Translations under genes and position numbers: made by a program
Notes under the pieces: model-generated
What the model saw: only the letters and a program-made list of their open reading frames with translations
Database searches by the model: none
Told to the model about the DNA's origin: nothing
Assembly (NCBI RefSeq): GCF_025751435.1
Contig: NZ_JAOWKY010000002.1
Coordinates: forward strand, 1-64,000
From: Albidovulum marisflavi
GTDB taxonomy: Bacteria; Pseudomonadota; Alphaproteobacteria; Rhodobacterales; Rhodobacteraceae
Direction: 5' to 3'
DNA length: 64,000 nucleotides
In this document: positions 1 through 64,000 of the stretch, one piece after another
Numbering within the stretch: position 1 is the stretch's first letter
Layout of the letters: each line of letters begins with the position of its first letter

Positions 1-138
1 GTCGTCAAAGCCGCCGCAATAATTGGCTGATTGAAACCAGTCGCTTGAGGCAACTTCAGCCCACTCTTGTTCCGTCTTGTTGTTCCGCATTATCTCGTCA
101 AGATGACCTTTCAGTTCTTCATCGACTGTAAGTATCAT
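1..138 (-). CDS. Unrecognised protein, 3' end off the window (partial)
   Basis: An open frame of 46 codons starts with ATG at 136-138 and runs off the left edge without a stop. The visible protein begins MILTVDEELKGHLDEI and is acidic, with a later tract W-F-Q-S-A-N-Y-C-G-G-F-D-D. I do not recognise the family. Its GC content is about 46%, far below the roughly 65% of the neighbours, which suggests an accessory or recently acquired gene. A weak ribosome-binding site (AAGATGAG) precedes the ATG. It lies downstream of the trpB terminator on the same strand. The small, acidic, Trp-rich look is compatible with an immunity-type protein, but nothing here proves it. Confidence 0.45.
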   Translation of the reverse strand, partial: MILTVDEELKGHLDEIMRNNKTEQEWAEVASSDWFQSANYCGGFDD

Positions 139-250
139 AGTGCGCTCATCTTAACCAAGATTGCCGGAGACCCTAAAGCGCAGATGCGCATTCAGCAACG
201 GCAGCTTCGTCCGCATAGCGGGCCAACACGGTTTGCGGACACCCCCAATG

Positions 251-280
251 AAAAAGGGCGCCCGCGACGGACGCCCCTTT
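251..280 (-). terminator. Rho-independent terminator after trpB
   Basis: On the minus strand a GC-rich hairpin (arms GGGCGTCCG and CGGGCGCCC, loop TCG, one G-U pair, extended by an AAAG/TTTT base) is followed directly by a run of T. It begins about 22 bases after the trpB stop codon, as expected for the end of the trpF-GNAT-trpB transcript. Confidence 0.85.
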
Positions 281-302
281 GGTCTGGAATGCGCGGGTCG
301 GA

Positions 303-1535
303 TCAGGTCTTGATCTCGAAGCCCAGATGCTTGGCTACGGCGAAGATATCCTTGTCGCCCCTTCCGCACATGTTCATCACGATGATGTGGTCCTGGGGAA
401 GCTCCGGCGCGATCTTCATGACATGGGCCAGCGCGTGGCTCGGCTCGAGCGCCGGGATGATGCCCTCCTGCGCGCAACACAGCTGGAACGCCTCAAGCGC
501 CTCCTTGTCCGTGATCGAGACGTACTGGGCCCGGCCGGTGTCGTGCAGCCAGGCGTGTTCCGGCCCGATGCCGGGATAGTCGAGCCCGGCCGAGATCGAG
601 AACCCTTCGAGGATCTGGCCGTCCTCGTCCTGCAGCAGGTAGGTGCGGTTTCCGTGCAGCACGCCGGGGCGGCCGCCGGTCAGGCTGGCGCAATGCTCCA
701 TCCGGTCGTCCACACCCTTGCCGCCGGCCTCGACGCCGATGATGCGGACCGAAGGGTCATCAAGGAACGGATAGAATAGCCCCATCGCGTTCGAGCCGCC
801 GCCGATCGCTGCGACGACGGTGTCAGGCAGGCGCCCCTCGCCTTCCTGCTCGGCCAGTTGCCAGCGAACCTCCTTGCCGATGATCGACTGGAAGTCGCGG
901 ACCATCGCAGGATAGGGGTGCGGACCCGCGACCGTACCGATGCAGTAGAAGGTGTCGCGGACGTTGGTGACCCAGTCGCGCAGCGCGTCGTTCATCGCGT
1001 CCTTCAGCGTCCCGCGACCCGAGGTAACCGGCACGACCTCTGCCCCCAGAAGCCGCATGCGGAAGACGTTCGGGGCCTGACGCTCGACGTCATGGGCACC
1101 CATGTAGACGATGCACTTCAGGCCGAACTTGGCGCAGACGGTCGCGGTCGCCACGCCATGCTGGCCGGCGCCCGTTTCCGCGATGATGCGGGTCTTGCCC
1201 ATGCGGCGCGCAAGGATGATCTGGCCCAGAACGTTGTTGATCTTGTGCGCGCCGGTGTGATTCAGCTCGTCGCGCTTCATGTAGATCTTGGCGCCGCCAA
1301 GGTGCGTCGTCAGGCGCTCGGCGTAGTAAAGCGGCGAGGGACGGCCGACGTAGTGCTTCCAGAGCCAGTCCATCTCTTCCCAGAAGCTGGGATCGGTCTT
1401 GGCCTTTTCGTACTCTGCCTCAAGATCAAGGATCAGCGGCATCAGCGTTTCGGACACGAACCGTCCACCAAAGATGCCGAAGCGACCCTTTTCGTCGGGT
1501 CCGGTCATGAAGCTGTTGATCAGGTCCTCGGCCAT
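303..1535 (-). CDS. trpB: Tryptophan synthase beta chain
   Basis: TrpB condenses indole, channelled from TrpA, with L-serine to give L-tryptophan in the cytoplasm, using pyridoxal phosphate. The 410-residue protein has the usual family length. Visible signatures are the PLP lysine in HTGAHKINN (Lys98), the GAGQHGVA loop, and the phosphate-binding GGGSNAMG. The start is ATG at 1535 with GAGGAG six bases upstream. It is the last gene of a group with trpF and an acetyltransferase gene. trpA is not in the window. A terminator follows immediately. Confidence 0.97.
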
Positions 1536-1547
1536 CTTCGCCTCCTC

Positions 1548-1994
1548 TCAGTTCAGAACGCGTTTATAGCCAATGTGGGATGGGGTAAAGCCAAGGCTTT
1601 CGTAGAAACGGTGGGCATCGGGGCGGCTGCGGTTCGTGGTCAGCTGCATGAGCCCGCAGCCTGCCTCCCGGGCGCGGGTTTCCGCATCGCGCATCAACGC
1701 CGCCCCGATCCCCTGCCCCCTGAGTTCCGATACGACGCGCACCGATTCCACCTGCGCCCGCCGCGTCGCGCGCAGGGACAGGCCCGAGATGAAGGTGATC
1801 TGATAGGTGGCGACGATCCGGCCGTCCAATTCACCGACGATCAGATGATTGGCGCCTTCATCCCTCATCCGGTGGAAAGCGGCCAGATAGGTGGCGGCGT
1901 CCGAGCTTTCGCGCGCGGCCCCCAGTACATCGTCCAGCAGCAGCGCCACGACCGTCAGCACGTCCCGTTCTTCCGCTGTGCGGAACCGGATCAT
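1548..1994 (-). CDS. GNAT family N-acetyltransferase
   Basis: This 148-residue protein is a Gcn5-related N-acetyltransferase that would transfer acetyl from acetyl-CoA to an unknown amine. The acetyl-CoA loop is visible as R-G-Q-G-I-G-A-A-L (motif A), followed by the C-terminal signature [10 protein letters not shown]. Its ATG (1992-1994) overlaps the trpF stop as ATGA, so translation is probably coupled, and trpB begins only 12 bases after its stop. The substrate cannot be told from sequence. An acetyltransferase gene sitting inside a trpF-trpB pair is the odd feature; a direct role in tryptophan synthesis is not implied. Confidence 0.85.
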
Positions 1995-2629
1995 TCCAGC
2001 GCCGCCTTGCAGAAGGCGCGGATCAGGGCTTCGTCCTTGACGCCAGGCGCGGTTTCGACGCCGGATGAGACATCCACTTGGCGGGCGTTGGTCGAACGGA
2101 TGGCCAGGGCCACGTTGTCCGGCGTCAGGCCACCCGCCAGCATCCACGGCCGGCGCCAGACCCTGCCCAGCATCAGCCGCCAGTCGAAGGCCAGGCCGTT
2201 GCCGCCCGGCAGCACCGCCCCTTTCGGCGGCTTGGCATCCACAAGGATCTGGTCCGCGACGGTCTGGTAAAGATCAAGCGCCGCAAGGTCGGCGGGTTCG
2301 GCGACGCCCACCGCCTTCATCACGGGAAGCCCATAGCGTGAACGCACCTCGGCTACGCGCTCGGGGCTTTCGGATCCGTGAAGTTGCAGCATGTCCAGCG
2401 GCACCGCCTCCGTGATCGCGTCCAACTCCTCATTGGTCGCGTTCACGGTCAGCGCGACCTTGGCTATACCTTCGGGCACGCCAAGCGCCAACGCGGCCGC
2501 GTCGGCAAGCCCAAGATGGCGCGGCGAGCGCGAGAAGAACACGAAGCCCACATAGCGCGCGCCAGCCTCGGCGGCGGCGACGACATGGGCGGGTTCCCGA
2601 AGGCCGCAGATCTTTACAGCGATATCCAT
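1991..2629 (-). CDS. trpF: N-(5'-phosphoribosyl)anthranilate isomerase
   Basis: TrpF converts phosphoribosylanthranilate to CdRP by Amadori rearrangement, the third step of tryptophan synthesis. The 212-residue TIM-barrel protein begins [13 protein letters not shown], with the catalytic Cys in VKICGL; the general-acid Asp is in [10 protein letters not shown], and phosphate-binding segments are [11 protein letters not shown] and D-V-S-S-G-V-E. Length matches the family. It overlaps the downstream GNAT gene by four bases and precedes trpB. lapA and ihfB lie just upstream on the same strand, the usual rhodobacterial order. Confidence 0.95.
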
Positions 2630-2693
2630 GACTGCGATCTAGATGATTATCGTGCCCTGCACAAACCCCTGCCCCGAGCACATCGGCGGCGCC

Positions 2694-3053
2694 CTACCGG
2701 GCGCCCTTGCGTTCCAGAAGGGCCAGCACATCATCCTCGGGCTGGTCGCTGTCGGCCTTCAACCGATCGACTTCGCGCGCAAGGCGCCCGGCTTCCCGCC
2801 GGTGCTGCGTTGCGGCGCTGCGATGCTTGGACTCACGCAGCCATTCCCAGACGAAACCGATGGCAAGACCCGCGACGATGCCCGCGAAGATCACCAGGAA
2901 GAGCGGCAGCTTGACGGACAGGCCGAAGCCAAAGAAGCTATCCACCTGCTCAGGCACCAGTCGCAAAACGACCAGCTCACGGTTGGCGGATGCAACGCCA
3001 AGCAAGGACAGGCCCAGCAGGGCCAGAAAAAGCCATTTCAGAACACGCAACAT
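2694..3053 (-). CDS. LapA domain (DUF1049) inner-membrane protein
   Basis: This 119-residue protein has two hydrophobic segments, at about residues 4-24 and 46-70, followed by a charged helical tail (roughly 75-110) with coiled-coil character. This is the layout of the LapA/DUF1049 family, known in Escherichia coli as an accessory factor in lipopolysaccharide assembly. Its place between ihfB (10 bases upstream) and trpF is conserved in relatives and matches the E. coli ihfB-lapA neighbourhood. A GC-rich inverted repeat (2688-2705) has the stop codon at its loop edge, without a T-run. Confidence 0.8.
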   Translation of the reverse strand: MLRVLKWLFLALLGLSLLGVASANRELVVLRLVPEQVDSFFGFGLSVKLPLFLVIFAGIVAGLAIGFVWEWLRESKHRSAATQHRREAGRLAREVDRLKADSDQPEDDVLALLERKGAR

Positions 3054-3062
3054 GGTACCGGA

Positions 3063-3344
3063 TCATTCACCGTTCAGGCGGTCACGTAGCAGCTTGCCGG
3101 TCTTGAAGAAAGGCACATGCTTCTCATCGACATCGACGGATTCGCCCGTGCGCGGATTTCGTCCCTGCCGGGAATCGCGCTTCTTTACGGAAAACGCGCC
3201 GAACCCTCTGAGTTCGACCCGATCACCGCGGGCCAGGGCACCGACAATCTCTTCGAATATGGTGTTCACAATCCTTTCGACGTCGCGCTGAAAGAGGTGC
3301 GGATTCTCATCAGCTATCTTCTGAATGAGTTCGGACCGGATCAT
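3063..3344 (-). CDS. ihfB: Integration host factor subunit beta
   Basis: IHF-beta pairs with IHF-alpha to bend DNA sharply at promoters, origins and recombination sites. The 93-residue protein shows the DNABII fold: the helical start [15 protein letters not shown], then [14 protein letters not shown], and the minor-groove arm GRNPRTGE with the intercalating proline. The ATG at 3344 is chosen because a GGGGGG tract lies six bases upstream; a TTG one codon earlier is less likely. It follows rpsA on the same strand after an unusually long gap, with its own promoter candidate. Confidence 0.95.
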
Positions 3345-3404
3345 CAAAAACCCCCCTGCGCACGCGACTCGCAGCGCGTCCGCTGCACTTTTTTGGTTCG
3401 ACAG

Positions 3405-3432
3405 ACTATAGGGGCAAAACCGGCATCGACAA
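3405..3432 (-). promoter_or_regulatory. Candidate sigma-70 promoter for ihfB
   Basis: On the minus strand TTGTCG (3427-3432) and TATAGT (3405-3410) are separated by 16 bases, about 60 bases before the ihfB start. This would give ihfB a promoter independent of rpsA. It rests on sequence match only. Confidence 0.45.
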
Positions 3433-3817
3433 ACAGGAAAGCCTTTGGAAAGTCAGGGATTCCGTCGTGAGGTGGTCAGTTTCGCGAGCCATTTCGCCGC
3501 GTCCGGCCAAGCCGCGCTGCAGCAATCGCGGTGCCGCAGCGCCGCAGCACCTTGCCGATCGCGACATCCTCGGCGCGATTCGCAATGTCCTGACCGACGC
3601 GCAAAGCGTCCAGCGTGTTCCGGCAGGACAGGATGGAGCGCTGGCTCAGGTTCGGGGGCAGTTCCGAACCCGATCAGCCCGGATTGCGGCCGGTGTGCCG
3701 CGACTCCGCCACGCCCCGCACTCCGGGCTGGCGACGCCACGTCCTTCGGGAAGGGTGCCGGCGGATCAATGCGATGCTGTCGGGCCTTGCTGCCTGGAGC
3801 TGACCTGGGGGAAATGG
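3433..3817. other. Intergenic stretch between rpsA and ihfB, no convincing gene
   Basis: About 385 bases have no ORF with a plausible start and known family, although several frames stay open by GC bias. A strong inverted repeat sits near 3643-3680: GGTTCGG pairs with CCGAACC, flanked by GGCT and AGCC. Near 3785-3812, read on the minus strand, CAGGTCAG is followed shortly by GCAGC, which recalls the conserved core of bacterial SRP RNA, but the spacing is about six bases too short and no GGAA-type tetraloop is present. The stretch may encode a structured RNA, a long leader or a decayed gene. Confidence 0.4.
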
Positions 3818-3845
3818 AAAAAGCCCCGCGCATTGCGCGGGGCTT
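3818..3845 (-). terminator. Rho-independent terminator after rpsA
   Basis: Perfect nine-base-pair hairpin on the minus strand (arms GCCCCGCGC and GCGCGGGGC, three-base loop) followed by TTTTT, starting about 27 bases after the rpsA stop. It separates rpsA transcription from ihfB. Confidence 0.9.
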
Positions 3846-3869
3846 CCGTTCGGGCAATCCGCCCGAAGA

Positions 3870-5549
3870 TTACTTCTGACCCTTGAGCGCGGCGCCCAGG
3901 ATGTCGCCGAGCGAGGCGCCGGAGTCCGAGGAACCGTACTGTTCGACGGCTTCCTTTTCCTCGGCGATCTCGCGCGCCTTGATCGACACGCCCAGCTTGC
4001 GGGTCTTGCTGTCGACGTTGGTCACGCGAACATCGACGTGATCGCCAACCTGGAAGCGCTCGGGGCGCTGGTCGGCGCGGTCACGGGCAAGGTCCGAACG
4101 ACGGATGAACGACTTCATGCCGTTGTACTCGACCTCGATGCCGCCTTCTTCGATCGCGGTGACGTTCACGGTGATGACCGAACCACGCTTCACGCCGTCA
4201 ACGGCGTCCGAGAAGGTGTCGGCGTCCAGAGCCTTGATCGAGAGCGAGATGCGCTCTTTCTCGACGTCCACTTCGGTGACCGCGGCCTTGACCACGTCGC
4301 CCTTGCGGTAGGACTGGATCGCCTCTTCGCCGCGCTGATCCCAGCTGAGGTCGGAGAGGTGCACCATGCCGTCGATGTCGTTCTCGAGGCCGATGAACAG
4401 ACCGAATTCGGTGATGTTCTTGACTTCGCCCTCGATCACGCTGCCGACCGGGTGGGTCTCGGCGAAGACTTCCCACGGGTTGCGCATGCACTGCTTGAGA
4501 CCCAGCGAAACGCGACGCTTCGCGGTGTCGATCTCGAGCACCATGACGTCGACTTCCTGCGAGGTCGACACGATCTTGCCCGGATGGACGTTCTTCTTGG
4601 TCCAGGACATCTCGGAGACGTGGACAAGGCCCTCGACCCCGGCTTCCAGTTCCACGAATGCACCGTAGTCGGTGATGTTCGTGACGCGGCCCTTGTGGAT
4701 CGAGCCCAGCGGGAACTTCTGCTCGACCGAATCCCACGGATCGGACTGAAGCTGCTTCATGCCCAGCGAGATGCGGTGGGTTTCCTTGTTGATCTTGATC
4801 ACCTGGACCTTCACGGTCTCGCCGATGTTCAGGATCTCGGACGGATGGTTCACGCGGCGCCACGCCATGTCGGTGACATGGAGCAGACCATCGACGCCAC
4901 CCAGGTCAACGAACGCACCGTATTCGGTGATGTTCTTGACGACGCCATCCACGACCTGGCCTTCGGACAGGTTGCCGATGACTTCGGCGCGCTGCTCGGC
5001 GCGGGACTCTTCGAGGATCGCGCGGCGCGACACGACGATGTTGCCCCGGCGGCGGTCCATCTTGAGGATCTGGAACGGCTGCTTCATGCCCATGAGCGGG
5101 CCGGCATCGCGAACCGGACGAACATCGACCTGCGAACCCGGAAGGAACGCGACAGCGCCGCCCAGATCGACGGTGAAGCCACCCTTGACGCGGCCGAAGA
5201 TGGCGCCATCGACGCGCTCTTCGTTGGCATAGGCCTTCTCAAGACGGTCCCAGGCCTCTTCGCGGCGGGCTTTCTCGCGGCTGATGACGGCTTCGCCGCG
5301 GGCGTTCTCGACGCGGTCGAGATAGACCTCGACCTCATCGCCCACCGCGATTTCGGGGGCCTGGCCGGGGGCTGCGAATTCTTTCAGATCGACGCGGCCT
5401 TCCATCTTGTAGCCGACGTCGATGATGGCCTGGCCCGCCTCGATGGCGATGACCTTGCCCTTGACGACCGAACCTTCGTCCGGGGTGTCGATTTCGAAGC
5501 TTTCGTTAAGGAGGGCTTCGAATTCCTCCATGGTCGCTTTAGCGCACAT
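3870..5549 (-). CDS. rpsA: 30S ribosomal protein S1
   Basis: S1 binds mRNA and delivers it to the 30S subunit. The 559-residue protein contains six S1 (OB-fold) RNA-binding repeats from about residue 25 to 535. The best conserved units are visible as repeated G-x-V-x-N-I-T-x-Y-G-A-F-V-D-L-G and G-L-V-H-x-S-E-M-S-W patterns, the usual layout for proteobacterial S1. The start ATG at 5549 has AAGGAA about ten bases upstream. cmk lies upstream on the same strand, as in most proteobacteria. The leader of about 135 bases carries a hairpin and could host S1 autoregulation. Confidence 0.97.
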   Translation of the reverse strand: MCAKATMEEFEALLNESFEIDTPDEGSVVKGKVIAIEAGQAIIDVGYKMEGRVDLKEFAAPGQAPEIAVGDEVEVYLDRVENARGEAVISREKARREEAWDRLEKAYANEERVDGAIFGRVKGGFTVDLGGAVAFLPGSQVDVRPVRDAGPLMGMKQPFQILKMDRRRGNIVVSRRAILEESRAEQRAEVIGNLSEGQVVDGVVKNITEYGAFVDLGGVDGLLHVTDMAWRRVNHPSEILNIGETVKVQVIKINKETHRISLGMKQLQSDPWDSVEQKFPLGSIHKGRVTNITDYGAFVELEAGVEGLVHVSEMSWTKKNVHPGKIVSTSQEVDVMVLEIDTAKRRVSLGLKQCMRNPWEVFAETHPVGSVIEGEVKNITEFGLFIGLENDIDGMVHLSDLSWDQRGEEAIQSYRKGDVVKAAVTEVDVEKERISLSIKALDADTFSDAVDGVKRGSVITVNVTAIEEGGIEVEYNGMKSFIRRSDLARDRADQRPERFQVGDHVDVRVTNVDSKTRKLGVSIKAREIAEEKEAVEQYGSSDSGASLGDILGAALKGQK

Positions 5550-5637
5550 GCGTTTTCAGTTCCTTTTCAACATGTTTTCTGGCCATGCGGTTGGCTCCGC
5601 CGGTCTTTGCTGGCCCCATGACAAAAAGCCGCCTGGC

Positions 5638-5653
5638 CCGGACGCCTGTCCGG
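5638..5653 (-). other. Hairpin in the rpsA leader
   Basis: Perfect inverted repeat CCGGAC-GCCT-GTCCGG (plus-strand reading) within the predicted rpsA 5' untranslated region. On the minus strand it is followed about ten bases later by a TTTTT run, so it may be a weak attenuator or a binding site for S1 autoregulation. The role is inferred. Confidence 0.35.
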
Positions 5654-5684
5654 TGCTCAGCGACTCCTGCCTCAGGATGGGGGC

Positions 5685-5713
5685 GCTATAGCGACAATGG
5701 GTCCGAGAAGCAA
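5685..5713 (-). promoter_or_regulatory. Candidate sigma-70 promoter for rpsA
   Basis: On the minus strand TTGCTT (5708-5713) and TATAGC (5685-5690) are 17 bases apart, placed about 140 bases before the rpsA start and downstream of cmk. Spacing and -10 sequence suit a strong housekeeping promoter. Confidence 0.5.
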
Positions 5714-5785
5714 GAAGATTGGGGCAATGGGGCCGATGCAGGCGCACCGCGAACGGCCACGGTCGCCCCACGCATCGCCCTATGC

Positions 5786-6379
5786 CTAGACTTCCGCGGA
5801 TAGCCTTGTGTCCACCACGGCTTTCGCCGCCGCGACCGCGCTTTCGATGGTCATTTCGCTGGTGTCCAGCACCACGGCATCCGCAGCGGGTTTCATCGGG
5901 GCGACCAAGCGTTCCGCGTCCCGCTTGTCCCGTTCGATCACCTGCGCCAGCACTTCGGCCTCATCCCCACCAACCTCCAGCCAGCGGCGATGGGCGCGGA
6001 CCTCGGCGCTGGCGGTGACGAAAAGCTTCACCTCCGCCTCGGGGCAAATCACCGTGCCGATGTCGCGCCCGTCAAGCACCGCGCCGCCCTCGCGCCGGGC
6101 GAAGCGGCGCTGAAAATCGACCAACGCGGCACGCACCTCGGGGATCACGGCGACCTGACTTGCGGCTTGCCCGGCCTCCAGCGTCCGAAGGTCGCCGCGG
6201 GTCAGGTCTGCCTCCGACAGGGTTTGCGCGGCCCGGACCGGATCGCCGCCCTTCGCCCCCACGGCGCGGTAAAGAAGCCCGGTGTCGAGATGGGCAAAGC
6301 CAAAATGACGGGCGACGGCGCGGGAGATCGTCCCCTTCCCCGCCGCGGCCGGCCCGTCAATGGCAACCGTGAAGATCAT
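5786..6379 (-). CDS. cmk: Cytidylate kinase
   Basis: Cmk phosphorylates CMP and dCMP with ATP, feeding pyrimidine nucleotide pools. The 197-residue protein starts [17 protein letters not shown] with a clear P-loop, then [10 protein letters not shown] in the CMP-binding part, [11 protein letters not shown], and the lid segment E-R-D-K-R-D. It is slightly shorter than the E. coli enzyme. The ATG overlaps the aroA stop by four bases (ATGA), so aroA-cmk is an operon, with rpsA next; this order is widely conserved. Confidence 0.96.
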
Positions 6380-7725
6380 GCGTCCGCGCGTTCGACCAGC
6401 GCGCCTAGGCCGCGCATCAGGTCCTCGAACACCGGGAAGGAGGTCGCGATCGGCGATCCGTCATCTATGCTAACTGGCTTTTGCGCAGCAAGGCCCAAGA
6501 CGAGGAAGGACATTGCGATCCGGTGGTCGATGTGCGTCTTCGCGGTTCCCCCGCCCGGCACACCGCCTGCGCCCATGCCGTGGACGATCAGGGTGTCTTC
6601 GTCTTCCTCGATGCGCACGCCCATGGCTTCAAGCCCGCGCGCCATCGCGTCGATCCGGTCGCTTTCCTTGACGCGCAGCTCCTTTACGCCGCGCATGACC
6701 GTGGTGCCCTCGGCACAGGCCGCGACCACCGACAGGACAGGATATTCGTCGATCATCGAGGCCGCGCGCTCTTCGGGAACCTCGATCCCCTTGAGGGTCG
6801 AGAAGCGGACACGCAGGTCCGCGACCGGTTCGCCGCCCTCTTCGCGCGGATTCTGGAACTCGATATCGGCGCCCATCTCCACCAGCGTCGTATAAAGACC
6901 GTTACGGGTGGGGTTCTGGCTGACCCCCGGAACCATGATGTCCGACCCCTCGACGATCAGCGCGGCGCAGACCGGAAACGCGGCCGAGGACGGATCGCGC
7001 GGCACCGCCACGGTTTGCGGCTTCAGCTCGGGCTGCCCCTTCAGGATGATCACGCGCCCTTCCGCCGTATCCTCGACCGCCAGGTCTGCGCCGAAGCCGC
7101 GCAGCATGCGCTCGGAGTGGTCGCGCGTCGGCTCCTTCTCGATCACCACCGTCTCACCCGGCGCGTTCAGGCCAGCAAGAAGGACGGCTGACTTGACCTG
7201 CGCCGACGGCATGGGAACGGTATAGCGCACCGGGACGGGTTCGCCTGCGCCGACGATGGTCATCGGAAGCCGGCCGCCTTGGCGGCCGTAGGCCTGTGCG
7301 CCGAACAGCGCGAGCGGATCGGTCACGCGGCCCATCGGGCGCTTGCGCAGCGACGCATCGCCGGTGAACGTCGCGGTGATGGGCGAGGTCGCCATCGCCC
7401 CCATGATCAATCGCACGCCGGTGCCGGAGTTGCCGCAATCGATCACGTCAGAGGGTTCGGCGAAACCGCCCACCCCCACGCCATGAACTGACCAGTCGCC
7501 GTCGCCCAGCCGCGTCACCTGCGCGCCGAAAGCCCGCATTGCCTTTGCGGTGTCGATCACGTCCTGCCCCTCCAGAAGGCCCGTCACGCGCGTCTCGCCA
7601 ACCGAAAGCGCGCCCAGGATGAGCGAACGATGTGAAATGGACTTGTCGCCCGGCACTTCTGCCACCCCTTTCAGGGGACCCGACTTGCGGGCGATCATCG
7701 CAACGGGCTCACCATGGCCGGACAT
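6376..7725 (-). CDS. aroA: 3-phosphoshikimate 1-carboxyvinyltransferase (EPSP synthase)
   Basis: AroA joins shikimate-3-phosphate and PEP to EPSP, the sixth shikimate step. The 449-residue protein shows the substrate-binding P-G-D-K-S-I-S-H-R near residue 27, D-C-G-N-S-G-T in the PEP region, and the C-terminal V-K-E-S-D-R-I. The glyphosate-contact loop reads GNSGTGVR and I-M-G-A-M-A, resembling the naturally tolerant class II type, but that reading is tentative. Translation is coupled to cmk. The gene begins a leftward operon divergent from the sox-side transporter gene. Confidence 0.96.
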
Positions 7726-7784
7726 TCGGAACTCCCTTCAAAATCCGCATCGCTGATAGCGCAAGCGAATGGGGGCGTCCATGG

Positions 7785-7798
7785 CTGATCCAGATCAA
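7785..7798 (+). promoter_or_regulatory. FNR/CRP-type box upstream of the left SoxT-like gene
   Basis: CTGAT-CCAG-ATCAA differs by one base from the FNR consensus TTGAT-N4-ATCAA. Its centre is about 56 bases before the ATG at 7848. A site at -41.5 would place transcription start near 7833, with TCTTAC (7818-7823) as a possible -10 element. It suggests oxygen- or NO-linked control by an FnrL/Dnr-type regulator. Confidence 0.4.
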
Positions 7799-7847
7799 AG
7801 ACACCTTGACCGCTCCGTCTTACGCGCTTCTGGACAAGGGAGCGCAC

Positions 7848-8909
7848 ATGGACCTGACCGCCCTTCTGGACTACGTCGAGGAACCGCAGCTTGCGGCGCT
7901 TCTGGGTCTGCTGACGGGGGCGGTTTTCGGCTTCTCCGCGGAACGGTCCGCCTTTTGCCTCAGGGCCGCGACGGTCGAGTTCGCCCGCGGCAAGCTGGGG
8001 GAACGCATGGCGGTCTGGCTTCTGACCTTCTCGACGGCCGTCATCTGGGTTCAGGGCGCAGAGTTGATGGGCCTGTTTCGTGCGGAAGAGGCCCGCATGA
8101 TGGCGATCGCCGGGTCGTGGTCCGGCGCGATCATCGGGGGGCTGATGTTCGGCGCGGGCATGGTTCTGGCGCGCGGCTGTTCCGGGCGGCTCCTGGTCCT
8201 GGCGGCGACCGGCAATCTTCGGTCCGTCGTCGCTGGCCTGATCTTCGCCGTGGTGGCACAGATGGCGCGCCACGGCTGGCTTTCGCCGCTGCGTCAATGG
8301 CTTGCGGCGCTCTGGGTGACGCCGGGCGGACGCAACGTCGATCTAGTCAGCTCTCTGGGGCTGCCCGACGCGGGGGGCTTGTTGCTGGGCGTGGCGATAG
8401 CGCTTCTGTCCCTTTGGCTCTCGTTCCGCAACGGGCTGGGCTGGTCGCGGCTGGTCTTCGCCTCGGGCGCCGGGTTCGCCGTGGCACTGGGCTGGGTTCT
8501 GACGTTTTCACTGTCGCAGATCGCGTTCGAGCCTGTCAGCGTGACATCTGCGTCATTCTCGGGGCCCTCGGCTGATACGCTCATGTTCTTCCTTGTCGAA
8601 AACCCGGCGCTCGATTTCGACATCGGGCTGGTTCCCGGCGTGTTCATCGGCGCGCTGGTTTCCGCCGCGCTGAAGGGAAGCCTGCGGTTTCAGGGTTTCG
8701 ACGGCGAAAGTCAGATGCGCCGGGCGATGACCGGCGCCGTGCTGATGGGCTTCGGGGCCATGCTGGCCGGGGGGTGCGCGATCGGAGCTGGCGTCACCGG
8801 CGGGTCGATCTTTGCGGCGACGGCCTGGCTCACGCTTTTCTGCATGTGGATCGGCGCGACGCTGACCGACTTCGTCGTCGATCAGCGCGCGCGACTTGTC
8901 GCGGCCTAG
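7848..8909 (+). CDS. YeeE/YedE family membrane transporter (SoxT-like, left copy)
   Basis: Members of this family import thiosulfate or other sulfur compounds through the inner membrane, and SoxT belongs to it. The 353-residue protein has about nine hydrophobic segments and the characteristic cysteine motifs: F-S-A-E-R-S-A-F-C (Cys37), A-R-G-C-S-G-R (Cys111), and G-G-C-A-I-G-A-G-V-T-G-G near residue 315. The start is ATG at 7848, with AAGGGAG six bases upstream; longer upstream extensions lack this. It runs convergent to the soxH-like gene: their stop codons share the tetranucleotide CTAG. Its own FNR-like box suggests it is regulated apart from the main sox operon. Confidence 0.85.
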   Translation: MDLTALLDYVEEPQLAALLGLLTGAVFGFSAERSAFCLRAATVEFARGKLGERMAVWLLTFSTAVIWVQGAELMGLFRAEEARMMAIAGSWSGAIIGGLMFGAGMVLARGCSGRLLVLAATGNLRSVVAGLIFAVVAQMARHGWLSPLRQWLAALWVTPGGRNVDLVSSLGLPDAGGLLLGVAIALLSLWLSFRNGLGWSRLVFASGAGFAVALGWVLTFSLSQIAFEPVSVTSASFSGPSADTLMFFLVENPALDFDIGLVPGVFIGALVSAALKGSLRFQGFDGESQMRRAMTGAVLMGFGAMLAGGCAIGAGVTGGSIFAATAWLTLFCMWIGATLTDFVVDQRARLVAA

Positions 8910-9814
8910 ACCCCGGACAGGAAGCGATAGCCCTCGCCGCTGCGTTCAGCCCGTCCGATCCCGCCGTCGGGAAGGTGATAGCCGATCAGCACCACCTGAT
9001 CCGCGGCAAGCCGGTCAAGAAGCGCGGTCCGGGTACTGGCGGCAAGATCCTTGTCCTGATCCGACCCGGAGGCCCATCCCGGGCGTTCGAAGCCGACATG
9101 GTGGTTTCCGATCGCGTCGCCGACGACCGTGACCGGCACCGAACCGGCCGTCATGTCGAACGACATGTGCCCCGGCGTGTGGCCCGGCGTCAGTCGCGCG
9201 ACAAGACCGGGCAGCACCTCTTCGCCGTCCGTCAGCCGTCGCAGGCTGTCGCCGATGACCGACAGGCGGCGAGACGCGCCGACGGCAAAGCTCGCTCGGG
9301 CCTCACCGATCGTGTTCACCGTGTCGGGGTCCGTCCAGTAATCGAACTCTGCCCCGCCCATCGCGAATTCGGCGTTGGCAAAGATCGGTTCGTCGAATTC
9401 GTCCAGAAGTCCCCAAAGATGGTCCGGGTGCCCGTGGGTGAAGACGACATGTGTTACATCGTCGACCGACAGGTCCAATGCCTCCATCGCCTCGGCCAGC
9501 TTTCCGGCGGTCGGCTGGAAATCCGGACCGGAACCGACATCGAACAGTACCGTGTTCGTGCCGTCACGCCAAAGCGTGACATTGCACGGCGGCGTCAGCT
9601 GATCGGTCGCAAGACCGTATCTGGAAACGATTTCCTGAAGCTCGGTTTCGGGCATGCCGCCAAGAATGAAGTTGCCGGGCAGCGTCAAGAAGCCGTCCGA
9701 CAAGGTATCGATCCGCGCGCCCCCCAGGTCAAGCGTGCTGGCGGACCATACGCGGGATACCGGAAGGGCGAGCGCACCCCCGGTCGCGGCAAGGAAATGG
9801 CGGCGGGTCAGCAT
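8906..9814 (-). CDS. soxH: SoxH-like periplasmic metallo-beta-lactamase-fold hydrolase
   Basis: The 302-residue protein has a twin-arginine export signal (TRRHFLAATGG) and a metallo-hydrolase fold. Metal ligands are visible as T-H-G-H-P-D-H near residue 125, G-H-T-P-G-H, and G-D-A-I-G-N-H-H. In Paracoccus, SoxH is a protein of this class at the end of the sox locus, not needed for thiosulfate oxidation in vitro, with an uncertain substrate. The start at 9814 has AGGAG seven bases upstream. It is the last gene of the leftward sox series, 27 bases after soxF. Assignment as SoxH rests on fold plus position. Confidence 0.8.
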   Translation of the reverse strand: MLTRRHFLAATGGALALPVSRVWSASTLDLGGARIDTLSDGFLTLPGNFILGGMPETELQEIVSRYGLATDQLTPPCNVTLWRDGTNTVLFDVGSGPDFQPTAGKLAEAMEALDLSVDDVTHVVFTHGHPDHLWGLLDEFDEPIFANAEFAMGGAEFDYWTDPDTVNTIGEARASFAVGASRRLSVIGDSLRRLTDGEEVLPGLVARLTPGHTPGHMSFDMTAGSVPVTVVGDAIGNHHVGFERPGWASGSDQDKDLAASTRTALLDRLAADQVVLIGYHLPDGGIGRAERSGEGYRFLSGV

Positions 9815-9841
9815 GTCGGATCTCCTGTCGGCAGATGGGCG

Positions 9842-11104
9842 CTAGCCGAAGATGTCGGCGGTAATCGTGTCGTACCAGTCAAAGCTTTCCTCGTAAGTCA
9901 GCCGCCGTTCCTCCGCGTCTTCGTCGGGACGGCTTATGAAGCTTCCGGTCGAGGCGATGTGGTCGTCGGCCGGTTCATAGGCACCACCAAGCTTGACGGA
10001 ATCTTCGGGCGCAAGCGCCGACCAGCAGGTGTTGACGTAGATCGCAGGGGGCACATCGGCCCCTGCCAGATCGCCCAGAAGGGACTGCACCACGACCGCG
10101 GCCTGCGAGTTGGCGGCGACGGCCGATTTCGGCATCTCGGCCGCGCTGGAGGCGTCGCCCAGGACCCAGACGGCGGGATCTACGGCAGAGCGCATGCTGT
10201 CCGGCTGGATGGGGGCCCATCCCGTGTCGTCCGTGACGCCCGCGATCCGCGCGATCGCCCCGGCCCTCTGCGCCGGAATCACGTTGCAGACATCGACCGC
10301 CTGCGCCTCTCCTTCGATCAGGACCTCCATCGTGGCGGGCCTGACCTCGACATCCGCGCCGCCGAATTCGGGATTCACCCAATCGATCATTCCGTCATAG
10401 TGCTGAAGCCAGGCGTTTTCGAACAACGTCTGCTTGGAATATTTGTCCTTGGGATCAAGGATCATGATCTTGGCCGTGGGATTCACTTGCGTCAGCAGGT
10501 TCGCGACCATGCAGGCCCGTTCATAGGGCGCGGGCGGGCAGCGGTAGGGATTTGGCGGGGCGATCATCACGAAAAGCCCACCCTGCGGCATCGCCTCGAT
10601 CATCCGGCGCAGCAGGACGGTCTGCGATCCGGCCTTGTAGGCATGCGGCATGATCTCTGCGTCATCAATCGACCATCCAGGAACGGAACCGTCGACAAAG
10701 TCGATGCCCGGGGCCAGCACCAGCCTGTCGTAGGGCAACACCGCGCCGCTTGAGAGCGTCACTGTCCGATTGTCCCGGTCCACCCCCGTGGCAAGGTCAT
10801 GGATGACCTCCACGCCCGCGGAAACCAGGCCAGCGTAGCCGAAACGAAGGCTTTCGATCGTGCGGATTCCACCCAGATACAGGTTCGAAAAGAAGCAGGT
10901 CGTGTAGCTGGGGTTGGCCTCGACCAGCGTGACGTTGATGGCGCCGGCGGACTCCAAGGCCAGATGCCGGGCGACGGTTGCCCCGGCCGCGCCGCCGCCG
11001 ACGACGACGACACGAGGCCGCCCCTGACCGAACACCGCGGGGGCGGACAAAAGGCCAGCGGCCCCGGCACTACCCGCGATCAGGGTTCTTCTGCTCAGGC
11101 GCAT
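9842..11104 (-). CDS. soxF: SoxF, flavoprotein of flavocytochrome c sulfide dehydrogenase type
   Basis: SoxF is an FAD-dependent sulfide dehydrogenase related to FccB, acting in the periplasm. The 420-residue protein has a Tat signal (SRRTLIAGSAG) and the dinucleotide fold V-V-V-G-G-G-A-A-G-A near residue 33. The Cys in S-Y-T-T-C (Cys70) matches the residue linked to FAD in FccB. Two further cysteines, in E-R-A-C-M and V-N-T-C-W, correspond to the redox disulfide. Family partners are c-type cytochromes (SoxE), but no soxE gene is present: soxD ends 47 bases upstream. Start by ATG with AGGGG seven bases upstream. Confidence 0.9.
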   Translation of the reverse strand: MRLSRRTLIAGSAGAAGLLSAPAVFGQGRPRVVVVGGGAAGATVARHLALESAGAINVTLVEANPSYTTCFFSNLYLGGIRTIESLRFGYAGLVSAGVEVIHDLATGVDRDNRTVTLSSGAVLPYDRLVLAPGIDFVDGSVPGWSIDDAEIMPHAYKAGSQTVLLRRMIEAMPQGGLFVMIAPPNPYRCPPAPYERACMVANLLTQVNPTAKIMILDPKDKYSKQTLFENAWLQHYDGMIDWVNPEFGGADVEVRPATMEVLIEGEAQAVDVCNVIPAQRAGAIARIAGVTDDTGWAPIQPDSMRSAVDPAVWVLGDASSAAEMPKSAVAANSQAAVVVQSLLGDLAGADVPPAIYVNTCWSALAPEDSVKLGGAYEPADDHIASTGSFISRPDEDAEERRLTYEESFDWYDTITADIFG

Positions 11105-11151
11105 CAGCGCACCCCTTCTGTCAGAAAGCGGCGCGCTGAACGCGCGCCTGC

Positions 11152-12237
11152 TCAGGGTTCCAGGGTCGAAAGATAGGCGACAATCGCCGCGCGGTCTTCT
11201 TCCTTCTTCAGTCCGGCAAAGGACATCTTCGTGCCCTTCAAGAACCCCTTCGGGTTTTCAAGGAACGACATCAGCGACGCCTCGTCCCAAACCAGCCCTT
11301 CGGCCGCGGCATCGGCCATGGCCTTGGAGTACTTGAAGCCCTCGACCGATCCGGCAGCGCGGCCGATCGTTGCGTTCAGATGCGGTCCTGTGCCATTCTT
11401 GGCACCCTCGCCGACCTTGTGGCACGCCGCACATTTCTTGAAGACCTTCTGCCCGGCCTCGGCCAGCTCGGAATCGACCTCGGCCGCAGCCGTTTCCGTG
11501 GTCTCTGCGGGCGCGTCGGTCGATGTTTCCTGCGCCTCTGACGCAGGCGCGGCCGCGGTGGCCGCCGCCATGATGTCCGGCAGCGTTCCGGCGGGCCGGC
11601 CGTCCGGGTCCTCGGGCGTGACGTTAAGGTCCACCGCCCTCTTCGTGACCTTTACCTCGGGTCCGCAATCACTCATGCAGCCCTCGCCGCTGAACAGCGG
11701 GTATTCGCTTTCGGCGCGATCGTCGGGATAGAATCCATCTGCGTTCGGCAGGGTGTTCTCGGTGAAGTTCTCGTTTGACAGGACGTAATCGTCTTCGACC
11801 AGACCGTTGGAATAAAGAAGGAACGCGGTGATCGCATAGGCCTCATCCGTCGAGACGGTTTGCGCCGCGCCGAAGGGCATCGAGCGGTGGACATAGTCAA
11901 AGACCGTGGACAGATAGGGCCAGTAGCTGCCGATGGTCTTGACCGGGCGGCGGTGTTGCAATGTGCCTTCACCGCCGGCCAGAACAGGCCAACTGTCAAG
12001 CCCCTCGGCGAATTCGCCGTGGCAGGACGCGCACTTGTCGGCAAAGACTTCCTCGCCCGTCAGGACATCGCCTTCGCCCTTTGGCAGGCCGGTTCCATCG
12101 GGCAGGACCGACACGTCCCAGGCGGCGATCTCTTCGGGAAGCGCCGGACGGCCAAGACCCATCTTTTCGGCCATGGCGGGCGCGGCGATCAAGGCCGCCA
12201 TCGCGGTTCCGACAAGAAGGTTAAGCGACTTCGACAT
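11152..12237 (-). CDS. soxD: SoxD, diheme cytochrome c subunit of sulfane dehydrogenase
   Basis: SoxD accepts electrons from the molybdenum subunit SoxC during oxidation of the SoxY-bound sulfane sulfur. The 361-residue precursor has a Sec signal peptide (about 1-23), a heme site CASCH (69-73), a low-complexity Ala/Glu/Thr linker near 225-255, and a second domain like cytochrome c550 with CAACH near 270. ATG at 12237 is preferred over an upstream TTG because GGGAGG lies seven bases before it. It overlaps soxC by 17 bases. Length is close to the Paracoccus protein. Confidence 0.95.
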   Translation of the reverse strand: MSKSLNLLVGTAMAALIAAPAMAEKMGLGRPALPEEIAAWDVSVLPDGTGLPKGEGDVLTGEEVFADKCASCHGEFAEGLDSWPVLAGGEGTLQHRRPVKTIGSYWPYLSTVFDYVHRSMPFGAAQTVSTDEAYAITAFLLYSNGLVEDDYVLSNENFTENTLPNADGFYPDDRAESEYPLFSGEGCMSDCGPEVKVTKRAVDLNVTPEDPDGRPAGTLPDIMAAATAAAPASEAQETSTDAPAETTETAAAEVDSELAEAGQKVFKKCAACHKVGEGAKNGTGPHLNATIGRAAGSVEGFKYSKAMADAAAEGLVWDEASLMSFLENPKGFLKGTKMSFAGLKKEEDRAAIVAYLSTLEP

Positions 12238-13489
12238 TTTCAACCTCCCCGTCGGACTTGAGCCACCAGGTCTGGATACCGTTGTTGTGATAGACGTTGT
12301 TCAGGCCGCGGATCTCGCGCAGCGCGTCCTTGGTCGGCTGGACATAGCCGGTCTCATCGGTCGCGCGGGATTGCAGAAGCAGTTCCGATCCGTCCCAGTC
12401 GATGTCCAGGTGGAAGCGGGTCAGCGCCTTGGGCTTCGCCTCGCCCGTGATCCGCGCCTCTTGCCAGTTGCGCCCGCCGTCAAGCGAAACGTCGACCTTG
12501 GTGATCCTGCCGTGGCCTGACCAGGCCAGTCCGGTCAGGACAAGCGGCCCCTTGCCGTGGCGCACCGGCGCCTGGGGCGAGGGCGAGGTGATGACCGACT
12601 TGGCGTCCATGACCCAGGTCCACTTGCGCGCGCGGCCGTCCGGCATGAGGTCGGTATACTTCGACGTCTCTTCGCGGCTTTCGACGGCCTGATCGTAGAC
12701 GCCAATCCGCCGGACCCACTTGACCCACATGTTGCCCTCCCAGCCCGGCACGACGAGCCGGACGGGATAGCCATGCTCCTTGCGCAGCGCCTCGCCATTG
12801 GCGAAGAAGGCGACCACGACGTCGTCCAGCGCCTTTTCCATCGGAATCGAGCGGCCGTTCGACGACGCATCGGCGCCCTCGGCGTAGATCCACTTGCCCT
12901 CGGCCTGAACGCCGGCCTCCTCAAGCAGGTAGCGCAGGGGTACGCCGACATATTCCATGTTGTGGATCATGCCCTGGGTGAACTGGCAGCCCTCAAGCTG
13001 GGCGCCGCCCCACTCCATGCCGCCATTTGCCGCGCATTCCAGGAAGGCCGTGACGGTGGTGCGGGGGAAGCGCATCAGGTCTTCGAAGGTGAACACCAGC
13101 GGCGTGTCGACCAGACCGTTGATCATCAGCCGGTAGTCGGCCTTCGACAGTTCGATCGCGCCGGAGTGGTGGCGTTCGAAGGCGCAGCCCTGTGGCGTGA
13201 TCGTTCCCTCAAGCGCATGGATCGGCGTGAAGTTGATCGACGATACCGGGCTTTCGGTCAGCCATTCGACGTTGCGCCGCACCACGTGGGATTCAAAGCG
13301 GATCGGCATGCCGTAGGGCGACGCATCCACGGCATCCCCAAACGAGGACGCCCAGTCCTGCACCTCGGTGATCAGGGGATCAGCGCCTTCTGCCCGGACG
13401 GCTCCGGTGGCCAGCGCGCCCGCGCCAAGCGCGGCGCCGCCCTTCAGGAAGTTCCGGCGCGATGCGCCCCTGGCGGGTTCGTCGGACAT
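12221..13489 (-). CDS. soxC: SoxC, molybdenum cofactor subunit of sulfane dehydrogenase
   Basis: SoxC belongs to the sulfite oxidase family and, with SoxD, removes six electrons from the sulfane sulfur on SoxY. The 422-residue protein begins with a Tat signal (SRRNFLKGG). The molybdenum-ligating Cys is in A-F-L-E-C-A-A-N-G-G (Cys152). The C-terminal dimerisation domain carries S-L-D-G-G-R-N-W. The start has AAGGAG eight bases upstream. Presence of soxCD predicts full oxidation of thiosulfate to sulfate without sulfur globules, which is established for soxCD-containing bacteria. Confidence 0.96.
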   Translation of the reverse strand: MSDEPARGASRRNFLKGGAALGAGALATGAVRAEGADPLITEVQDWASSFGDAVDASPYGMPIRFESHVVRRNVEWLTESPVSSINFTPIHALEGTITPQGCAFERHHSGAIELSKADYRLMINGLVDTPLVFTFEDLMRFPRTTVTAFLECAANGGMEWGGAQLEGCQFTQGMIHNMEYVGVPLRYLLEEAGVQAEGKWIYAEGADASSNGRSIPMEKALDDVVVAFFANGEALRKEHGYPVRLVVPGWEGNMWVKWVRRIGVYDQAVESREETSKYTDLMPDGRARKWTWVMDAKSVITSPSPQAPVRHGKGPLVLTGLAWSGHGRITKVDVSLDGGRNWQEARITGEAKPKALTRFHLDIDWDGSELLLQSRATDETGYVQPTKDALREIRGLNNVYHNNGIQTWWLKSDGEVENVEVA

Positions 13490-13510
13490 GGCGAACTCTC
13501 CTTTTCTGTC

Positions 13511-15202
13511 TCAGATGCCGGTCACGGTGACCGAAGTGTTGGGTTCCAGTTTGACGGTGCCGATCTTGCGGATGTGCGCTTCGATCACATCCCAGATCTG
13601 CGGGCCTTCCGTGCCTTCATTGACGCTGGCCCAGCCTGCCACGGTGTAGGACTTCGCCGCGTCGATCGCCTCGCCCGTGTCTGCCAGGCGCATGTCGCTG
13701 ATGCGTTCACCGATCGGCTTCGAGACATCGATCGAATAGGCCAGACCGCCGACGCGGACCATGTCGCCGCCCTGCTGATAATAGGGGTCTGTGTTGAAGA
13801 TGTTGTCGGCCACGTCCTCAAGGATCAGTTTCAGCGTCTCGCCGGTCATCTCGTTGCGGTAGCAGGCGCCGTAGGTCATCGAGGTGACGTTGTGGATGTC
13901 TTCCCGCGTGATGGCCTCGCCGGGCAGAATCGTGGTGCCCCACCGCACGCCAGGCGACAGCGCGATCTGCGCGTCCCGCTCTGAGCGGATCGCCTGACAG
14001 ATCAGGTCGTCCCAGGTGCCGTTGAAGTTGCCGCGCCGATAAAGCAGGTCCTCGGTGGTTCCGATCGGCTCTTCGAGCTGGTCCCTGAAGGGGGCGCGGC
14101 TTTCGTCGATCAGCGACGCCATGTCCGCGTCAGGCTCGATCACGTCAGAAAAGATCGGGATCAACTTGTGGCGGAAGCCCATCATGCGGCCGTCGCGCAC
14201 ATCCAGATCGACACGGCTTACAAACTTGCCGTTCGAGCCGCTGGCGATCAGGATCGTATCTCCGACCAGAACCGGCTCGGGCACGGCGTCATGGGTATGC
14301 CCGGTCAGGATCACGTCGATCCCCTTGACCCGGCCGATCATCTTGCGGTCCACGTCGAAGCCGTTGTGAGACAGGCAGACGACCAGATCGACGCCCTGCC
14401 CGCGCACCTCGTCCACGACTTCCTGCATCCGTTCCTCGCGGATGCCGAAGCTGTACTCGGGGAACATCCAGCCGGGGTTCGCGATGGGCATGTAGGGGAA
14501 GGCCTGGCCGATCACCGCGATCCGCACGCCACCGCGTTCGAAGATCGTGTAGGGTTCGAAGGCGGGTTCGTCCCACTCCACGTCGAAGATGTTCGCGCCC
14601 AGGAAGGGGAACGGCAGGCCCTCGACGATCTCGTTCACGCGCTCCGATCCGTAGGTCCATTCCCAGTGGCTCGTCATCGCCTCGACGCCGAGCGCGTTCA
14701 TCACGTCGACCATGTCCTGCCCCTTGGTCAGGAAGCTGGTCATGGACCCGTGCCAGGTATCGCCGCCGTCCAGCAGGATCGCCTCGGGACGCGCGGCTTT
14801 GATCGATTTGACCACCGTCGCCACGCGGTCCATGCCCCCCATCTTGCCGTAGGTGCGACCCAGCGCGGTGAAATCCTCGTAGGTCAGCGCATAGGCTTCC
14901 GGAGAGCCCGGCGTAAGGTTGAACATCTTGATGAAGTCGGCACCCGTCACATGCGGCGGGAGGCCCGCGGCTTCGCCCACTCCGATGTTGATCTCGGGTT
15001 CGCGGAACCAGATCGGTTTCAGCTGCGCGTGGATGTCCGTCACGTGAATAAGGGTGACGTTGCCGAAATCGTCGAACTGCAGCAACTGATCCTGCGTCAA
15101 CGCCTGTTGCGCCGCAAGGCGGGACCAGTTTCCGAAGCCGGAAATGCCGACGATGGCCGAGGCGGCCACCGAAGCCTGAAGGAATTCCCGACGGGTGATC
15201 AT
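13511..15202 (-). CDS. soxB: SoxB, sulfate thiol esterase (thiosulfohydrolase)
   Basis: SoxB hydrolyses sulfate from the SoxY cysteine S-thiosulfonate using a dinuclear manganese site. The 563-residue protein has a Tat signal (TRREFLQASV). It shows the 5'-nucleotidase-like metal motifs H-V-T-D-I-H-A-Q, G-G-D-T-W-H-G-S, L-S-H-N-G-F-D and G-H-T-H-D-A. Length matches known SoxB. The start has AAGGAG six bases upstream. A gap of about 115 bases separates it from soxA, holding no clear terminator. Confidence 0.97.
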   Translation of the reverse strand: MITRREFLQASVAASAIVGISGFGNWSRLAAQQALTQDQLLQFDDFGNVTLIHVTDIHAQLKPIWFREPEINIGVGEAAGLPPHVTGADFIKMFNLTPGSPEAYALTYEDFTALGRTYGKMGGMDRVATVVKSIKAARPEAILLDGGDTWHGSMTSFLTKGQDMVDVMNALGVEAMTSHWEWTYGSERVNEIVEGLPFPFLGANIFDVEWDEPAFEPYTIFERGGVRIAVIGQAFPYMPIANPGWMFPEYSFGIREERMQEVVDEVRGQGVDLVVCLSHNGFDVDRKMIGRVKGIDVILTGHTHDAVPEPVLVGDTILIASGSNGKFVSRVDLDVRDGRMMGFRHKLIPIFSDVIEPDADMASLIDESRAPFRDQLEEPIGTTEDLLYRRGNFNGTWDDLICQAIRSERDAQIALSPGVRWGTTILPGEAITREDIHNVTSMTYGACYRNEMTGETLKLILEDVADNIFNTDPYYQQGGDMVRVGGLAYSIDVSKPIGERISDMRLADTGEAIDAAKSYTVAGWASVNEGTEGPQIWDVIEAHIRKIGTVKLEPNTSVTVTGI

Positions 15203-15318
15203 GACCGGCTCCTTGAACTTTGGACATGCAAAGGCGATCGCGCAAACGCGTCTGAAAGCCTGCTTTTTTCCGAATTGGTGATGCGCGGCCGCCGGACTAT
15301 CCGGCGACCGCGGGATCG

Positions 15319-16191
15319 TCAGTGGCGAACGCCGACGCCTTCGATGGACAGGCCGTTGCCGCGCGAAGCGACGTAAAGCTCAAGCGCCTTGAACTCGTCC
15401 GAACCGGCCTTGAAGGTTTCTGCGCGCGTGTCGCGAACGCAGCCCACGAAACGCTGCTGGGCAGACACCAGACCCGCATCCTTGAGACGATAGACCGGGA
15501 AGCCGGATAGCTGACCCTGACTCAGGTGGTCTGCACGGATGTAGCGACCGTTATTGTCCTCGTGGCAGGTTGCGCAGGACATCTCGAGCTGACCGTAACG
15601 GGTGTAGTAGATCTCCTTGCCCTTCTCCCAGTACTCGGCAGCAGGCCCGTCGATGGCGACGTTCTGAGGCTGGCCGCGCGACTGCAGGGAGATCAGCGCA
15701 AGCATGTTCTTCATGTCACCCGAGGTGGTTCCCCACTTCTCCAACCCCATGCGTTCTGTCACGCAGGTGTTGATGTAGTCTTCCATGATCATCAGCTTGC
15801 CGGTCGTGGCATCGACCCGCGGCGTCACCGCGCGAAGTCCAGCCATGCTTTCGGGCCCCTGGTGGCAGCCCGCGCAGCTTTCGCCATTCGTGCCGATCGC
15901 CTCTTCCCACTTCTCCAGCCCGAGGTCGACAAAGACCATGCCCGGGTTGTCGAAGTCGTCACGTTCCATGTCCCGCGTGTCAGGATCCCGGTAGTGCCAG
16001 CCCGAATAGACGGTGTCGAACACGTCTTTGACCGCTTCCGACGCGGGCGCCATCGTGGTCAGCGTGATCGTTCCGTCGTCGGTCGTGACTTCAAGCGTGT
16101 CCTCCGCCGGATCAGCGCCAGCCATGCCCGCAAGAGCCAGACCAAACGCTGCGGCCGCCGCAAAGTTTCGTGTCGTTCTTCTACGCTGCAT
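15319..16191 (-). CDS. soxA: SoxA, diheme c-type cytochrome subunit of SoxXA
   Basis: SoxAX oxidatively couples thiosulfate to the SoxY cysteine. The 290-residue precursor starts at ATG 16191 (GGGGAGG six bases upstream), with a signal peptide ending near residue 26. It carries two heme sites: CAGCH (106-110) and CATCH near residue 207. The Cys in R-F-V-G-C-V-R-D-T-R matches the active-site cysteine that ligates the catalytic heme and carries a persulfide in SoxA. Having both heme sites places it in the diheme group, as in Paracoccus and Rhodovulum. Confidence 0.95.
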   Translation of the reverse strand: MQRRRTTRNFAAAAAFGLALAGMAGADPAEDTLEVTTDDGTITLTTMAPASEAVKDVFDTVYSGWHYRDPDTRDMERDDFDNPGMVFVDLGLEKWEEAIGTNGESCAGCHQGPESMAGLRAVTPRVDATTGKLMIMEDYINTCVTERMGLEKWGTTSGDMKNMLALISLQSRGQPQNVAIDGPAAEYWEKGKEIYYTRYGQLEMSCATCHEDNNGRYIRADHLSQGQLSGFPVYRLKDAGLVSAQQRFVGCVRDTRAETFKAGSDEFKALELYVASRGNGLSIEGVGVRH

Positions 16192-16219
16192 TCGTTTCCT
16201 CCCCGACCTGCGCTGATTA

Positions 16220-16549
16220 TCAGGCGATGGCGATGGGCTTGGTGTCTTCGTAGACCGAGCCGTCGTCGTCATACCAGGTGAACTTGAACTCCCCCGCCGC
16301 ATCGACCTTGGCGTCGAATTCGAAATAGGGGTTGGTCGAGATCGCCGGCTCAAGCGTCACGTCGATGACGTTCACACCGTTCAGATCACAGGTGAAACGA
16401 TTGATGATCGAGCGCGGAATCACGTTGCCGTCCGCGTCCTTGCGCTGGCCCGACTCCATGGTGTGGCTGATCAGCGCCTTGATGGTCACGACCTCGCCGG
16501 CCGCCGCCGACTTCGGAACCTTAACGCGGGGTTTTGCGTCTTTTGCCAT
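16220..16549 (-). CDS. soxZ: SoxZ, sulfur carrier partner subunit
   Basis: SoxZ forms the SoxYZ heterodimer that carries sulfur intermediates. The 109-residue protein lacks a signal peptide, consistent with export together with SoxY through the Tat system. It shows the family features L-I-S-H-T-M-E-S-G-Q-R, V-I-P-R-S-I-I-N-R-F and the C-terminal F-T-W-Y-D-D-D-G-S. It begins with MAKDAKPRVKVPK, 18 bases after soxY, with AGGAG eight bases before the ATG. Confidence 0.96.
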   Translation of the reverse strand: MAKDAKPRVKVPKSAAAGEVVTIKALISHTMESGQRKDADGNVIPRSIINRFTCDLNGVNVIDVTLEPAISTNPYFEFDAKVDAAGEFKFTWYDDDGSVYEDTKPIAIA

Positions 16550-16567
16550 GTTCTTGACTCCTGATCC

Positions 16568-16987
16568 TCAGCCGCCGCAGCCGCCGATGGTGACTTTGAC
16601 GGTGGAAGCCGCCTGAACGATCGAACCGTCGGCCATCTTGGCCATCGCCACGACATCCTGGGTCTTCGCAAGGCGAATGCGGGTGGCGGCGCGCTGGCTG
16701 CCGGCCGCCGGACCGAAGGTGAAAGTCGCCACCGCCGGCTCCGGGTTGCCGGTGGCCAGAAGCATGATTGCGACCGCGCCGGGTGCGCTCACCTCCACCG
16801 GAACGGTGTTGCCGTTCTCGGCGATTTCAGGGGCGGTCAGGGTGATCCCGCCTTCGCCCGCCGCCGCGCCGCCGGTGAAGGCCGCGGTCAGTTCCTCGAC
16901 AGTTGCCGCAAACCCCAGCCCCGGAAGAGCTGCGGCCGCGAACCCGCCGAAACCGGCTAGCATCGCGTCGCGTCTGGTGATCTTCAT
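16568..16987 (-). CDS. soxY: SoxY, sulfur substrate carrier with C-terminal GGCGG arm
   Basis: SoxY binds all pathway intermediates on the cysteine of its flexible C-terminal arm. The protein ends I-G-G-C-G-G, the canonical swinging arm, with the reactive Cys at residue 137 of 139. A Tat signal (ITRRDAMLAGFGG) leads it. Two in-frame ATGs lie six bases apart (16993 and 16987). The AAGGAG box touches the first ATG and is six bases before the second, so the second is chosen. It is followed closely by soxZ. Confidence 0.96.
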   Translation of the reverse strand: MKITRRDAMLAGFGGFAAAALPGLGFAATVEELTAAFTGGAAAGEGGITLTAPEIAENGNTVPVEVSAPGAVAIMLLATGNPEPAVATFTFGPAAGSQRAATRIRLAKTQDVVAMAKMADGSIVQAASTVKVTIGGCGG

Positions 16988-17015
16988 GGTCATCTCCTTG
17001 AATTCCTCTTGCCCG

Positions 17016-17489
17016 TCACTCTTTGAGCGTCAGCAGATAGGCAACGACATCCTCGATCTGCTGCGCCGAAAGGATCGGAGGCAGATCTTCCGGCGCGGCC
17101 TTGCCCGTATAGTCGTCGCCGGGACGAATGAAGCCGGTCGTCTTGTAGAAGGCGGGCATGAACGTGCCGTCGAAACTCATCTTCGCATTGGCAACGATCC
17201 CGCGAAGCTGCGCCTCTTCGTAGCGGTCCGCCACGCCGTCGAGCGCAGGCGCGATATCGCCCTGGAAGGGAACATCCGGCATCGCCGATATCTGGTGGCA
17301 GGCCACGCAGTTCCCCTGGGACCGGGTGGTCATGACCTTGGCGCCCGCCGCCGGATCACCGGCCACGCCCGACAAGGACTCGGCCACCGCCCCGTCCAAA
17401 TAAGCCACGTCGCCCGGCGCGGTATCGGCAGCCGCCGGCAGCGCTGCTGCCAGCGCTACCAAGGACGCGAGCCAAAACTGGCTGTTCAT
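17016..17489 (-). CDS. soxX: SoxX, monoheme c-type cytochrome subunit of SoxXA
   Basis: SoxX receives electrons from SoxA and passes them to the respiratory chain. The 157-residue precursor has a Sec signal peptide (about 1-22), a heme site CVACH (61-65) and a conserved Met in the N-A-K-M-S-F-D-G-T-F-M-P-A-F region as axial ligand. The start has GGGAGG six bases upstream. It is the first structural gene of the soxXYZABCD run and is preceded by an AT-rich dyad region that fits a SoxR operator. Confidence 0.95.
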   Translation of the reverse strand: MNSQFWLASLVALAAALPAAADTAPGDVAYLDGAVAESLSGVAGDPAAGAKVMTTRSQGNCVACHQISAMPDVPFQGDIAPALDGVADRYEEAQLRGIVANAKMSFDGTFMPAFYKTTGFIRPGDDYTGKAAPEDLPPILSAQQIEDVVAYLLTLKE

Positions 17490-17557
17490 TGCGATCCTCC
17501 CTGATCATTCCCTCGTTTGGACGATAGCGCCCTTGAAGTGACAAGGGCAACCAAAAA

Positions 17558-17586
17558 TATATGCATTCATGAATATTCTTATATTC
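17558..17586. promoter_or_regulatory. Putative SoxR operator between soxW and soxX
   Basis: An AT-rich tract, conspicuous in this GC-rich region, holds the perfect palindrome ATTCATGAAT (17565-17574) overlapping a second dyad GAATATTC (17571-17578). SoxR of Paracoccus is known to act in the soxW-soxX and soxS-soxV intergenic regions. The site position fits; binding is inferred. Confidence 0.5.
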
Positions 17587-17604
17587 AGCATTCCAGACGT
17601 GCAC

Positions 17605-18165
17605 TTAGTTCCCCGGATTCACGCGAGAGGCGAGGAATTTCTGGAAATGCTCGCCGCTTTCATAACCGTGATCGCGCACCCAGAGCAACAGCGCTTCGGT
17701 CGTTCCCTTGCCGAATGCGCCGGGCATCATCGCCACCGACGATTCGGGCGCGGTCTGCCCTTCCGGCACCTCTTCGGGCAGGAAGATCATCGTCGGCGTG
17801 AACATTACACCCCAACGCGCTGCCATCTCCTTTTCGGGAAGGACCGTGCCGTCGAAGTCCGTAACCTCGACGTCGCCGAAAAGGTTCAGCTGAACCACGA
17901 AGTATGTGCCGCGGATCAGCTTTTCGATTTCGGGTATCGTGAAGATCTCATCATGCATCTGTGTGCAGTAGATGCATCCGCGCTGTTCGATGATGATCAT
18001 CAGACGCTTGCCCTCGGCGTTGGCCTCTTCCAGGTCCTCACGAAGGTCCTTGAAGGTTTCGCGCAGCCAGTCCGGCTTGTGCAGCCCGTCGTCGCCAAGC
18101 TCAATCGCCAGCGCGGGGCCTGCCGCCAAGACAAACGCGGCAATCAGGTTCAGAAGGCGTGTCAT
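17605..18165 (-). CDS. soxW: SoxW, periplasmic thioredoxin
   Basis: SoxW is a periplasmic thioredoxin kept reduced by SoxV. The 186-residue precursor has a signal peptide (about 1-20), the redox motif G-C-I-Y-C near residue 64, and the cis-proline segment F-T-P-T-M-I-F, typical of SoxW/thioredoxin-like proteins. The start has AAAGGAG seven bases upstream. It lies 13 bases after soxV. In Paracoccus, SoxW is reduced through SoxV yet is not essential for thiosulfate oxidation; its relative SoxS reactivates SoxYZ. Confidence 0.92.
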   Translation of the reverse strand: MTRLLNLIAAFVLAAGPALAIELGDDGLHKPDWLRETFKDLREDLEEANAEGKRLMIIIEQRGCIYCTQMHDEIFTIPEIEKLIRGTYFVVQLNLFGDVEVTDFDGTVLPEKEMAARWGVMFTPTMIFLPEEVPEGQTAPESSVAMMPGAFGKGTTEALLLWVRDHGYESGEHFQKFLASRVNPGN

Positions 18166-18178
18166 GTCGATACTCCTT

Positions 18179-18916
18179 TCAAGTCAGGGTCGCGGACCAG
18201 TCGAAAGTCCGGATCATCCAGTCGGCGATAAGATTGACGGTGTCCGTCGCGATCAGGACCCCAAAGACGATCAGCATGACGCCGGTCGCCTTTTCGACGT
18301 GCCGCACGATTGCGCGGTGACGCCCCAGCCAAGACAGAAAGGACCCTGCGAAAGCCGAAGCCAGAACAAAAGGCGAGGTCATCGCCAGCCCGAAGACCAG
18401 CAGCAGCGCGCCCCCGCGCCACACCTCGCCCATGCCGCCGGCGATCATCAGGATGGCTGCCAACGCCGGCCCGACACAGGGCGTCCAGCCGAATCCGAAC
18501 GCGAGTCCCAGAACATAGGCCCCCAGGATTGTCGTCGGACGCTGGTCGGACTGAAGCCGCGCTTCCCGATAGAACAGCCCGATGCGCAGGAGGCCAAGGA
18601 AGTGCAAGCCGAACAGGATGAGGACGCCGCCGGCAACCCAGGACAGCGTATCCATCCATGCCGCAAGCCCCCGGCCAAGCCCCGATGCCGCCAGCCCCAG
18701 CATCATGAAGATCGTGGTTACGCCAAGGGCAAAGGCAAGCGTTCGCACGATCAGCCGCGCCCGCGCCGATGGCGCAAGGCCACCCCCCGAACCCAGTTCA
18801 CTGACCGAGACGCCGGCAAGGTAGGACAGGTAGAAGGGAACCATGGGAAGCACGCATGGCGAAAAGAACGCCAGGAACCCGGCAATCAAGGCACCCCCAA
18901 ATGAAATCTCAAGCAT
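18179..18916 (-). CDS. soxV: SoxV, CcdA-type transmembrane thiol transporter
   Basis: SoxV carries reducing equivalents from cytoplasmic thioredoxin across the inner membrane to SoxW and related periplasmic thioredoxins. The 245-residue protein has six hydrophobic segments and the two CcdA cysteines in F-F-S-P-C-V-L-P and G-W-T-P-C-V-G-P. The start has GGAG six bases upstream. It is the first gene leftwards from the soxS-soxV intergenic region, which contains a palindromic operator candidate. Confidence 0.94.
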   Translation of the reverse strand: MLEISFGGALIAGFLAFFSPCVLPMVPFYLSYLAGVSVSELGSGGGLAPSARARLIVRTLAFALGVTTIFMMLGLAASGLGRGLAAWMDTLSWVAGGVLILFGLHFLGLLRIGLFYREARLQSDQRPTTILGAYVLGLAFGFGWTPCVGPALAAILMIAGGMGEVWRGGALLLVFGLAMTSPFVLASAFAGSFLSWLGRHRAIVRHVEKATGVMLIVFGVLIATDTVNLIADWMIRTFDWSATLT

Positions 18917-18959
18917 TGCGGGCTCCGACTGCGCGGCCTCTTGCCGATCAAGCTGACTT

Positions 18960-18979
18960 ACATTAGCATATTTATATGT
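18960..18979. promoter_or_regulatory. Putative SoxR operator between soxS and soxV
   Basis: The dyad ACAT-N4-ATAT-N4-ATGT spans 20 bases and contains the perfect inner palindrome CATAT-TT-ATATG (18967-18978). It lies in the short divergent region, 17 bases before the soxS start. This is one of the two places where SoxR is expected to bind, and it could control both directions. Confidence 0.55.
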
Positions 18980-18996
18980 TAAGATGATCTGTCAAC

Positions 18997-19365
18997 ATGG
19001 CTGTTCGCTCAATTCTCGCTTCACTCGCACTTGCGCTGTCGGCTCTGCCGACGGGCGCGACAGAGTTCGCGCTGCTGATGTTCGAACAGCCGGGCTGCAT
19101 GTATTGCGCACGCTGGAACGAGGAGATCGCGCCCGAGTATCCGCTGACCGCCGAAGGCCGCGCCGCACCTTTGCAGCGGCTGGACCTGCGCGGGCCGCTG
19201 CCCCAGGGGATTCAGATCGTTTCACACCCGATCTTCACGCCCACCTTCGTACTGGTGGCTGACGGGGTCGAGGCCGGCCGGATCGAGGGGTACCCAGGCG
19301 AAGACTTTTTCTGGCCGATGCTGGGCGCCATGCTGCGCCAGTCTCATGCCGGGCTGCCGGATTAA
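18997..19365 (+). CDS. soxS: SoxS, periplasmic thioredoxin-like reductant of SoxYZ
   Basis: The 122-residue precursor has a signal peptide (about 1-21) and a thioredoxin-type motif P-G-C-M-Y-C near residue 36, with the cis-proline segment F-T-P-T-F-V-L. In Paracoccus, SoxS specifically reduces and activates SoxY. It is short for a thioredoxin, as is usual for SoxS. It is divergent from soxV and followed by soxR, the same map order (R-S-V-W-X) as in Paracoccus. Confidence 0.92.
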   Translation: MAVRSILASLALALSALPTGATEFALLMFEQPGCMYCARWNEEIAPEYPLTAEGRAAPLQRLDLRGPLPQGIQIVSHPIFTPTFVLVADGVEAGRIEGYPGEDFFWPMLGAMLRQSHAGLPD

Positions 19366-19369
19366 GCCG

Positions 19370-19385
19370 GAAAACACTGGTTTTC
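19370..19385. promoter_or_regulatory. Palindrome between soxS and soxR
   Basis: Perfect inverted repeat GAAAAC-ACTG-GTTTTC five bases after the soxS stop and 85 bases before the chosen soxR start. It may be an operator, a weak terminator or an RNA-processing hairpin. It differs in sequence from the other two sox dyads. Confidence 0.35.
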
Positions 19386-19469
19386 ATCAAGTGAAGTTTA
19401 TTCCCAGGCAGGGGCTTGCCGAAACAGCCCTGCCCGGCCATGAAGAGTACAGGGAAAGGGAGCCGCGTT

Positions 19470-19811
19470 TTGACCGAGAAGGCGAAGACCGACGCGCCTG
19501 ACTGCGGGCCGAACGATCTGGCGGCACTTGTTGCGCGCGCGAACGAGGCCGCGACCTTTCTGAAGGCGTTTGGTCATGACGGCCGGCTGATGATCCTGTG
19601 CCATCTCAAGAGCGGCCCCAAGAGTGTCACCGAACTTGAAAACCTTTTGTGCTCAAGGCAGGCTGTCGTCAGCCAGCAGCTTGCGCGCCTGAGGCTTGAA
19701 GGGTTGGTCAGCGCCCGCCGGGAAGGTCAGGCGATCTATTACTCGATCCTGGATCCCAAGGTTCTGGAAATGGTCAATCTTCTGTCGAAGCTGTTCTGCG
19801 AGGTCGACTGA
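19470..19811 (+). CDS. soxR: SoxR, ArsR-family sulfur-responsive repressor
   Basis: SoxR represses sox genes until thiosulfate or a derived sulfur species is present. The protein has a winged-helix ArsR fold with recognition region L-C-S-R-Q-A-V-V-S-Q-Q-L-A-R-L-R. Cysteines 44 (M-I-L-C-H-L) and 110 (L-F-C-E-V-D) align with the reactive pair of SqrR/BigR-type persulfide sensors; Cys61 is extra. The TTG at 19470 is preferred (113 residues) because AAAGGGAG lies seven bases upstream; in-frame ATGs at 19416 and 19440 would add 10-18 residues. soxT follows 55 bases downstream. Confidence 0.9.
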   Translation: MTEKAKTDAPDCGPNDLAALVARANEAATFLKAFGHDGRLMILCHLKSGPKSVTELENLLCSRQAVVSQQLARLRLEGLVSARREGQAIYYSILDPKVLEMVNLLSKLFCEVD

Positions 19812-19866
19812 GTACGTGGCCCCGCCGGCCGATCGCCGGTGCCGTGGCCGCAAGGGAGGAAACGTG

Positions 19867-20910
19867 ATGGATGCCTTGCCTTTCGGCCTGATCGCGGCGC
19901 TTGTCGGCCTTGCGGGCGGGGTGGTGCTGGGACTTGCAGCGCGGCTGGGCGACTTCTGCACGCTGGGCGCGCTGGAAAGCGCCATCTACGGCGGTACCCA
20001 AAGTCGATTACGCCTTTGGGGTGTCGTGCTGGGCGTGGCAATACTTGGCACGCAGTTCGGCGCAATGGGCGGCTGGATCGACCTCGAGGCATCCATCTAC
20101 CACAGTATAGCCTGGAACCCGGTCGCCTCGATCGTCGGCGGGCTCATTTTCGGTTATGGAATGGCGATGGCTGGAAATTGCGGTTTCGGCTCGCTCGTGC
20201 GTTTCGGGGGCGGCGATCTGCGATCCCTTGTGGTCGTCGTCGTCATGGGGATCTTCGGCTTCGTGGCCCTGTCCGGCCCGCTTGCGCCGCTCCGCGTGGC
20301 GCTGTTTCCACAGCCAGAGGCGACAGGACCGCAGGGTATTCTTTTCGACCTAGACTCAATCGGGATCCCACCGGCCGTAACGATCGCCGCGGTCGCGGTG
20401 CTTGCCTTCGGATGGGCCTTGTCCCACGGCGGTCTGCGCGCGCGCCCGACGATGATTCTATGGGGCATTGCCGCGGGTCTTGCTGTCGTCTGGTGCTTTG
20501 CAGGAACAAGCTGGCTGGCAGAGGCGAGCCTTGACGAGATCGCGGTCGAGGGCCCGTCCTTTACCGCCCCGGTTGGGCGAACGCTGATCTACATGATGAC
20601 CTCGACCTCGGGGGGGCTCAGCTTTTCGGTCGGGTCCGTCGTCGGCGTCATGGTGGGCGCGCTTGCCGGATCGATCTTCCGGGGCCTGTTTCGATGGGAA
20701 GCCTGCGAGGATCCGCGCGAACTGGGCCGCCAGGTCGGCGGTGCCGCGCTGATGGGCATTGGCGGCGTGGTCGCGCTTGGATGCTCGGTCGGCCAAGGCG
20801 TCACCGCCATCGCCGCGCTGGCATGGTCGGGCCCCGTCACGCTTGCCGCGATCAGCCTGGGCGCGTGGCTGGGCCTTCGCCAGCTGATCGGCGGCTATCA
20901 ACCCGAGTAG
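19867..20910 (+). CDS. soxT: YeeE/YedE family membrane transporter (SoxT-like, right copy)
   Basis: This 347-residue membrane protein has about nine hydrophobic segments and the family cysteine motifs R-L-G-D-F-C (Cys31), M-A-G-N-C-G-F-G (Cys105) and L-G-C-S-V-G-Q-G near residue 305. It would import thiosulfate or another sulfur species, perhaps linked to SoxR signalling. ATG at 19867 is preceded by GGGAGG seven bases upstream. It lies directly after soxR on the same strand. The motif surroundings differ from those in the left homologue, so the two are distinct paralogues rather than a recent duplication. Confidence 0.85.
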   Translation: MDALPFGLIAALVGLAGGVVLGLAARLGDFCTLGALESAIYGGTQSRLRLWGVVLGVAILGTQFGAMGGWIDLEASIYHSIAWNPVASIVGGLIFGYGMAMAGNCGFGSLVRFGGGDLRSLVVVVVMGIFGFVALSGPLAPLRVALFPQPEATGPQGILFDLDSIGIPPAVTIAAVAVLAFGWALSHGGLRARPTMILWGIAAGLAVVWCFAGTSWLAEASLDEIAVEGPSFTAPVGRTLIYMMTSTSGGLSFSVGSVVGVMVGALAGSIFRGLFRWEACEDPRELGRQVGGAALMGIGGVVALGCSVGQGVTAIAALAWSGPVTLAAISLGAWLGLRQLIGGYQPE

Positions 20911-20999
20911 CGCATGGGCAATGCGGCGCGGATCGGGGCATCTTTGTGGGTCTTCCCGTTCGCAGCCGCCCTGCCCCGCCTTATCTGGCGCATCATGTT

Positions 21000-21021
21000 A
21001 GCCAGCCTCAGACGGCTGGCT
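21000..21021. terminator. Hairpin at the convergent soxT-frcA junction
   Basis: Perfect inverted repeat AGCCAGCC-TCAGAC-GGCTGGCT between two convergent genes. The frcA stop codon lies in its loop. No T-run follows on either strand, so termination is uncertain; it may instead protect mRNA 3' ends. Confidence 0.4.
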
Positions 21022-21799
21022 CCGACATCTCGGGGGCCATCTCGGGGGCTTCCTTGGCACCGGTCATGAAGGCTACGGCGTCGGACATGGTGTAGTCTTG
21101 CGGCCGGATAACGCATAGGCGGCGACCCAGACGGTGGATGTGGATCCGGTCCGCAACCTCGAACACATGGGGCATGTTGTGGCTGATCAGGATGATCGGG
21201 ATTCCGCGCGCGCGCACGTCACGGATCAGGTCCAGAACACGCCGGCTTTCCTTGACGCCAAGCGCTGCCGTAGGCTCATCCAGGATCACGACCTTCGAGC
21301 CGAAGGCGGCGGCGCGGGCCACGGCCACGCCCTGCCTTTGCCCGCCAGACAAGGTCTCGACCGCCTGGTTGATGTTCTGGATCGTCATCAGTCCAAGCTC
21401 AGTCAGCTTGTCGCGTGCGAACTTTTCCATCGCAGGCCGGTCGAGCTGGCGAAAGAGGCTGCCCATGATGCCGGGCTTGCGCAGTTCGCGCCCCATGAAC
21501 ATGTTGTCCGCGATCGATAGCGCGGGCGACATCGCCAAGGTCTGGTAGACGGTTTCAATACCCGCGCCCCGAGCCTCCAGAGGACTGTGGAACGATACCT
21601 TTCTGCCATCTAGCCAAACGTCACCCGCATCGGGGACGACCGCGCCCGAGATCGCCTTGATCAGAGTCGACTTTCCCGCCCCGTTGTCCCCGATGACGGC
21701 CAGGATCTCACCCGGCATCAGATCGAAATCGCAGCGGTCCAGGGCCACGACACGGCCGTAGCGCTTGACGAGGTTTTTGGCTTTCAGGATAGGTTCCAT
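21008..21799 (-). CDS. frcA: Sugar ABC transporter ATP-binding protein, FrcA-like
   Basis: This 263-residue protein is a single-cassette ABC ATPase of the carbohydrate uptake (CUT2) class. It shows Walker A G-D-N-G-A-G-K-S-T near residue 37, signature L-S-G-G-Q-R-Q, Walker B V-V-I-L-D-E-P-T-A-A-L-G and the switch His. The single-domain length and the tail D-Y-T-M-S-D-A-V-A-F-M-T-G resemble FrcA of the Sinorhizobium fructose/mannose/ribose transporter rather than two-domain RbsA. Its ATG overlaps the permease stop by one base (TGATG). Substrate is inferred from FrcBCA resemblance. Confidence 0.88.
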   Translation of the reverse strand: MEPILKAKNLVKRYGRVVALDRCDFDLMPGEILAVIGDNGAGKSTLIKAISGAVVPDAGDVWLDGRKVSFHSPLEARGAGIETVYQTLAMSPALSIADNMFMGRELRKPGIMGSLFRQLDRPAMEKFARDKLTELGLMTIQNINQAVETLSGGQRQGVAVARAAAFGSKVVILDEPTAALGVKESRRVLDLIRDVRARGIPIILISHNMPHVFEVADRIHIHRLGRRLCVIRPQDYTMSDAVAFMTGAKEAPEMAPEMSEPAV

Positions 21800-22869
21800 C
21801 ACGCGGCCACCTTTCTGATCCACTGGTCCACGGCAACCGCCCCGATGATCAGCGCGCCGATGAGAAGATAGGTCCACTGGGGGTCCGTGCCGAGCATCTT
21901 CAGCCCCAACGAAAACACACCCACGATGAGCGCGCCGAACAGCATGCCCAGGATCGAGCCGCGACCACCGAAAAGCGAGATGCCTCCGATCACCACGGCA
22001 GTGATGCTTTCGATATTGGCAAACTGCCCCGCTGTCGGCGAGACCGAGCCAAGACGCCCGATCAGCACCCAGCCCGCCAGCGCACAAATCACCCCTGACA
22101 AGACATAGACGGTGACAAGCACCCGCCGCACCTGGACGCCCGCAAGTTCCGCCGCATCCGGGTCATCGCCCACGGCATAGACGTGACGCCCCCAGGCCGT
22201 GTGGCGAAGGACATAGGACAGTGCAAGCACAAGCAACAGCATGGCCACGACGCCGTAGGTAAAGACCGCACCACCAAGCCGGAAGCTTTCCCCGAAGAAC
22301 TGCAGTATCGGGGCCTGTTCGACGATGTCCTGGCTGCGGATCGTCTCGTTCGCCGAGTAAAGGAAATTCGTCGCCAGAACGATCTGCCACATGCCCAGGG
22401 TCACGATGAACGGCGGCAGCTTCATCCGTGCGACCAGCGTGCCGTTGATGAAGCCCATGAGCGCCCCGCAAGCGAGCCCGCAAAGAATGGCGAAAGACGG
22501 GGGCAGGCCGTACCGGAACGTGAACTGTCCCATGACCACGGATGAAAGGACCATGATCGCGCCGACCGACAGGTCGATGCCCGCGGTCAGGATGACCAGA
22601 GTCTGCGCCGCCCCGACGATGCCGGTGATCGCCACCTGCTGAAGGATCAGCGTCAGCGTGAACGGCGAGAAGAATTTCGATCCCAGCAGAGCCGCAAAAA
22701 CCACGACGGCAGCCAGCAGCACGATTAGAGGAACCAGCGACGGCGTCTGGTGCAGCACGTGCTGAAACCTGTGCACTGCGGATCGTTGATGCACGAATTC
22801 CGCGACGGTTTCGGGGCTGCCCTTCGTCGCACTTTCATAGCTGTCCGCCGGACCGGTTTCGCTGGCCAT
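21799..22869 (-). CDS. frcC: Sugar ABC transporter permease, FrcC-like
   Basis: This 356-residue inner-membrane permease has a cytoplasmic N-terminus of about 45 residues and roughly ten hydrophobic segments. The CUT2 permease signature is visible around T-A-G-I-D-L-S-V-G-A and N-G-T-L-V-A-R. It would form the channel for a pentose or hexose delivered by the binding protein encoded just upstream. A terminator-like hairpin separates it from frcB, which would make frcB more abundant, a common arrangement. Confidence 0.88.
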   Translation of the reverse strand: MASETGPADSYESATKGSPETVAEFVHQRSAVHRFQHVLHQTPSLVPLIVLLAAVVVFAALLGSKFFSPFTLTLILQQVAITGIVGAAQTLVILTAGIDLSVGAIMVLSSVVMGQFTFRYGLPPSFAILCGLACGALMGFINGTLVARMKLPPFIVTLGMWQIVLATNFLYSANETIRSQDIVEQAPILQFFGESFRLGGAVFTYGVVAMLLLVLALSYVLRHTAWGRHVYAVGDDPDAAELAGVQVRRVLVTVYVLSGVICALAGWVLIGRLGSVSPTAGQFANIESITAVVIGGISLFGGRGSILGMLFGALIVGVFSLGLKMLGTDPQWTYLLIGALIIGAVAVDQWIRKVAA

Positions 22870-22888
22870 TGCCCTGTTCTCCCCCCCC

Positions 22889-22921
22889 GAAAAAGCGGGG
22901 GCGGCGTTGCCACCGCCCCGC
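22889..22921 (-). terminator. Intercistronic terminator-like hairpin between frcB and frcC
   Basis: On the minus strand a GC hairpin (GCGGGGCGG pairing with CCGCCCCCGC, six-base loop) is followed by TTTTT. It sits inside the operon, so it probably acts as an attenuator or mRNA stabiliser that favours expression of the binding protein over the permease and ATPase. Confidence 0.7.
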
Positions 22922-22968
22922 GCAAGTTCAGTCTGTCCCTCTTGCTACCTTAGATCAATGCCGGGGCG

Positions 22969-23982
22969 TCAGCCCCAGCAAAGCTCGGCGCCTTTCGTTG
23001 TGTCGATGGACTCGACCCCCTCGACAGGCTTGTCGGTGACAAGGGCCACGCCCGTATCAAAGAACGACTTGCCCGGCGTCGCCTCAGGCTTCGTGCCGTC
23101 CTTCGCGTAGGCCGCGATCGCCTCGATCCCGAGCGAGGCCATCAGCAGCGGATACTGCTGCGAGGTCGCGCCGATCACGCCGCCCTTGACGTCAGCCACG
23201 CCCGGGCAGCCGCCATCGACCGAAACGATCAGCACGTCGGCTTCGCGGCCGACCGCTTTCAGCGCCTCGTAGGCACCGCTCGCGGCGGGTTCGTTGATGG
23301 TGTAGACCACGTTGATGAACGGATCCTTCGCCAGCAGGCTTTCCATCGCCCGGCGGCCGCCTTCCTGGTTGCCCTGGGTCACGTCATGGCCAACGATGCG
23401 CGGATCGGTTTCGTCGCCCCATTTGTTCGGGTCGCCCAGGTCGATGCCGAAGCCCTGAAGGAAGCCCTGGTCGCGCAACACGTCCACGGTCGGCTGGCTG
23501 ACTTCCAGGTCCAGCATGGCGATCTTCGCATCGGCCGATGCCTCGCCAAGGGCCGCACTGGCCCATTTCCCGATCAGTTCCCCGGCCAGGAAGTTGTCGG
23601 TCGCAAAGGTTGCGTCCGCCGCCTCGATCGGGTCGAGCGGCGTGTCGAGCGCGATCACCAGTATGCCCGCGTCGCGCGCCTTCTGCACCGCCGGCACGAT
23701 GCCCTTGGTGTCCGACGGCGTCAGCAAGATGCCCTTGGCGCCATCGGCGATACAGGTTTCGATCGCCGCGACCTGGCTTTCGCTGTCACCGTCGATCTTG
23801 CCCGCGTAGGACTTCAACTCGATGCCCAGCTCAGCGGCCTTCGCGGTTGCGCCTTCCTTCATCTTGACGAAGAAGGGGTTCGTGTCGGTCTTGGTGATCA
23901 GACACGCACTGTCTGCCGAAGCGGCCGTCGCTGCGCCGACCAGTAGCGCGCTGACTGCAGCGCCTGTCAGAAATTTCGTCAT
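22969..23982 (-). CDS. frcB: Periplasmic sugar-binding protein, FrcB-like
   Basis: This 337-residue periplasmic binding protein has a signal peptide (about 1-23) followed by [17 protein letters not shown], which closely recalls FrcB. Ligand-contact segments of the ribose-binding fold are visible: [15 protein letters not shown] and V-D-G-G-C-P-G. The start has GGGGAGG five bases upstream. It heads the frcB-frcC-frcA operon, divergent from a ROK regulator. Fructose is the most likely ligand by homology, with mannose or ribose possible. Confidence 0.88.
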
Positions 23983-24095
23983 GTAGTCCTCCCCTGGATC
24001 GCTCTCGGCGGGGCACCCGCCCTTCGCCGGACTGTCGGACGGGCGGCGATCCGCCGTCCCCGCTACCGCTATGGGCCGAGTCGGCTGGAGCTGTC

Positions 24096-24120
24096 AATAA
24101 ATAAATAAACTTGATTTATT
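24096..24120. promoter_or_regulatory. Putative ROK-regulator operator between frcB and frcR
   Basis: An AT-only island in a GC-rich region holds AATAAA-N9-TTTATT (24100-24120) preceded by an overlapping direct repeat of AATA. AT-rich interrupted palindromes of this type are typical of ROK/NagC-family operators. It lies 51 bases before the regulator start and about 115 bases before frcB. Confidence 0.5.
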
Positions 24121-24171
24121 AATACGGCCGGTCAAAATAGGTCAGGACATTGCACGCACCAGACACGAGTC

Positions 24172-25359
24172 ATGGACAACACACCGATCCGAGACCCCAT
24201 GGGGGGCGCGAACCAGTCCGGGATACGCGATCACAATGAAAGGCTGGTCCTTTCCTTGATCCAGCGGCATGGCGGGCTGCCAAGCGCGGAAATCGCTCGG
24301 CGATCGAACCTTTCTGCACAAACCGTATCGATCATCATCCGCGAGCTTGAGATGGACGGACTTCTGGCGCGCGGCGAACCGATCAGGGGCAAGGTCGGCA
24401 AGCCGTCGATCCCCATGACGCTTCGGGCAGACGGAGCGCTTTCGGTCGGGCTGAACATCGGGCGCAAAAGCATCGACCTTGTCCTGATCGACATGTCGGG
24501 GACGATCCGCGCGCAGATCAAGCGCACCTATGCCTACCCCACACCGTCGGCATTGACCGCGTTCCTGGCCGAGAACTTCGAAAGGATACTGTCCGGGCTG
24601 ACGACCGACGAACGCCACCGCATCGCAGGCATCGGTGTCGCCGAGCCCTTCGAGTTGTGGAACTGGCTCAATATCGTGAACGCCCCTACCGAAGAAATGC
24701 TGGCCTGGCGCGATTTCGACGTTGCCGCGGCGGTCGCAGACGTGACGGGCCTTCATGTCACGATCAAGAACGATGCGACCGCGGCTTGCACTGCCGAACA
24801 TGTCTTCGGGCGCGGGCGTGAATTTGCCGACTATGCCTACTTTTTCATCGGGTCCTTCATCGGTGGCGGCGTCGTCCTGAACGACACGGTCTATGCTGGC
24901 CGAACTGGCAACGCGGGCGCTTTCGGCTCAATCCCTGTCGCGACCGGGGCCGGAGCGCAGCAGTTGATCCATCATGCATCGCTTTACCTTCTGGAGAAGC
25001 GGCTGGAGGCGTCGGGATTCGATCCCGCCGCGATCTGGAAACCCGAAACGGACTGGTCGCTATTCGGTCAGCCGCTTGAAGATTGGCTGGACCATACGGC
25101 CCGGCACCTGGCCATGGCCTCTGTGGCCGTATCGTCTGTCATCGACTTCCAGGCTGTCCTTATCGACGCCAACTGCCCGGACGTGGTGCGCAAGATGATC
25201 GTCGAGCGCACCAGGGCCGCTTTACGTTCACTCGACACTCAGGGCATCGGCGAACCCGCGATCGCCGAGGCCGCCATCGGCCGCAATGCGCGTGCGATTG
25301 GCGCGGCCTCGCTTCCGATCATCGAACGCTATCTGCTGGCGCAGCCGCTTTTCGGCTGA
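24172..25359 (+). CDS. frcR: ROK-family transcriptional regulator, FrcR-like
   Basis: This 395-residue protein has an N-terminal winged helix-turn-helix (about 20-75, G-L-P-S-A-E-I-A-R-R-S-N-L-S) and a ROK sugar-kinase-like domain. The phosphate-binding and G-x-G-G segments appear as G-L-N-I-G-R-K, I-K-N-D-A-T-A-A, and I-G-G-G-V-V-L-N. The usual zinc-binding cysteine cluster (C-x-C-G-x-x-G-C) of ROK repressors is absent. Divergence from frcBCA suggests control of that operon by its sugar. It is convergent with trmB, six bases apart. Confidence 0.85.
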   Translation: MDNTPIRDPMGGANQSGIRDHNERLVLSLIQRHGGLPSAEIARRSNLSAQTVSIIIRELEMDGLLARGEPIRGKVGKPSIPMTLRADGALSVGLNIGRKSIDLVLIDMSGTIRAQIKRTYAYPTPSALTAFLAENFERILSGLTTDERHRIAGIGVAEPFELWNWLNIVNAPTEEMLAWRDFDVAAAVADVTGLHVTIKNDATAACTAEHVFGRGREFADYAYFFIGSFIGGGVVLNDTVYAGRTGNAGAFGSIPVATGAGAQQLIHHASLYLLEKRLEASGFDPAAIWKPETDWSLFGQPLEDWLDHTARHLAMASVAVSSVIDFQAVLIDANCPDVVRKMIVERTRAALRSLDTQGIGEPAIAEAAIGRNARAIGAASLPIIERYLLAQPLFG

Positions 25360-25365
25360 TGACGT

Positions 25366-26067
25366 TCAGTCCCTGACGAAGGTCAGGTAGTGAGGAGCGC
25401 GCCCTTCGCGCAGTGCCTTCTGTTCGTACCGCGTGGATATCCAGTCATCCCACGGCTTGTCGCCTTGACCCACGAGACGAAAACCAGCCTTTGGCACTTC
25501 CTTGAGGGTCTGGCGCACATAGTCGGGAATATCCGTGGCGACCCGGAACTCGGCCCCCTTCGCCATGACCCGCGCCAACGGCGCCAGATGTTCTGCGGTC
25601 ACGAAGCGGCGGCGGTGATGTCGACGCTTGGGCCAGGGATCGGGGTAATTCAGAAAGGCGCGTGCGACCGAATTCTCTGGCAGAACCTCCATCAGATCGC
25701 GCGCATCGCCCGGATGCACGGCCAGGTTGGTCGCCCCCGCCGCGCGGATCTTGCCCAGAAGCATGGCGACGCCATTGATGAAGGGCTCGCATCCGATGAT
25801 CCCTACCTCTGGATAGCGGGCGGCCATGTGCACCAGATGCTCTCCGCCGCCGAACCCAACCTCAAGCCAGACCGGCCTCTCATCGCCGAAGATCGCAGAG
25901 GGGTCCAAGGTCAGACGCTCGGGGTTTTCCTCGCGCGTCACGCCTGCCGGGCGCAGCGTTTCAAGGTCCTCGGACAGATAGGTCTTCTGGCTGGGCCGAA
26001 GCGTCTTGCCGTGGCGACGGCCATAGAAGTTGCGCCATTCGGTCTGGGTGTTCTCTGGTTCGGTCAT
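25366..26067 (-). CDS. trmB: tRNA (guanine-N7-)-methyltransferase
   Basis: TrmB makes m7G46 in tRNA variable loops using S-adenosylmethionine. The 233-residue protein carries the SAM motif W-L-E-V-G-F-G-G-G-E-H, the acidic I-G-C-E-P-F, and the family signature F-L-N-Y-P-D-P-W-P-K-R-R-H-H-R-R-R. The ATG at 26067 is chosen because the M-T-E-P start matches family length; upstream extension is possible but has no clear ribosome-binding site. metK, which makes its cofactor, lies a little further upstream. Confidence 0.94.
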   Translation of the reverse strand: MTEPENTQTEWRNFYGRRHGKTLRPSQKTYLSEDLETLRPAGVTREENPERLTLDPSAIFGDERPVWLEVGFGGGEHLVHMAARYPEVGIIGCEPFINGVAMLLGKIRAAGATNLAVHPGDARDLMEVLPENSVARAFLNYPDPWPKRRHHRRRFVTAEHLAPLARVMAKGAEFRVATDIPDYVRQTLKEVPKAGFRLVGQGDKPWDDWISTRYEQKALREGRAPHYLTFVRD

Positions 26068-26137
26068 CGGCACGGTCCTGCAGGGATGCGGCGACCTAAC
26101 GGTCCCGCGGACCAGCGTCAAGGCAAGCGCACGCAGC

Positions 26138-26602
26138 TCAACCCCGCCCGCGATAGGGCGCGACGCCCTGATAGGGGATCCAGACCCCGGCGGGCGGCGC
26201 GGCCGTCTGCCAGAACACATCGATCGGGATGCCGCCCCTTGGGTACCAGTAGGCACCGATCCGCAGCCATTCGGGATCGAGCAGCGCAACAAGCCGCTTG
26301 GCGATGTCGATGGTGCAATCTTCGTGAAAGGCCCCGTGATTGCGGAAAGAGTGAAGGTAAAGCTTCAGGCTCTTGCTCTCCACCAGCCAGTCCCGCGGGA
26401 TGTAGTCTATGACGATATGGGCAAAGTCGGGCTGCCCCGTCATCGGGCAAACCGAGGTGAACTCGGGCGCCGTGAATCGCACAACATATTGCGTTCCGCA
26501 GTGGCCGGCCGGCACCTTCTCAAGCACCGCCTCCTCGGGCGATGCAGGCATCTTCGCTTCCGATCCCAGCTGAGTCAGGCTCGACACGTCGGTCTTGGTC
26601 AT
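26138..26602 (-). CDS. queF: NADPH-dependent 7-cyano-7-deazaguanine reductase
   Basis: QueF reduces preQ0 to preQ1 in queuosine biosynthesis. The 154-residue protein is the short unimodular type. The catalytic Cys is in [13 protein letters not shown], and E-S-K-S-L-K-L-Y-L is the QueF NADPH-binding motif. Start at 26602 is chosen because GAGG lies eight bases before this ATG; the upstream ATG at 26638 has no such site. It sits between trmB and metK, so three tRNA or SAM-linked genes are together. Confidence 0.95.
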
Positions 26603-26705
26603 CGCTTTCACCTCTGAGATATCCACCGCGGCGCCCATGATCCGAGAATACGCCGCGGCGGTCTATTGGTGCAACGCCCTCGGACCGCCTGCGCCGTGCG
26701 CGGAC

Positions 26706-27872
26706 TCAGACCGCCTTCTTCAGCGCCGCCGCCAGGTCGGTACGCTCCCAGCTGAACCCGCCATCCGCCTCTGGGGCGCGGCCGAAATGGCCATAGGCCG
26801 CGGTGCGCTGGTAGATCGGCCGGTCAAGCTCCAGGTGCGTTCGGATGCCGCGCGGTGTCAGGTCCATGACCTCGGCCACCGCCTTTTCGATCTCTGCATC
26901 TGCGACCTCGCCGGTGCCATGCGTGTCGACATAGATCGACAGCGGCTTGGCTACGCCGATGGCGTAGGACAACTGCAGGGTGCAACGCTCTGCCAGACCG
27001 GCCGCGACCACGTTCTTCGCCAGGTAACGCGCGGCATAGGCCGCCGACCGGTCTACCTTGGTCGGGTCCTTGCCCGAAAACGCCCCGCCCCCGTGCGGCG
27101 CGGCGCCGCCGTAGGTGTCCACGATGATCTTGCGCCCGGTAAGACCGGCGTCCCCATCCGGCCCGCCGATGACGAAGGTGCCCGTCGGGTTCACATGCCA
27201 CTCGGTCTTCTTCGTGATCCAGCCCTCGGGCAGGATCTCGCGAATGTAGGGTTCGACGATCTTGCGGATCACCTTCGAGGTCTGGCGCTTGGACGTATGC
27301 TGGGTCGACAGCACGATCGAAGTCACCTCGACCGGCTTGCCGTCCGCGTAGCGCAAGGAAAGCTGGCTTTTCGCGTCGGGACCCAGCGTCGGTTCGGCAC
27401 CGGATTTGCGCACCTCGGCAAGACGGCGCAGGATCGCGTGCGAATACTGGATCGGCGCCGGCATGAACTCTGGCGTTTCGCGCGTGGCGTAGCCGAACAT
27501 GATGCCCTGATCGCCCGCGCCGTCGCGGTCCACGCCTTGCGCGATATGGGCGGACTGTTCATGCAGGTAGTTGTGGATCTTGATCTTGTCCCAGTGGAAC
27601 TTCTTCTGCTCGTAACCGATGTCCCTTACGCAGGACCGCACGATCCCGTCGATGCGCTCCATCATGGCCTTGGTCTTATCCTTGCTGGAAAGGCCGACCT
27701 CGCCGCCGACAACCACGCGGTTCGTGGTCGCAAAGGTTTCGCAGGCGACACGCGCGTTCGGCTCTTCGGCCAGAAAGGCGTCCAGGATGGCATCGGAAAT
27801 GCGGTCGCAGACCTTGTCCGGATGACCCTCCGAAACGGATTCGGAGGTAAAAACGTAGTTGTTGCGGGACAT
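26706..27872 (-). CDS. metK: S-adenosylmethionine synthetase
   Basis: MetK makes S-adenosylmethionine from methionine and ATP. The 388-residue protein has the hallmarks [13 protein letters not shown] at the start, [11 protein letters not shown], and [16 protein letters not shown]. The ATG at 27872 lies six bases after GGAG, which is the sequestered ribosome-binding site of the upstream SAM/SAH riboswitch. That arrangement fixes the start and predicts feedback control of translation by SAM or SAH. Confidence 0.98.
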
Positions 27873-27876
27873 TAAG

Positions 27877-27922
27877 TGCTCCATTGGGGTTATCCCCGTC
27901 ACGCCAGGAAGCCGTTGTGACG
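27877..27922 (-). promoter_or_regulatory. SAM/SAH riboswitch in the metK leader
   Basis: On the minus strand CGTCAC pairs with GTGACG around the loop AACGGCTTCCTGGC, followed after a short linker by a GGAGCA segment whose GGAG is the metK ribosome-binding site, six bases before the ATG. The loop GCTTCC can pair with GGAGC to form the pseudoknot that hides the site. Sequence and position match my recollection of the SAM/SAH riboswitch class described from Rhodobacterales metK leaders. Confidence 0.88.
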
Positions 27923-27959
27923 GTTCGTTGGAACTGACTATCCGGCGCCGTGTCCCGGG

Positions 27960-29480
27960 TCAATCAGCAAAACGTCTGCGGCGGAGCAGGACGACCAGCC
28001 CCGCAAGCAGCAACAAGGCAACCGGAAGATCACCTGTCTGGGCGTAGAGCGGGCGCGGCCGCGCCGGCGGGACCACGGCATCTAGCCTTCCTTGCGTGTT
28101 CAGAGGCAGGCTGTCCAGCACCCGGCCGGACGCGTCGATCACGGCCGAAACGCCGGTGTTCGCCACGCGCAGCACCGGCAGACCCTGCTCGATCGCGCGA
28201 AGCCGCGTCTGCGCAAGATGCTGGTAAGGGCCGGAAATGTCGCCGAACCACCCGTCATTGGTGATCTGCAAGATCCAGTCGGCCTGCCCTTCCGCGTTGA
28301 TGAGGTCCTGCGGAAAGATCGCCTCGTAGCAGATCAGTGGCAGGACGCGCCCGGCCCGGCCAAGGTCCAGCACACGGATGTTCGCACCGCCCGTATAGCC
28401 AAAGCCCTCTTGCGCGGCGAACGCCCGGATGCCGAGGGGGACCAGCAGATCGCCGAACGGGATGTATTCGCCGAACGGAACAAGGTGAGACTTGTCATGC
28501 AGCGCCGTGACCTCGCCCGCTCCGTCGATCGCGATCAGGCTGTTGAAATAGCGCAGGCCGTCGGCGCGCTGAATGCCGGTCACGATGGGTACACCACCCG
28601 AGGCCGCGACCATTTGCTGAAAGAGCGGACCGGTTTCACCCAGAAGGTAGGGCACCGCGGTTTCCGGCCAGATCACAAGGTCAAGCGGGCTGGACGCGGG
28701 TTCGGCTGTCAGCGCGATCTGCCTTTCCAGGAAGATGCGCCACATGTCGCCCTGCCACTTCAAAGCCTGATCCGCGTCCGGTTGAACCAGCCGGACATGA
28801 ACCGGCGGCTGCCGTTCGGGCACGCTTTCCAGCAGGCGCGCATCTCCCAAGGCCCATGCTCCGCCGAGGATGGCGCAAGCAGCGGCGGCAAGGGCCAGAC
28901 GAGGAAGGGCCGCGCGGGCAAGGACGGGCAGTGCCGCAGAGCCCGTGGCCAACAGCGAAAGCCCCACCGGCCCGACCAGCGCAGCTGCCTGCGCCACAGG
29001 CGTGTCGATCCAGATGTGCCCGATCAGCGCCCATGGAAAACCGGTCAGCACGTAGCCGCGCGCAAGATCGCTCAGCGTCAGACCAAGCGCGAATCCGACG
29101 GCCCGACCCATCGACGTCCGACCAAGACCAGCCACCAGCGTGGCAAACAGCCAGAAAAGCGCCATGCCAGCGCACATGAAGAAAAGCGCAAAGGGCGCCA
29201 TCCAGCCAAAGATATCAGGCTCGATCAGGAACGGTTCCACGATCCAGAACAGCGAAAGCGTGAAGTAACCCACACCCGCCACCCACCCGAGCCACAGCCG
29301 GTGCGGGCCCCGGCCCTCTGCGGCGATCAGTCCGGTCAGCACGCAAAGCGCCGCCAGCGAAAGCCACCAAAGACCAAAGGGGGCCTGGCCCAAGGCGGTC
29401 CCGACGCCAAGAAGCGCGGCGCCGGCCAGGCTCATGATCGAAGGTCGGTTCGCGCGGCCGAATGCGCGCAAAAGTCGCAC
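27960..29480 (-). CDS. lnt: Apolipoprotein N-acyltransferase
   Basis: Lnt adds the third acyl chain to outer-membrane lipoproteins. The 506-residue protein has about seven N-terminal hydrophobic segments (to about residue 215) and a nitrilase domain with the catalytic triad: Glu in W-P-E-T-A-V-P, Lys in H-D-K-S-H-L-V-P-F-G-E-Y, and Cys in P-L-I-C-Y-E-A-I-F. The start is a GTG at 29480 with AGGG five bases upstream, seven bases after corC. The corC-lnt neighbourhood is common. Confidence 0.94.
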   Translation of the reverse strand: MRLLRAFGRANRPSIMSLAGAALLGVGTALGQAPFGLWWLSLAALCVLTGLIAAEGRGPHRLWLGWVAGVGYFTLSLFWIVEPFLIEPDIFGWMAPFALFFMCAGMALFWLFATLVAGLGRTSMGRAVGFALGLTLSDLARGYVLTGFPWALIGHIWIDTPVAQAAALVGPVGLSLLATGSAALPVLARAALPRLALAAAACAILGGAWALGDARLLESVPERQPPVHVRLVQPDADQALKWQGDMWRIFLERQIALTAEPASSPLDLVIWPETAVPYLLGETGPLFQQMVAASGGVPIVTGIQRADGLRYFNSLIAIDGAGEVTALHDKSHLVPFGEYIPFGDLLVPLGIRAFAAQEGFGYTGGANIRVLDLGRAGRVLPLICYEAIFPQDLINAEGQADWILQITNDGWFGDISGPYQHLAQTRLRAIEQGLPVLRVANTGVSAVIDASGRVLDSLPLNTQGRLDAVVPPARPRPLYAQTGDLPVALLLLAGLVVLLRRRRFAD

Positions 29481-29487
29481 GTCAGCC

Positions 29488-30411
29488 CTAACGCCTGGGC
29501 AGCCGCACGCGCAGCCGCTTGATCCGGCGCGGGTCGGCGTCCACGACCTCGAATTCCGCCCCGCTTTCGTGCGGAACGACCTCGCCGCGCGCGGGCACGC
29601 GGCCCGTCAGCATGAACACCAGCCCACCAAGCGTGTCGATCTCTTCGCCCTCTTCCTCGTCGGCAAGCTTCATGCCGATCTCGGATTCGAACTCATCAAG
29701 CGGTGCGCGGGCCTGGACGATGTACTGCCCCGGTTTTTCCTGGGACCAGAGCCCGGATTCCGATGTGTCGTGTTCGTCCTCGATCTCGCCGATCACGGTT
29801 TCGATCAGATCCTCGATCGTCACGAGGCCGTCCACGCCGCCATATTCGTCGATCACCAGCGCCATGTGTATGCGTTCGCTCTGCATTTTCTGCAGCAGTA
29901 CGCCAATGGGCATGGAGGGCGGGGCGTAAAGCAGCGGTCGCAAGAGCTTTCTAAGGGAAAACCTTGGTTTTGCGTCGGAAAACGCCTGCTGCAAGGCCAG
30001 GTCCTTGAGGTGAACGATGCCCAGGGGGCTATCCAGCGTGCCCTTGAAGACAGGCAGGCGCGAAAACCCGCTTTCGCGAAACTTCGCGACCAGGTCGTCG
30101 AGGCTGATCGTGACGGGAACGGCGATAACCTCGGCCTTGGGGATGGCCACGTCGTCCACGCGCAGCTTGCGGAGGTTTGCGATGCCCGGAAGCACCGCAC
30201 CTGGCGCGGAACTGTCCTTGCGCGCGACTGGCGCGTCTGCGTCCTCTCCTGCTTCCGAGGGGGACAACGCGCTTAGGATACGCCCGAAGAAGCCCCTCTG
30301 CGCGCTACTGTCTGCGGGATCTTCAGTGCCGTCTGCGAACTGAGACCCGTCTGCGGATTCGCCCATCTTCCCTTTCCAACTTTCAGGGCCATTCTGCCCA
30401 GGCTCACTCAT
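29488..30411 (-). CDS. corC: CorC/HlyC-type CBS-domain protein
   Basis: This 307-residue cytoplasmic protein has a polar N-terminal region (about 1-85), two CBS domains (about 85-215) and a C-terminal CorC_HlyC transporter-associated domain that includes D-T-L-G-G-L-V-F. The CBS hallmarks are V-I-D-E-Y-G-G-V-D-G-L-V-T-I-E-D and F-R-E-S-G-F-S-R-L-P-V-F-K. CorC is linked to Mg/Co efflux, though its mechanism is unsettled. The start ATG overlaps the ybeY stop by eight bases. Confidence 0.9.
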   Translation of the reverse strand: MSEPGQNGPESWKGKMGESADGSQFADGTEDPADSSAQRGFFGRILSALSPSEAGEDADAPVARKDSSAPGAVLPGIANLRKLRVDDVAIPKAEVIAVPVTISLDDLVAKFRESGFSRLPVFKGTLDSPLGIVHLKDLALQQAFSDAKPRFSLRKLLRPLLYAPPSMPIGVLLQKMQSERIHMALVIDEYGGVDGLVTIEDLIETVIGEIEDEHDTSESGLWSQEKPGQYIVQARAPLDEFESEIGMKLADEEEGEEIDTLGGLVFMLTGRVPARGEVVPHESGAEFEVVDADPRRIKRLRVRLPRR

Positions 30412-30922
30412 ATGGGTTCGTGAGCCCCATATGTTCAAGTATGCGGATTTCCGTGCCTTCCATCAACGCCGCATCGCCATCGCGGATGTGGTCGTAGCCC
30501 AGAAGGTGCAATGTCCCGTGAACCAGAAGATGCGTCACATGATCATGCACCGACTTGCCCTGCTCGGCCGCTTCGCGTTCGCAAGTCTCCCAGGCGATGG
30601 CGATGTCGCCCAATTCCTCGGGCATTCCTTCGGGACCGGGACGCGGAAGATCGGGCGCTTCGCCCTCGCCTTCTGCCGCGCGCTCCTCCGCTGGCCAGGA
30701 TAACACGTTTGTGGGCTGAGACTTGCCGCGAAAATCGGCATTCAACTCGGCAATGCGGGCATCGTCGCAGCCCAGCAGGCTGATCACGAATCCAGCCGCG
30801 GGAAGGCCAAGCGCCTCGAGGGTAGCCGCCGCAGCCTTCCCGGCCAGATCATCCAGCCCGAACGCGTCCCATCGCGCGTCCTCGATCAATGTGTCAACCA
30901 GCGGCTCCATCGTCGCGGTCAT
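30404..30922 (-). CDS. ybeY: Endoribonuclease YbeY
   Basis: YbeY is a zinc-dependent endoribonuclease involved in 16S rRNA 3' maturation and ribosome quality control. The 172-residue protein ends with the metal motif V-H-G-T-L-H-L-L-G-Y-D-H. A variable acidic stretch near residues 78-98 is longer than in E. coli. ATG at 30922 is chosen; it overlaps the phoH end by 29 bases, and a second ATG four codons later is possible. Order phoH-ybeY-corC-lnt is the classic arrangement. Confidence 0.94.
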   Translation of the reverse strand: MTATMEPLVDTLIEDARWDAFGLDDLAGKAAAATLEALGLPAAGFVISLLGCDDARIAELNADFRGKSQPTNVLSWPAEERAAEGEGEAPDLPRPGPEGMPEELGDIAIAWETCEREAAEQGKSVHDHVTHLLVHGTLHLLGYDHIRDGDAALMEGTEIRILEHMGLTNPYE

Positions 30923-31943
30923 ATGCCTCGATGATGCGGGCGACAAGAGGATGCCGCACCACATCCTTCGCCGTAAAGTAGTTGAAGCTGACCCCCTTAA
31001 CCTCATTCAGGATCCTTTCGGCGTCCGTCAGGCCGGAAAAGACACCCTTGGGCAGGTCGACCTGAGTGCGGTCGCCGGTGATCACCATGCGGCTCCCCTC
31101 GCCAAGGCGGGTCAGGAACATCTTCATCTGCATGGTGGTGGCGTTCTGCGCCTCGTCCAGCACCACGAAAGCGTTCGCCAGGGTCCTGCCGCGCATGAAG
31201 GCCAAGGGCGCGATCTCGATCCGCTTTTCCTCCATCAGCTTCTGGACCTGCTTGGCAGGCAGGAAATCGTTCAGCGCGTCGTAAAGCGGCTGCATGTAAG
31301 GATCGACCTTTTCCTTCATGTCCCCCGGAAGAAAGCCCAGCCTTTCGCCCGCCTCGACCGCCGGCCGCGACAGGACGATGCGGTCCACATGTCCACCGAT
31401 CAGCATGGTCACGCCGACAGCGACCGCCAGATAGGTCTTGCCGGTGCCTGCCGGACCTATGCCGAAGGCGAGTTCGTTCTGGAACAGGTTCTTGACATAG
31501 GCCTTCTGCGCCTCGGTGCGCGGTTCGACCTGTTTCTTGCGCGTGCGGATCTCCATTCGGCCAGCGGCGAACATTTCAAGCTGTTCGTCAAGGCTTGGCG
31601 GATTGGGAACGCCAGTCTCACCCATCCGGATCGCAGCGTCGATTTCGCCCGCGTCGATGGCGCGCCCGGTTTCCAGGCGTCCGTAAAGCGTTTGCAGGAC
31701 TGCCGCCGCGCGCCCCCTGCCCTCTGCACCGCCCACGACCGCCAGGTGGTTGCCGCGTCGCAGGATGTGGACCCCGAGCTGGTGTTCGATCTGTGCCAGG
31801 TTGCGATCGAATTCGCCGCACAGGTCGATCAGAAGCCGATTATCGGGAAATTCCAGAAGCGTCTCGTGAAGGTCTTCCGGTCTCGGCGGGGGGGTCAAGG
31901 CAGAGATGCCCAAACGTATCTCCTTCGCAAAGGGTTCGTGCAT
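30894..31943 (-). CDS. ybeZ: PhoH-family ATPase (YbeZ)
   Basis: This 349-residue P-loop ATPase of the PhoH/YbeZ group probably works with YbeY in RNA metabolism. Walker A is G-P-A-G-T-G-K-T near residue 158, followed by V-V-L-D-E-A-Q-N (Walker B) and I-T-G-D-R-T-Q-V-D-L-P. The N-terminal region (about 40-110) fits the usual KH-like segment. ATG at 31943 is used, although a GTG nine codons earlier is possible; neither has a strong ribosome-binding site. Confidence 0.92.
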   Translation of the reverse strand: MHEPFAKEIRLGISALTPPPRPEDLHETLLEFPDNRLLIDLCGEFDRNLAQIEHQLGVHILRRGNHLAVVGGAEGRGRAAAVLQTLYGRLETGRAIDAGEIDAAIRMGETGVPNPPSLDEQLEMFAAGRMEIRTRKKQVEPRTEAQKAYVKNLFQNELAFGIGPAGTGKTYLAVAVGVTMLIGGHVDRIVLSRPAVEAGERLGFLPGDMKEKVDPYMQPLYDALNDFLPAKQVQKLMEEKRIEIAPLAFMRGRTLANAFVVLDEAQNATTMQMKMFLTRLGEGSRMVITGDRTQVDLPKGVFSGLTDAERILNEVKGVSFNYFTAKDVVRHPLVARIIEAYDRDDGAAG

Positions 31944-32093
31944 AAATGGTGCCTGCCAAAGGATGCGCACGCAAGCCCTAGTGGTCTCATAGTACGGATT
32001 GTTACGAAAAAGCGCTCAATGCCGGATGCATTGCGGCGCATCTGCATCGTTTTTTCGCCAATGCGAAACTTTGGTGACGGGATTTCGTCCGTA

Positions 32094-33416
32094 TCAGGCC
32101 GCCACGACCTCTCCAGCGAGAGAGTTGGGGGCTGACGAAACGATTCTCACGTGCGCGATTGCTCCGACGGGCAGATCCGTGTCGACATGGACCGCGTGCA
32201 GGTAATCGGACTTGCCCACCATCTGTCCCTTTAGACGCCCCGGTTTTTCGAACAGGACCGAGACCTCGCGCCCGACCATGCCCTGCTGCGCCTCGCGCTG
32301 CTGCTGGGTGATCAGAGCCTGAAGCGTCTGAAGCCGCGCATCGGCCACGTCGGCGGCAACCGGGGTCTTTTCCGCCGCCGGAGTACCGGGCCGGGCAGAG
32401 TACTTGAACGAATAGGCCATCCCGTAGTTCACCGCGCGGATCAGGTCCATCGTCGCATCGAAATCCGCGTCCGTCTCGCCCGGGAAGCCGACGATGAAGT
32501 CGCCCGACATCATCATGTCGGGGCGCGCGGCGCGGATCTTCTCGATCAGGCGCAGGTACTGCTCGGCCGTGTGCTTGCGCGCCATCGCTTTCAGGATGCG
32601 GTCCGAACCCGACTGCACCGGCAGGTGAAGGTAGGGCATCAGCTTCGGCTCTTCCCCGTGCGCCGCGATCAGGTCGTCGGCCATGTCGTTGGGGTGGGAG
32701 GTCGTGTAGCGAATGCGGTCAAGTCCATCGACGCGCGCCAGTTCACGGACGAGCCGCGCCAGCGTCCAGTCACCGTCGGGCCCCGCGCCGTGATAGGCGT
32801 TGACGTTCTGGCCCAGCAGCGTGATTTCGCGCACGCCCTTTTCCACCAGGCCCCGCGCCTCCTTCAGGATCCGCTCGGCCGGGCGGGACACCTCGGCCCC
32901 GCGCGTGTAGGGCACCACGCAGAAAGCACAGAACTTGTCGCAGCCTTCCTGCACCGTCAGAAAGGCGGTCGGGCGCACCGCGGCCTTGGGGCGGTCGGGC
33001 AGATGGTCAAACTTGTCCTCTTCGGGAAAATCCGTGTCGACCCTCTTTTCCCCCTTCTCGGCAGCCTTCGCCATTTCGGGAAGGCGGTGATAGCTTTGCG
33101 GGCCAACCACCAGGTCGACCAGCGGCATGCGCTTGAGGATCTCTTCGCCCTCGGCCTGGGCGACGCAGCCCGCAACGCCGATCTTGAGGTCGGGTTTGGC
33201 CTGCTTTAGCGGGCGCAAGCGGCCAAGGTCGGAATAGACCTTCTCTGCGGCCTTCTCGCGAATGTGGCAGGTATTCAGAAGCACCATGTCGGCCTCTTCG
33301 GCCACCTCGGTCGTCACGTAGCCTTCGGCGCCCATGGCCTCGGCCATGCGCTCGCTGTCATAGACGTTCATCTGACAGCCGTAGGTCTTGATGAATAGCT
33401 TCTTAGGTTCGGACAT
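32094..33416 (-). CDS. miaB: tRNA-2-methylthio-N6-dimethylallyladenosine synthase
   Basis: MiaB is a radical-SAM methylthiotransferase acting on i6A37 of tRNA. The 440-residue protein has the UPF0004 domain ([13 protein letters not shown]), the radical-SAM cluster C-D-K-F-C-A-F-C, and a C-terminal TRAM domain. The other three cluster cysteines are visible in T-Y-G-C, L-N-T-C-H and V-A-G-C-V. ATG at 33416 has AAGGGA seven bases upstream. It heads the miaB-phoH-ybeY-corC-lnt order, the usual proteobacterial one. Confidence 0.96.
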
Positions 33417-33642
33417 GGCAGGATCCCTTCGGATGCGACGGGATAACGCAATGTCGTGCACGGGGCAACCGCACCCAAACTTGCCGGGCCCGGAATGGCC
33501 GGTCGCGCGCAAACCGGACGCCGCTGAATGGCCGAGTTGCCGCCGGGACTTGATTCCGTCCGGCGGTTGCCGCCATGTTGGCGCGCCGCCCGGTCCGAGG
33601 CGGCGCATTCGGGTCGCGCCCGTCGCGCAAAAGCAGAGCAAG

Positions 33643-34512
33643 ATGACAGTTCAACCGCTTTCCCACTTCCTTACCCAGAACCGCGCGCTGCTTGCCAAGG
33701 GGCCCGTTGCGCTGATCTTCGTGGAGGACGAGGTCGAGCTGTCGTCGACACTTCGCCACCATCTTGCGGCCGGATTCCGCCCGGTTCTTGCGTTCCTGCC
33801 CGACGGCATCGATCTGCCCGAGGAATTCGCACATTCCGTCCATGCGATCCGCCATGATGCGCGGGCGGAGGGCGCGGTCACCAACGCGGTCAACGCGCTT
33901 CTGGAGACGGCCCCGCACACGACGTGGTTCTACTACTGCTACAATGGCGAGTACCTTTTCCACCCCTTCGCCAAGACGCGCAGCGTTGCCGAGATGCTGA
34001 CCTTCCACACAGAGGAACGCCGCAGTGCGATGTTTTGCACCGTCGTCGATCTGTATGCCGGGGACCTCGGTCGGGCGCCCTCGGGCGTGTCCGTCGACGA
34101 CGCGATGCTGGACGCGGCGGGCTACTACGCCCTGGCCCGCTGGGATGAGCAAGCCGGCGCGGAAAAGGAGCGCCAGATCGACCTGTTCGGCGGCCTGAAG
34201 TGGCGCTTTGAAGAGCACATTCCCTGGACGCGGCGCCGGATCGACCGAATCGCGCTGTTCCGGGCGGAACCGGGGCTGAAGCTCCTGCCCGACCACAGGC
34301 TGTCCATCGAAGAGCTCAATACCTACGCCTGCCCCTGGCACAACAACGTCACCGCCGCGATCGCGTCCTTCCGGACGGCAAAGGCGCTTCGGCGCAACCC
34401 GGCGTCCAAGCATGCCGTCAACAGCTTCGTCTGGTCGCGCTCCACTCGCTTCGAATGGTCATCTCAGCAGCTGATGGATCTTGGCCTGATGGAACCGGGC
34501 CAATGGTTCTGA
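33643..34512 (+). CDS. Conserved protein of unknown function, possibly glycosyltransferase-like
   Basis: This 289-residue soluble protein is not one I can assign. It lacks a signal peptide or membrane segment. The N-terminal part has alternating hydrophobic strands ([21 protein letters not shown]), then [12 protein letters not shown] and a C-terminal C-P-W-H-N-N-V. The layout is vaguely like a nucleotide-sugar transferase fold, but no D-x-D motif is clear. The start is ATG at 33643 with weak GAGCA upstream. It is divergent from miaB and 16 bases before the next membrane-protein gene. Confidence 0.55.
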
Positions 34513-34528
34513 TCCGGGAGAAACCGCA

Positions 34529-35122
34529 ATGAACGTGACGCGCGCCGAGTGGGCCGTCTTCTTCTTCACGATCGCCTATGCCGGAATCTTCGGGGCCTGG
34601 TTCCTGTCGATCGGCAATCTTGAGTTCCTGTGGTATCTCGCAACCATGGCGGCGATGATCGCGCTGGTCGGGTTCAACCTGCGCAAGGCCGAATTTTCCC
34701 CCGCCCTTCTCTGGGCGCTTTCGATCTGGGGGCTGGCGCACATGGCGGGCGGCGGTGTGCCGGTGGGCGGTTCGGTCCTTTATTCCGCCGTGCTGTTCCC
34801 CGTCGGCGGCAGCGGAGAGCTCACGATCCTGAAGTACGACCAGCTGGTGCACGCCTACGGGTTCGGAACGACCGCATGGCTTCTGTGGCACCTCATGCGC
34901 CACAACTATCCGGGCGTGAAATGGGGCTGGACGCTTTATGTCTATCCTGCGCTTGGGTCGATGGGGCTTGGCGCCACCAACGAGATCATCGAGTTCCTGG
35001 CCGTCCTTGGCATCAAGGACACCAACGTCGGCGGCTACTACAACACCGCGCTGGATCTGGTGTTCAATGCCGCGGGCGCTTGCCTGGCGATGTTGGTGCT
35101 GGCGCTTGCGTCCCGGCGCTGA
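34529..35122 (+). CDS. Inner-membrane protein, DUF2238/YjdF-like
   Basis: This 197-residue protein has about six hydrophobic segments. Polar motifs inside the membrane region are K-Y-D-Q-L-V-H-A-Y-G-F-G near residue 107 and N-E-I-I-E-F with Y-Y-N-T-A-L-D-L-V-F-N near the end. These resemble the DUF2238 (YjdF) family, whose function is unknown. GGGAG lies before the ATG. It probably forms an operon with the preceding gene and ends immediately against irr, the two stops forming TGATCA. Confidence 0.65.
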   Translation: MNVTRAEWAVFFFTIAYAGIFGAWFLSIGNLEFLWYLATMAAMIALVGFNLRKAEFSPALLWALSIWGLAHMAGGGVPVGGSVLYSAVLFPVGGSGELTILKYDQLVHAYGFGTTAWLLWHLMRHNYPGVKWGWTLYVYPALGSMGLGATNEIIEFLAVLGIKDTNVGGYYNTALDLVFNAAGACLAMLVLALASRR

Positions 35123-35539
35123 TCAGCCGCGCTTGAGCCGGATGACGACATCGACGCGCGCAACCTCTCCGCCCTCGGGCGTTTCCGGCAGCCGTGCGAT
35201 CTCAAGCTCTTCCTTCGGCGCATCGACAAGCTGGGACGTGTCTTCCCAGAAGAAATGCGGATGGTCGTCCAGACGGGTGTCGAAGTAGCTGCGCGACCCG
35301 TCCACCGTGATCTCGTTCATCAGGCCGGCGTCGCAGAAAGCGCGCAGGGTATTGTAGACAGTGGCAAGCGACACCGGTTCCCCGGCGGAACGCGCCGACG
35401 CATGCAGGCTTTCCGCCGTCACATGGCGATGCTCTCCGTCACCGACCAGCAGCGCCGCAAGCGCAAGCCTTTGGCGCGTGGGCCTGAGCCCCGCGCCTGC
35501 CAGCCAGCCTTCCGCGCGTGTCGCCGTAGTGTCGTCCAT
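35123..35539 (-). CDS. irr: Irr, Fur-family iron response regulator
   Basis: Irr is the heme-responsive iron regulator of alphaproteobacteria. The 138-residue protein has the Fur winged helix ([23 protein letters not shown]) and the Irr-type [10 protein letters not shown] histidine region instead of the full Fur zinc set. ATG at 35539 is chosen over an upstream TTG because GGGAG lies six bases before it. It is divergent from fabA, a neighbour pair seen in many Rhodobacteraceae. A palindrome in the divergent region may be its autoregulatory site. Confidence 0.88.
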
Positions 35540-35560
35540 GGGCCGCTCCCGCAAGATCAA

Positions 35561-35574
35561 GGTCTATTTAGACC
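35561..35574. promoter_or_regulatory. Palindrome upstream of irr
   Basis: GGTCT-ATTT-AGACC lies 22 bases before the irr start in the irr-fabA divergent region. The inner TTTAGA is reminiscent of half of the iron control element bound by Irr in rhizobia. Autoregulation by Irr is inferred, not shown. Confidence 0.4.
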
Positions 35575-35701
35575 AAACGGCGGGGATTTTTCAATCGCTC
35601 GCCGCAAGATGCCTGCGCCGCGCCCCCTGCCCGCCCTTGCTCTGGCGCGCGCCGGGGTGCTAGAGGGGTTTCGGACACGACTAGGGATGGGGACCAACCG
35701 C

Positions 35702-36211
35702 ATGGCGGCATATCCGAAAAGCTTCGATCGCGACGATCTTCTCAAATGCGCTAGAGGCGAGCTTTTCGGCCCCGGCAATGCCCAACTGCCAGAGCCTCCG
35801 ATGCTGATGATGGACCGCATCACGGACATCTCGGAAGACGGTGGACTGCACGGCAAGGGACATGTCGTGGCGGAATTCGACATCCATCCGGACCTGTGGT
35901 TCTTCGCCTGCCACTTCCCCGGCAACCCGATCATGCCCGGCTGCCTTGGCCTTGACGGGCTCTGGCAGCTCACCGGCTTCAACCTGGGTTGGCGCGGTTG
36001 GGAAGGCCGCGGCTACGCCCTTGGCGTAGGCGAGGTGAAACTGACGGGCATGGTCCGGCCGGACCGCAAGATGCTGACCTACAAGGTCGACTTCACCAAG
36101 GCGATCCAGACCCGCAGGCTGACCATGGGCGTGGCCGACGGGATCGTGGAAGCGGATGGCGAAGTCATCTATCAGGTCAAGGACATGAAGGTCGCGCTTT
36201 CCGCAAGCTGA
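35702..36211 (+). CDS. fabA: 3-hydroxydecanoyl-ACP dehydratase/isomerase
   Basis: FabA dehydrates 3-hydroxydecanoyl-ACP and isomerises the product, starting unsaturated fatty acid synthesis. The 169-residue protein has the catalytic His71 in [13 protein letters not shown] and Asp85 in [10 protein letters not shown]. The ATG at 35702 follows GGGGA by eight bases. It begins the fabA-fabB-fabI operon, which supplies cis-unsaturated acyl chains. Confidence 0.97.
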
Positions 36212-36232
36212 CCGCAAAGAAGGAGTGCGCCC

Positions 36233-37462
36233 ATGCGCCGCGTCGTCATCACCGGGATCGGGATCGTCTCGCCCATTGGCAACAATGCCGCCGAGGTCGA
36301 AGCCTCGCTCCGCGCCGGCCGCTCGGGCATCGTGTTTGCCCCGGACTACGCCGAACACGGCTTCCGCAGCCAGGTCCACGGCAAGCCCCAGATCGTGCTC
36401 GAGGATCACATCGACAAGCGCAACCTTCGCTTCATGGGCGATGGCGCGGCCTACAACTTCATCGCCATGGAACAGGCGGTCAAGGACAGCGGTCTGACCG
36501 AGGCCGAGGTGTCGAACGAACGCACCGGCCTGATCATGGGTTCGGGCGGGCCGTCGACCAAGAACTTCTTCGTCGCCTTCGACACCGTGATCAACAAGGG
36601 CAGCCCCAAGCGCATGGGGCCCTTCATGGTCACGCGCTGCATGTCGTCGACGAACTCCGCCTGCCTGGCGACGCCGTTCAAGATCAAAGGCGTGAACTAT
36701 TCGATCACCTCGGCCTGCTCGACCAGCGCGCATTGCATCGGCAACGGCACCGAGCTGATCCAGATGGGCAAGCAGGACGTGGTCTTTGCCGGCGGCGGCG
36801 AGGAGCTGGACTGGACACTGTCGTGCCTGTTCGACGCAATGGGCGCTATGTCGTCCAAGTACAACGACACGCCCGAAACCGCCTCGCGCACCTATGACGC
36901 GACCCGCGACGGCTTTGTCATCGCAGGCGGCGGCGGTGTCGTCGTGCTTGAAGAGCTGAACCACGCCCTGGCCCGGGGCGCCAAGATCTATGGCGAGGTT
37001 ACGGGATATGGCGCGACCTCGGACGGCTACGACATGGTCGCGCCGTCGGGCGAAGGCGGTGAACGCTCGATGCGCCTTGCGATCTCCACCCTGCCCGACG
37101 GGCGCAAGGTCGACTACATCAACAGCCACGGCACCTCGACCCCCGTGGGCGACGTGACCGAGATGGAGGCGATCCGCCGCGTCTTCGGCAAGGGCTCCAC
37201 GCCCCCCGTCGCCTCGACCAAGTCGCTGACCGGCCACTCGCTGGGCGCGACAGGCGTGCACGAGGCGATCTATTCGCTGATCATGATGAACAAGGGCTTC
37301 ATCGCGGCCTCGGCCAATGTGACCACCCTTGATCCCGCGCTCGACCCGTCCGAAATCGTGACGGAACTGCGCGAAGGCGTCGACATCGACAGCGTGCTGT
37401 CCAACAGCTTCGGTTTCGGCGGAACGAACGCAACGCTGGTGATGAGCAAATATCTCGGGTGA
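36233..37462 (+). CDS. fabB: 3-oxoacyl-ACP synthase I
   Basis: FabB elongates both saturated chains and the FabA-derived cis-3-decenoyl-ACP. The 409-residue thiolase-fold protein has the active-site Cys162 in T-S-A-C-S-T-S-A-H, and histidines in H-G-T-S-T-P-V-G-D and [16 protein letters not shown] lies seven bases before the ATG, 21 bases after fabA. Confidence 0.97.
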
Positions 37463-37468
37463 TGTGAC

Positions 37469-38257
37469 ATGGCCGAACTGATGAAGGGCAAACGCGGGCT
37501 TGTGATGGGCGTCGCGAATGAACGTTCGATCGCCTGGGGCATCGCCTCGGCTTTGGCGGCCGAAGGTGCCGAACTGGCGTTTTCCTATCAGGGCGAGGCA
37601 TTCGGCAAACGGGTGGAGCCGCTGGCGGCTTCGGTCGGGTCGGATTTCCTGGTCGACGTGGACGTGACCAACGACGCCAGCCTTGAAGCCTGCTTTGCCG
37701 CGCTCAAGGACCGCTGGGGCAAGATGGATTTCCTGGTCCATGCCATCGCCTATTCCGACAAGAACGAACTGACCGGCCGTTTCGTCAACACCAGCCGGGC
37801 GAACTTCAAGCACTCGCTGGACATCTCCTGCTATTCCTTCATCGACGTGGCGCGCCGCGCGGCCGAGCTGATGCCCGACGGCGGCAGCCTGATCACGCTG
37901 ACCTATGGCGGTTCGAACCGCGTGACGCCCAACTACAACGTGATGGGCGTGGCAAAGGCGGCGCTGGAAAGCGCGACGCGCTATCTGGCCAACGACCTTG
38001 GTCCCCAGAAGGTCCGCGTCAACGCGATCTCGCCAGGTCCGATGAAGACGCTGGCGGGGGCTGCGATCGGCGGCGCGCGGGCGACCTTCCGCCATACCGA
38101 GGCGAACGCGCCCCTGCGCGCCAACGCAACGCTCGAGTCGATTGGCGGAACGGCCGTCTACCTGTGTTCCGACTACGGAGCCTGCACCACGGGCGAGGTG
38201 ATCCGCGTGGACGGTGGCTTCCACGTCCTGGGGATGCCCCAGGGCGAAAACCTCTGA
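37469..38257 (+). CDS. fabI: Enoyl-ACP reductase (NADH)
   Basis: FabI reduces trans-2-enoyl-ACP, completing each elongation cycle. The 262-residue short-chain-dehydrogenase-fold protein starts with the FabI-type dinucleotide motif G-V-A-N-E-R-S-I-A-W-G. The catalytic Y-x6-K appears as Y-N-V-M-G-V-A-K, with R-V-N-A-I-S-P-G-P after it. It follows fabB by six bases. Its stop abuts that of the convergent hypothetical gene, forming TGATCA. Confidence 0.96.
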   Translation: MAELMKGKRGLVMGVANERSIAWGIASALAAEGAELAFSYQGEAFGKRVEPLAASVGSDFLVDVDVTNDASLEACFAALKDRWGKMDFLVHAIAYSDKNELTGRFVNTSRANFKHSLDISCYSFIDVARRAAELMPDGGSLITLTYGGSNRVTPNYNVMGVAKAALESATRYLANDLGPQKVRVNAISPGPMKTLAGAAIGGARATFRHTEANAPLRANATLESIGGTAVYLCSDYGACTTGEVIRVDGGFHVLGMPQGENL

Positions 38258-38845
38258 TCAGCGATCCGGGCGCAGATCGTCACGCAGCTTCTTCTTCTGC
38301 GATTGGAACGCCTCTGCGTCGCCGTAGTCTAGGAAGTCGGGATACCGGCTGTGCGGATCGGCCGGATTGCGGGCATGGCGGATCGGGCACCAGTATTGCT
38401 CGGTCCGCGCAGAGACTTCGCGGACCAGTGCGATCAGGCCGTTGACATAGCCGCAATATAGGCAGTTCAGCTTCTGAAGCCCGTTCAGATAGGCCAGCCG
38501 ATGCCGGTCGATCACGATGTGGTCGCGCCTTCGGACCTTCTCGATCCCGTAGACCGGAAAGCAGACCGCCTGATAGACCGCGACGAAAAGATCCAGCAGC
38601 ACGAAGGGCAGGATCAGCGAATAGATCACCGGCGCGGTCAGCACCACGCGCAGGCGGGCATGAAAGATGTAGCCCGGCAGCTTTTCCCGGATCGCGCGAT
38701 GCGCATCGCGAACTTCGCTGTCGAAGACCGCCTTTCCCCGCTCGATCCGATATCGAAGCTGCTCACGGCGCTCGGCAAGCTCGCGGTCGATCTCGGACCG
38801 GGTTTCCTGGACAAGCGCCCTCAGGCGGTCGAATGGGCTGGTCAT
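38258..38845 (-). CDS. Conserved hypothetical membrane-associated protein
   Basis: This 195-residue protein has a charged helical N-terminus (about 1-50, R-S-E-I-D-R-E-L-A-E-R-R), one or two hydrophobic segments (about 55-95) and a polar C-terminal part. The C-terminal part has Cys pairs in N-C-L-Y-C-G-Y-V-N-G, and a C-P-I-R-H-A-R motif in the region Q-Y-W-C-P. The cysteines and histidine could bind a metal. I do not recognise a named family. ATG at 38845 has GGAGG five bases upstream. Confidence 0.6.
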   Translation of the reverse strand: MTSPFDRLRALVQETRSEIDRELAERREQLRYRIERGKAVFDSEVRDAHRAIREKLPGYIFHARLRVVLTAPVIYSLILPFVLLDLFVAVYQAVCFPVYGIEKVRRRDHIVIDRHRLAYLNGLQKLNCLYCGYVNGLIALVREVSARTEQYWCPIRHARNPADPHSRYPDFLDYGDAEAFQSQKKKLRDDLRPDR

Positions 38846-38979
38846 AACGGCCTCCGCGTCCATTCTGCTTGGGCGCCAATTTGACCACGGAATGGCCGCC
38901 AAGGCCAGAACCCCGCCTCGGCATTAGGTGCTTGCACCCGCGCGGCTCCGCGGTCAGTCTGCCGCCGAGGGAGGACACG

Positions 38980-39663
38980 ATGCCCATCAAGGTCTGCATC
39001 TTCGATGCCTATGGCACGCTTTTCGACGTGGCCGCCGCGGCGCGCATTGCCGCGGCCGAACCGGGGCGCGGCGCCCTTGCGGCGGCCTGGCCAAAACTGG
39101 CCGAGGACTGGCGCCGCAAGCAGTTGGAATACAGCTGGCTGCGGGCGGTCATGGCCGCGCATGTCGATTTTTGGCAGGTCACGCAGGATGGGCTCGACTG
39201 GGCGCTCGAGGCGTCGGCGCTTGCCGATCCCGATCTAAGAGAACGTCTGCTTGCGCTTTATCGGGAGCTGCAGGCCTACCCCGAGGTGCCCGCGATGCTC
39301 GCGCGATTGAAGGATCAGGGCTTCGCGACCGCGATCCTGTCGAACGGTTCGCCCGACATGCTTCAGGAAGCGGTGCGGTCGGCAGGGATCGGCGACCATC
39401 TGGATGATGTCCTGTCGGTGGAAAGCGTCGGCGTATTCAAACCCGCAGCCGACGTATACGGGCTTGTGACCAAGCGCTTCGGTTGCGCGGCAGCCGATGT
39501 CCTGTTCGTATCCTCGAACGGCTGGGACGCGGCGGCAGCCTCTGCCTACGGGTTCCGCGTGGCCTGGGTGAACAGGGCCGGCGCGCCCCTTGACCGTCTT
39601 CCCGGCAAACCCCATCACATCCTTTCCGAACTGAGCAGCATCCCGGACCTCGCCACGCAATGA
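38980..39663 (+). CDS. (S)-2-haloacid dehalogenase-like HAD hydrolase
   Basis: This 227-residue HAD protein has the type II haloacid dehalogenase layout: nucleophile Asp in F-D-A-Y-G-T-L-F-D near residue 8, L-S-N-G-S-P-D with the motif II Ser, motif III Lys in V-G-V-F-K-P, and F-V-S-S-N-G-W-D-A at motif IV. The S-S-N-x-W-D pattern is typical of true L-2-haloacid dehalogenases. ATG at 38980 follows GAGGGAGG. It starts a plus-strand run of coupled genes; its stop overlaps the next ATG. Confidence 0.85.
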   Translation: MPIKVCIFDAYGTLFDVAAAARIAAAEPGRGALAAAWPKLAEDWRRKQLEYSWLRAVMAAHVDFWQVTQDGLDWALEASALADPDLRERLLALYRELQAYPEVPAMLARLKDQGFATAILSNGSPDMLQEAVRSAGIGDHLDDVLSVESVGVFKPAADVYGLVTKRFGCAAADVLFVSSNGWDAAAASAYGFRVAWVNRAGAPLDRLPGKPHHILSELSSIPDLATQ

Positions 39664-40487
39664 CGCTTTCGCATTTCACCGCATCGGACGGCGCCCATCT
39701 GGCCTACCGCGACCAGGGCGCCGGATTGCCCGTGCTTTGCCTTGCCGGATTGACCCGCTCTTCGACCGATTTCGATTTCCTGGCACCGCATATGACCGGC
39801 ATCCGCCTGATCCGGGCGGACTATCGCGGCCGCGGCGCGTCGGACTGGACCGGGGCCGACTCCTACACCATCCCGCGCGAGGCACAGGACGCGCTGGAGC
39901 TTCTGAACCATCTGGACATCGACCGCGCGGCGATCCTCGGGACATCGCGCGGGGGTCTCATCGGCATGGCGCTGGCTGCCACGGCAAGGGACCGGCTGCG
40001 CGGCCTTTGCCTGAACGACATCGGCCCGGTGATCGAGCGCTCGGGACTGGACCGCATCTGCGACTATGTCGGACGGAACCCCGCGGCAAAGACCATCGCG
40101 GACATCGCGGCCCGGATGCCCCGGACCATGCCGGGGTTCGCGGGCGTTTCCCCCGACCGCTGGATCGACTTCGCCCGCCAGCTTTACGACGAGACGCCCG
40201 CCGGGCTGACCATCCGCTACGACCCCGCGCTTCGCGAAAGCTTCCTTGCAGGATATCGCGCGCCGGTGGCTGACCTTTGGCCACTTTTCGATGCCTGCGC
40301 GGGCTTGCCGCTTGCGCTGATCCGGGGCGCGAACTCGGACCTCCTGTCCGGCGAGACGGCGGCAGAAATGCAGCGCAGGCGCCCCGACATGATCTTCGCC
40401 GACGTGCCTGGCCGCGCCCATGTACCGTTTTTGGACGAACCGGAAAGTCTGAGGGCGATCCGGGCCTGGCTGGAGCGTCTGACATGA
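39660..40487 (+). CDS. Alpha/beta-hydrolase
   Basis: This 275-residue alpha/beta-hydrolase has the nucleophile elbow G-T-S-R-G-G-L-I-G near residue 97, the acid region A-N-S-D-L-L-S and the catalytic His in G-R-A-H-V-P-F-L. Its oxyanion part reads L-C-L-A-G-L-T-R-S. It overlaps the HAD gene and the following lyase gene by four bases each (ATGA), so the three are translated together. The substrate is unknown. Confidence 0.8.
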   Translation: MTLSHFTASDGAHLAYRDQGAGLPVLCLAGLTRSSTDFDFLAPHMTGIRLIRADYRGRGASDWTGADSYTIPREAQDALELLNHLDIDRAAILGTSRGGLIGMALAATARDRLRGLCLNDIGPVIERSGLDRICDYVGRNPAAKTIADIAARMPRTMPGFAGVSPDRWIDFARQLYDETPAGLTIRYDPALRESFLAGYRAPVADLWPLFDACAGLPLALIRGANSDLLSGETAAEMQRRRPDMIFADVPGRAHVPFLDEPESLRAIRAWLERLT

Positions 40488-41461
40488 ACATCGACATGAT
40501 CCGCGCTGCCGAGGCGCGACTGAAGGGGGCGGTACGGGAAACGCCGCTTTTGTCTTCTCCCGCGTTGGACGCCATTGCGGGGCGCCGGGTGCTTGTGAAG
40601 CCCGAGTGCCTTCAGCATACGGGATCGTTCAAATTGCGGGGCGGCTGGTCGGCGGTCTCTGCCCTTCCCCCTGTCGCGCTTGAGCGCGGGGTCATCGCCT
40701 TTTCCTCGGGCAATCACGCGCAGGGCGTGGCGCTTGCCGCGCGACGTCATAGTGCGCCGGCTGTCATCGTCATGCCATCCGACGCCCCTGCGGTGAAGAT
40801 CGCCAACACCCGTGAGCTTGGGGCCGAGATCGTGCTGTACGACCGCGTGACCGAAGACCGGGACGCCATCGGCGCGGCGCTGGCCGCCGAACGCGGCCTG
40901 ACCCTGATCAAGCCCTTCGACGAACCGCAGGTCATCGCGGGCCAGGGCACGGCAGGGCTTGAAATCGCCCGGCAGTCGCTTGCCCTGGGCGTGACCGAGG
41001 CCGAGGTGTTCGTTCCTTGCGGCGGCGGCGGGCTCAGCTCCGGAATAGCGCTGGCGTGCGAGGCCGCAGCGCCGGGTCTTCGCATCCGCACGGCCGAACC
41101 TGAGGCCTTTGATGACACGGCCAGATCGCTCGCCTCGGGATGCATCCAGCGCAATACGCGGCTGTCAGGTTCGCTTTGCGACGCGATCGTGACGCCGCAG
41201 CCGGGCAATCTGACCTTCCCGATCCTCGCCCGGCTTGCCGGCCCCGGTCTTGTCGTGACCGAGGACGAGGCGCTGCGGGCCATGGCCATGGCCTTCGCGC
41301 ATCTGCGCATCGTGGTCGAACCGGGTGGCGCCGTGGCTCTGGCCGCAGCCCTTTTTCACCCGGAGGAGTCCCAGGCCGACACGGTCATCGCGGTCTGCTC
41401 GGGCGGCAATGTCGACGCCGCCATCTTCGCACTGGCACTGTCCAAGCTGGAGGCCGCATGA
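40484..41461 (+). CDS. Threonine/serine dehydratase-family PLP lyase
   Basis: This 325-residue fold-type II PLP enzyme has the Schiff-base Lys in H-T-G-S-F-K-L-R-G-G near residue 46, S-S-G-N-H-A-Q-G near 80 and phosphate-binding P-C-G-G-G-G-L-S-S-G near 180. It lacks the C-terminal regulatory domain of IlvA and resembles catabolic threonine dehydratases or hydroxyectoine-type (EutB) lyases. The start ATG and stop each overlap neighbours by four bases. A hydroxy-amino-acid substrate is likely but not identified. Confidence 0.82.
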   Translation: MNIDMIRAAEARLKGAVRETPLLSSPALDAIAGRRVLVKPECLQHTGSFKLRGGWSAVSALPPVALERGVIAFSSGNHAQGVALAARRHSAPAVIVMPSDAPAVKIANTRELGAEIVLYDRVTEDRDAIGAALAAERGLTLIKPFDEPQVIAGQGTAGLEIARQSLALGVTEAEVFVPCGGGGLSSGIALACEAAAPGLRIRTAEPEAFDDTARSLASGCIQRNTRLSGSLCDAIVTPQPGNLTFPILARLAGPGLVVTEDEALRAMAMAFAHLRIVVEPGGAVALAAALFHPEESQADTVIAVCSGGNVDAAIFALALSKLEAA

Positions 41462-42252
41462 ACATCCTCGACCTTGGGGAAACCCACATCCACTGGCGCG
41501 AAGACGGCGACCCCGCCGGGGCACCCGTCGTATTCTCGAATTCGCTCGGCACGGATTTGCGGCTTTGGGACAAGATCGTGCCCATGATGCCCCCCGGCCT
41601 CAGGCTGATCCGGTACGACACGCGCGGGCACGGGCTGTCCGCTTGCCCGGCTGGGGCCTACTCGATGGGGGCGCTGATCCGCGACGCCGAACGGCTTCTG
41701 GACGCGCTGGCGGTCAAGGACTGCGTCTTTGTCGGCCTGTCCCTGGGCGGGCTGATCGCGCAGGGTCTGGCCGTCAAGCGCCTTGACCTGGTGCGCGCGA
41801 TGGTGCTGTCCAATACGGCTGCCAAGATCGGCACGGCGCAGATGTGGGCCGACCGCGTGGAAAAGGTCCGAACCCATGGGATCGAGGCGATCGCCGACGG
41901 AATGATGGAGCGGTGGTTCACGCGCAGGTTCCGCGAAACGCCCGAACTGAAGGGCTGGCGCGCCATGCTGACGGGAACGCCCGTTGACGGCTACACCGGA
42001 TGCTCGTCGGCGATCGCGGGAACCGACTTCATCACTCCTACATCGGGGCTTGCGCTGCCGACGCTGGCCATCGCGGGATCGGATGACGGGGCAACGCCCG
42101 CGGATCTGGTGCGGGAAACGGCCGATCTGGTGCGCGGCAGCCGGTTTCACCTGATCCGCGGTGTTGGCCATCTGCCACCCGTCGAAAAGCCGGACGACTA
42201 CGCCAAGGTCCTGGCGGGCTTCTTGCACGACATCGGCCATACCGCGGGCTAG
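41458..42252 (+). CDS. 3-oxoadipate enol-lactonase-like alpha/beta-hydrolase
   Basis: This 264-residue protein resembles PcaD: F-S-N-S-L-G-T-D-L-R-L-W near the start, R-Y-D-T-R-G-H-G-L-S, the nucleophile elbow G-L-S-L-G-G-L-I-A-Q-G, and the catalytic His in G-V-G-H-L-P-P-V-E-K-P. PcaD opens 3-oxoadipate enol-lactone in the beta-ketoadipate pathway, but no other pca genes are near, so its role here may differ. It is coupled by ATGA to the upstream lyase. Confidence 0.8.
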   Translation: MNILDLGETHIHWREDGDPAGAPVVFSNSLGTDLRLWDKIVPMMPPGLRLIRYDTRGHGLSACPAGAYSMGALIRDAERLLDALAVKDCVFVGLSLGGLIAQGLAVKRLDLVRAMVLSNTAAKIGTAQMWADRVEKVRTHGIEAIADGMMERWFTRRFRETPELKGWRAMLTGTPVDGYTGCSSAIAGTDFITPTSGLALPTLAIAGSDDGATPADLVRETADLVRGSRFHLIRGVGHLPPVEKPDDYAKVLAGFLHDIGHTAG

Positions 42253-42257
42253 CCCGA

Positions 42258-42983
42258 ATGTCGCACTTCACACTTGTTCATGGCTCCTGCCACGGTGCCT
42301 GGTGCTGGGCCGAAGTGATCGCCGCGCTCACCCGGCTTGGGCATTCGGCCAGGGCGATCGACCTGCCCGCGCATGGGGCCGACCGGACGCCCCCGGGCGA
42401 GGCAACGCTCGATCGCTATGCGGCCGCGATCCTGGGCGCAATCGACAAACCGACGATCCTTGTTGGCCATTCCGCAGGCGGCTTTCCGGTCACTCTCGCC
42501 GCCTCCCTCGCCCCCGAGAAGATCACGCGGCTGATCTATCTTTGCGCCTACGTCCCCGCACTCGGCCAGTCGATCATCGACCTGCGCCGTGCGGGGCCAC
42601 GCCAACCCCTGAAAGGCGTGGTGAAGGCCGATCCGGGCGGCGTGACCTACCACGCCGATCCGGCAGGCGCGCGGCGGACCTTCTTCCACGACTGCCCAGA
42701 AGACAAGGCGGCCGCCGCCGTCCGCCTTCTTGGCCCCGAGCCGATCGCGCCCCAGGCGACGCCCCTGCCGCCGGGCCTGGAAACGCCGCCGCACCCCCGC
42801 CACTACATCCTGTGCGAGGATGACCGCACAATCCCACCCGAATATCAGGCAGACATGGCGCGCCCCTTCGGCCGGGCGGTCACGCGGCTGCCTTCAGGGC
42901 ATTCGCCCTTCCTGACCGCCCCTGCGCGCCTTGCCCGCCTTCTTGACCTGCTGGCCACCGAGGCCCCTTCCCTCGTGCCGTGA
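42258..42983 (+). CDS. Alpha/beta-hydrolase, EstC/hydroxynitrile lyase-like
   Basis: This 241-residue protein has the plant-type esterase start L-V-H-G-S-C-H-G-A-W-C-W, the nucleophile elbow G-H-S-A-G-G-F near residue 70 and the His in P-S-G-H-S-P-F. Such proteins include salicylate methylesterases and pyrethroid hydrolases. It lies five bases after the PcaD-like gene. It is the third hydrolase of the run and is not closely similar to the other two. Confidence 0.78.
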   Translation: MSHFTLVHGSCHGAWCWAEVIAALTRLGHSARAIDLPAHGADRTPPGEATLDRYAAAILGAIDKPTILVGHSAGGFPVTLAASLAPEKITRLIYLCAYVPALGQSIIDLRRAGPRQPLKGVVKADPGGVTYHADPAGARRTFFHDCPEDKAAAAVRLLGPEPIAPQATPLPPGLETPPHPRHYILCEDDRTIPPEYQADMARPFGRAVTRLPSGHSPFLTAPARLARLLDLLATEAPSLVP

Positions 42984-43034
42984 CCGGCGCTAGCGTGTCG
43001 CGGCCCGGCGGCCATTTCCGCGGGCCGGGACTCC

Positions 43035-44258
43035 ATGCAACACCGCCTAGCGCTGATCTTCATCCTGGCGACGGTCGCCATAGACTCCATCGGCATCGGG
43101 ATCATCTTCCCGGTGATGCCCGACCTCATGCGTGACGTGACCGGGGCCTCTCTGGCGCAGGCGGCACTGTGGGGCGGCGTCTTGGCCACCGCCTTCGCCG
43201 CGATGCAATTCCTGTGCGGCCCGGTCGTCGGCAACCTGTCGGACCGCTTCGGCCGCCGCCCGGTGATGCTGGTGGCGCTTGCCACGATGGCGATCGACTA
43301 CCTGGTGATGGCGCTGGCGCAATCCGTCTGGCTTCTGCTGTTGGCGCGCATCGTCGCCGGAGCGTCCGCGGCCACCTATGCCACCGCGGGCGCCTATGTC
43401 GCCGACGTATCCGGGCCGCAGGAACGCGCCCGCAACTTCGGGCTGATCGGCGCAGCCTTCGGTGTAGGCTTCGTTCTTGGCCCGCTTATCGGCGGCGCGG
43501 CGTCGGTGCTTGACGTGCGCGCGCCCTTCTACGCCGCCGCCGCCATCGCCGCGGCGAACTTCCTTTTCGGCTTCGTGATCCTGCCCGAAAGCCTGCCCGA
43601 AGGCCGCCGACGCCGGATCACGCTTGCCCGCGCCAATCCGTTCGCTTCCTTCCGCGCGATCGGCCATCTTCCGGGCCTGCGCCGCTATCTTGTGGTGATG
43701 TTTCTCTACACCGTTTGCTTCACCGCCTATCCGGCGGTCTGGTCCTATTTCGGCGCGGCGCAGTTCGGCTGGGACGGCTGGTGGAACGGGCTTTCGCTGG
43801 CCGTGTTCGGCATATTCATGGCGCTGGTGCAGGGACTTGGCGTCGGCCCCGCCACCCGGCTCTGGGGAGAGGAGCGCACCGCGGTCTACGGCTGCGTCAT
43901 GCATGTCCTGACCTTCGGATTCTACGGGCTTGTCACCTCCGGCTTCTGGGCGATGGCCTTCACCCCGATCGCGGCCCTGGGCGATGTCGCGGGCCCCGCG
44001 ATGCAGGGCCGCATGACGAACCTCACGCCCGAGGACCAGCAGGGAGAGTTGCAAGGCGTCATCTCCTCGGTCTCGGCCGTGGCCGCCACCGTTTCGCCGC
44101 TGGTGATGACCTGGATATTCGCGCATTTCACCAAGGTCGGCGCAGCGCCTTACTGGCCGGGCGCGCCCTTCATCCTGTCCGCGGCCATCATGGTCGCTGT
44201 CGTGCTTATCCTTGTCGCGCCCTCGCGCGCGCCCGCGGCACCGCCCGCCAAGATCTGA
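43035..44258 (+). CDS. MFS transporter, TetA-like
   Basis: This 407-residue protein has twelve hydrophobic segments and the MFS loop motif L-S-D-R-F-G-R-R-P-V after segment 2. The start I-D-S-I-G-I-G-I-I-F-P-V-M-P resembles TetA(A/B/C)-type drug/H+ antiporters. In this context it could import or export the substrate of the neighbouring catabolic enzymes rather than a drug. It is 51 bases after the hydrolase and 18 before the alcohol dehydrogenase. Confidence 0.82.
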   Translation: MQHRLALIFILATVAIDSIGIGIIFPVMPDLMRDVTGASLAQAALWGGVLATAFAAMQFLCGPVVGNLSDRFGRRPVMLVALATMAIDYLVMALAQSVWLLLLARIVAGASAATYATAGAYVADVSGPQERARNFGLIGAAFGVGFVLGPLIGGAASVLDVRAPFYAAAAIAAANFLFGFVILPESLPEGRRRRITLARANPFASFRAIGHLPGLRRYLVVMFLYTVCFTAYPAVWSYFGAAQFGWDGWWNGLSLAVFGIFMALVQGLGVGPATRLWGEERTAVYGCVMHVLTFGFYGLVTSGFWAMAFTPIAALGDVAGPAMQGRMTNLTPEDQQGELQGVISSVSAVAATVSPLVMTWIFAHFTKVGAAPYWPGAPFILSAAIMVAVVLILVAPSRAPAAPPAKI

Positions 44259-44276
44259 ACCGCAGGAGGACAACGA

Positions 44277-45356
44277 ATGACCCAAGTGAGAGCCGCGATC
44301 TGCGAAACCTTCGGCGCGCCGCTCGCGCTTGAAACGCTGACCCTGCGCGCGCCCGAGTCGGGCGAGGTCGAAGTCGCCATCGAAGCCTGCGCCATCTGCC
44401 ATTCGGACATCACCTATATCGACGGCGGTTGGGGCGGCGACCTGCCCGCGGTCTTCGGGCACGAGGCCGCGGGCCGCGTCACCGCAACCGGGCCGGGCGT
44501 CACCCGCCTGGCGCAGGGCGACGCGGTCCTCGTGACGCTGATCCGCGCCTGCGGCCACTGCGCCCCCTGTGCCTCGGGGCATCCGACGCGCTGCGAAACG
44601 CCCGCCCGGCCGACCTCGCCGCTAAGCCGGCCGGATGGCGCGCCCGTCGCCCAGGGCCTGAACTGCGCGGCCTTCGCGGACCACGTCGTCGTGCACGAAA
44701 GCCAGATCGCCCCTCTGCCCGAAGGCATCCCGATGGAAACGGCGGCGCTTCTGTCCTGCGGGGTCATCACCGGGCTGGGCGCGGCGGTTAACACCGCCCG
44801 AATCCGGCCCGGAGAGATCGCCGTCGTCATCGGCGCGGGCGGCGTCGGGCTGAATGCCATCCAGGGCGCACGGCTCGCCGGGGCCGCCCGCGTCATCGCC
44901 GTCGACACCAACCCCGCCAAGTTGGAGGCTGCAAAGGAATTCGGCGCAACCGACGGCATCCTCGCAACCGATCCGAAACCCTGGTCCGCGGCAAAGAAGA
45001 TCGCGGGCCGCGGTGCCGATGCCGTGCTGGTCACCGTGGGCGCGATCCCCGCCTACGACACCGCCGCGCGCTACCTCGCCCCCGGCGGGCGGCTCGTCGC
45101 CGTGGGCATGCCGCATTCGGGCGCAAGATCAGCTTGGGAACCGGTGGTCCTTGCCGCCACCGGCCAGTCGATCGCCGGCTCGTTCATGGGCGACACGGTT
45201 CTTGCCCGCGACATTCCCTGGATCGTCGATCTGTATCGGCAGGGGCGGCTCAAGCTGGATGAACTGATCACGGGCCGCTGGACGCTTGACCAGATCAACG
45301 AGGCCATCGCCGACACCCGATCGGGAGCCGCGCGCCGCAATGTGCTGATCTTCTGA
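44277..45356 (+). CDS. Zinc-dependent alcohol dehydrogenase (class III-like)
   Basis: This 359-residue medium-chain dehydrogenase has catalytic zinc ligands C-H-S-D (in C-A-I-C-H-S-D) and G-H-E-A-A-G. Structural zinc cysteines appear as C-G-H-C-A-P-C with further Cys after it. The dinucleotide motif is I-G-A-G-G-V-G-L-N-A-I-Q. It resembles the S-(hydroxymethyl)glutathione dehydrogenase branch. GGAGG lies before the ATG. The enzyme probably oxidises an alcohol or aldehyde from the local pathway. Confidence 0.82.
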   Translation: MTQVRAAICETFGAPLALETLTLRAPESGEVEVAIEACAICHSDITYIDGGWGGDLPAVFGHEAAGRVTATGPGVTRLAQGDAVLVTLIRACGHCAPCASGHPTRCETPARPTSPLSRPDGAPVAQGLNCAAFADHVVVHESQIAPLPEGIPMETAALLSCGVITGLGAAVNTARIRPGEIAVVIGAGGVGLNAIQGARLAGAARVIAVDTNPAKLEAAKEFGATDGILATDPKPWSAAKKIAGRGADAVLVTVGAIPAYDTAARYLAPGGRLVAVGMPHSGARSAWEPVVLAATGQSIAGSFMGDTVLARDIPWIVDLYRQGRLKLDELITGRWTLDQINEAIADTRSGAARRNVLIF

Positions 45357-45375
45357 CTTCTTCTTTTCAGAAATA

Positions 45376-45426
45376 CCCCGCGGGGGAAGGACCGGGGAAC
45401 CCGGTTCCGGGGGGCGCGAAGCCCCC
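45376..45426. repeat. Cluster of GC-rich palindromes (REP-like) after the alcohol dehydrogenase gene
   Basis: Three palindromes stand in a row: CCCCGCGGGG (45376-45385), GGAACC-C-GGTTCC (45396-45408) and GGGGGC-GCGAA-GCCCCC (45410-45426), preceded by TTCTTTTCAGAAATA. This type of element recurs in rhodobacterial intergenic regions in my recollection. It may terminate or stabilise transcripts. No second copy is seen in this window. Confidence 0.45.
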
Positions 45427-45448
45427 GCCCGCCAGAACCGGAGGAACC

Positions 45449-46693
45449 ATGCGTCTCAAGGATCTAGACATCTTCACCGTCGCACCCCCCGCCCCCGGCT
45501 GGGGCGGGCGCTACTGGATCTTCGTCAAGCTGACCACCGACGACGGGATCACGGGCTACGGCGAATGCTACGCCTCCTCGGTCGGTCCCAAGGCGATGGA
45601 GGCGGTGATCACCGACGTCTTCAACCGCCACATGGCGGGCGAGAACCCCGAGATGATCGAGCTGATGTTCCGCCGCGCCTATTCCTCGGGCTTCACGCAG
45701 CGGCCAGACCTGACTGTGATGGGGGCGTTCTCGGGGCTCGAGATCGCCTGCTGGGACATCATCGGCAAGGCGCGCGGGCGTCCCGTACACGCGCTTCTGG
45801 GCGGCAAGATCAACGAACGGCTGCGGTCCTACACCTACCTTTACCCCGAACCAGGCAAGGAAAGCGGAGAGTTCTGGGTCAGCCCCGACATGGCCGCCGA
45901 GGCCGCCAGCCGCTTTGTCGGCATGGGCTTCACAGCGGTAAAATTCGACCCCGCCGGCCCCTACACGATCCGCGGAGGGCATGACCCCTCAGGCTCGGAC
46001 ATCACGCGCTCCGCTGCCTTTTGCAAGGCGATCCGCGAGGCCGTGGGCGACCGCGCGGACCTTCTGTTCGGCACGCACGGGCAGTTCAACGTCGCGGGCG
46101 CGGTGCGCTTGGCGCAGGCGATCGAGCCCTACGGGCCGCTGTGGTACGAGGAACCGATTCCGCCCGACAACCTCTTGGATTTCGCGGAAGTGCAAAAGGC
46201 CGTCCGCATCCCCGTGGCCACGGGCGAACGCTTTACCACCAAGGCCGAATTCGCGACCGTTCTGCGCACGGGCGGCGCACGCATCCTGCAGCCCGCGCTT
46301 GGCCGCGCAGGTGGCATCTGGGAGTGCAAGAAGATCGCTGCGATCGCCGAGGTGTTTACCGCCCAGATGGCCCCGCATCTTTACGCGGGTCCCGTGGAGT
46401 GGGCGGCCAACATCCACCTTGGCGCCTCGATCCCCAACCTGCTGATGGTCGAGACGATCGAAACCGGCGGGGCCTTCCACCTCAAGCTCATCAAGAACTC
46501 CATCCGGTGGGAAGATGGCTATGTCATCGTTCCCGACGAGCCCGGACTGGGCATCGAATTCGATGAGGATCTGGCCCGCGCTCACCCTTACACAGGCGCC
46601 GCGCTTCATCTTCAAATGCAGGAAGCGCCCTGCGACTATGCGCAGCCGAACTGGTTTGAAGGCGGGGCGCCGACCACGAAGAAGCCGGGCTGA
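45449..46693 (+). CDS. Enolase-superfamily (mandelate racemase/muconate lactonizing) enzyme
   Basis: This 414-residue protein has the N-terminal capping domain and a TIM barrel of the mandelate racemase group. Visible are the start L-T-T-D-D-G-I-T-G-Y-G-E, the acid/base region A-V-K-F-D-P-A-G, the metal ligand region G-T-H-G-Q-F-N and Glu in Y-E-E-P-I-P-P-D-N, and M-A-P-H-L-Y-A-G-P with the catalytic His. It resembles sugar acid dehydratases (DgoD-like), but substrate specificity cannot be read. GGAGG precedes the ATG. It follows the alcohol dehydrogenase. Confidence 0.82.
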   Translation: MRLKDLDIFTVAPPAPGWGGRYWIFVKLTTDDGITGYGECYASSVGPKAMEAVITDVFNRHMAGENPEMIELMFRRAYSSGFTQRPDLTVMGAFSGLEIACWDIIGKARGRPVHALLGGKINERLRSYTYLYPEPGKESGEFWVSPDMAAEAASRFVGMGFTAVKFDPAGPYTIRGGHDPSGSDITRSAAFCKAIREAVGDRADLLFGTHGQFNVAGAVRLAQAIEPYGPLWYEEPIPPDNLLDFAEVQKAVRIPVATGERFTTKAEFATVLRTGGARILQPALGRAGGIWECKKIAAIAEVFTAQMAPHLYAGPVEWAANIHLGASIPNLLMVETIETGGAFHLKLIKNSIRWEDGYVIVPDEPGLGIEFDEDLARAHPYTGAALHLQMQEAPCDYAQPNWFEGGAPTTKKPG

Positions 46694-46722
46694 TCCACAG
46701 CGACGCAGGCCCCCGCGCGCAG

Positions 46723-47685
46723 CTAGGGGGCCGCGTCCGTCGCGTCGTGACGGTGGATGGTCGCGCGTCCCCGCCCGCCGTTCTTGGACTGATACAGTGC
46801 CGCATCGGCGCCCTCGGTCATCGTGCGGGCGGTGGGACTGTCATAGGCAACCGACCACGCCACGCCGATGCTGCAGGAGATGCGGCAAAGGGTTCCATCG
46901 TAGTCGATCGGCCGCTCGATTCCGGCGATGATGCGGTGGCTGATGCGGCGCAGGCTTTCAAGGTCGCCCGCGCCGGTCACGATTGCCATGAACTCATCGC
47001 CGCCGATCCGGGCGACCATGTCGCTTTGCCTGATCTGCGCGCGCAAGACGCGCGCCACCTCTGCCAGCACCCGGTCGCCCGCCGCGTGACCCAGCGTGTC
47101 GTTGACCTGCTTGAAGCGATCCAGATCGAGGTGAAAAAGCGAAAATGGCGCGCCTCTCGCCGCGCTCGCAACAGCCCGATCCAACGCCGCGTCAAAGGCG
47201 CGGCGGTTGGCAAGACCGGTCAGGGCATCGGTCATCGCCTGCGCCTCGGCCGCGCGCCGGGCGGACTGCAAACGGTGGTTAAGCGACTTCAGTTCGTCCA
47301 TCACCGCTGACTTCACTTCGGTCAGGTAAAGCATTTCGACGGTCAGATCGGTCGGCGCGAAATCCGAATGGTTCAGCCCGTGGTCCCGGGCGGCGTCAAC
47401 GGCGTTGATACCGAACGAAAGGTTGACCAGCGCCCCCTCCCCCCGCGCCAGGCAGACAAGATGGCCACGCAACTGGCGCGACGGCCGGGCGCGAAAGCGC
47501 AGGACGATCTTGCGATCCGCAAGCTTCAGAAGCGCCCTCATCGTTGAGGCGCGTTCAGGGCGCGTAACCTCGAACACCTCCAGGAACTGCCGACCGACCA
47601 GGGTCAGGGCGCCGCAGACACGCTGAAGCGTTGGCCCGACCGACATGATCTGACCATCGCAGGACACGACCACATGCATAGGCAT
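46723..47685 (-). CDS. HNOBA-domain diguanylate cyclase, partner of H-NOX
   Basis: This 320-residue protein has an N-terminal HNOBA (H-NOX-associated, PAS-like) domain, about 1-135. It includes D-F-A-P-T-D-L-T-V-E-M-L-Y-L-T-E. A short coiled linker leads to a GGDEF domain with intact active site R-I-G-G-D-E-F and a product-inhibition site R-Q-S-D five residues before it. It should make cyclic di-GMP under control of the H-NOX protein encoded just upstream. ATG at 47685 has GGAG six bases upstream. A GTG at 47745 overlapping the H-NOX stop is less likely. Confidence 0.88.
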   Translation of the reverse strand: MPMHVVVSCDGQIMSVGPTLQRVCGALTLVGRQFLEVFEVTRPERASTMRALLKLADRKIVLRFRARPSRQLRGHLVCLARGEGALVNLSFGINAVDAARDHGLNHSDFAPTDLTVEMLYLTEVKSAVMDELKSLNHRLQSARRAAEAQAMTDALTGLANRRAFDAALDRAVASAARGAPFSLFHLDLDRFKQVNDTLGHAAGDRVLAEVARVLRAQIRQSDMVARIGGDEFMAIVTGAGDLESLRRISHRIIAGIERPIDYDGTLCRISCSIGVAWSVAYDSPTARTMTEGADAALYQSKNGGRGRATIHRHDATDAAP

Positions 47686-47744
47686 GAGCTTCTCCAACCC
47701 AGGCCCGGGGATCGTGGCTTGAACGCAAAGGAACTGGCCCGCCA

Positions 47745-48314
47745 CTACCGCACCCGGCCAATTGCCAGATCAAACCGCCGCCCCTCAGCGAACTGCGCCT
47801 GCAGAAGTTCGATCGCGACGGCTTCGGCACCCTCCTCCGCGTCGATCAGCGCCAGCGCGCCATAGTCGTCAGCCATAGCGCGCAGGATCCCCGCGAAGAC
47901 CGCGCCGTAGCCCCTGCGCCGGGCGCAGCACAGCCGGTACCGCCCCGCACCGGTCGGGATCAGCCTAAGATCGGGCAGATTGAGTTCGGGGACGGCCAGG
48001 TGCGCACGCTCGGCGAGTTCATCAAGCGAATGCAGGAAGTCGACATAATCCAACCCGCCGAAGCGAAGCAGGCGCCGCAGGGGCTCGAGTGACACGAGGT
48101 AGATACCCAAGTCCTCCAGCAACGCGTCGCGCGGCTTTCCAAGCTCTTGCGCGGCCAGGTCGATCACGCTGTCGGTCAGCGCCGCGTCGTAGGCCAGCAT
48201 GGTTTCGAAGCCCTCGGGCGGCAAACCCGCCCCAGCGGACACGCGCGACCAGACCGCGGCACCATAGGTGTCGCGCAGGAAACACTGAATCGACCGATTG
48301 ATGAGCCCGTGCAT
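47745..48314 (-). CDS. H-NOX domain protein lacking the canonical proximal histidine
   Basis: This 189-residue protein starts MHGLINRSIQCFLRDTYG and aligns over its length with H-NOX sensors, which bind NO or O2 through heme. Two key features are altered. The proximal-histidine position (His102 in Thermoanaerobacter H-NOX) is Ala101 in L-D-E-L-A-E-R-A-H-L. The Y-x-S-x-R heme-propionate motif is L128-C-C-A-R132, retaining only the Arg. Pro114 is kept. His95 or His105 might still bind heme, or the vicinal Cys129-Cys130 may sense redox or metal. AAGG lies six bases before the ATG. It is followed by the HNOBA-GGDEF gene. Confidence 0.85.
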   Translation of the reverse strand: MHGLINRSIQCFLRDTYGAAVWSRVSAGAGLPPEGFETMLAYDAALTDSVIDLAAQELGKPRDALLEDLGIYLVSLEPLRRLLRFGGLDYVDFLHSLDELAERAHLAVPELNLPDLRLIPTGAGRYRLCCARRRGYGAVFAGILRAMADDYGALALIDAEEGAEAVAIELLQAQFAEGRRFDLAIGRVR

Positions 48315-48428
48315 GACCAGCCTTCCTTCCACGGGCAAGGCTAGCGCGCTTCGGGTTAAGATATGGCAAATCCCCAACGGAGTGCCGGGCGCGCGCCGGG
48401 CGCCCGGACCAGCATTGTCGGACGGATA

Positions 48429-49982
48429 TCAGAAATCCGTGGGCGCGCCGCCCTCGGCCTTGCGGCGGTCCACGAAGGACCTAAGCTCTTCGCGGATGCC
48501 CTCATCCATGGGTGGTGCCTCGAACTCGGCCATGATCGCGTGGAAGACGCGGTTCGCGCGTTCGGGCGTCCACAGCGCACCGTCGATCTGCCAGGCCTCG
48601 AAGTTGCGCCAGTCGCTGACGAAGGGCTGATAGAAGGCGGTGGTGTAGCGATCCTGCGTGTGCTGGCACCCGAAGTAATGGCCGTCCGGCCCCACCTCGG
48701 CGATGGTGTCGATGGCGATATCCTCTGGCGTGGCCGCCCAGACCTCGGGCTCCATGTAGCGCTGGATCATCTGCAGGACCTCACAGTCCATGATGAACTT
48801 CTCGGGGCTCGCGATCAGCCCGCCCTCGAGCCAGCCTGCCGCGTGGTAGACAAGGTTCGTGCCGGACTGCACCGCCGCCCAAAGGCTGTTCGACGTTTCC
48901 CACATCGCCTGGCCGTCCGGCACGTTGGCGGCGCAGACGCCCGATGACCGCAGCGGCAATCCGTAGAACCGCGCCATCTGACCGGTGACCTGGGTCGCGC
49001 GCATGTATTCGGGGGTTCCGAATGCCGGCGCGCCCGATTTCATGTCGACGTTCGACGTGAAGGTTCCGATCATCACCGGTGCGCCGGGCACGACGTACTG
49101 GATCAGCACGATCGCGGCCAGCGCCTCGGCGATGGACAGCGTCACCGCGCCGGTCATCGTCACTGGCGCCATCGCTCCGGCCAGCGTGAACGGAGTGACG
49201 ATCACCGCCTGCCCTGCCCGCGCCAGGCGAAGCGCGCCGTCGATCATCGGGAAGTCATGCTTGAGCGGCGAGACAGAGTTGATGTTGGTGAACATCCGCG
49301 GCTTTTCGCGGAACTCTTCATGGCTTAGCCCGCCCGCGATGCGCACCATCTCCATCGCGTCCTCGACCCGCTCCTTGCCAAGGCTGTAGGCGTGCACGAC
49401 CTTGTCGGTAAGCGTCAGCTTTTCATAGATGCAGTCAAGGTGGCGGACCGAGGCGTGAACGTCGATCGGCTCGACCGGATAGCCCCCGGCGAAGTGGATG
49501 CAGTTGAAGTACTGCGTCAGCTTGATGAAGTCGCGGAACCCGTCCATGAAGCCAGAGACCTTGCCGCGTTCAAGATCCCAGTAGTTCGGGGGAGAAGACA
49601 CGTTGCCGAACAGGATGTGCTTGCCGCCCATCGGCAGCGCACGGTCCGGGTTGCGTGGGGTGACGGTGAATTCCGCGGGCGCGCGTCCCACCATCTCCAT
49701 CACGAAATCCTCGTCCATGCGGACGGTCTGGCCGTCGACCTTGCAGCCGGCTTGGGCAAAGATATCCAGCGCCTCGTCGTTCAGGAACCGGATGCCGATC
49801 TCCTTGAGGATGCGCATCGCACCCTTGTGAATCGCCTCCACCCCCTCGGGGCCCAGCGGTTCGATCGGGCGGTCGGGATTGACGGGAATGCGCCAGGGCA
49901 TCTGCGTGATCGCCTGGCCGCCAGAGCGCCGGACATTCCCGGTGCGTCCGCCTGTACGCTTGCGTTTGTGTTCGTCGGCCAT
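48429..49982 (-). CDS. MttB-family methyltransferase without pyrrolysine
   Basis: This 517-residue protein belongs to the trimethylamine methyltransferase (MttB) superfamily, a TIM barrel that moves a methyl group from a methylated amine to a corrinoid protein. There is no in-frame amber codon, so it is a non-pyrrolysine member, the group that includes glycine betaine methyltransferases. Visible segments are I-L-F-G-N-V-S-S-P-P, Y-H-A-A-G-W-L-E-G-G-L and E-V-G-P-D-G-H-Y-F-G. No corrinoid protein gene is adjacent. A palindrome lies just upstream. The true substrate is unknown. Confidence 0.85.
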   Translation of the reverse strand: MADEHKRKRTGGRTGNVRRSGGQAITQMPWRIPVNPDRPIEPLGPEGVEAIHKGAMRILKEIGIRFLNDEALDIFAQAGCKVDGQTVRMDEDFVMEMVGRAPAEFTVTPRNPDRALPMGGKHILFGNVSSPPNYWDLERGKVSGFMDGFRDFIKLTQYFNCIHFAGGYPVEPIDVHASVRHLDCIYEKLTLTDKVVHAYSLGKERVEDAMEMVRIAGGLSHEEFREKPRMFTNINSVSPLKHDFPMIDGALRLARAGQAVIVTPFTLAGAMAPVTMTGAVTLSIAEALAAIVLIQYVVPGAPVMIGTFTSNVDMKSGAPAFGTPEYMRATQVTGQMARFYGLPLRSSGVCAANVPDGQAMWETSNSLWAAVQSGTNLVYHAAGWLEGGLIASPEKFIMDCEVLQMIQRYMEPEVWAATPEDIAIDTIAEVGPDGHYFGCQHTQDRYTTAFYQPFVSDWRNFEAWQIDGALWTPERANRVFHAIMAEFEAPPMDEGIREELRSFVDRRKAEGGAPTDF

Positions 49983-50045
49983 TGCTTGTCTCCGCCAGAT
50001 TTCCTGCAGGATTGAGGTGGAGACGCGCGGCCTTCGCCACTTTCC

Positions 50046-50062
50046 GCGACAAAATGTGTCGC
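50046..50062. promoter_or_regulatory. Palindrome upstream of the MttB-family gene
   Basis: Perfect inverted repeat GCGACA-AAATG-TGTCGC about 65 bases before the MttB start and 11 bases after the end of the HAD phosphatase gene. It may be an operator for the methyltransferase gene. No regulator gene is adjacent; an AraC/GlxA-type one lies about 10 kb away. Confidence 0.4.
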
Positions 50063-50072
50063 ATTTGCTCTT

Positions 50073-50789
50073 TCAGGCGCTCTGGGCGGTATCGCGAAAG
50101 CTGGCGACCCAGTCGGGGAGATGGCCGATATGGGGAAGAACGATGTCCGCGTAAGGCGCAAGGTCCTCCGGTCCGGCGATGCCGGTCAGGACACCCACCG
50201 TCCGCATTCCGGCGGCGCGGCCCGCGACAAGGTCGTGCACGCTGTCACCCACCATGACGACCTGGTCCGGGTCAAGCCCGCCGCTTGCCGCAAAGGCCAG
50301 AAGCGGCCCTGGATCGGGCTTCGCGCCAAAGCCGCTGTCGAAGCCGGAAACGAAATCGAAGTACTGAAGGACTCCCGCCCGCCGAAGGTGCTCCTGCGCT
50401 GGTTCCGCGAAGTCATTCGTCGCAAGACCGACGTAAAGGCCCGCCTGCTTGAGAGCGGCGAACAACGGCGGAAGGTCGGTCGCGGACACAAGCGCCGTTT
50501 CACCGGCAAGGCTCGACATCCGCGCGATCAGCGCGGACCGGTCGACGCCGGGCAGAAGCGGCATCATCACGTCCGCGATCTCTGCCGGCGTGTGTGCGAT
50601 CACATGGCTGTCGGGTGCGAAGTCACCCGTGTTCAGGCCGTAACCGATGACGCGGCCGATGGCCGCGGCGCGGTCCCGGTCGCCTGAGGTCAGCTCAAGC
50701 AGCAGCGCCCTTGTCCATGCGCTCCAGGTCGCGCGAAAGTCAAAGAGCGTTCCGTCCTTGTCGAACACCAGCCCACGGATGGCACGCAT
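50073..50789 (-). CDS. HAD-superfamily phosphatase (phosphoglycolate phosphatase-like)
   Basis: This 238-residue protein has the HAD motifs F-D-K-D-G-T-L-F-D near residue 9, A-T-N-D-F-A at motif II, G-A-K-P-D-P for motif III and V-G-D-S-V-H-D at motif IV, with an alpha-helical C1 cap. It resembles Gph, but the substrate is open. GGGGGGAG precedes the ATG. It ends 90 bases before the MttB gene on the same strand. Confidence 0.85.
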   Translation of the reverse strand: MRAIRGLVFDKDGTLFDFRATWSAWTRALLLELTSGDRDRAAAIGRVIGYGLNTGDFAPDSHVIAHTPAEIADVMMPLLPGVDRSALIARMSSLAGETALVSATDLPPLFAALKQAGLYVGLATNDFAEPAQEHLRRAGVLQYFDFVSGFDSGFGAKPDPGPLLAFAASGGLDPDQVVMVGDSVHDLVAGRAAGMRTVGVLTGIAGPEDLAPYADIVLPHIGHLPDWVASFRDTAQSA

Positions 50790-50850
50790 CGCTCCCCCCC
50801 TGCAAAATCAGCGTGACACTGGAGCATTCACCGGTTGCTGGCAATAGCTC

Positions 50851-51141
50851 TCAGCCCCAGTCGGGCGCGGCGCCGGGCAACGCCATCCGTGCCCTGCGCA
50901 GGCTTTCGTAACCCAGTCCCACAGAGTCGCAAAAGGCGATGACCCAAGCGTCATCCAGGAGCAGAAAGTCCATAACCGACGCCAGAACCTCCGGCTCCGC
51001 GGCGCGGGTGCGCATGTCTCCGGGGCGCAGACCGGAAGACCCCAGGAAGACGGGCAGAAGCTCGTCGTTCGCCGCGATCCAGCCAAGCGCCTGCAGGGCG
51101 ACCGTCTCGGCGAAGTCGCCGTGATTGTGAAACTTGCTCAA
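50851..51141 (-). CDS. DUF3572 family protein
   Basis: This 96-residue protein begins, after a TTG start, L-S-K-F-H-N-H-G-D-F-A-E-T-V-A-L-Q-A-L-G-W and has V-M-D-F-L-L-L-D-D-A-W-V-I-A-F, the DUF3572 pattern. The TTG at 51141 is preferred because GGAG lies five bases upstream and the length then matches the family. Function is unknown. It is divergent from the pleD-like gene, a pairing I recall in other Rhodobacteraceae, which hints at a cell-cycle link. Confidence 0.75.
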   Translation of the reverse strand: MSKFHNHGDFAETVALQALGWIAANDELLPVFLGSSGLRPGDMRTRAAEPEVLASVMDFLLLDDAWVIAFCDSVGLGYESLRRARMALPGAAPDWG

Positions 51142-51226
51142 ATCCGCTCCAACCTTGCAAGGCTTTGTTAACCAAAGCACGGGAAGGATGGCTTCAGGGC
51201 GGCAACAAGTAAAGCGGGTAGGTCTC

Positions 51227-52603
51227 ATGGCGGGGCGCATCCTGATCGTGGACGATATTGCGACCAATCGCATGGTGCTTAAGGTGATCCTTTCATCCGC
51301 ACTTTACGAAACGCTGCAGGCGACCAACGGAGACGACGCGATCGCGCTTGCTCAGCAGATGCAGCCCGACCTGATCATTCTCGACGTCGACCTGGCGGGC
51401 ATCAACGGCATCGAAATGTGCGGGCGACTGAAGGCCAATCCCCTGACGCGCGACATTCCGGTGGTGATGATTGCGGCCCAGAAGGATCACGCACGCAAGA
51501 TCAAGTCCCTGCGCGCCGGAGCAGCCGAGGTGTTTGCAAAACCCATCGACGATTCGCTTCTGCTGGCGCGACTCCGGTCGCTTCTGCGCGCCCGCGAGAC
51601 CGAACGAGAGCTTGGCTGCCGCCTGGCCCAAGGCACGCTGCCCGGTCTTGCGGAAGGCGCGGCCGGCTTTGTCGCGCAAGCTCATGTCGCGATCGTGGCC
51701 GCACTGCCCAACTCGGTCCAGTCGTTGCACCGCGACCTGTCGCGAGCGACGTCGGACCATATCTCGCTGATGGCCGAAGAGGCGGCCATCGGCCTTGCGG
51801 CCGAGAACCGGGTGCCGGATGTCTTTCTTGTCGTGACGGACGCAGGGCGCCCCGAACGGACGCTCAGGCTTATTTCCGATCTCCGCTCGCGTCCGGCCAC
51901 GCGAAAGTCTGCGCTATGCGCCGTCGTGCCGGCAGGGTCGGGGGCGCTTGGCGCGATCGCGCTTGATCTTGGGGCCGACGATCTAGTCGAGCTGCCCGCC
52001 GAGGCGACAGAGCTGGCCTTGCGCCTGTCATCGCTGGTCCGGCGCAAGCGGCAAGGCGACCGCATGCGTATTTCGATCGCGGACGGGCTGCGGCTTTCGG
52101 TGCTTGATCCGCTGACGGGCCTGCACAACCGCCGCTATGCAATGCCCCAGCTTCACCGGATTCGGGAACACGCGCGCCAGTCGGGGCGCGACTATGCGGT
52201 CATGGTGCTGGACATCGACCGGTTCAAGACGATCAACGACACCTTTGGACATGCGGCGGGCGATACCGTGCTGGTGCAGATCGCAGAGCGCCTGCGCGCC
52301 AACCTGCGGCCGGGCGACACGCTCGCGCGGATCGGCGGGGAGGAGTTCGTGGTCGCCAGCGCCGACACTCCACTTCCCGCGGCGCGGGCACTGGCGGAGC
52401 GGATCCGCCATGCCATCGAAGAGCGGCCTTTCGCCTTGACGGACGGCCGCAGCATCGGCGTGACTCTTTCGGTCGGGCTTGCCATTGGGGCCGCAGGCGC
52501 GGGCCCATCTGTAGACGTGCTGCTGGAATCCGCCGATCGGGCGCTTTTCAAGTCCAAGTCAGAGGGGCGCAACCAGGTGACCGTACATCGAACGGCTGCC
52601 TAG
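51227..52603 (+). CDS. pleD: PleD-like response regulator with GGEEF diguanylate cyclase
   Basis: This 458-residue protein has the PleD layout: a receiver domain (about 4-118) with phospho-acceptor Asp53 in I-I-L-D-V-D and Lys in F-A-K-P-I-D; a second, degenerate receiver (about 155-290); and a GGDEF domain (about 295-455) with G-G-E-E-F and the inhibitory R-P-G-D five residues before. It should make cyclic di-GMP upon phosphorylation. In Caulobacter, PleD acts in polar development. Start at 51227 begins M-A-G-R-I-L-I-V-D-D; an ATG at 51188 is less likely. Confidence 0.92.
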   Translation: MAGRILIVDDIATNRMVLKVILSSALYETLQATNGDDAIALAQQMQPDLIILDVDLAGINGIEMCGRLKANPLTRDIPVVMIAAQKDHARKIKSLRAGAAEVFAKPIDDSLLLARLRSLLRARETERELGCRLAQGTLPGLAEGAAGFVAQAHVAIVAALPNSVQSLHRDLSRATSDHISLMAEEAAIGLAAENRVPDVFLVVTDAGRPERTLRLISDLRSRPATRKSALCAVVPAGSGALGAIALDLGADDLVELPAEATELALRLSSLVRRKRQGDRMRISIADGLRLSVLDPLTGLHNRRYAMPQLHRIREHARQSGRDYAVMVLDIDRFKTINDTFGHAAGDTVLVQIAERLRANLRPGDTLARIGGEEFVVASADTPLPAARALAERIRHAIEERPFALTDGRSIGVTLSVGLAIGAAGAGPSVDVLLESADRALFKSKSEGRNQVTVHRTAA

Positions 52604-52667
52604 CGGGGCAATCTGGCTGCCCGCACCCGTCTGACACGGCACCGGATCGCGCCCTCCACGCCCGCCA

Positions 52668-53141
52668 TCAGCGGCGACCGCCGGCCAAGTTCTGTTCCAG
52701 CCTGTCCGCATATTCCCGCCGCTCGTCAGCCGACATCGCCGCGATGCGGTCTAGAAAAAGGACACGTCCCGCCTCAAGCCGCCGGCCAGCGCGGGCCATC
52801 TGCCGATCGAAGACCGCGGCGGCGGCGGAAGGGTCGAAGGGTTCTGCCCTGAGCGTGCTGACAAAGGCGGCAAGATCCTCTGCCCGTTCGCGCCGAAGGT
52901 CCCTGAGATCGGGCATCCGGTGGAACATCTCGGAACGCAAGCCGCCACGCTGCGCGCGCGGCAACGCCTCGACATAGGGGGCGAAGGCCGCCCGGTCATC
53001 GCCCGGACCGCCGCCATGACGGTGCCGCACCGCGGCACCCGCGATCAGGCCCACAAGCAGCAGATTGACCGCCAGCGACAGCACCAACGCGATCTTGAGC
53101 GTCCTTCCGGGCGCGCGGGGCGTTTTCTCGGCCTGGGTCAT
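52668..53141 (-). CDS. Spy/CpxP-like periplasmic protein (heavy-metal resistance family)
   Basis: This 157-residue protein has one N-terminal membrane anchor (about 17-38) followed by a helical, charged domain. Segments R-S-E-M-F-H-R-M-P-D-L-R and M-S-A-D-E-R-R-E-Y-A-D-R-L fit the Spy/CpxP/ZraP-like fold (heavy-metal resistance family), which acts as a periplasmic chaperone or stress sensor. Its ATG overlaps the anti-sigma stop by four bases, so it belongs to the ECF operon. It probably either modulates or is an output of that system. Confidence 0.7.
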   Translation of the reverse strand: MTQAEKTPRAPGRTLKIALVLSLAVNLLLVGLIAGAAVRHRHGGGPGDDRAAFAPYVEALPRAQRGGLRSEMFHRMPDLRDLRRERAEDLAAFVSTLRAEPFDPSAAAAVFDRQMARAGRRLEAGRVLFLDRIAAMSADERREYADRLEQNLAGGRR

Positions 53142-53494
53142 TCCCCGTCCTCCGCTACCGCCATCGACACAAGGTCGGCAGGCCCGTAGAGCCAGCCGTC
53201 AGTCGAACTGCCATAGACGTAGCCCATCAGGCCGCCGGCATCGGACAGGCCCAGCCAAAGCCCGGCCAACCCCGCCGTCATCAGACCGCCCAAGGCCGGC
53301 CACCCGCCGATCGCGGCCAGAAGACCGCGCAGCGGCCCGGCCGGGCGCCCTTGGTCACGCAACCGCGGGGTTCGGGGCATGGGCTGAAGCGATCGTCCCT
53401 GCGCAGCGACGCGCGCCAGCAAAGCCTCGTCTGGCGCTGGCGCGTGCATCCGCGCACTGGCGAAGAAGGCTTCAAGCTCCTTGTCGTCTTCCAT
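53138..53494 (-). CDS. Putative anti-sigma factor (single-pass membrane protein)
   Basis: This 118-residue protein has a cytoplasmic acidic N-terminus (M-E-D-D-K-E-L-E-A-F-F), a hydrophobic segment near residues 62-92 and a short C-terminal part. It directly follows the ECF sigma gene (one-base gap, GAGGAGG ahead of its ATG), the usual place of an anti-sigma factor. No zinc-binding H-x3-C-x2-C motif is present, so it is not a ZAS-type factor. The assignment is mainly from context. Confidence 0.6.
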   Translation of the reverse strand: MEDDKELEAFFASARMHAPAPDEALLARVAAQGRSLQPMPRTPRLRDQGRPAGPLRGLLAAIGGWPALGGLMTAGLAGLWLGLSDAGGLMGYVYGSSTDGWLYGPADLVSMAVAEDGE

Positions 53495-53495
53495 C

Positions 53496-54098
53496 TCAAC
53501 CCTCCTCGTATCCCAAGCCCTCGCGCCGCCCGGACAAGGCCGCCGCCAAGGCGCGCCGTCCGCGTGCCGTCAGGCTTTCGACCGCCTCGACCCCGACTTC
53601 CATGATCTCGGCGATCTCGGGGTTTCCAAGACCTTCCAGATGGCGCAGGACCACGGCCTGCCGCTGCCGTTCCGGCAGACGCAGCAGCGCCTCGTTCAGC
53701 GCTGCCGCCCGGTCCCTCTCCACCAGCGCCGCTAGAGCGCTCTGCTGGCCATCCGCGACATCGGGCGCATCGGCAAGCGGGGCCGCTCGGCGCCTGCGCA
53801 GGCGGTCCGTCGCCAGGTTCGCCACGACGCGGTAAAGCCAGGTCGATACCTTTGCCCCGCCCGACTGCCACCCCGGCGCGGCCCGCCAAAGCCGCAGCAT
53901 CGCCTCTTGCGCGATGTCTTCGGCCTCGAACGCGTCACCCAGCATCCGCAGTGCAACGCGATAGGCCAAAGGCGCAAGGCGATCCGTCAGCATGCGCACG
54001 GCCGCCGGATCCCCAGCCCCATAGAGCCGAAGCAGATCATCGTCCGCACAGTCCGCCCGGACGCAAGACGTCGTCGCGATGACCTTCTCCGAAACCAC
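53496..54098 (-). CDS. ECF-type RNA polymerase sigma factor
   Basis: This 200-residue sigma factor has region 2 (L-G-D-A-F-E-A-E-D-I-A-Q-E-A-M-L-R-L-W) and region 4 (L-P-E-R-Q-R-Q-A-V-V-L-R-H-L-E-G) connected by a short linker, the ECF pattern. The start is GTG at 54098, with GGGG four bases upstream; no ATG is available. It lies 72 bases after an EF-hand gene and just before the anti-sigma and Spy-like genes, suggesting an envelope or metal stress response. Confidence 0.88.
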   Translation of the reverse strand: MVSEKVIATTSCVRADCADDDLLRLYGAGDPAAVRMLTDRLAPLAYRVALRMLGDAFEAEDIAQEAMLRLWRAAPGWQSGGAKVSTWLYRVVANLATDRLRRRRAAPLADAPDVADGQQSALAALVERDRAAALNEALLRLPERQRQAVVLRHLEGLGNPEIAEIMEVGVEAVESLTARGRRALAAALSGRREGLGYEEG

Positions 54099-54170
54099 TC
54101 TGCCCCGCCGCTCTCAGCCCGTCGCCGCGCGCCGATCTCGCGCGCGGCCCAGTTCCAGTTGTTGCCGGAC

Positions 54171-54836
54171 CTACTCGTCATCCATATCCGGCGCGCCCAA
54201 GCCGAACCAGCCCCAGCCGTCATCACCCCAGCCCATGCCCCCGTGGCCCATGCCCCCGTGGCCCATTTCGCCGCGACCGTGCCCGCGCCCCTGACCATAC
54301 CCCATGTGCCCCCAGCCACGGTCTTCACGCATCGTCGTCATGCGTTCGCGGGCGGCGTCGAATTCCTCCTTGCTGACCGAGCCGTCGCCATCGGCATCGG
54401 CCCGCTGGAACAGGCGTGGCGGCATCGGAGGCGCGATCAGCTCTTCGACGCTGAGGGCGCCATCGCCATCGGCGTCCTGCGCGGCAATCCGTGCCTGTGC
54501 CATCCGCTCGATCCGTTCGGCCATGCGCGCGGACATGTGGGCGGCAAGTTCCTCTGCCGAGATCTTGCCATCGCCGTCCGCATCCACGCCCGAGACATGC
54601 GCCTGCCTGAACGCAAGCGCCTCGGCCTCGCTCACCTTGCCGTCACCGTCGGCATCGAGCGCGTCGAAGTCGGGCATCATGCCCCCCATGGCGCCAGGCC
54701 CCATGCCCTGCCCCATGCCCTGCCCCATCCCTTGACCCATGGCGCCGCCCGAGCGCCAATCATGCGCGCCCGCCGCGCCTGCGGCCAGAATCGCCGTCCC
54801 CAAGGTCAGTGCCACCAGGATCGTGTTCGGTTTCAT
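54171..54836 (-). CDS. EF-hand calcium-binding protein, periplasmic
   Basis: This 221-residue precursor has a signal peptide (about 1-24), a Met-Gly-Gln-rich repeat, four EF-hand loops of the D-x-D-G-D-G type (for example D-A-D-G-D-G-K-V-S and D-A-D-G-D-G-S-V-S), and a Gly/His/Met-rich tail (G-H-G-G-M repeats). It should bind calcium; the His/Met tail could also bind copper or other metals. Two ATGs lie six bases apart; AAGGAG is six bases before the second (54836), which is chosen. The ECF sigma gene follows. Confidence 0.85.
   Translation of the reverse strand: MKPNTILVALTLGTAILAAGAAGAHDWRSGGAMGQGMGQGMGQGMGPGAMGGMMPDFDALDADGDGKVSEAEALAFRQAHVSGVDADGDGKISAEELAAHMSARMAERIERMAQARIAAQDADGDGALSVEELIAPPMPPRLFQRADADGDGSVSKEEFDAARERMTTMREDRGWGHMGYGQGRGHGRGEMGHGGMGHGGMGWGDDGWGWFGLGAPDMDDE
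54231..54266. repeat. 15-base tandem repeat in the EF-hand gene (G-H-G-G-M tail)
   Basis: Two perfect copies of GCCCATGCCCCCGTG with a partial third, in frame, encoding the Gly/His/Met-rich tail. Copy number may vary between strains. Confidence 0.8.
54701..54740. repeat. 12-base tandem repeat in the EF-hand gene (M-G-Q-G repeat)
   Basis: About three copies of a 12-base unit (CCATGCCCTGCC, third copy diverged) in frame, encoding the M-G-Q-G repeat just after the signal peptide. Confidence 0.8.
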
Positions 54837-55004
54837 CGTCATCTCCTTTGCTTCAATGAAAGGCGCTTCGGGCACCCTTACATATACAAACGCACAAAGC
54901 TGCAGGTTCCGTCGCTGTTCGGCGCGACATTCCATCGCAAGGTGCCCGCGCTTCCAAAATGGTCCGGCAAATGCTACATGCGCCCCGACAGGAAAAATGA
55001 AACC

Positions 55005-55394
55005 ATGACCGAGACTCAGGAAATCGAACGCCCAATCAAGGACGCCATGCTGCGCGGCTGGCGACGCCGTTGCCCCTCTTGCGGGTCGGGACCAATGCTG
55101 TCGGGATACCTCAAGGTCCGCGAAAGCTGCCCCGTCTGCAAGGAAGAGCTTCACCACCACCGCGCCGACGATGGCCCGGCCTATGTCACGATCCTGATCG
55201 TCGGACACCTGATGGCGCCGATGCTGATGTGGGCCTTCGTGAAGTTCCAGCCCGATCCCTGGATCCTTTCCACGGTGTTCACGGTTGGGTGCGTGACCCT
55301 GTCGCTTTACCTGCTTCCAAGGCTCAAGGGCGTGTTTGTCGCGATCCAGTGGGCCAAGCGGATGCATGGTTTCGGCCTGCCGGCGAATGGCTGA
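55005..55394 (+). CDS. DUF983 family membrane protein
   Basis: This 129-residue protein has an N-terminal zinc-ribbon-like pair of C-P-S-C-G and C-P-V-C motifs (about 28-52), the conserved H-H-H-R-A-D-D-G-P-A-Y and two hydrophobic segments (about 65-110), as in DUF983. In rhizobia and relatives DUF983 genes often lie near cytochrome oxidase genes, but not here. The ATG at 55005 is used; an upstream ATG at 54978 is possible. The stop overlaps the Nudix gene by eight bases. Confidence 0.8.
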   Translation: MTETQEIERPIKDAMLRGWRRRCPSCGSGPMLSGYLKVRESCPVCKEELHHHRADDGPAYVTILIVGHLMAPMLMWAFVKFQPDPWILSTVFTVGCVTLSLYLLPRLKGVFVAIQWAKRMHGFGLPANG

Positions 55395-56079
55395 GGCGCA
55401 GCCGCAAATCGACAAGAGCGCGATCCGCAACGCCGCTACGGTGGTCCTTTGGCGCGACGGCGCCGACGGCCCCGCGGTCCTTATGGGCCAACGCGGCGCA
55501 GGGGCCGCCTTCATGCCCTCCAAATACGTATTTCCCGGGGGGGCGGTCGATGACGGGGACGCCATGGTTCCCCTGGCGAATCCTTTGTCCGACGTTTGCC
55601 TTGGCAGGCTTGATCAGCAATCGACACCGGGACTGGGCAGCGCGCTGGCGGCCTGCGCCATTCGCGAACTGTGGGAAGAGACCGGCCTTGTGATCGGGGC
55701 CGAGGGTGCTTGGCCGGGTCAGGTGCCCGACGACTGGACGGGGTTTGCAGCAGCTGGCCGCCTTCCGAACGCGGCCCCGTTTTCCTTCGTGTTCCGCGCG
55801 ATCACGCCGCCCGGCCGCCCGCGCCGGTTCGATGCGCGGTTCTTCCTTGCAAATGCAAACGACGTCATCGGCGACGCCGACGATTTTTCACGAGCCTCCG
55901 ATGAACTGTCGCACCTGCACTGGGTTCCGATCACCCATGCGCGCCTGCTGAACCTGCCGTTCATCACCGAAGTCGTCCTGGCGGAAATCACCGCGCTTCT
56001 GCGATCGGGCGGCGCGCCGCAAAGCGTCCCCTTCTTCGATAATTCGGGCGATCGCCCGATGTTTCGTCGCCTGGGCTGA
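55387..56079 (+). CDS. Nudix hydrolase
   Basis: This 230-residue protein carries a Nudix box read as G-G-A-V-D-D through C-A-I-R-E-L-W-E-E-T-G-L, with a long insertion between the two halves. It resembles the NUDT19/CoA-diphosphatase-like branch. The N-terminal strand T-V-V-L-W-R-D and F-M-P-S-K-Y-V-F-P-G-G fit that group. Substrate is unknown. It is translated from within the end of the DUF983 gene, and is convergent with the EamA gene. Confidence 0.85.
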   Translation: MAEAQPQIDKSAIRNAATVVLWRDGADGPAVLMGQRGAGAAFMPSKYVFPGGAVDDGDAMVPLANPLSDVCLGRLDQQSTPGLGSALAACAIRELWEETGLVIGAEGAWPGQVPDDWTGFAAAGRLPNAAPFSFVFRAITPPGRPRRFDARFFLANANDVIGDADDFSRASDELSHLHWVPITHARLLNLPFITEVVLAEITALLRSGGAPQSVPFFDNSGDRPMFRRLG

Positions 56080-56081
56080 AC

Positions 56082-56975
56082 CTAGCCGATCGCGAAGACG
56101 ATCAGCAGAAGCGACGCGATGACCAGCGCGATGCCCAGGGCCTCACGCAGCCGCAGCCGTTCGCGGAAGACAAACGCCGAGGCCAGCAGCGTGAACACGA
56201 TCTCGACCTGCCCCACCGCGCGGACATAGGCCGCGTTCTGAAGCGAAAAGGCCGCGAACCAGCCCAGGGACCCTGATACCCCGGTAACTCCGACCAGGAC
56301 CGTTCGCCGCCAGCGCGTCAGGACGCGGCCCAGTTCGCCCGGCTCGCGCCAGGCAAGCCAGGCGGACATGGCGATGCTTTGCGCGACGGTTGCTGCAGCC
56401 AGCGCGACAATGGCGCGCGAAAAGAAGTCCAAGGGCAAAAGCTCTAACGTGGCACCCCTGTAGCCGACGGCGGAAATGCCGAAAAGCGCGCCGGCCAGCA
56501 CACCATAAAGCGCGGGGCGGCCAAGGAAACGGGCACCAGCCGCCGGGCTTCGGGACAAAAACAGCACCCCGACCAAACCGACCGAGATCGCGAACCAGCC
56601 AAACCCGGTCACGGGCTCGGCCAGGACCAGAGCGGAAAACAGGGCGACCTGCACCGTTTCGGTCTTGGTGAAGGCGACGCCTACCGCGAAGTTGCGCAAG
56701 GCGAAGAGCGCGACTGTCAGGAAAGTCGCGACGATCTGCGCCGCACCGCCAAGCAGGACGAAGGCCCAAAAGCGCGCCGAGAGCGACGGGATCTCCTGCC
56801 CTGTCACCGCAAACGTTGCCGCCGCGATGACGCAAGCGATCGGGGCCGCGAACAGGAAACGCGCAAAGGTCGCGCCGGCTGTGGACAGGCCAGCGCCTTG
56901 CAGGATCTTCTGCAGCATGAAGCGAAGCGTCTGCATCGCCGCCGCTGCCAAGGTGAATACGACCCAGATCTCCAT
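56082..56975 (-). CDS. EamA/DMT-superfamily transporter
   Basis: This 297-residue protein has about ten hydrophobic segments with two EamA halves (about 5-135 and 150-295), the drug/metabolite transporter layout. ATG at 56975 is used, not the TTG before it. Its ribosome-binding site (GGGGGG) is part of a long hairpin that follows the desaturase stop, so translation may be restrained. Substrate is unknown. It is probably transcribed with the desaturase. Confidence 0.82.
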   Translation of the reverse strand: MEIWVVFTLAAAAMQTLRFMLQKILQGAGLSTAGATFARFLFAAPIACVIAAATFAVTGQEIPSLSARFWAFVLLGGAAQIVATFLTVALFALRNFAVGVAFTKTETVQVALFSALVLAEPVTGFGWFAISVGLVGVLFLSRSPAAGARFLGRPALYGVLAGALFGISAVGYRGATLELLPLDFFSRAIVALAAATVAQSIAMSAWLAWREPGELGRVLTRWRRTVLVGVTGVSGSLGWFAAFSLQNAAYVRAVGQVEIVFTLLASAFVFRERLRLREALGIALVIASLLLIVFAIG

Positions 56976-56979
56976 CAAG

Positions 56980-57020
56980 CCCCCCGCGCCGCGGTTGTGG
57001 CACGCGGCGCAGGCGGGGGG
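56980..57020 (-). other. Long hairpin covering the EamA ribosome-binding site
   Basis: CCCCCCGC-GCCGCG pairs with CGCGGC and GCGGGGGG, giving a 14-pair stem with a four-base bulge. On the minus strand the terminal GGGGGG that would serve as the EamA ribosome-binding site (four bases before ATG) lies in the stem. No T-run follows, so translation control seems more likely than termination. Confidence 0.6.
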
Positions 57021-57024
57021 AAGA

Positions 57025-57921
57025 TCACTTGTGCCGCATCAGGGGATGGGGCACCGGATCTTTGGCGCGCAGGAAGTGACGCCGAAAGATGTCCCCGTAA
57101 GAGGCGTAATAGTAGCCGTCGTTCCGCTTGAGGTAGGCGTCTCGGCCCTCCCGGAAGAGCTGCGGCAACCGGTACCAGGCGACGTTCGGCTTGGAATGAT
57201 GGACGATGTGCAGGTTGTTGTTCAGGAAGAGGAACGGCAGGATCCAGCCCTTTTCCACGATCACCGTGCGGCCGCGCGCCAGCTGGTGCGCCCGGTGTTC
57301 AAGGAAGGTGCGGATTTTCAGCACCGACATGGCGGCATAGGCAGCCAGCAGGTAAATCGTCCAGGAAAACCCGCTGTTTCCTATCCAGAGCGCAACAAGA
57401 CACAGCCCCGCCGCGTGCAGGGCCCAGTCCCTCACGATGGCGCGATCACCCGCACGCGCCGCCCTCAGATCGTTCGCGGCGAAGGAAACGACGCCCAGAA
57501 GCGGTCCGACAAGCATCCGCCCGGCAAGCGTGTTGTTGATCCGCAAGAGCTTCTGGCGCCAGCTCGGCAGGTTTTCCCAGACGGACGGATCAAGGAAGTT
57601 CGATTCCGGGTCGTCGTAAGGGTCGGTCAGCCGCTCGTCGCGGTGGTGGGCCAAGTGCGTGTCGCGAAAACGGCCATAGGGATACGCCAGACCCAGCGGC
57701 AGGAAGACCAGCCCCTCGTTCAGCCAGCGAGTCCGGAAGGGATGGCCGTGCAGAACCTCATGCTGCAAGGACGCATGCAGCACGATGGAGAGTGTCAGAA
57801 CCGCGAAGGCCAACGGCATCCAGACTTGCGGCAGCACGGTGGTGGCGAGGATCCAGCCCAGATAGACCGCGGCCAGCAGGATCAGGGTCGGCCACTCGAT
57901 CTCGCGCCGGCGGTCAGCCAT
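57025..57921 (-). CDS. Fatty acid desaturase-family protein
   Basis: This 298-residue membrane protein has the three histidine boxes of membrane di-iron desaturases: H-E-V-L-H-G-H near residue 54, H-L-A-H-H-R-D-E near 88 and N-L-H-I-V-H-H-S near 235, and several hydrophobic segments. It could desaturate lipid acyl chains or act on a carotenoid. ATG at 57921 overlaps the end of the DUF2061 gene by eight bases, so both are translated together. Confidence 0.85.
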   Translation of the reverse strand: MADRRREIEWPTLILLAAVYLGWILATTVLPQVWMPLAFAVLTLSIVLHASLQHEVLHGHPFRTRWLNEGLVFLPLGLAYPYGRFRDTHLAHHRDERLTDPYDDPESNFLDPSVWENLPSWRQKLLRINNTLAGRMLVGPLLGVVSFAANDLRAARAGDRAIVRDWALHAAGLCLVALWIGNSGFSWTIYLLAAYAAMSVLKIRTFLEHRAHQLARGRTVIVEKGWILPFLFLNNNLHIVHHSKPNVAWYRLPQLFREGRDAYLKRNDGYYYASYGDIFRRHFLRAKDPVPHPLMRHK

Positions 57922-58141
57922 GATGAGCCCCGCCCAGAATGCTGATGCGCCTCCAGGCAATGCCGGCCCAGACCCGTTCATAAAACACATAGGCGATGAA
58001 CCCGATCAAGGTGTTGACGACGGCCATTGCCCCCCCAATCGCGATCGAGCCCGTCATCAAAAGCCCGACAAGGGCCATCGAGGCGAGCCCGATCAGGTTC
58101 CAAAGAATTGCCTTCATTATCGTACGCTTGCGCGTTTCCAT
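57914..58141 (-). CDS. DUF2061 small membrane protein
   Basis: This 75-residue protein has two hydrophobic segments (about 11-29 and 33-51) and ends V-F-Y-E-R-V-W-A-G-I-A-W, which fits DUF2061. ATG at 58141 follows GAGGGA by seven bases. Function is unknown. It precedes and overlaps the desaturase gene, and is divergent from an XRE-type regulator gene that may control both. Confidence 0.82.
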   Translation of the reverse strand: METRKRTIMKAILWNLIGLASMALVGLLMTGSIAIGGAMAVVNTLIGFIAYVFYERVWAGIAWRRISILGGAHHG

Positions 58142-58178
58142 GTGATGTTCCCTCTTTGACTTGGTGCTACGCCAAAGC

Positions 58179-58239
58179 TTCGGAATTTCGAATTCGGAAT
58201 ATGATTAACATTTCTCATCAAATGTGCTTTTATTAACAT
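58179..58239. promoter_or_regulatory. Operator-like repeats between the DUF2061 and XRE genes
   Basis: An AT-rich segment holds the direct repeat TTCGGAAT (58179 and 58193), the palindrome ACATTT-CTCATC-AAATGT (58208-58225), and the direct repeat ATTAACAT (58204 and 58232). The last lies directly before the XRE ATG. This is a good candidate for the binding region of the XRE regulator on a divergent promoter. Confidence 0.5.
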
Positions 58240-58240
58240 C

Positions 58241-59137
58241 ATGATGGAAAAAATTGACAAACGTGATCGTGCCGGCCTGTTCAGAGAGCGGCTTGCCCAG
58301 GCGATGGCTGACAAGGGCGAAAGTCAAAGTGGCCTTGCGCGGAAGGTCGGGGTCGACCGCTCGACCATTTCCCAGCTTCTGGGGGGAGAAGGCGCGCGCC
58401 TGCCCAACGCCCAGGTCGTGGCCGAATGCGCCTCGGCGCTGGACATCTCGGCCGATTGGCTGCTGGGTCTGACCGAGCGGCCCGAAAGGCTGGCCAACCT
58501 ACTGGCGACCTCGCTCACCCTGACCGAGGCGCCGCGCGCGCTGATAGATGAAACCATTTTCGGCTGGCACCAGGAAGCGGCGGGCTACAAGGTCCGCCAC
58601 GTGCCCGCGACCCTGCCAGACATGCTGAAGACCCGAGAGATGCTGCGTTGGGAATATGAACCGCAACTGGGTCGCAGCGCCGAACAGGCGATCGGCGCCA
58701 GCGAAGACCGACTGCGCTGGATGCGGTCGGCACAATCCGACTACGAAATCGCGCTTCCCCAGCACGAGTTGTTCGCCTTCGCGCGCGCCGAGGGATATTA
58801 CGCGGGACTGCCGCTTGACACCCGCCTGGCACAGATCGACCGCCTTGGCCAACTTTGCGATCAGCTGTATCCGCGTTTGCGCATCTATGTCTTTGATGCG
58901 CGGCGCGTATTTTCGGCCCCAGTGACCGTCTTCGGGCCATTGCTTGCCGCGATTTATCTGGGCCGCCACTATGTCGCCTTCCGCGACAGTCAGCGGGTCG
59001 GCGCAATCACCCAGCACTTCGATTGGCTGGTGCGGGAAGCCGATACCGGAGCGAGGGATTTCACACGCCTTTTAAATACTTTGCGAGCCGAGGCTAAGGA
59101 TTCACTTGAGCCAGGCGGGCGACGTCATACCCATTGA
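58241..59137 (+). CDS. XRE-family transcriptional regulator
   Basis: This 298-residue protein has an N-terminal XRE helix-turn-helix (about 18-75: Q-S-G-L-A-R-K-V-G-V-D-R-S-T-I-S-Q-L-L) and a C-terminal domain of about 200 residues with no family I can name. It includes a run like P-A-T-L-P-D-M-L-K-T-R. It may be effector-binding. No clear ribosome-binding site precedes its ATG, so it may be leaderless. It is likely the regulator of the divergent DUF2061-desaturase operon. Its 3' end overlaps the lipocalin gene by 44 bases. Confidence 0.8.
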   Translation: MMEKIDKRDRAGLFRERLAQAMADKGESQSGLARKVGVDRSTISQLLGGEGARLPNAQVVAECASALDISADWLLGLTERPERLANLLATSLTLTEAPRALIDETIFGWHQEAAGYKVRHVPATLPDMLKTREMLRWEYEPQLGRSAEQAIGASEDRLRWMRSAQSDYEIALPQHELFAFARAEGYYAGLPLDTRLAQIDRLGQLCDQLYPRLRIYVFDARRVFSAPVTVFGPLLAAIYLGRHYVAFRDSQRVGAITQHFDWLVREADTGARDFTRLLNTLRAEAKDSLEPGGRRHTH

Positions 59138-59621
59138 ACGCCAGGACATCGCGCGCCGCCTGCAACAGGTCGCTTCTGGGGGCTGGTTCGCGCGACAGAA
59201 TGCGCCCGAAGCTGCCATCCGGCGTTCCGATCACCGCCACCCGGTCGCCCGCATCAACCCACAGAACCCACAGAGCCTCTTCGCCCGAGGCGCCACGCCG
59301 GACGAACCGCCCTGGCCCGGATGGCATCGCAACCGTGTCAAGCGTCACGCGGCCGCTGCGCGCGCAGCCTTCTCCTCTGACCGCGAGCGATCCGTCACCT
59401 CTGGGCGTCCATGACTCGGTCAGGGCGCCACAGGCGGCTTCGTTCCCGAACGCGGCTGCAAGATGCCAGGTGCCCGACATCCGCGCCGGATCGAACAGCG
59501 CGAGCGACGCGATGGTCACCGAAGGATCCCGAACGGCGCTGGACGGCGCGCCGCCGCAGCCCGCCAGGGCAATCAAGGCGGCAAGCGCCACGCCAGTCAG
59601 CCGTCCGCTCGATCGTCTCAT
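59094..59621 (-). CDS. Lipocalin-like lipoprotein
   Basis: This 175-residue precursor has a lipobox (L-A-G-C near residue 21), then a small beta-rich domain starting M-S-G-T-W-H-L-A-A-A-F, the G-x-W motif of lipocalins, with W-V-L-W-V-D and G-R-I-L-S-R-E. It should be an outer-membrane-anchored lipoprotein that binds small lipids. Its last 44 bases overlap the end of the XRE gene on the other strand. ATG at 59621 follows GGCAGG. Confidence 0.75.
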   Translation of the reverse strand: MRRSSGRLTGVALAALIALAGCGGAPSSAVRDPSVTIASLALFDPARMSGTWHLAAAFGNEAACGALTESWTPRGDGSLAVRGEGCARSGRVTLDTVAMPSGPGRFVRRGASGEEALWVLWVDAGDRVAVIGTPDGSFGRILSREPAPRSDLLQAARDVLAFNGYDVARLAQVNP

Positions 59622-59635
59622 GCCTGCCCCTGCCC

Positions 59636-59650
59636 TTGCATTATGCGCAA
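59636..59650. promoter_or_regulatory. Short palindrome between the lipocalin and GlxA-type genes
   Basis: TTGC-ATTATGC-GCAA lies 15 bases before the lipocalin ATG in the divergent region. It may be a regulator site, but no consensus is recognised. Confidence 0.3.
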
Positions 59651-59738
59651 TCTCTTCATGCCGGCGGGAAATGCGCAAGGGCCGAACTTGCCAATGGGCC
59701 TTGCACGGCGCCCCGTTTGCACAATACGAAATTCCTTG

Positions 59739-60716
59739 ATGAAACACGCACCGATATTCGCGCCCGAGTCCACTCCGCTTTCCGTGGGCATTCTTCTGAT
59801 GGAGGAAACGAACGCGCTTGGGCTTGCTTCGGTCGTCGACCCGATGCGCGTCGCAAACCGAAGGTCGGGTCGCACGCTTTACAGTTGGCGCTACCATTCC
59901 GTCCGCGGGGGGCCAGTCCGGCTGACCGCGGGGATCGAGGTGCCGACCACGCCCCTGCCCGAGCGTCCCGATTTCGACCTTCTGGTCCTGGTCGCCAGTT
60001 TCCGGCTGGCGGAACAGGCGACGCCCGCGCTGCTGACCGCGCTGCGGCGGCTCGCACCCAGGCTGCGCGCGATGGCGGCGGTGGACGGCGGTGCCTGGTT
60101 CCTTGCCCGCGCGGGGCTGCTGGATGGTGCCCGCGCGACCGTTCACTGGGAAGACCTGGAGGCCTTTGCCGCCGCCTTCCCCGCGATCGACGTGCGACGG
60201 GACCGCTATGTCATATCCGGCGATCGCATTACCACCGGCGGCGCGGCGCCCAGTCTTGAACTGATGCTGGACCTGATCCGCGCGCGGCAGGGGTCAGAGC
60301 TGGCGTTAACCGTGGCCGGAACGCTGCTTTACGACCCCGTGCACACGGCGGCTGCCCCTCAGCGCTCGATGTCGGCGGCACGCATCGCGCGCGTGGATCC
60401 CGCCCTGGGCCGTGCCGTGGCGCTGATGGAGTCCGAGGTCGAGGATCCGCCCCCCGTATCGGAGATCGCCCGGCGCATCGGACTGTCCGCCCGCAGGATG
60501 GAAATGCTGTTTCGCGCGCGCCTTGGCACGTCGCCCGGCCGGTTCTTCCTGGACCTGAGGCTTGAGGAGGCGCGGCGGCTGGTGTCGGACACGCGCCTTC
60601 CGCTGCAAGAGATCGCTCTGCGAACCGGGTTTTCCGGCCAGGCGGCCTTTGCCCGCGCCTTCCGCGCCCGCTTCGGCGCAAGCGCGACAGACCTGCGGGC
60701 GGGGCGCGCTCAGTAG
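59739..60716 (+). CDS. GlxA-type AraC-family transcriptional regulator
   Basis: This 325-residue protein combines an N-terminal glutamine amidotransferase-like (DJ-1/PfpI) domain (about 10-185) with a C-terminal AraC helix-turn-helix (about 215-320): I-A-R-R-I-G-L-S-A-R-R-M-E-M-L-F-R and L-Q-E-I-A-L-R-T-G-F-S. Such regulators (GbdR, CdhR, ArgR types) often respond to betaine, carnitine or arginine. No local betaine operon is evident. The stop overlaps the aldo/keto reductase stop by seven bases. Confidence 0.88.
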   Translation: MKHAPIFAPESTPLSVGILLMEETNALGLASVVDPMRVANRRSGRTLYSWRYHSVRGGPVRLTAGIEVPTTPLPERPDFDLLVLVASFRLAEQATPALLTALRRLAPRLRAMAAVDGGAWFLARAGLLDGARATVHWEDLEAFAAAFPAIDVRRDRYVISGDRITTGGAAPSLELMLDLIRARQGSELALTVAGTLLYDPVHTAAAPQRSMSAARIARVDPALGRAVALMESEVEDPPPVSEIARRIGLSARRMEMLFRARLGTSPGRFFLDLRLEEARRLVSDTRLPLQEIALRTGFSGQAAFARAFRARFGASATDLRAGRAQ

Positions 60717-61753
60717 GGCAGCGGGTGTTCCCGATGGGCGGCGCCAATGGCGGCCAACACGTCCTCGCCCAACGTCAGGTCAGCCGCCCCAAGCGCCACG
60801 TCAAGCTGCGGCAGGGTCGTCGCGCCAAAGATCGGCACGACCGGAAAGGGTCGCGTCAGCGTCCATGCGATCGCCATCTGCGCCGGGTCGATGCCCGCTT
60901 CGCCCGCGATCTTCATGTAGGCCGCGACCGCGCCCCAGACACGGGGGGTGATGCGCCCGCCCAGCTCCGGGTTCAGCGACCGGCGCGATCCTTCGGGAAT
61001 GACGTCGCCCGCGTACTTGCCGGTCAGAAGCCCGGTCGCCAGCGGCGAAAACGCCAGCAGCGTCACGTCTTCGTTGTGGCCCAGTTCTGCCAGGTCGGTG
61101 TCGTACATCCGGCAGAGCAGCGAATATTCGTTCTGAAGCGACAGCGGGCGTGGCCCAAGCCCCTGATCGGCCAGCCTCAGCCACTGCGCCATGCCCCAGG
61201 CGGTTTCATTCGACAGTCCCCAGTGGCGGATCTTCCCCTCTTCGACCAGAGCGCCAAGCGTTTCCATGCATTCGGCCATGTTGTCGAGCGTGCGGGCACG
61301 GTCCTGGCCCGATGGATCAAAGGCCCAGTGCTTGCGGAAGAAGTAGCTGCCACGGTTCGGCCAGTGGAACTGGTACAGATCGACGTGATCCGTCCTGAGC
61401 CTTCGCAACGACCCTTCAAGCGCCTTGCGGATCGTGGGTCCATCGATGATCTCGTCCTCTTCGCGCGCGACGCTGCCTTCACCCGCGATCTTGGTGGCGA
61501 TCACCCAATCATCGCGTCGACCGCCCCTGGCGATCCAGTTCCCGATGATCTCTTCGGTCTTGCCCACGGTTTCGCGGCGGACCGGGTTCACAGGATACAT
61601 CTCTGCCGTATCAAGGAAATTCACCCCCCGATCGCCGGCGGTGTCGATCTGGGCGTGCGCTTCATCCTCGGGTGTCTGATTGCCCCAGGTCATGGTTCCC
61701 AGACAAAGGACCGAAACTTCCGGCCCATTCTCTCCAAGTCGTGTCTTCCGCAT
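60710..61753 (-). CDS. Aldo/keto reductase
   Basis: This 347-residue TIM-barrel NADPH-dependent oxidoreductase resembles E. coli Tas. Catalytic residues are visible: Asp in F-L-D-T-A-E-M-Y, Tyr in the same segment, Lys in I-A-T-K-I-A-G and His in L-Y-Q-F-H-W-P-N-R. ATG at 61753 is used. It is convergent with the GlxA-type gene and divergent from the methyltransferase gene. Substrate is unknown. Confidence 0.88.
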   Translation of the reverse strand: MRKTRLGENGPEVSVLCLGTMTWGNQTPEDEAHAQIDTAGDRGVNFLDTAEMYPVNPVRRETVGKTEEIIGNWIARGGRRDDWVIATKIAGEGSVAREEDEIIDGPTIRKALEGSLRRLRTDHVDLYQFHWPNRGSYFFRKHWAFDPSGQDRARTLDNMAECMETLGALVEEGKIRHWGLSNETAWGMAQWLRLADQGLGPRPLSLQNEYSLLCRMYDTDLAELGHNEDVTLLAFSPLATGLLTGKYAGDVIPEGSRRSLNPELGGRITPRVWGAVAAYMKIAGEAGIDPAQMAIAWTLTRPFPVVPIFGATTLPQLDVALGAADLTLGEDVLAAIGAAHREHPLPY

Positions 61754-61981
61754 GTGCCCCCCGGATCCTCTGCAACCGGCTGACCTTCGCCCGGCCTCGC
61801 GCGGTGGTCAAGCGGGGGCGGGCAATGCCGCAGGGCCGCTTGACCGACAGGCCGCCTTCAGGCGCGGTTTGGGTGCATGGGATCGCCTGTTCCGATTGGG
61901 CAAACTGCGCTAACCTTCCGTGCACGAACGCCTGACGCCGTGGCGGCCGCCCGACGGCGCATCAACCGGAAGGAAGGGGCA

Positions 61982-62803
61982 ATGAAGCAGGACGTGGAAA
62001 AGCACTACACCAAGGGCGGACAGCTTGCCGGCAAGATCGCGGCGGGGCTGGAGGCGTCCGGCAAGAGCCTTGAGACGCTGACGACGCGCGACCTGGCGCC
62101 GGTCGACGAATTTCACATCCGCGGGCGAAAGGCGACGTTGGAACTTGGCGCCGAGATGAACCTGAGCGATGCATCGCGCGTGCTTGATCTGGGCAGCGGA
62201 CTAGGCGGACCCGCCCGCACGCTGGCGGAAACCTACGGATGCCAGGTCACCGGCATCGACCTGACCGAGATGTTCTGCGAAGCCGCCGGCACTCTTTCCG
62301 GCTGGGTGGGACTAGGAAGCAAGGTGAGCTTCGATCATGGCGATGCGACCGCGCTGCCCTATCCCGACGATCATTTCGACGCCGCCATGACGATCCATGT
62401 TGCGATGAACATCGCGGCCAAGGACAGGCTCTATGCCGAGGCCTTCCGAACGCTCCGGCCCGGCGGACGGTTCGCCGTCTACGACGTGATCCAGGGCGAC
62501 GGTGGCGGCATCCATTTCCCGGTGCCTTGGGCGCGAGAGGCCGCGATCAGCCACCTGGCCACCCATGATCAGATGGAAAGGTTGCTGACGAACGCGGGTT
62601 TCAAGGTCCTGAAGACGCAGGACTCGAGCGCGCAAAGCCTGACCTGGTTCCAGGACATGAAGTCACGCGCGGCAAGCTCGGGACTGCCCGCGGTCTCGAT
62701 CCAACTGATCCTGGGGGATGACTACCTGGAAATGGTGCGCAACCAGATCCGAAATCTTGCCGAGGACCGGATCCGGACGATGACCTACATCTGCGAACGC
62801 TGA
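61982..62803 (+). CDS. Class I SAM-dependent methyltransferase
   Basis: This 273-residue protein has motif I V-L-D-L-G-S-G-L-G-G-P-A-R near residue 67, V-T-G-I-D-L-T-E for motif II, and G-D-A-T-A-L-P-Y-P-D-D-H-F-D for the following part. It resembles sarcosine/dimethylglycine or ubiquinone/menaquinone-type methyltransferases. GGAAGG lies upstream of the ATG. The gene stands alone between aldo/keto reductase and nadE genes, and its target is unknown. Confidence 0.82.
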   Translation: MKQDVEKHYTKGGQLAGKIAAGLEASGKSLETLTTRDLAPVDEFHIRGRKATLELGAEMNLSDASRVLDLGSGLGGPARTLAETYGCQVTGIDLTEMFCEAAGTLSGWVGLGSKVSFDHGDATALPYPDDHFDAAMTIHVAMNIAAKDRLYAEAFRTLRPGGRFAVYDVIQGDGGGIHFPVPWAREAAISHLATHDQMERLLTNAGFKVLKTQDSSAQSLTWFQDMKSRAASSGLPAVSIQLILGDDYLEMVRNQIRNLAEDRIRTMTYICER

Positions 62804-62866
62804 ACCCTTGCGCGCATCAAGGCAGCAGCGTGGACCCGCAAGCACTGGCCCAAGCGCCCGGCGCGC

Positions 62867-64000
62867 TCAGCTTTCGTCGCGCCAGCGGTTGACGATCGGA
62901 TAGCGCCGGTCCAGCCAGAAGGCCTTGCGTGTAAGCCGAGCGCCGGGCGCGGACTGAAAGCGCTTGTATTCGCTGATGTAGACCAGGTGTTCAACCTTCT
63001 TCACCGTTGCGCGGTCGAAGCCTTCGGACACGATCTCGGCCACTGACAGGTCGCCCTCGATCAGGTGTTCCAGGATCGCGTCCAGCACGGGATAAGGCGG
63101 CAGCGAATCCTCGTCCTTCTGGTCGGCTCGCAACTCGGCCGAGGGTGCCTTGTCGATGACACGTTGCGGGATGACCGTGCCCTCCGGCCCCTTCATCCAA
63201 GGCCTGTGGTTGGCATTGCGCCAGCGGCAGGTTTCGAACACCCGCATCTTGTAAAGATCCTTGATCGGGTTGTAGCCGCCTGCCATGTCGCCGTAGATCG
63301 TGGCATAGCCAACAGCGACCTCGGACTTGTTGCCCGTGGTCAGGAGCATTTCCCCGAACTTGTTCGAGATCGCCATCAGCAGCAGTCCGCGCAGGCGGGA
63401 CTGCACGTTTTCCTCGGCGATGCCGAACGACGTGCCCTCGAAAAGCGGCTGAAGGGATTCGGTGACCGCATCGCGCGGCCCCGAGATCGGCACGGTGTCC
63501 AGCCGACAGCCAAGCGCGCGGGCGACGCCCTTGGCATCCTCCAGCGAATGGGCCGAGGTGAACTCGGAAGGCAGCATAACGCAGCGGACGTTTTCCGGGC
63601 CCAGCGCGTCGGCCGCGATCGTCGCGACAAGCGCGCTGTCGATCCCCCCCGAGAGCCCCAGCACCACCTTGGAAAACCCGCTTTTGCCCATGTAGTCGGA
63701 AAGCGACAGGACCATCGCGCGGTAATCCTGTTCCCAGTCGTCGGGGTGAACGGCGCGCTCGCCGGTTTCGGCCCGCCAGCCGTCCGCGTGCCGCGTGAAG
63801 TCGACATGGGCGATGACCTCTTCCCATACAGGAAGCTGCGCGGCCAGATGGCCGCCCGGATTGATGACGAACGAACCGCCATCGAACAGCTGATCGTCCT
63901 GTCCTCCGACGAAGTTCAGATAGACCATCGGCAAGCCGGTTTCGACCACGCGCGACACCATCAGGTTCACTCGACGTTCGAACTTGCCTCGGTAGTAGGG
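62867..64000 (-). CDS. nadE: Glutamine-dependent NAD+ synthetase (partial, 5' end off window)
   Basis: NadE converts deamido-NAD to NAD using glutamine as nitrogen donor. The visible 377 residues include the end of the nitrilase-like glutaminase domain (Y-R-G-K-F-E-R-R-V-N-L-M at the edge, then Y-L-N-F-V-G-G-Q-D) and the synthetase domain with the P-loop L-G-L-S-G-G-I-D-S-A-L-V and T-T-G-N-K-S-E. The frame stays open to base 64000, so the start is outside the window. The C-terminus is complete. Confidence 0.95.
   Translation of the reverse strand, partial: PYYRGKFERRVNLMVSRVVETGLPMVYLNFVGGQDDQLFDGGSFVINPGGHLAAQLPVWEEVIAHVDFTRHADGWRAETGERAVHPDDWEQDYRAMVLSLSDYMGKSGFSKVVLGLSGGIDSALVATIAADALGPENVRCVMLPSEFTSAHSLEDAKGVARALGCRLDTVPISGPRDAVTESLQPLFEGTSFGIAEENVQSRLRGLLLMAISNKFGEMLLTTGNKSEVAVGYATIYGDMAGGYNPIKDLYKMRVFETCRWRNANHRPWMKGPEGTVIPQRVIDKAPSAELRADQKDEDSLPPYPVLDAILEHLIEGDLSVAEIVSEGFDRATVKKVEHLVYISEYKRFQSAPGARLTRKAFWLDRRYPIVNRWRDES

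Follow-up and report, generated by a model that had tools for sequence, protein, structure and literature searches.

An H-NOX protein lacking the proximal heme histidine, encoded next to an HNOBA-GGDEF diguanylate cyclase in Albidovulum marisflavi, and its subfamily in Rhodobacteraceae

The window analyzed here, a stretch of 64,000 nucleotides from Albidovulum marisflavi, encodes a 189-residue Group 5-type H-NOX protein (hnoX, here designated P0001; 47745..48314, minus strand) without the proximal heme histidine. Its predicted fold, the loss of the ligand residue, purifying selection on the gene and its close linkage with an intact cyclase gene are established. We propose, with a probability of roughly 0.6, that P0001 functions as a heme-independent regulatory subunit, binding and restraining the co-encoded HNOBA-GGDEF cyclase and acting as a two-conformation switch, the cue being something besides NO on a His-ligated heme. 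A preliminary description of this gene, made from the sequence alone, had offered two possibilities, a heme held by another residue (His95 or His105) or a heme-free sensor relying on a vicinal Cys pair or some other signal; judging from family alignments, heme-free use of another signal appears to be the best reading.

P0001 was assigned from its open reading frame together with Pfam, a Nostoc alignment, AlphaFold2 and Foldseek. Its match to the Pfam HNOB family (PF07700) scored 62.6 bits, above the curated cut-off of 25.5, and sequence comparison with the Nostoc H-NOX protein Alr2278 gave an E value of 2.5e-11. The AlphaFold2 model, built from an 85-row alignment, has a pLDDT of 91.6. When it was searched with Foldseek, H-NOX structures came out on top, the best PDB entry being Nostoc H-NOX 3tf8 (TM 0.78, rmsd 2.8). 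By this predicted structure P0001 has the H-NOX fold, in agreement with the initial impression that its overall segments were kept.

Ala101 (codon GCC, 48012..48014, minus strand) occupies the position of the proximal heme ligand, as had been noticed at the outset. In a helix aligned without gaps it lies opposite the His of the Nostoc Alr2278 segment 'NLHARVGLS', and this column holds His in 32 of 33 canonical H-NOX rows. Similarly, the segment 'DELAERAHLAV' of P0001 pairs with 'DDLHDRARLAV' of His-keeping relatives. Displacement of the His by a local insertion, a case that the preliminary description had named as fatal to its claim, is ruled out, as the helix is gap-free in the family alignment and contains no shifted His. 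A sequencing artifact is also unlikely: of the two closest relatives, L032 has Ala and L033 has Thr, and none of 19 aligned relatives from the genus has His. The gene is present in 21 of 22 genomes of the genus.

The Y-x-S-x-R motif is the propionate-binding triad of heme-based H-NOX proteins. It is missing from P0001, which thus lacks both the ligand and the triad by which heme-based H-NOX gas sensors are recognized. The motif was found in 0/130 rows of the subfamily versus 17/19 canonical rows of Rhodobacteraceae, and it is absent even from all 10 His-keeping members of the subfamily, including the Hnox protein of Dinoroseobacter shibae. Counts of His, Tyr and Ser in the heme-site columns are 32, 33 and 32 among canonical rows (n=33) and 0, 1 and 21 among His-less rows (n=120). 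Degradation of the motif had been noted before, and the loss is real; the register then given, L-C-C-A-R at residues 128-132, was two residues off. In the family alignment, C130 rather than L128 falls in the Tyr column and A131, beside a one-residue gap, in the Ser column; an Arg is still found near the Arg position (R132-R134). In P0001, as in its two closest relatives, the strand that once carried Y-x-S-x-R is shorter by one residue, a difference from Group 5 as published.

The extent of His loss was assessed in a Rhodobacteraceae sample of 198 genomes from 197 genera, 138 of which contained HNOB matches. The alignment held 150 of 154 rows (149 fetched HNOB matches and the window): 19 canonical H-NOX proteins, one truncated sequence and 130 proteins of the P0001 type. 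Rows L230 (which ends before position 101), L231 (an uninformative 100-base stretch) and L247 (missed by the profile used for alignment) were dropped; HNOB matches in G023, G036 (two) and G068, and also G590, lie outside the alignment. The 33 canonical rows used for comparison combine these 19 with 14 from a class-wide search, among which L234 and L241 are again from Rhodobacteraceae. The proximal His was lacking in 120 of the 130 P0001-type rows and kept in 10. It was replaced by Pro in 97 cases, Asn in 5, Ala in 4, Gln and Arg in 3 each, Thr and Ser in 2 each, and Lys, Asp, Gly and Glu in one each. Pro also occupies this position in Paracoccus denitrificans HAMBI_2443 (L273) and in L160, which we assigned to Rhodobacter sphaeroides; L131, which we took as the D. 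shibae Hnox, keeps His. A separate alignment of the best 80 named loci of a longer list, which overlaps the Rhodobacteraceae sample and was kept out of the counts, had His in 3/80. Across the class, HNOB turned up in 18 of the 385 genomes searched. Other families account for 13 of the 18, and the 12 of these that were aligned all keep both His and Y-x-S-x-R. His loss therefore characterizes most of the subfamily and is not a local oddity of P0001, which the preliminary description had treated as a single unusual protein.

Loss of His in this class of H-NOX proteins has already been published. P. denitrificans and R. sphaeroides H-NOX were reported to be without the proximal His (Kumar & Spiro 2017, PMC5588039), and Group 5 H-NOX proteins were described as keeping His in <10% of cases, having mostly Pro instead, lacking a conserved Cys and conserving the hinge Gly, with their sensing mode called an open question (Lee-Lopez & Yukl 2022, PMC8738867). 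The subfamily of P0001 corresponds to this description in its replacement residues, in the lack of a conserved Cys and in the kept hinge Gly, and the sampled His-keeping fraction (10/130) agrees with the published figure. The Group 5 network was seeded with P. denitrificans H-NOX (Pden_3719; PMC8738867), and full-length identity between the P. denitrificans protein and P0001 is 40.5% (tblastn E 4e-36). Placed here by traits and identity, P0001 is a further Group 5 member, one that differs from the group norm in having Ala rather than Pro.

Several other features remain conserved. Gly70 (48105..48107, minus strand) and Gly142 (47889..47891, minus strand) are invariant across all aligned H-NOX rows, and we equate them, by a putative mapping, with the two published hinge glycines. 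The heme-side Pro114 (47973..47975, minus strand), correctly described earlier as kept, is invariant in 120/120 His-less, 10/10 His-keeping and 33/33 canonical rows. Gly70 and Gly142 are likewise kept in all 120 His-less rows, and Tyr42 in 119. In addition, the subfamily has two signatures: RRLLRFGG (residues 80-87; 48054..48077, minus strand), near-invariant except at residue 86 and seldom found in canonical H-NOX, and ADDYG (residues 148-152; 47859..47873, minus strand), whose G152 is common in canonical H-NOX too. Each of the signature residues (E67, D68, R80, R81, L82, L83, R84, F85, G87, R103, A148, D149, D150 and Y151) occurs in 125-130 of the 130 subfamily rows, whether or not His is kept, and in at most 9/33 canonical rows. 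In the portions of the open-licence literature consulted, there is no mention of the signature (RRLLRFxG, ADDY) or of the His state of D. shibae Hnox, which is weak evidence of absence, the search not being worded for motifs; nor do these sources mention loss of Y-x-S-x-R in His-keeping members, a tree that rejects a single loss of His, or a heme measurement on a His-less member.

Comparison of the hnoX gene with its two closest relatives (NG86) gave dN/dS pairs of 0.093/1.093 and 0.118/0.971, pointing to strong purifying selection on P0001. With dN/dS at about 0.1 and an intact partner gene, a pseudogene or gene decay is ruled out. The earlier view that the pathway looks functional is supported.

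The partner gene codes for a predicted HNOBA-GGDEF diguanylate cyclase (46723..47745, minus strand), whose first possible start, GTG, overlaps the hnoX TAG stop by one base. Its product belongs to the GGDEF domain family (142.4 bits against PF00990) and has a partial match to Pfam HNOBA (34.8 bits, profile positions 10-80 of 216). Both the GGDEF active-site motif (46990..47004, minus strand) and the RQSD (RxxD) inhibitory-site motif (47020..47031, minus strand) are present, as originally stated. A same-strand HNOBA-GGDEF frame follows hnoX in 129/130 rows, the one exception (L023) being cut by a contig end, and the GGDEF motif is intact in 129/129 partner frames.

An MTTB-family methyltransferase gene (48429..49982, minus strand) precedes hnoX on the same strand and is a common neighbor of His-less members. 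Among loci with 1.5 kb or more of upstream sequence, a same-strand MTTB frame ended no more than 600 bases before hnoX in 35/106 His-less and 0/7 His-keeping cases. Anywhere in the fetched upstream stretch, the figures were 47/77 and 1/7; this count covers the 84 loci, of 116, with enough flank on both sides, and leaves L019-L031 outside. In both counts the His-keeping loci are too few to support a contrast. MTTB and GGDEF are among the Group 5 neighbor families in a figure legend of PMC8738867. Upstream of the MTTB gene, the ORF at 50073-50789 (minus strand) has a DKDGT motif and is HAD-like by eye; in an annotated relative (L274), the gene order is HAD - MTTB - H-NOX - GGDEF, with a HAD hydrolase at the same place. 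A second diguanylate cyclase near the first, a response regulator-GGDEF protein, is encoded at 51134-52603 (plus strand); the same receiver-GGDEF arrangement occurs in DgcB of P. denitrificans (PMC5588039).

In the mechanism that we favor, P0001 would retain the H-NOX fold and hinge after losing the classical heme site, would bind and restrain the adjacent cyclase, and would shift from one conformation to another with the two conserved glycines as pivots; the cue for the switch would be something besides NO on a His-ligated heme. An in vivo role for a His-less member follows from P. denitrificans, whose H-NOX has Pro at the ligand position and whose hnoX mutant shows a partial defect in attached growth and has no BapA adhesin (PMC5588039); the double cyclase mutant dgcAB overproduces biofilm (PMC5588039).

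Tight linkage to the partner, combined with loss of the sensor residues, would also fit a P0001 that serves as a structural or constitutive subunit only, sensing being left to the HNOBA domain of the partner or to some other component. The soluble guanylate cyclase alpha chain, which is heme-free, provides a model for such a subunit. The hinge glycines, kept in all His-less rows, and the near-invariant signature are what a working switch would show; they are not decisive, and on balance we regard a purely structural role as rather improbable.

Another explanation is that P0001 still binds heme through a different residue (His2, His95, His105, a Tyr, water or an anion) and senses NO as usual. 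Some observations favor this idea and count against heme independence. The title of entry 2kil describes Shewanella H103G H-NOX solved in the Fe(II)CO form, so porphyrin can stay without the His, and His2, present in 102/120 His-less rows, could be a ligand. Moreover, His95 is found in 69/120 of these rows, Tyr42 and Tyr151 are each found in 119/120, and D. shibae Hnox is listed as heme-binding (PMC8846402) yet has no Y-x-S-x-R. However, the column table reveals no ligand-type residue gained in His-less versus His-keeping rows. His95 is no more common where the proximal His is lost than where it is kept (6/10), and at the position of His105 77% of His-less rows have Arg, so neither of the two binders suggested in the preliminary description is a conserved stand-in. 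Neither His2 nor His95 is present in 12/120 His-less rows, in two of which (L202 and L220) the N-terminus is missing or unclear. Tyr42 looks structural because it is conserved in canonical H-NOX too (31/33). A retained heme with a substitute ligand thus seems unlikely, and P0001 itself probably carries no heme.

The vicinal Cys pair, Cys129-Cys130 (47925..47930, minus strand), could point to a Cys-based redox sensor. C130, which lies opposite the Tyr of Y-x-S-x-R, is Cys in 64/120 His-less rows, and the heme-free H-NOX protein of Vibrio cholerae responds to oxidants (PMC7108781). The pair itself is not conserved: it is found in only 4/120 His-less rows, the window counted, and is missing in the two closest relatives, and 12/120 rows have no Cys whatsoever. 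Together with the reported lack of a conserved Cys in Group 5 (PMC8738867), these numbers make a Cys sensor very improbable. Since none of His95, His105 and the Cys pair is conserved, rescue of sensing by any of them is unsupported.

Nitrite reductase genes bear on the possible involvement of NO. NirK was defined by matches above the curated cut-off (24/198 genomes) and NirS by 37 genomes picked from 78 with strong PF02239 matches. Carriage of the subfamily is mildly associated with these genes (47/130 genomes versus 13/68 others, the latter including four with an unclassified HNOB match; Fisher p 0.015, uncorrected for kinship), which also counts against a heme-independent reading. NirK/NirS are not significantly linked to the His state (6/10 His-keeping versus 41/120 His-less genomes, p 0.17). 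The genome containing the window has no NirK or NirS match, so endogenous denitrification NO is not evident there.

Phylogenetic analyses suggest that the His state changed repeatedly. A FastTree phylogeny of 137 rows requires 7 His-state changes, one being the split from the outgroup. For IQ-TREE, 61 of these rows were chosen, and the H-NOX sequence minus position 101 was combined with that of the partner. Under a quick search, two constraints were not rejected: all His-less rows in one clade (p 0.73), and the 10 His-keeping rows in one clade (p 0.597); in both tests the constrained tree beat the quick tree, which lay about 104 log units below that of a careful search. The careful tree also has 7 His-state changes, and its test, which covered the single His-less clade, rejected that clade (p 0.0132). 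Repeated change, by loss or regain, is favored and not proven, because the bootstrap had not converged and the starred branches force only 2 changes. A broader and more speculative possibility, which we consider doubtful, is that Group 5 is a separate sensor class in which the heme site was abandoned more than once, the switch being driven by another ligand or partner contact through RRLLRFxG/ADDY surfaces, with a possible link to methylated-amine metabolism through MTTB and with the rare His-bearing members as natural two-input intermediates.

Some Rhodobacteraceae encode canonical-type H-NOX proteins (L002-L018), and 14 genomes also hold a His-less Group 5 copy elsewhere. An HNOBA-GGDEF frame adjoins 0/17 of these loci (about 3.5 kb each); L002 is accompanied by an HNOBA-like frame and L016 by a GGDEF frame. 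One such paralog (L018, genome G086) has an intact Y-x-S-x-R and Gln for the proximal His, apparently a separate loss outside Group 5.

Models linking NO to c-di-GMP in Paracoccus, Rhodobacter and roseobacters rest on canonical H-NOX heme-NO chemistry. D. shibae sits in the His-keeping minority, while P. denitrificans, R. sphaeroides and most sampled members are without the ligand, so the D. shibae result is not simply transferable. As the same partner and signature occur in His-keeping and His-lacking members, the subfamily offers a clean natural comparison for the cue of a heme-less H-NOX protein; leads to the cue of P0001 come from the invariant signature and from the MTTB link.

Among known systems, canonical heme H-NOX proteins (Nostoc Alr2278, Shewanella, Caldanaerobacter) resemble P0001 in fold, the two glycines and Pro114, and differ in having the ligand His and Y-x-S-x-R. 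The V. cholerae protein shares with our interpretation of P0001 the idea of a heme-independent response; its mechanism, unlike that of a subfamily without conserved Cys, depends on Cys and zinc (PMC7108781). A further parallel is D. shibae Hnox/Dgc1 (Dshi_2815, taken as L131, the only HNOB match in its genome), which belongs to the same subfamily and has the same signature and HNOBA-GGDEF partner. In this system H-NOX was described as a Dgc1 inhibitor (PMC7232146) and, in contrast to P0001, the His is kept and Hnox is listed as a heme NO sensor inhibiting Dgc1 (PMC8846402); given this listing, an NO function may be shared across the subfamily.
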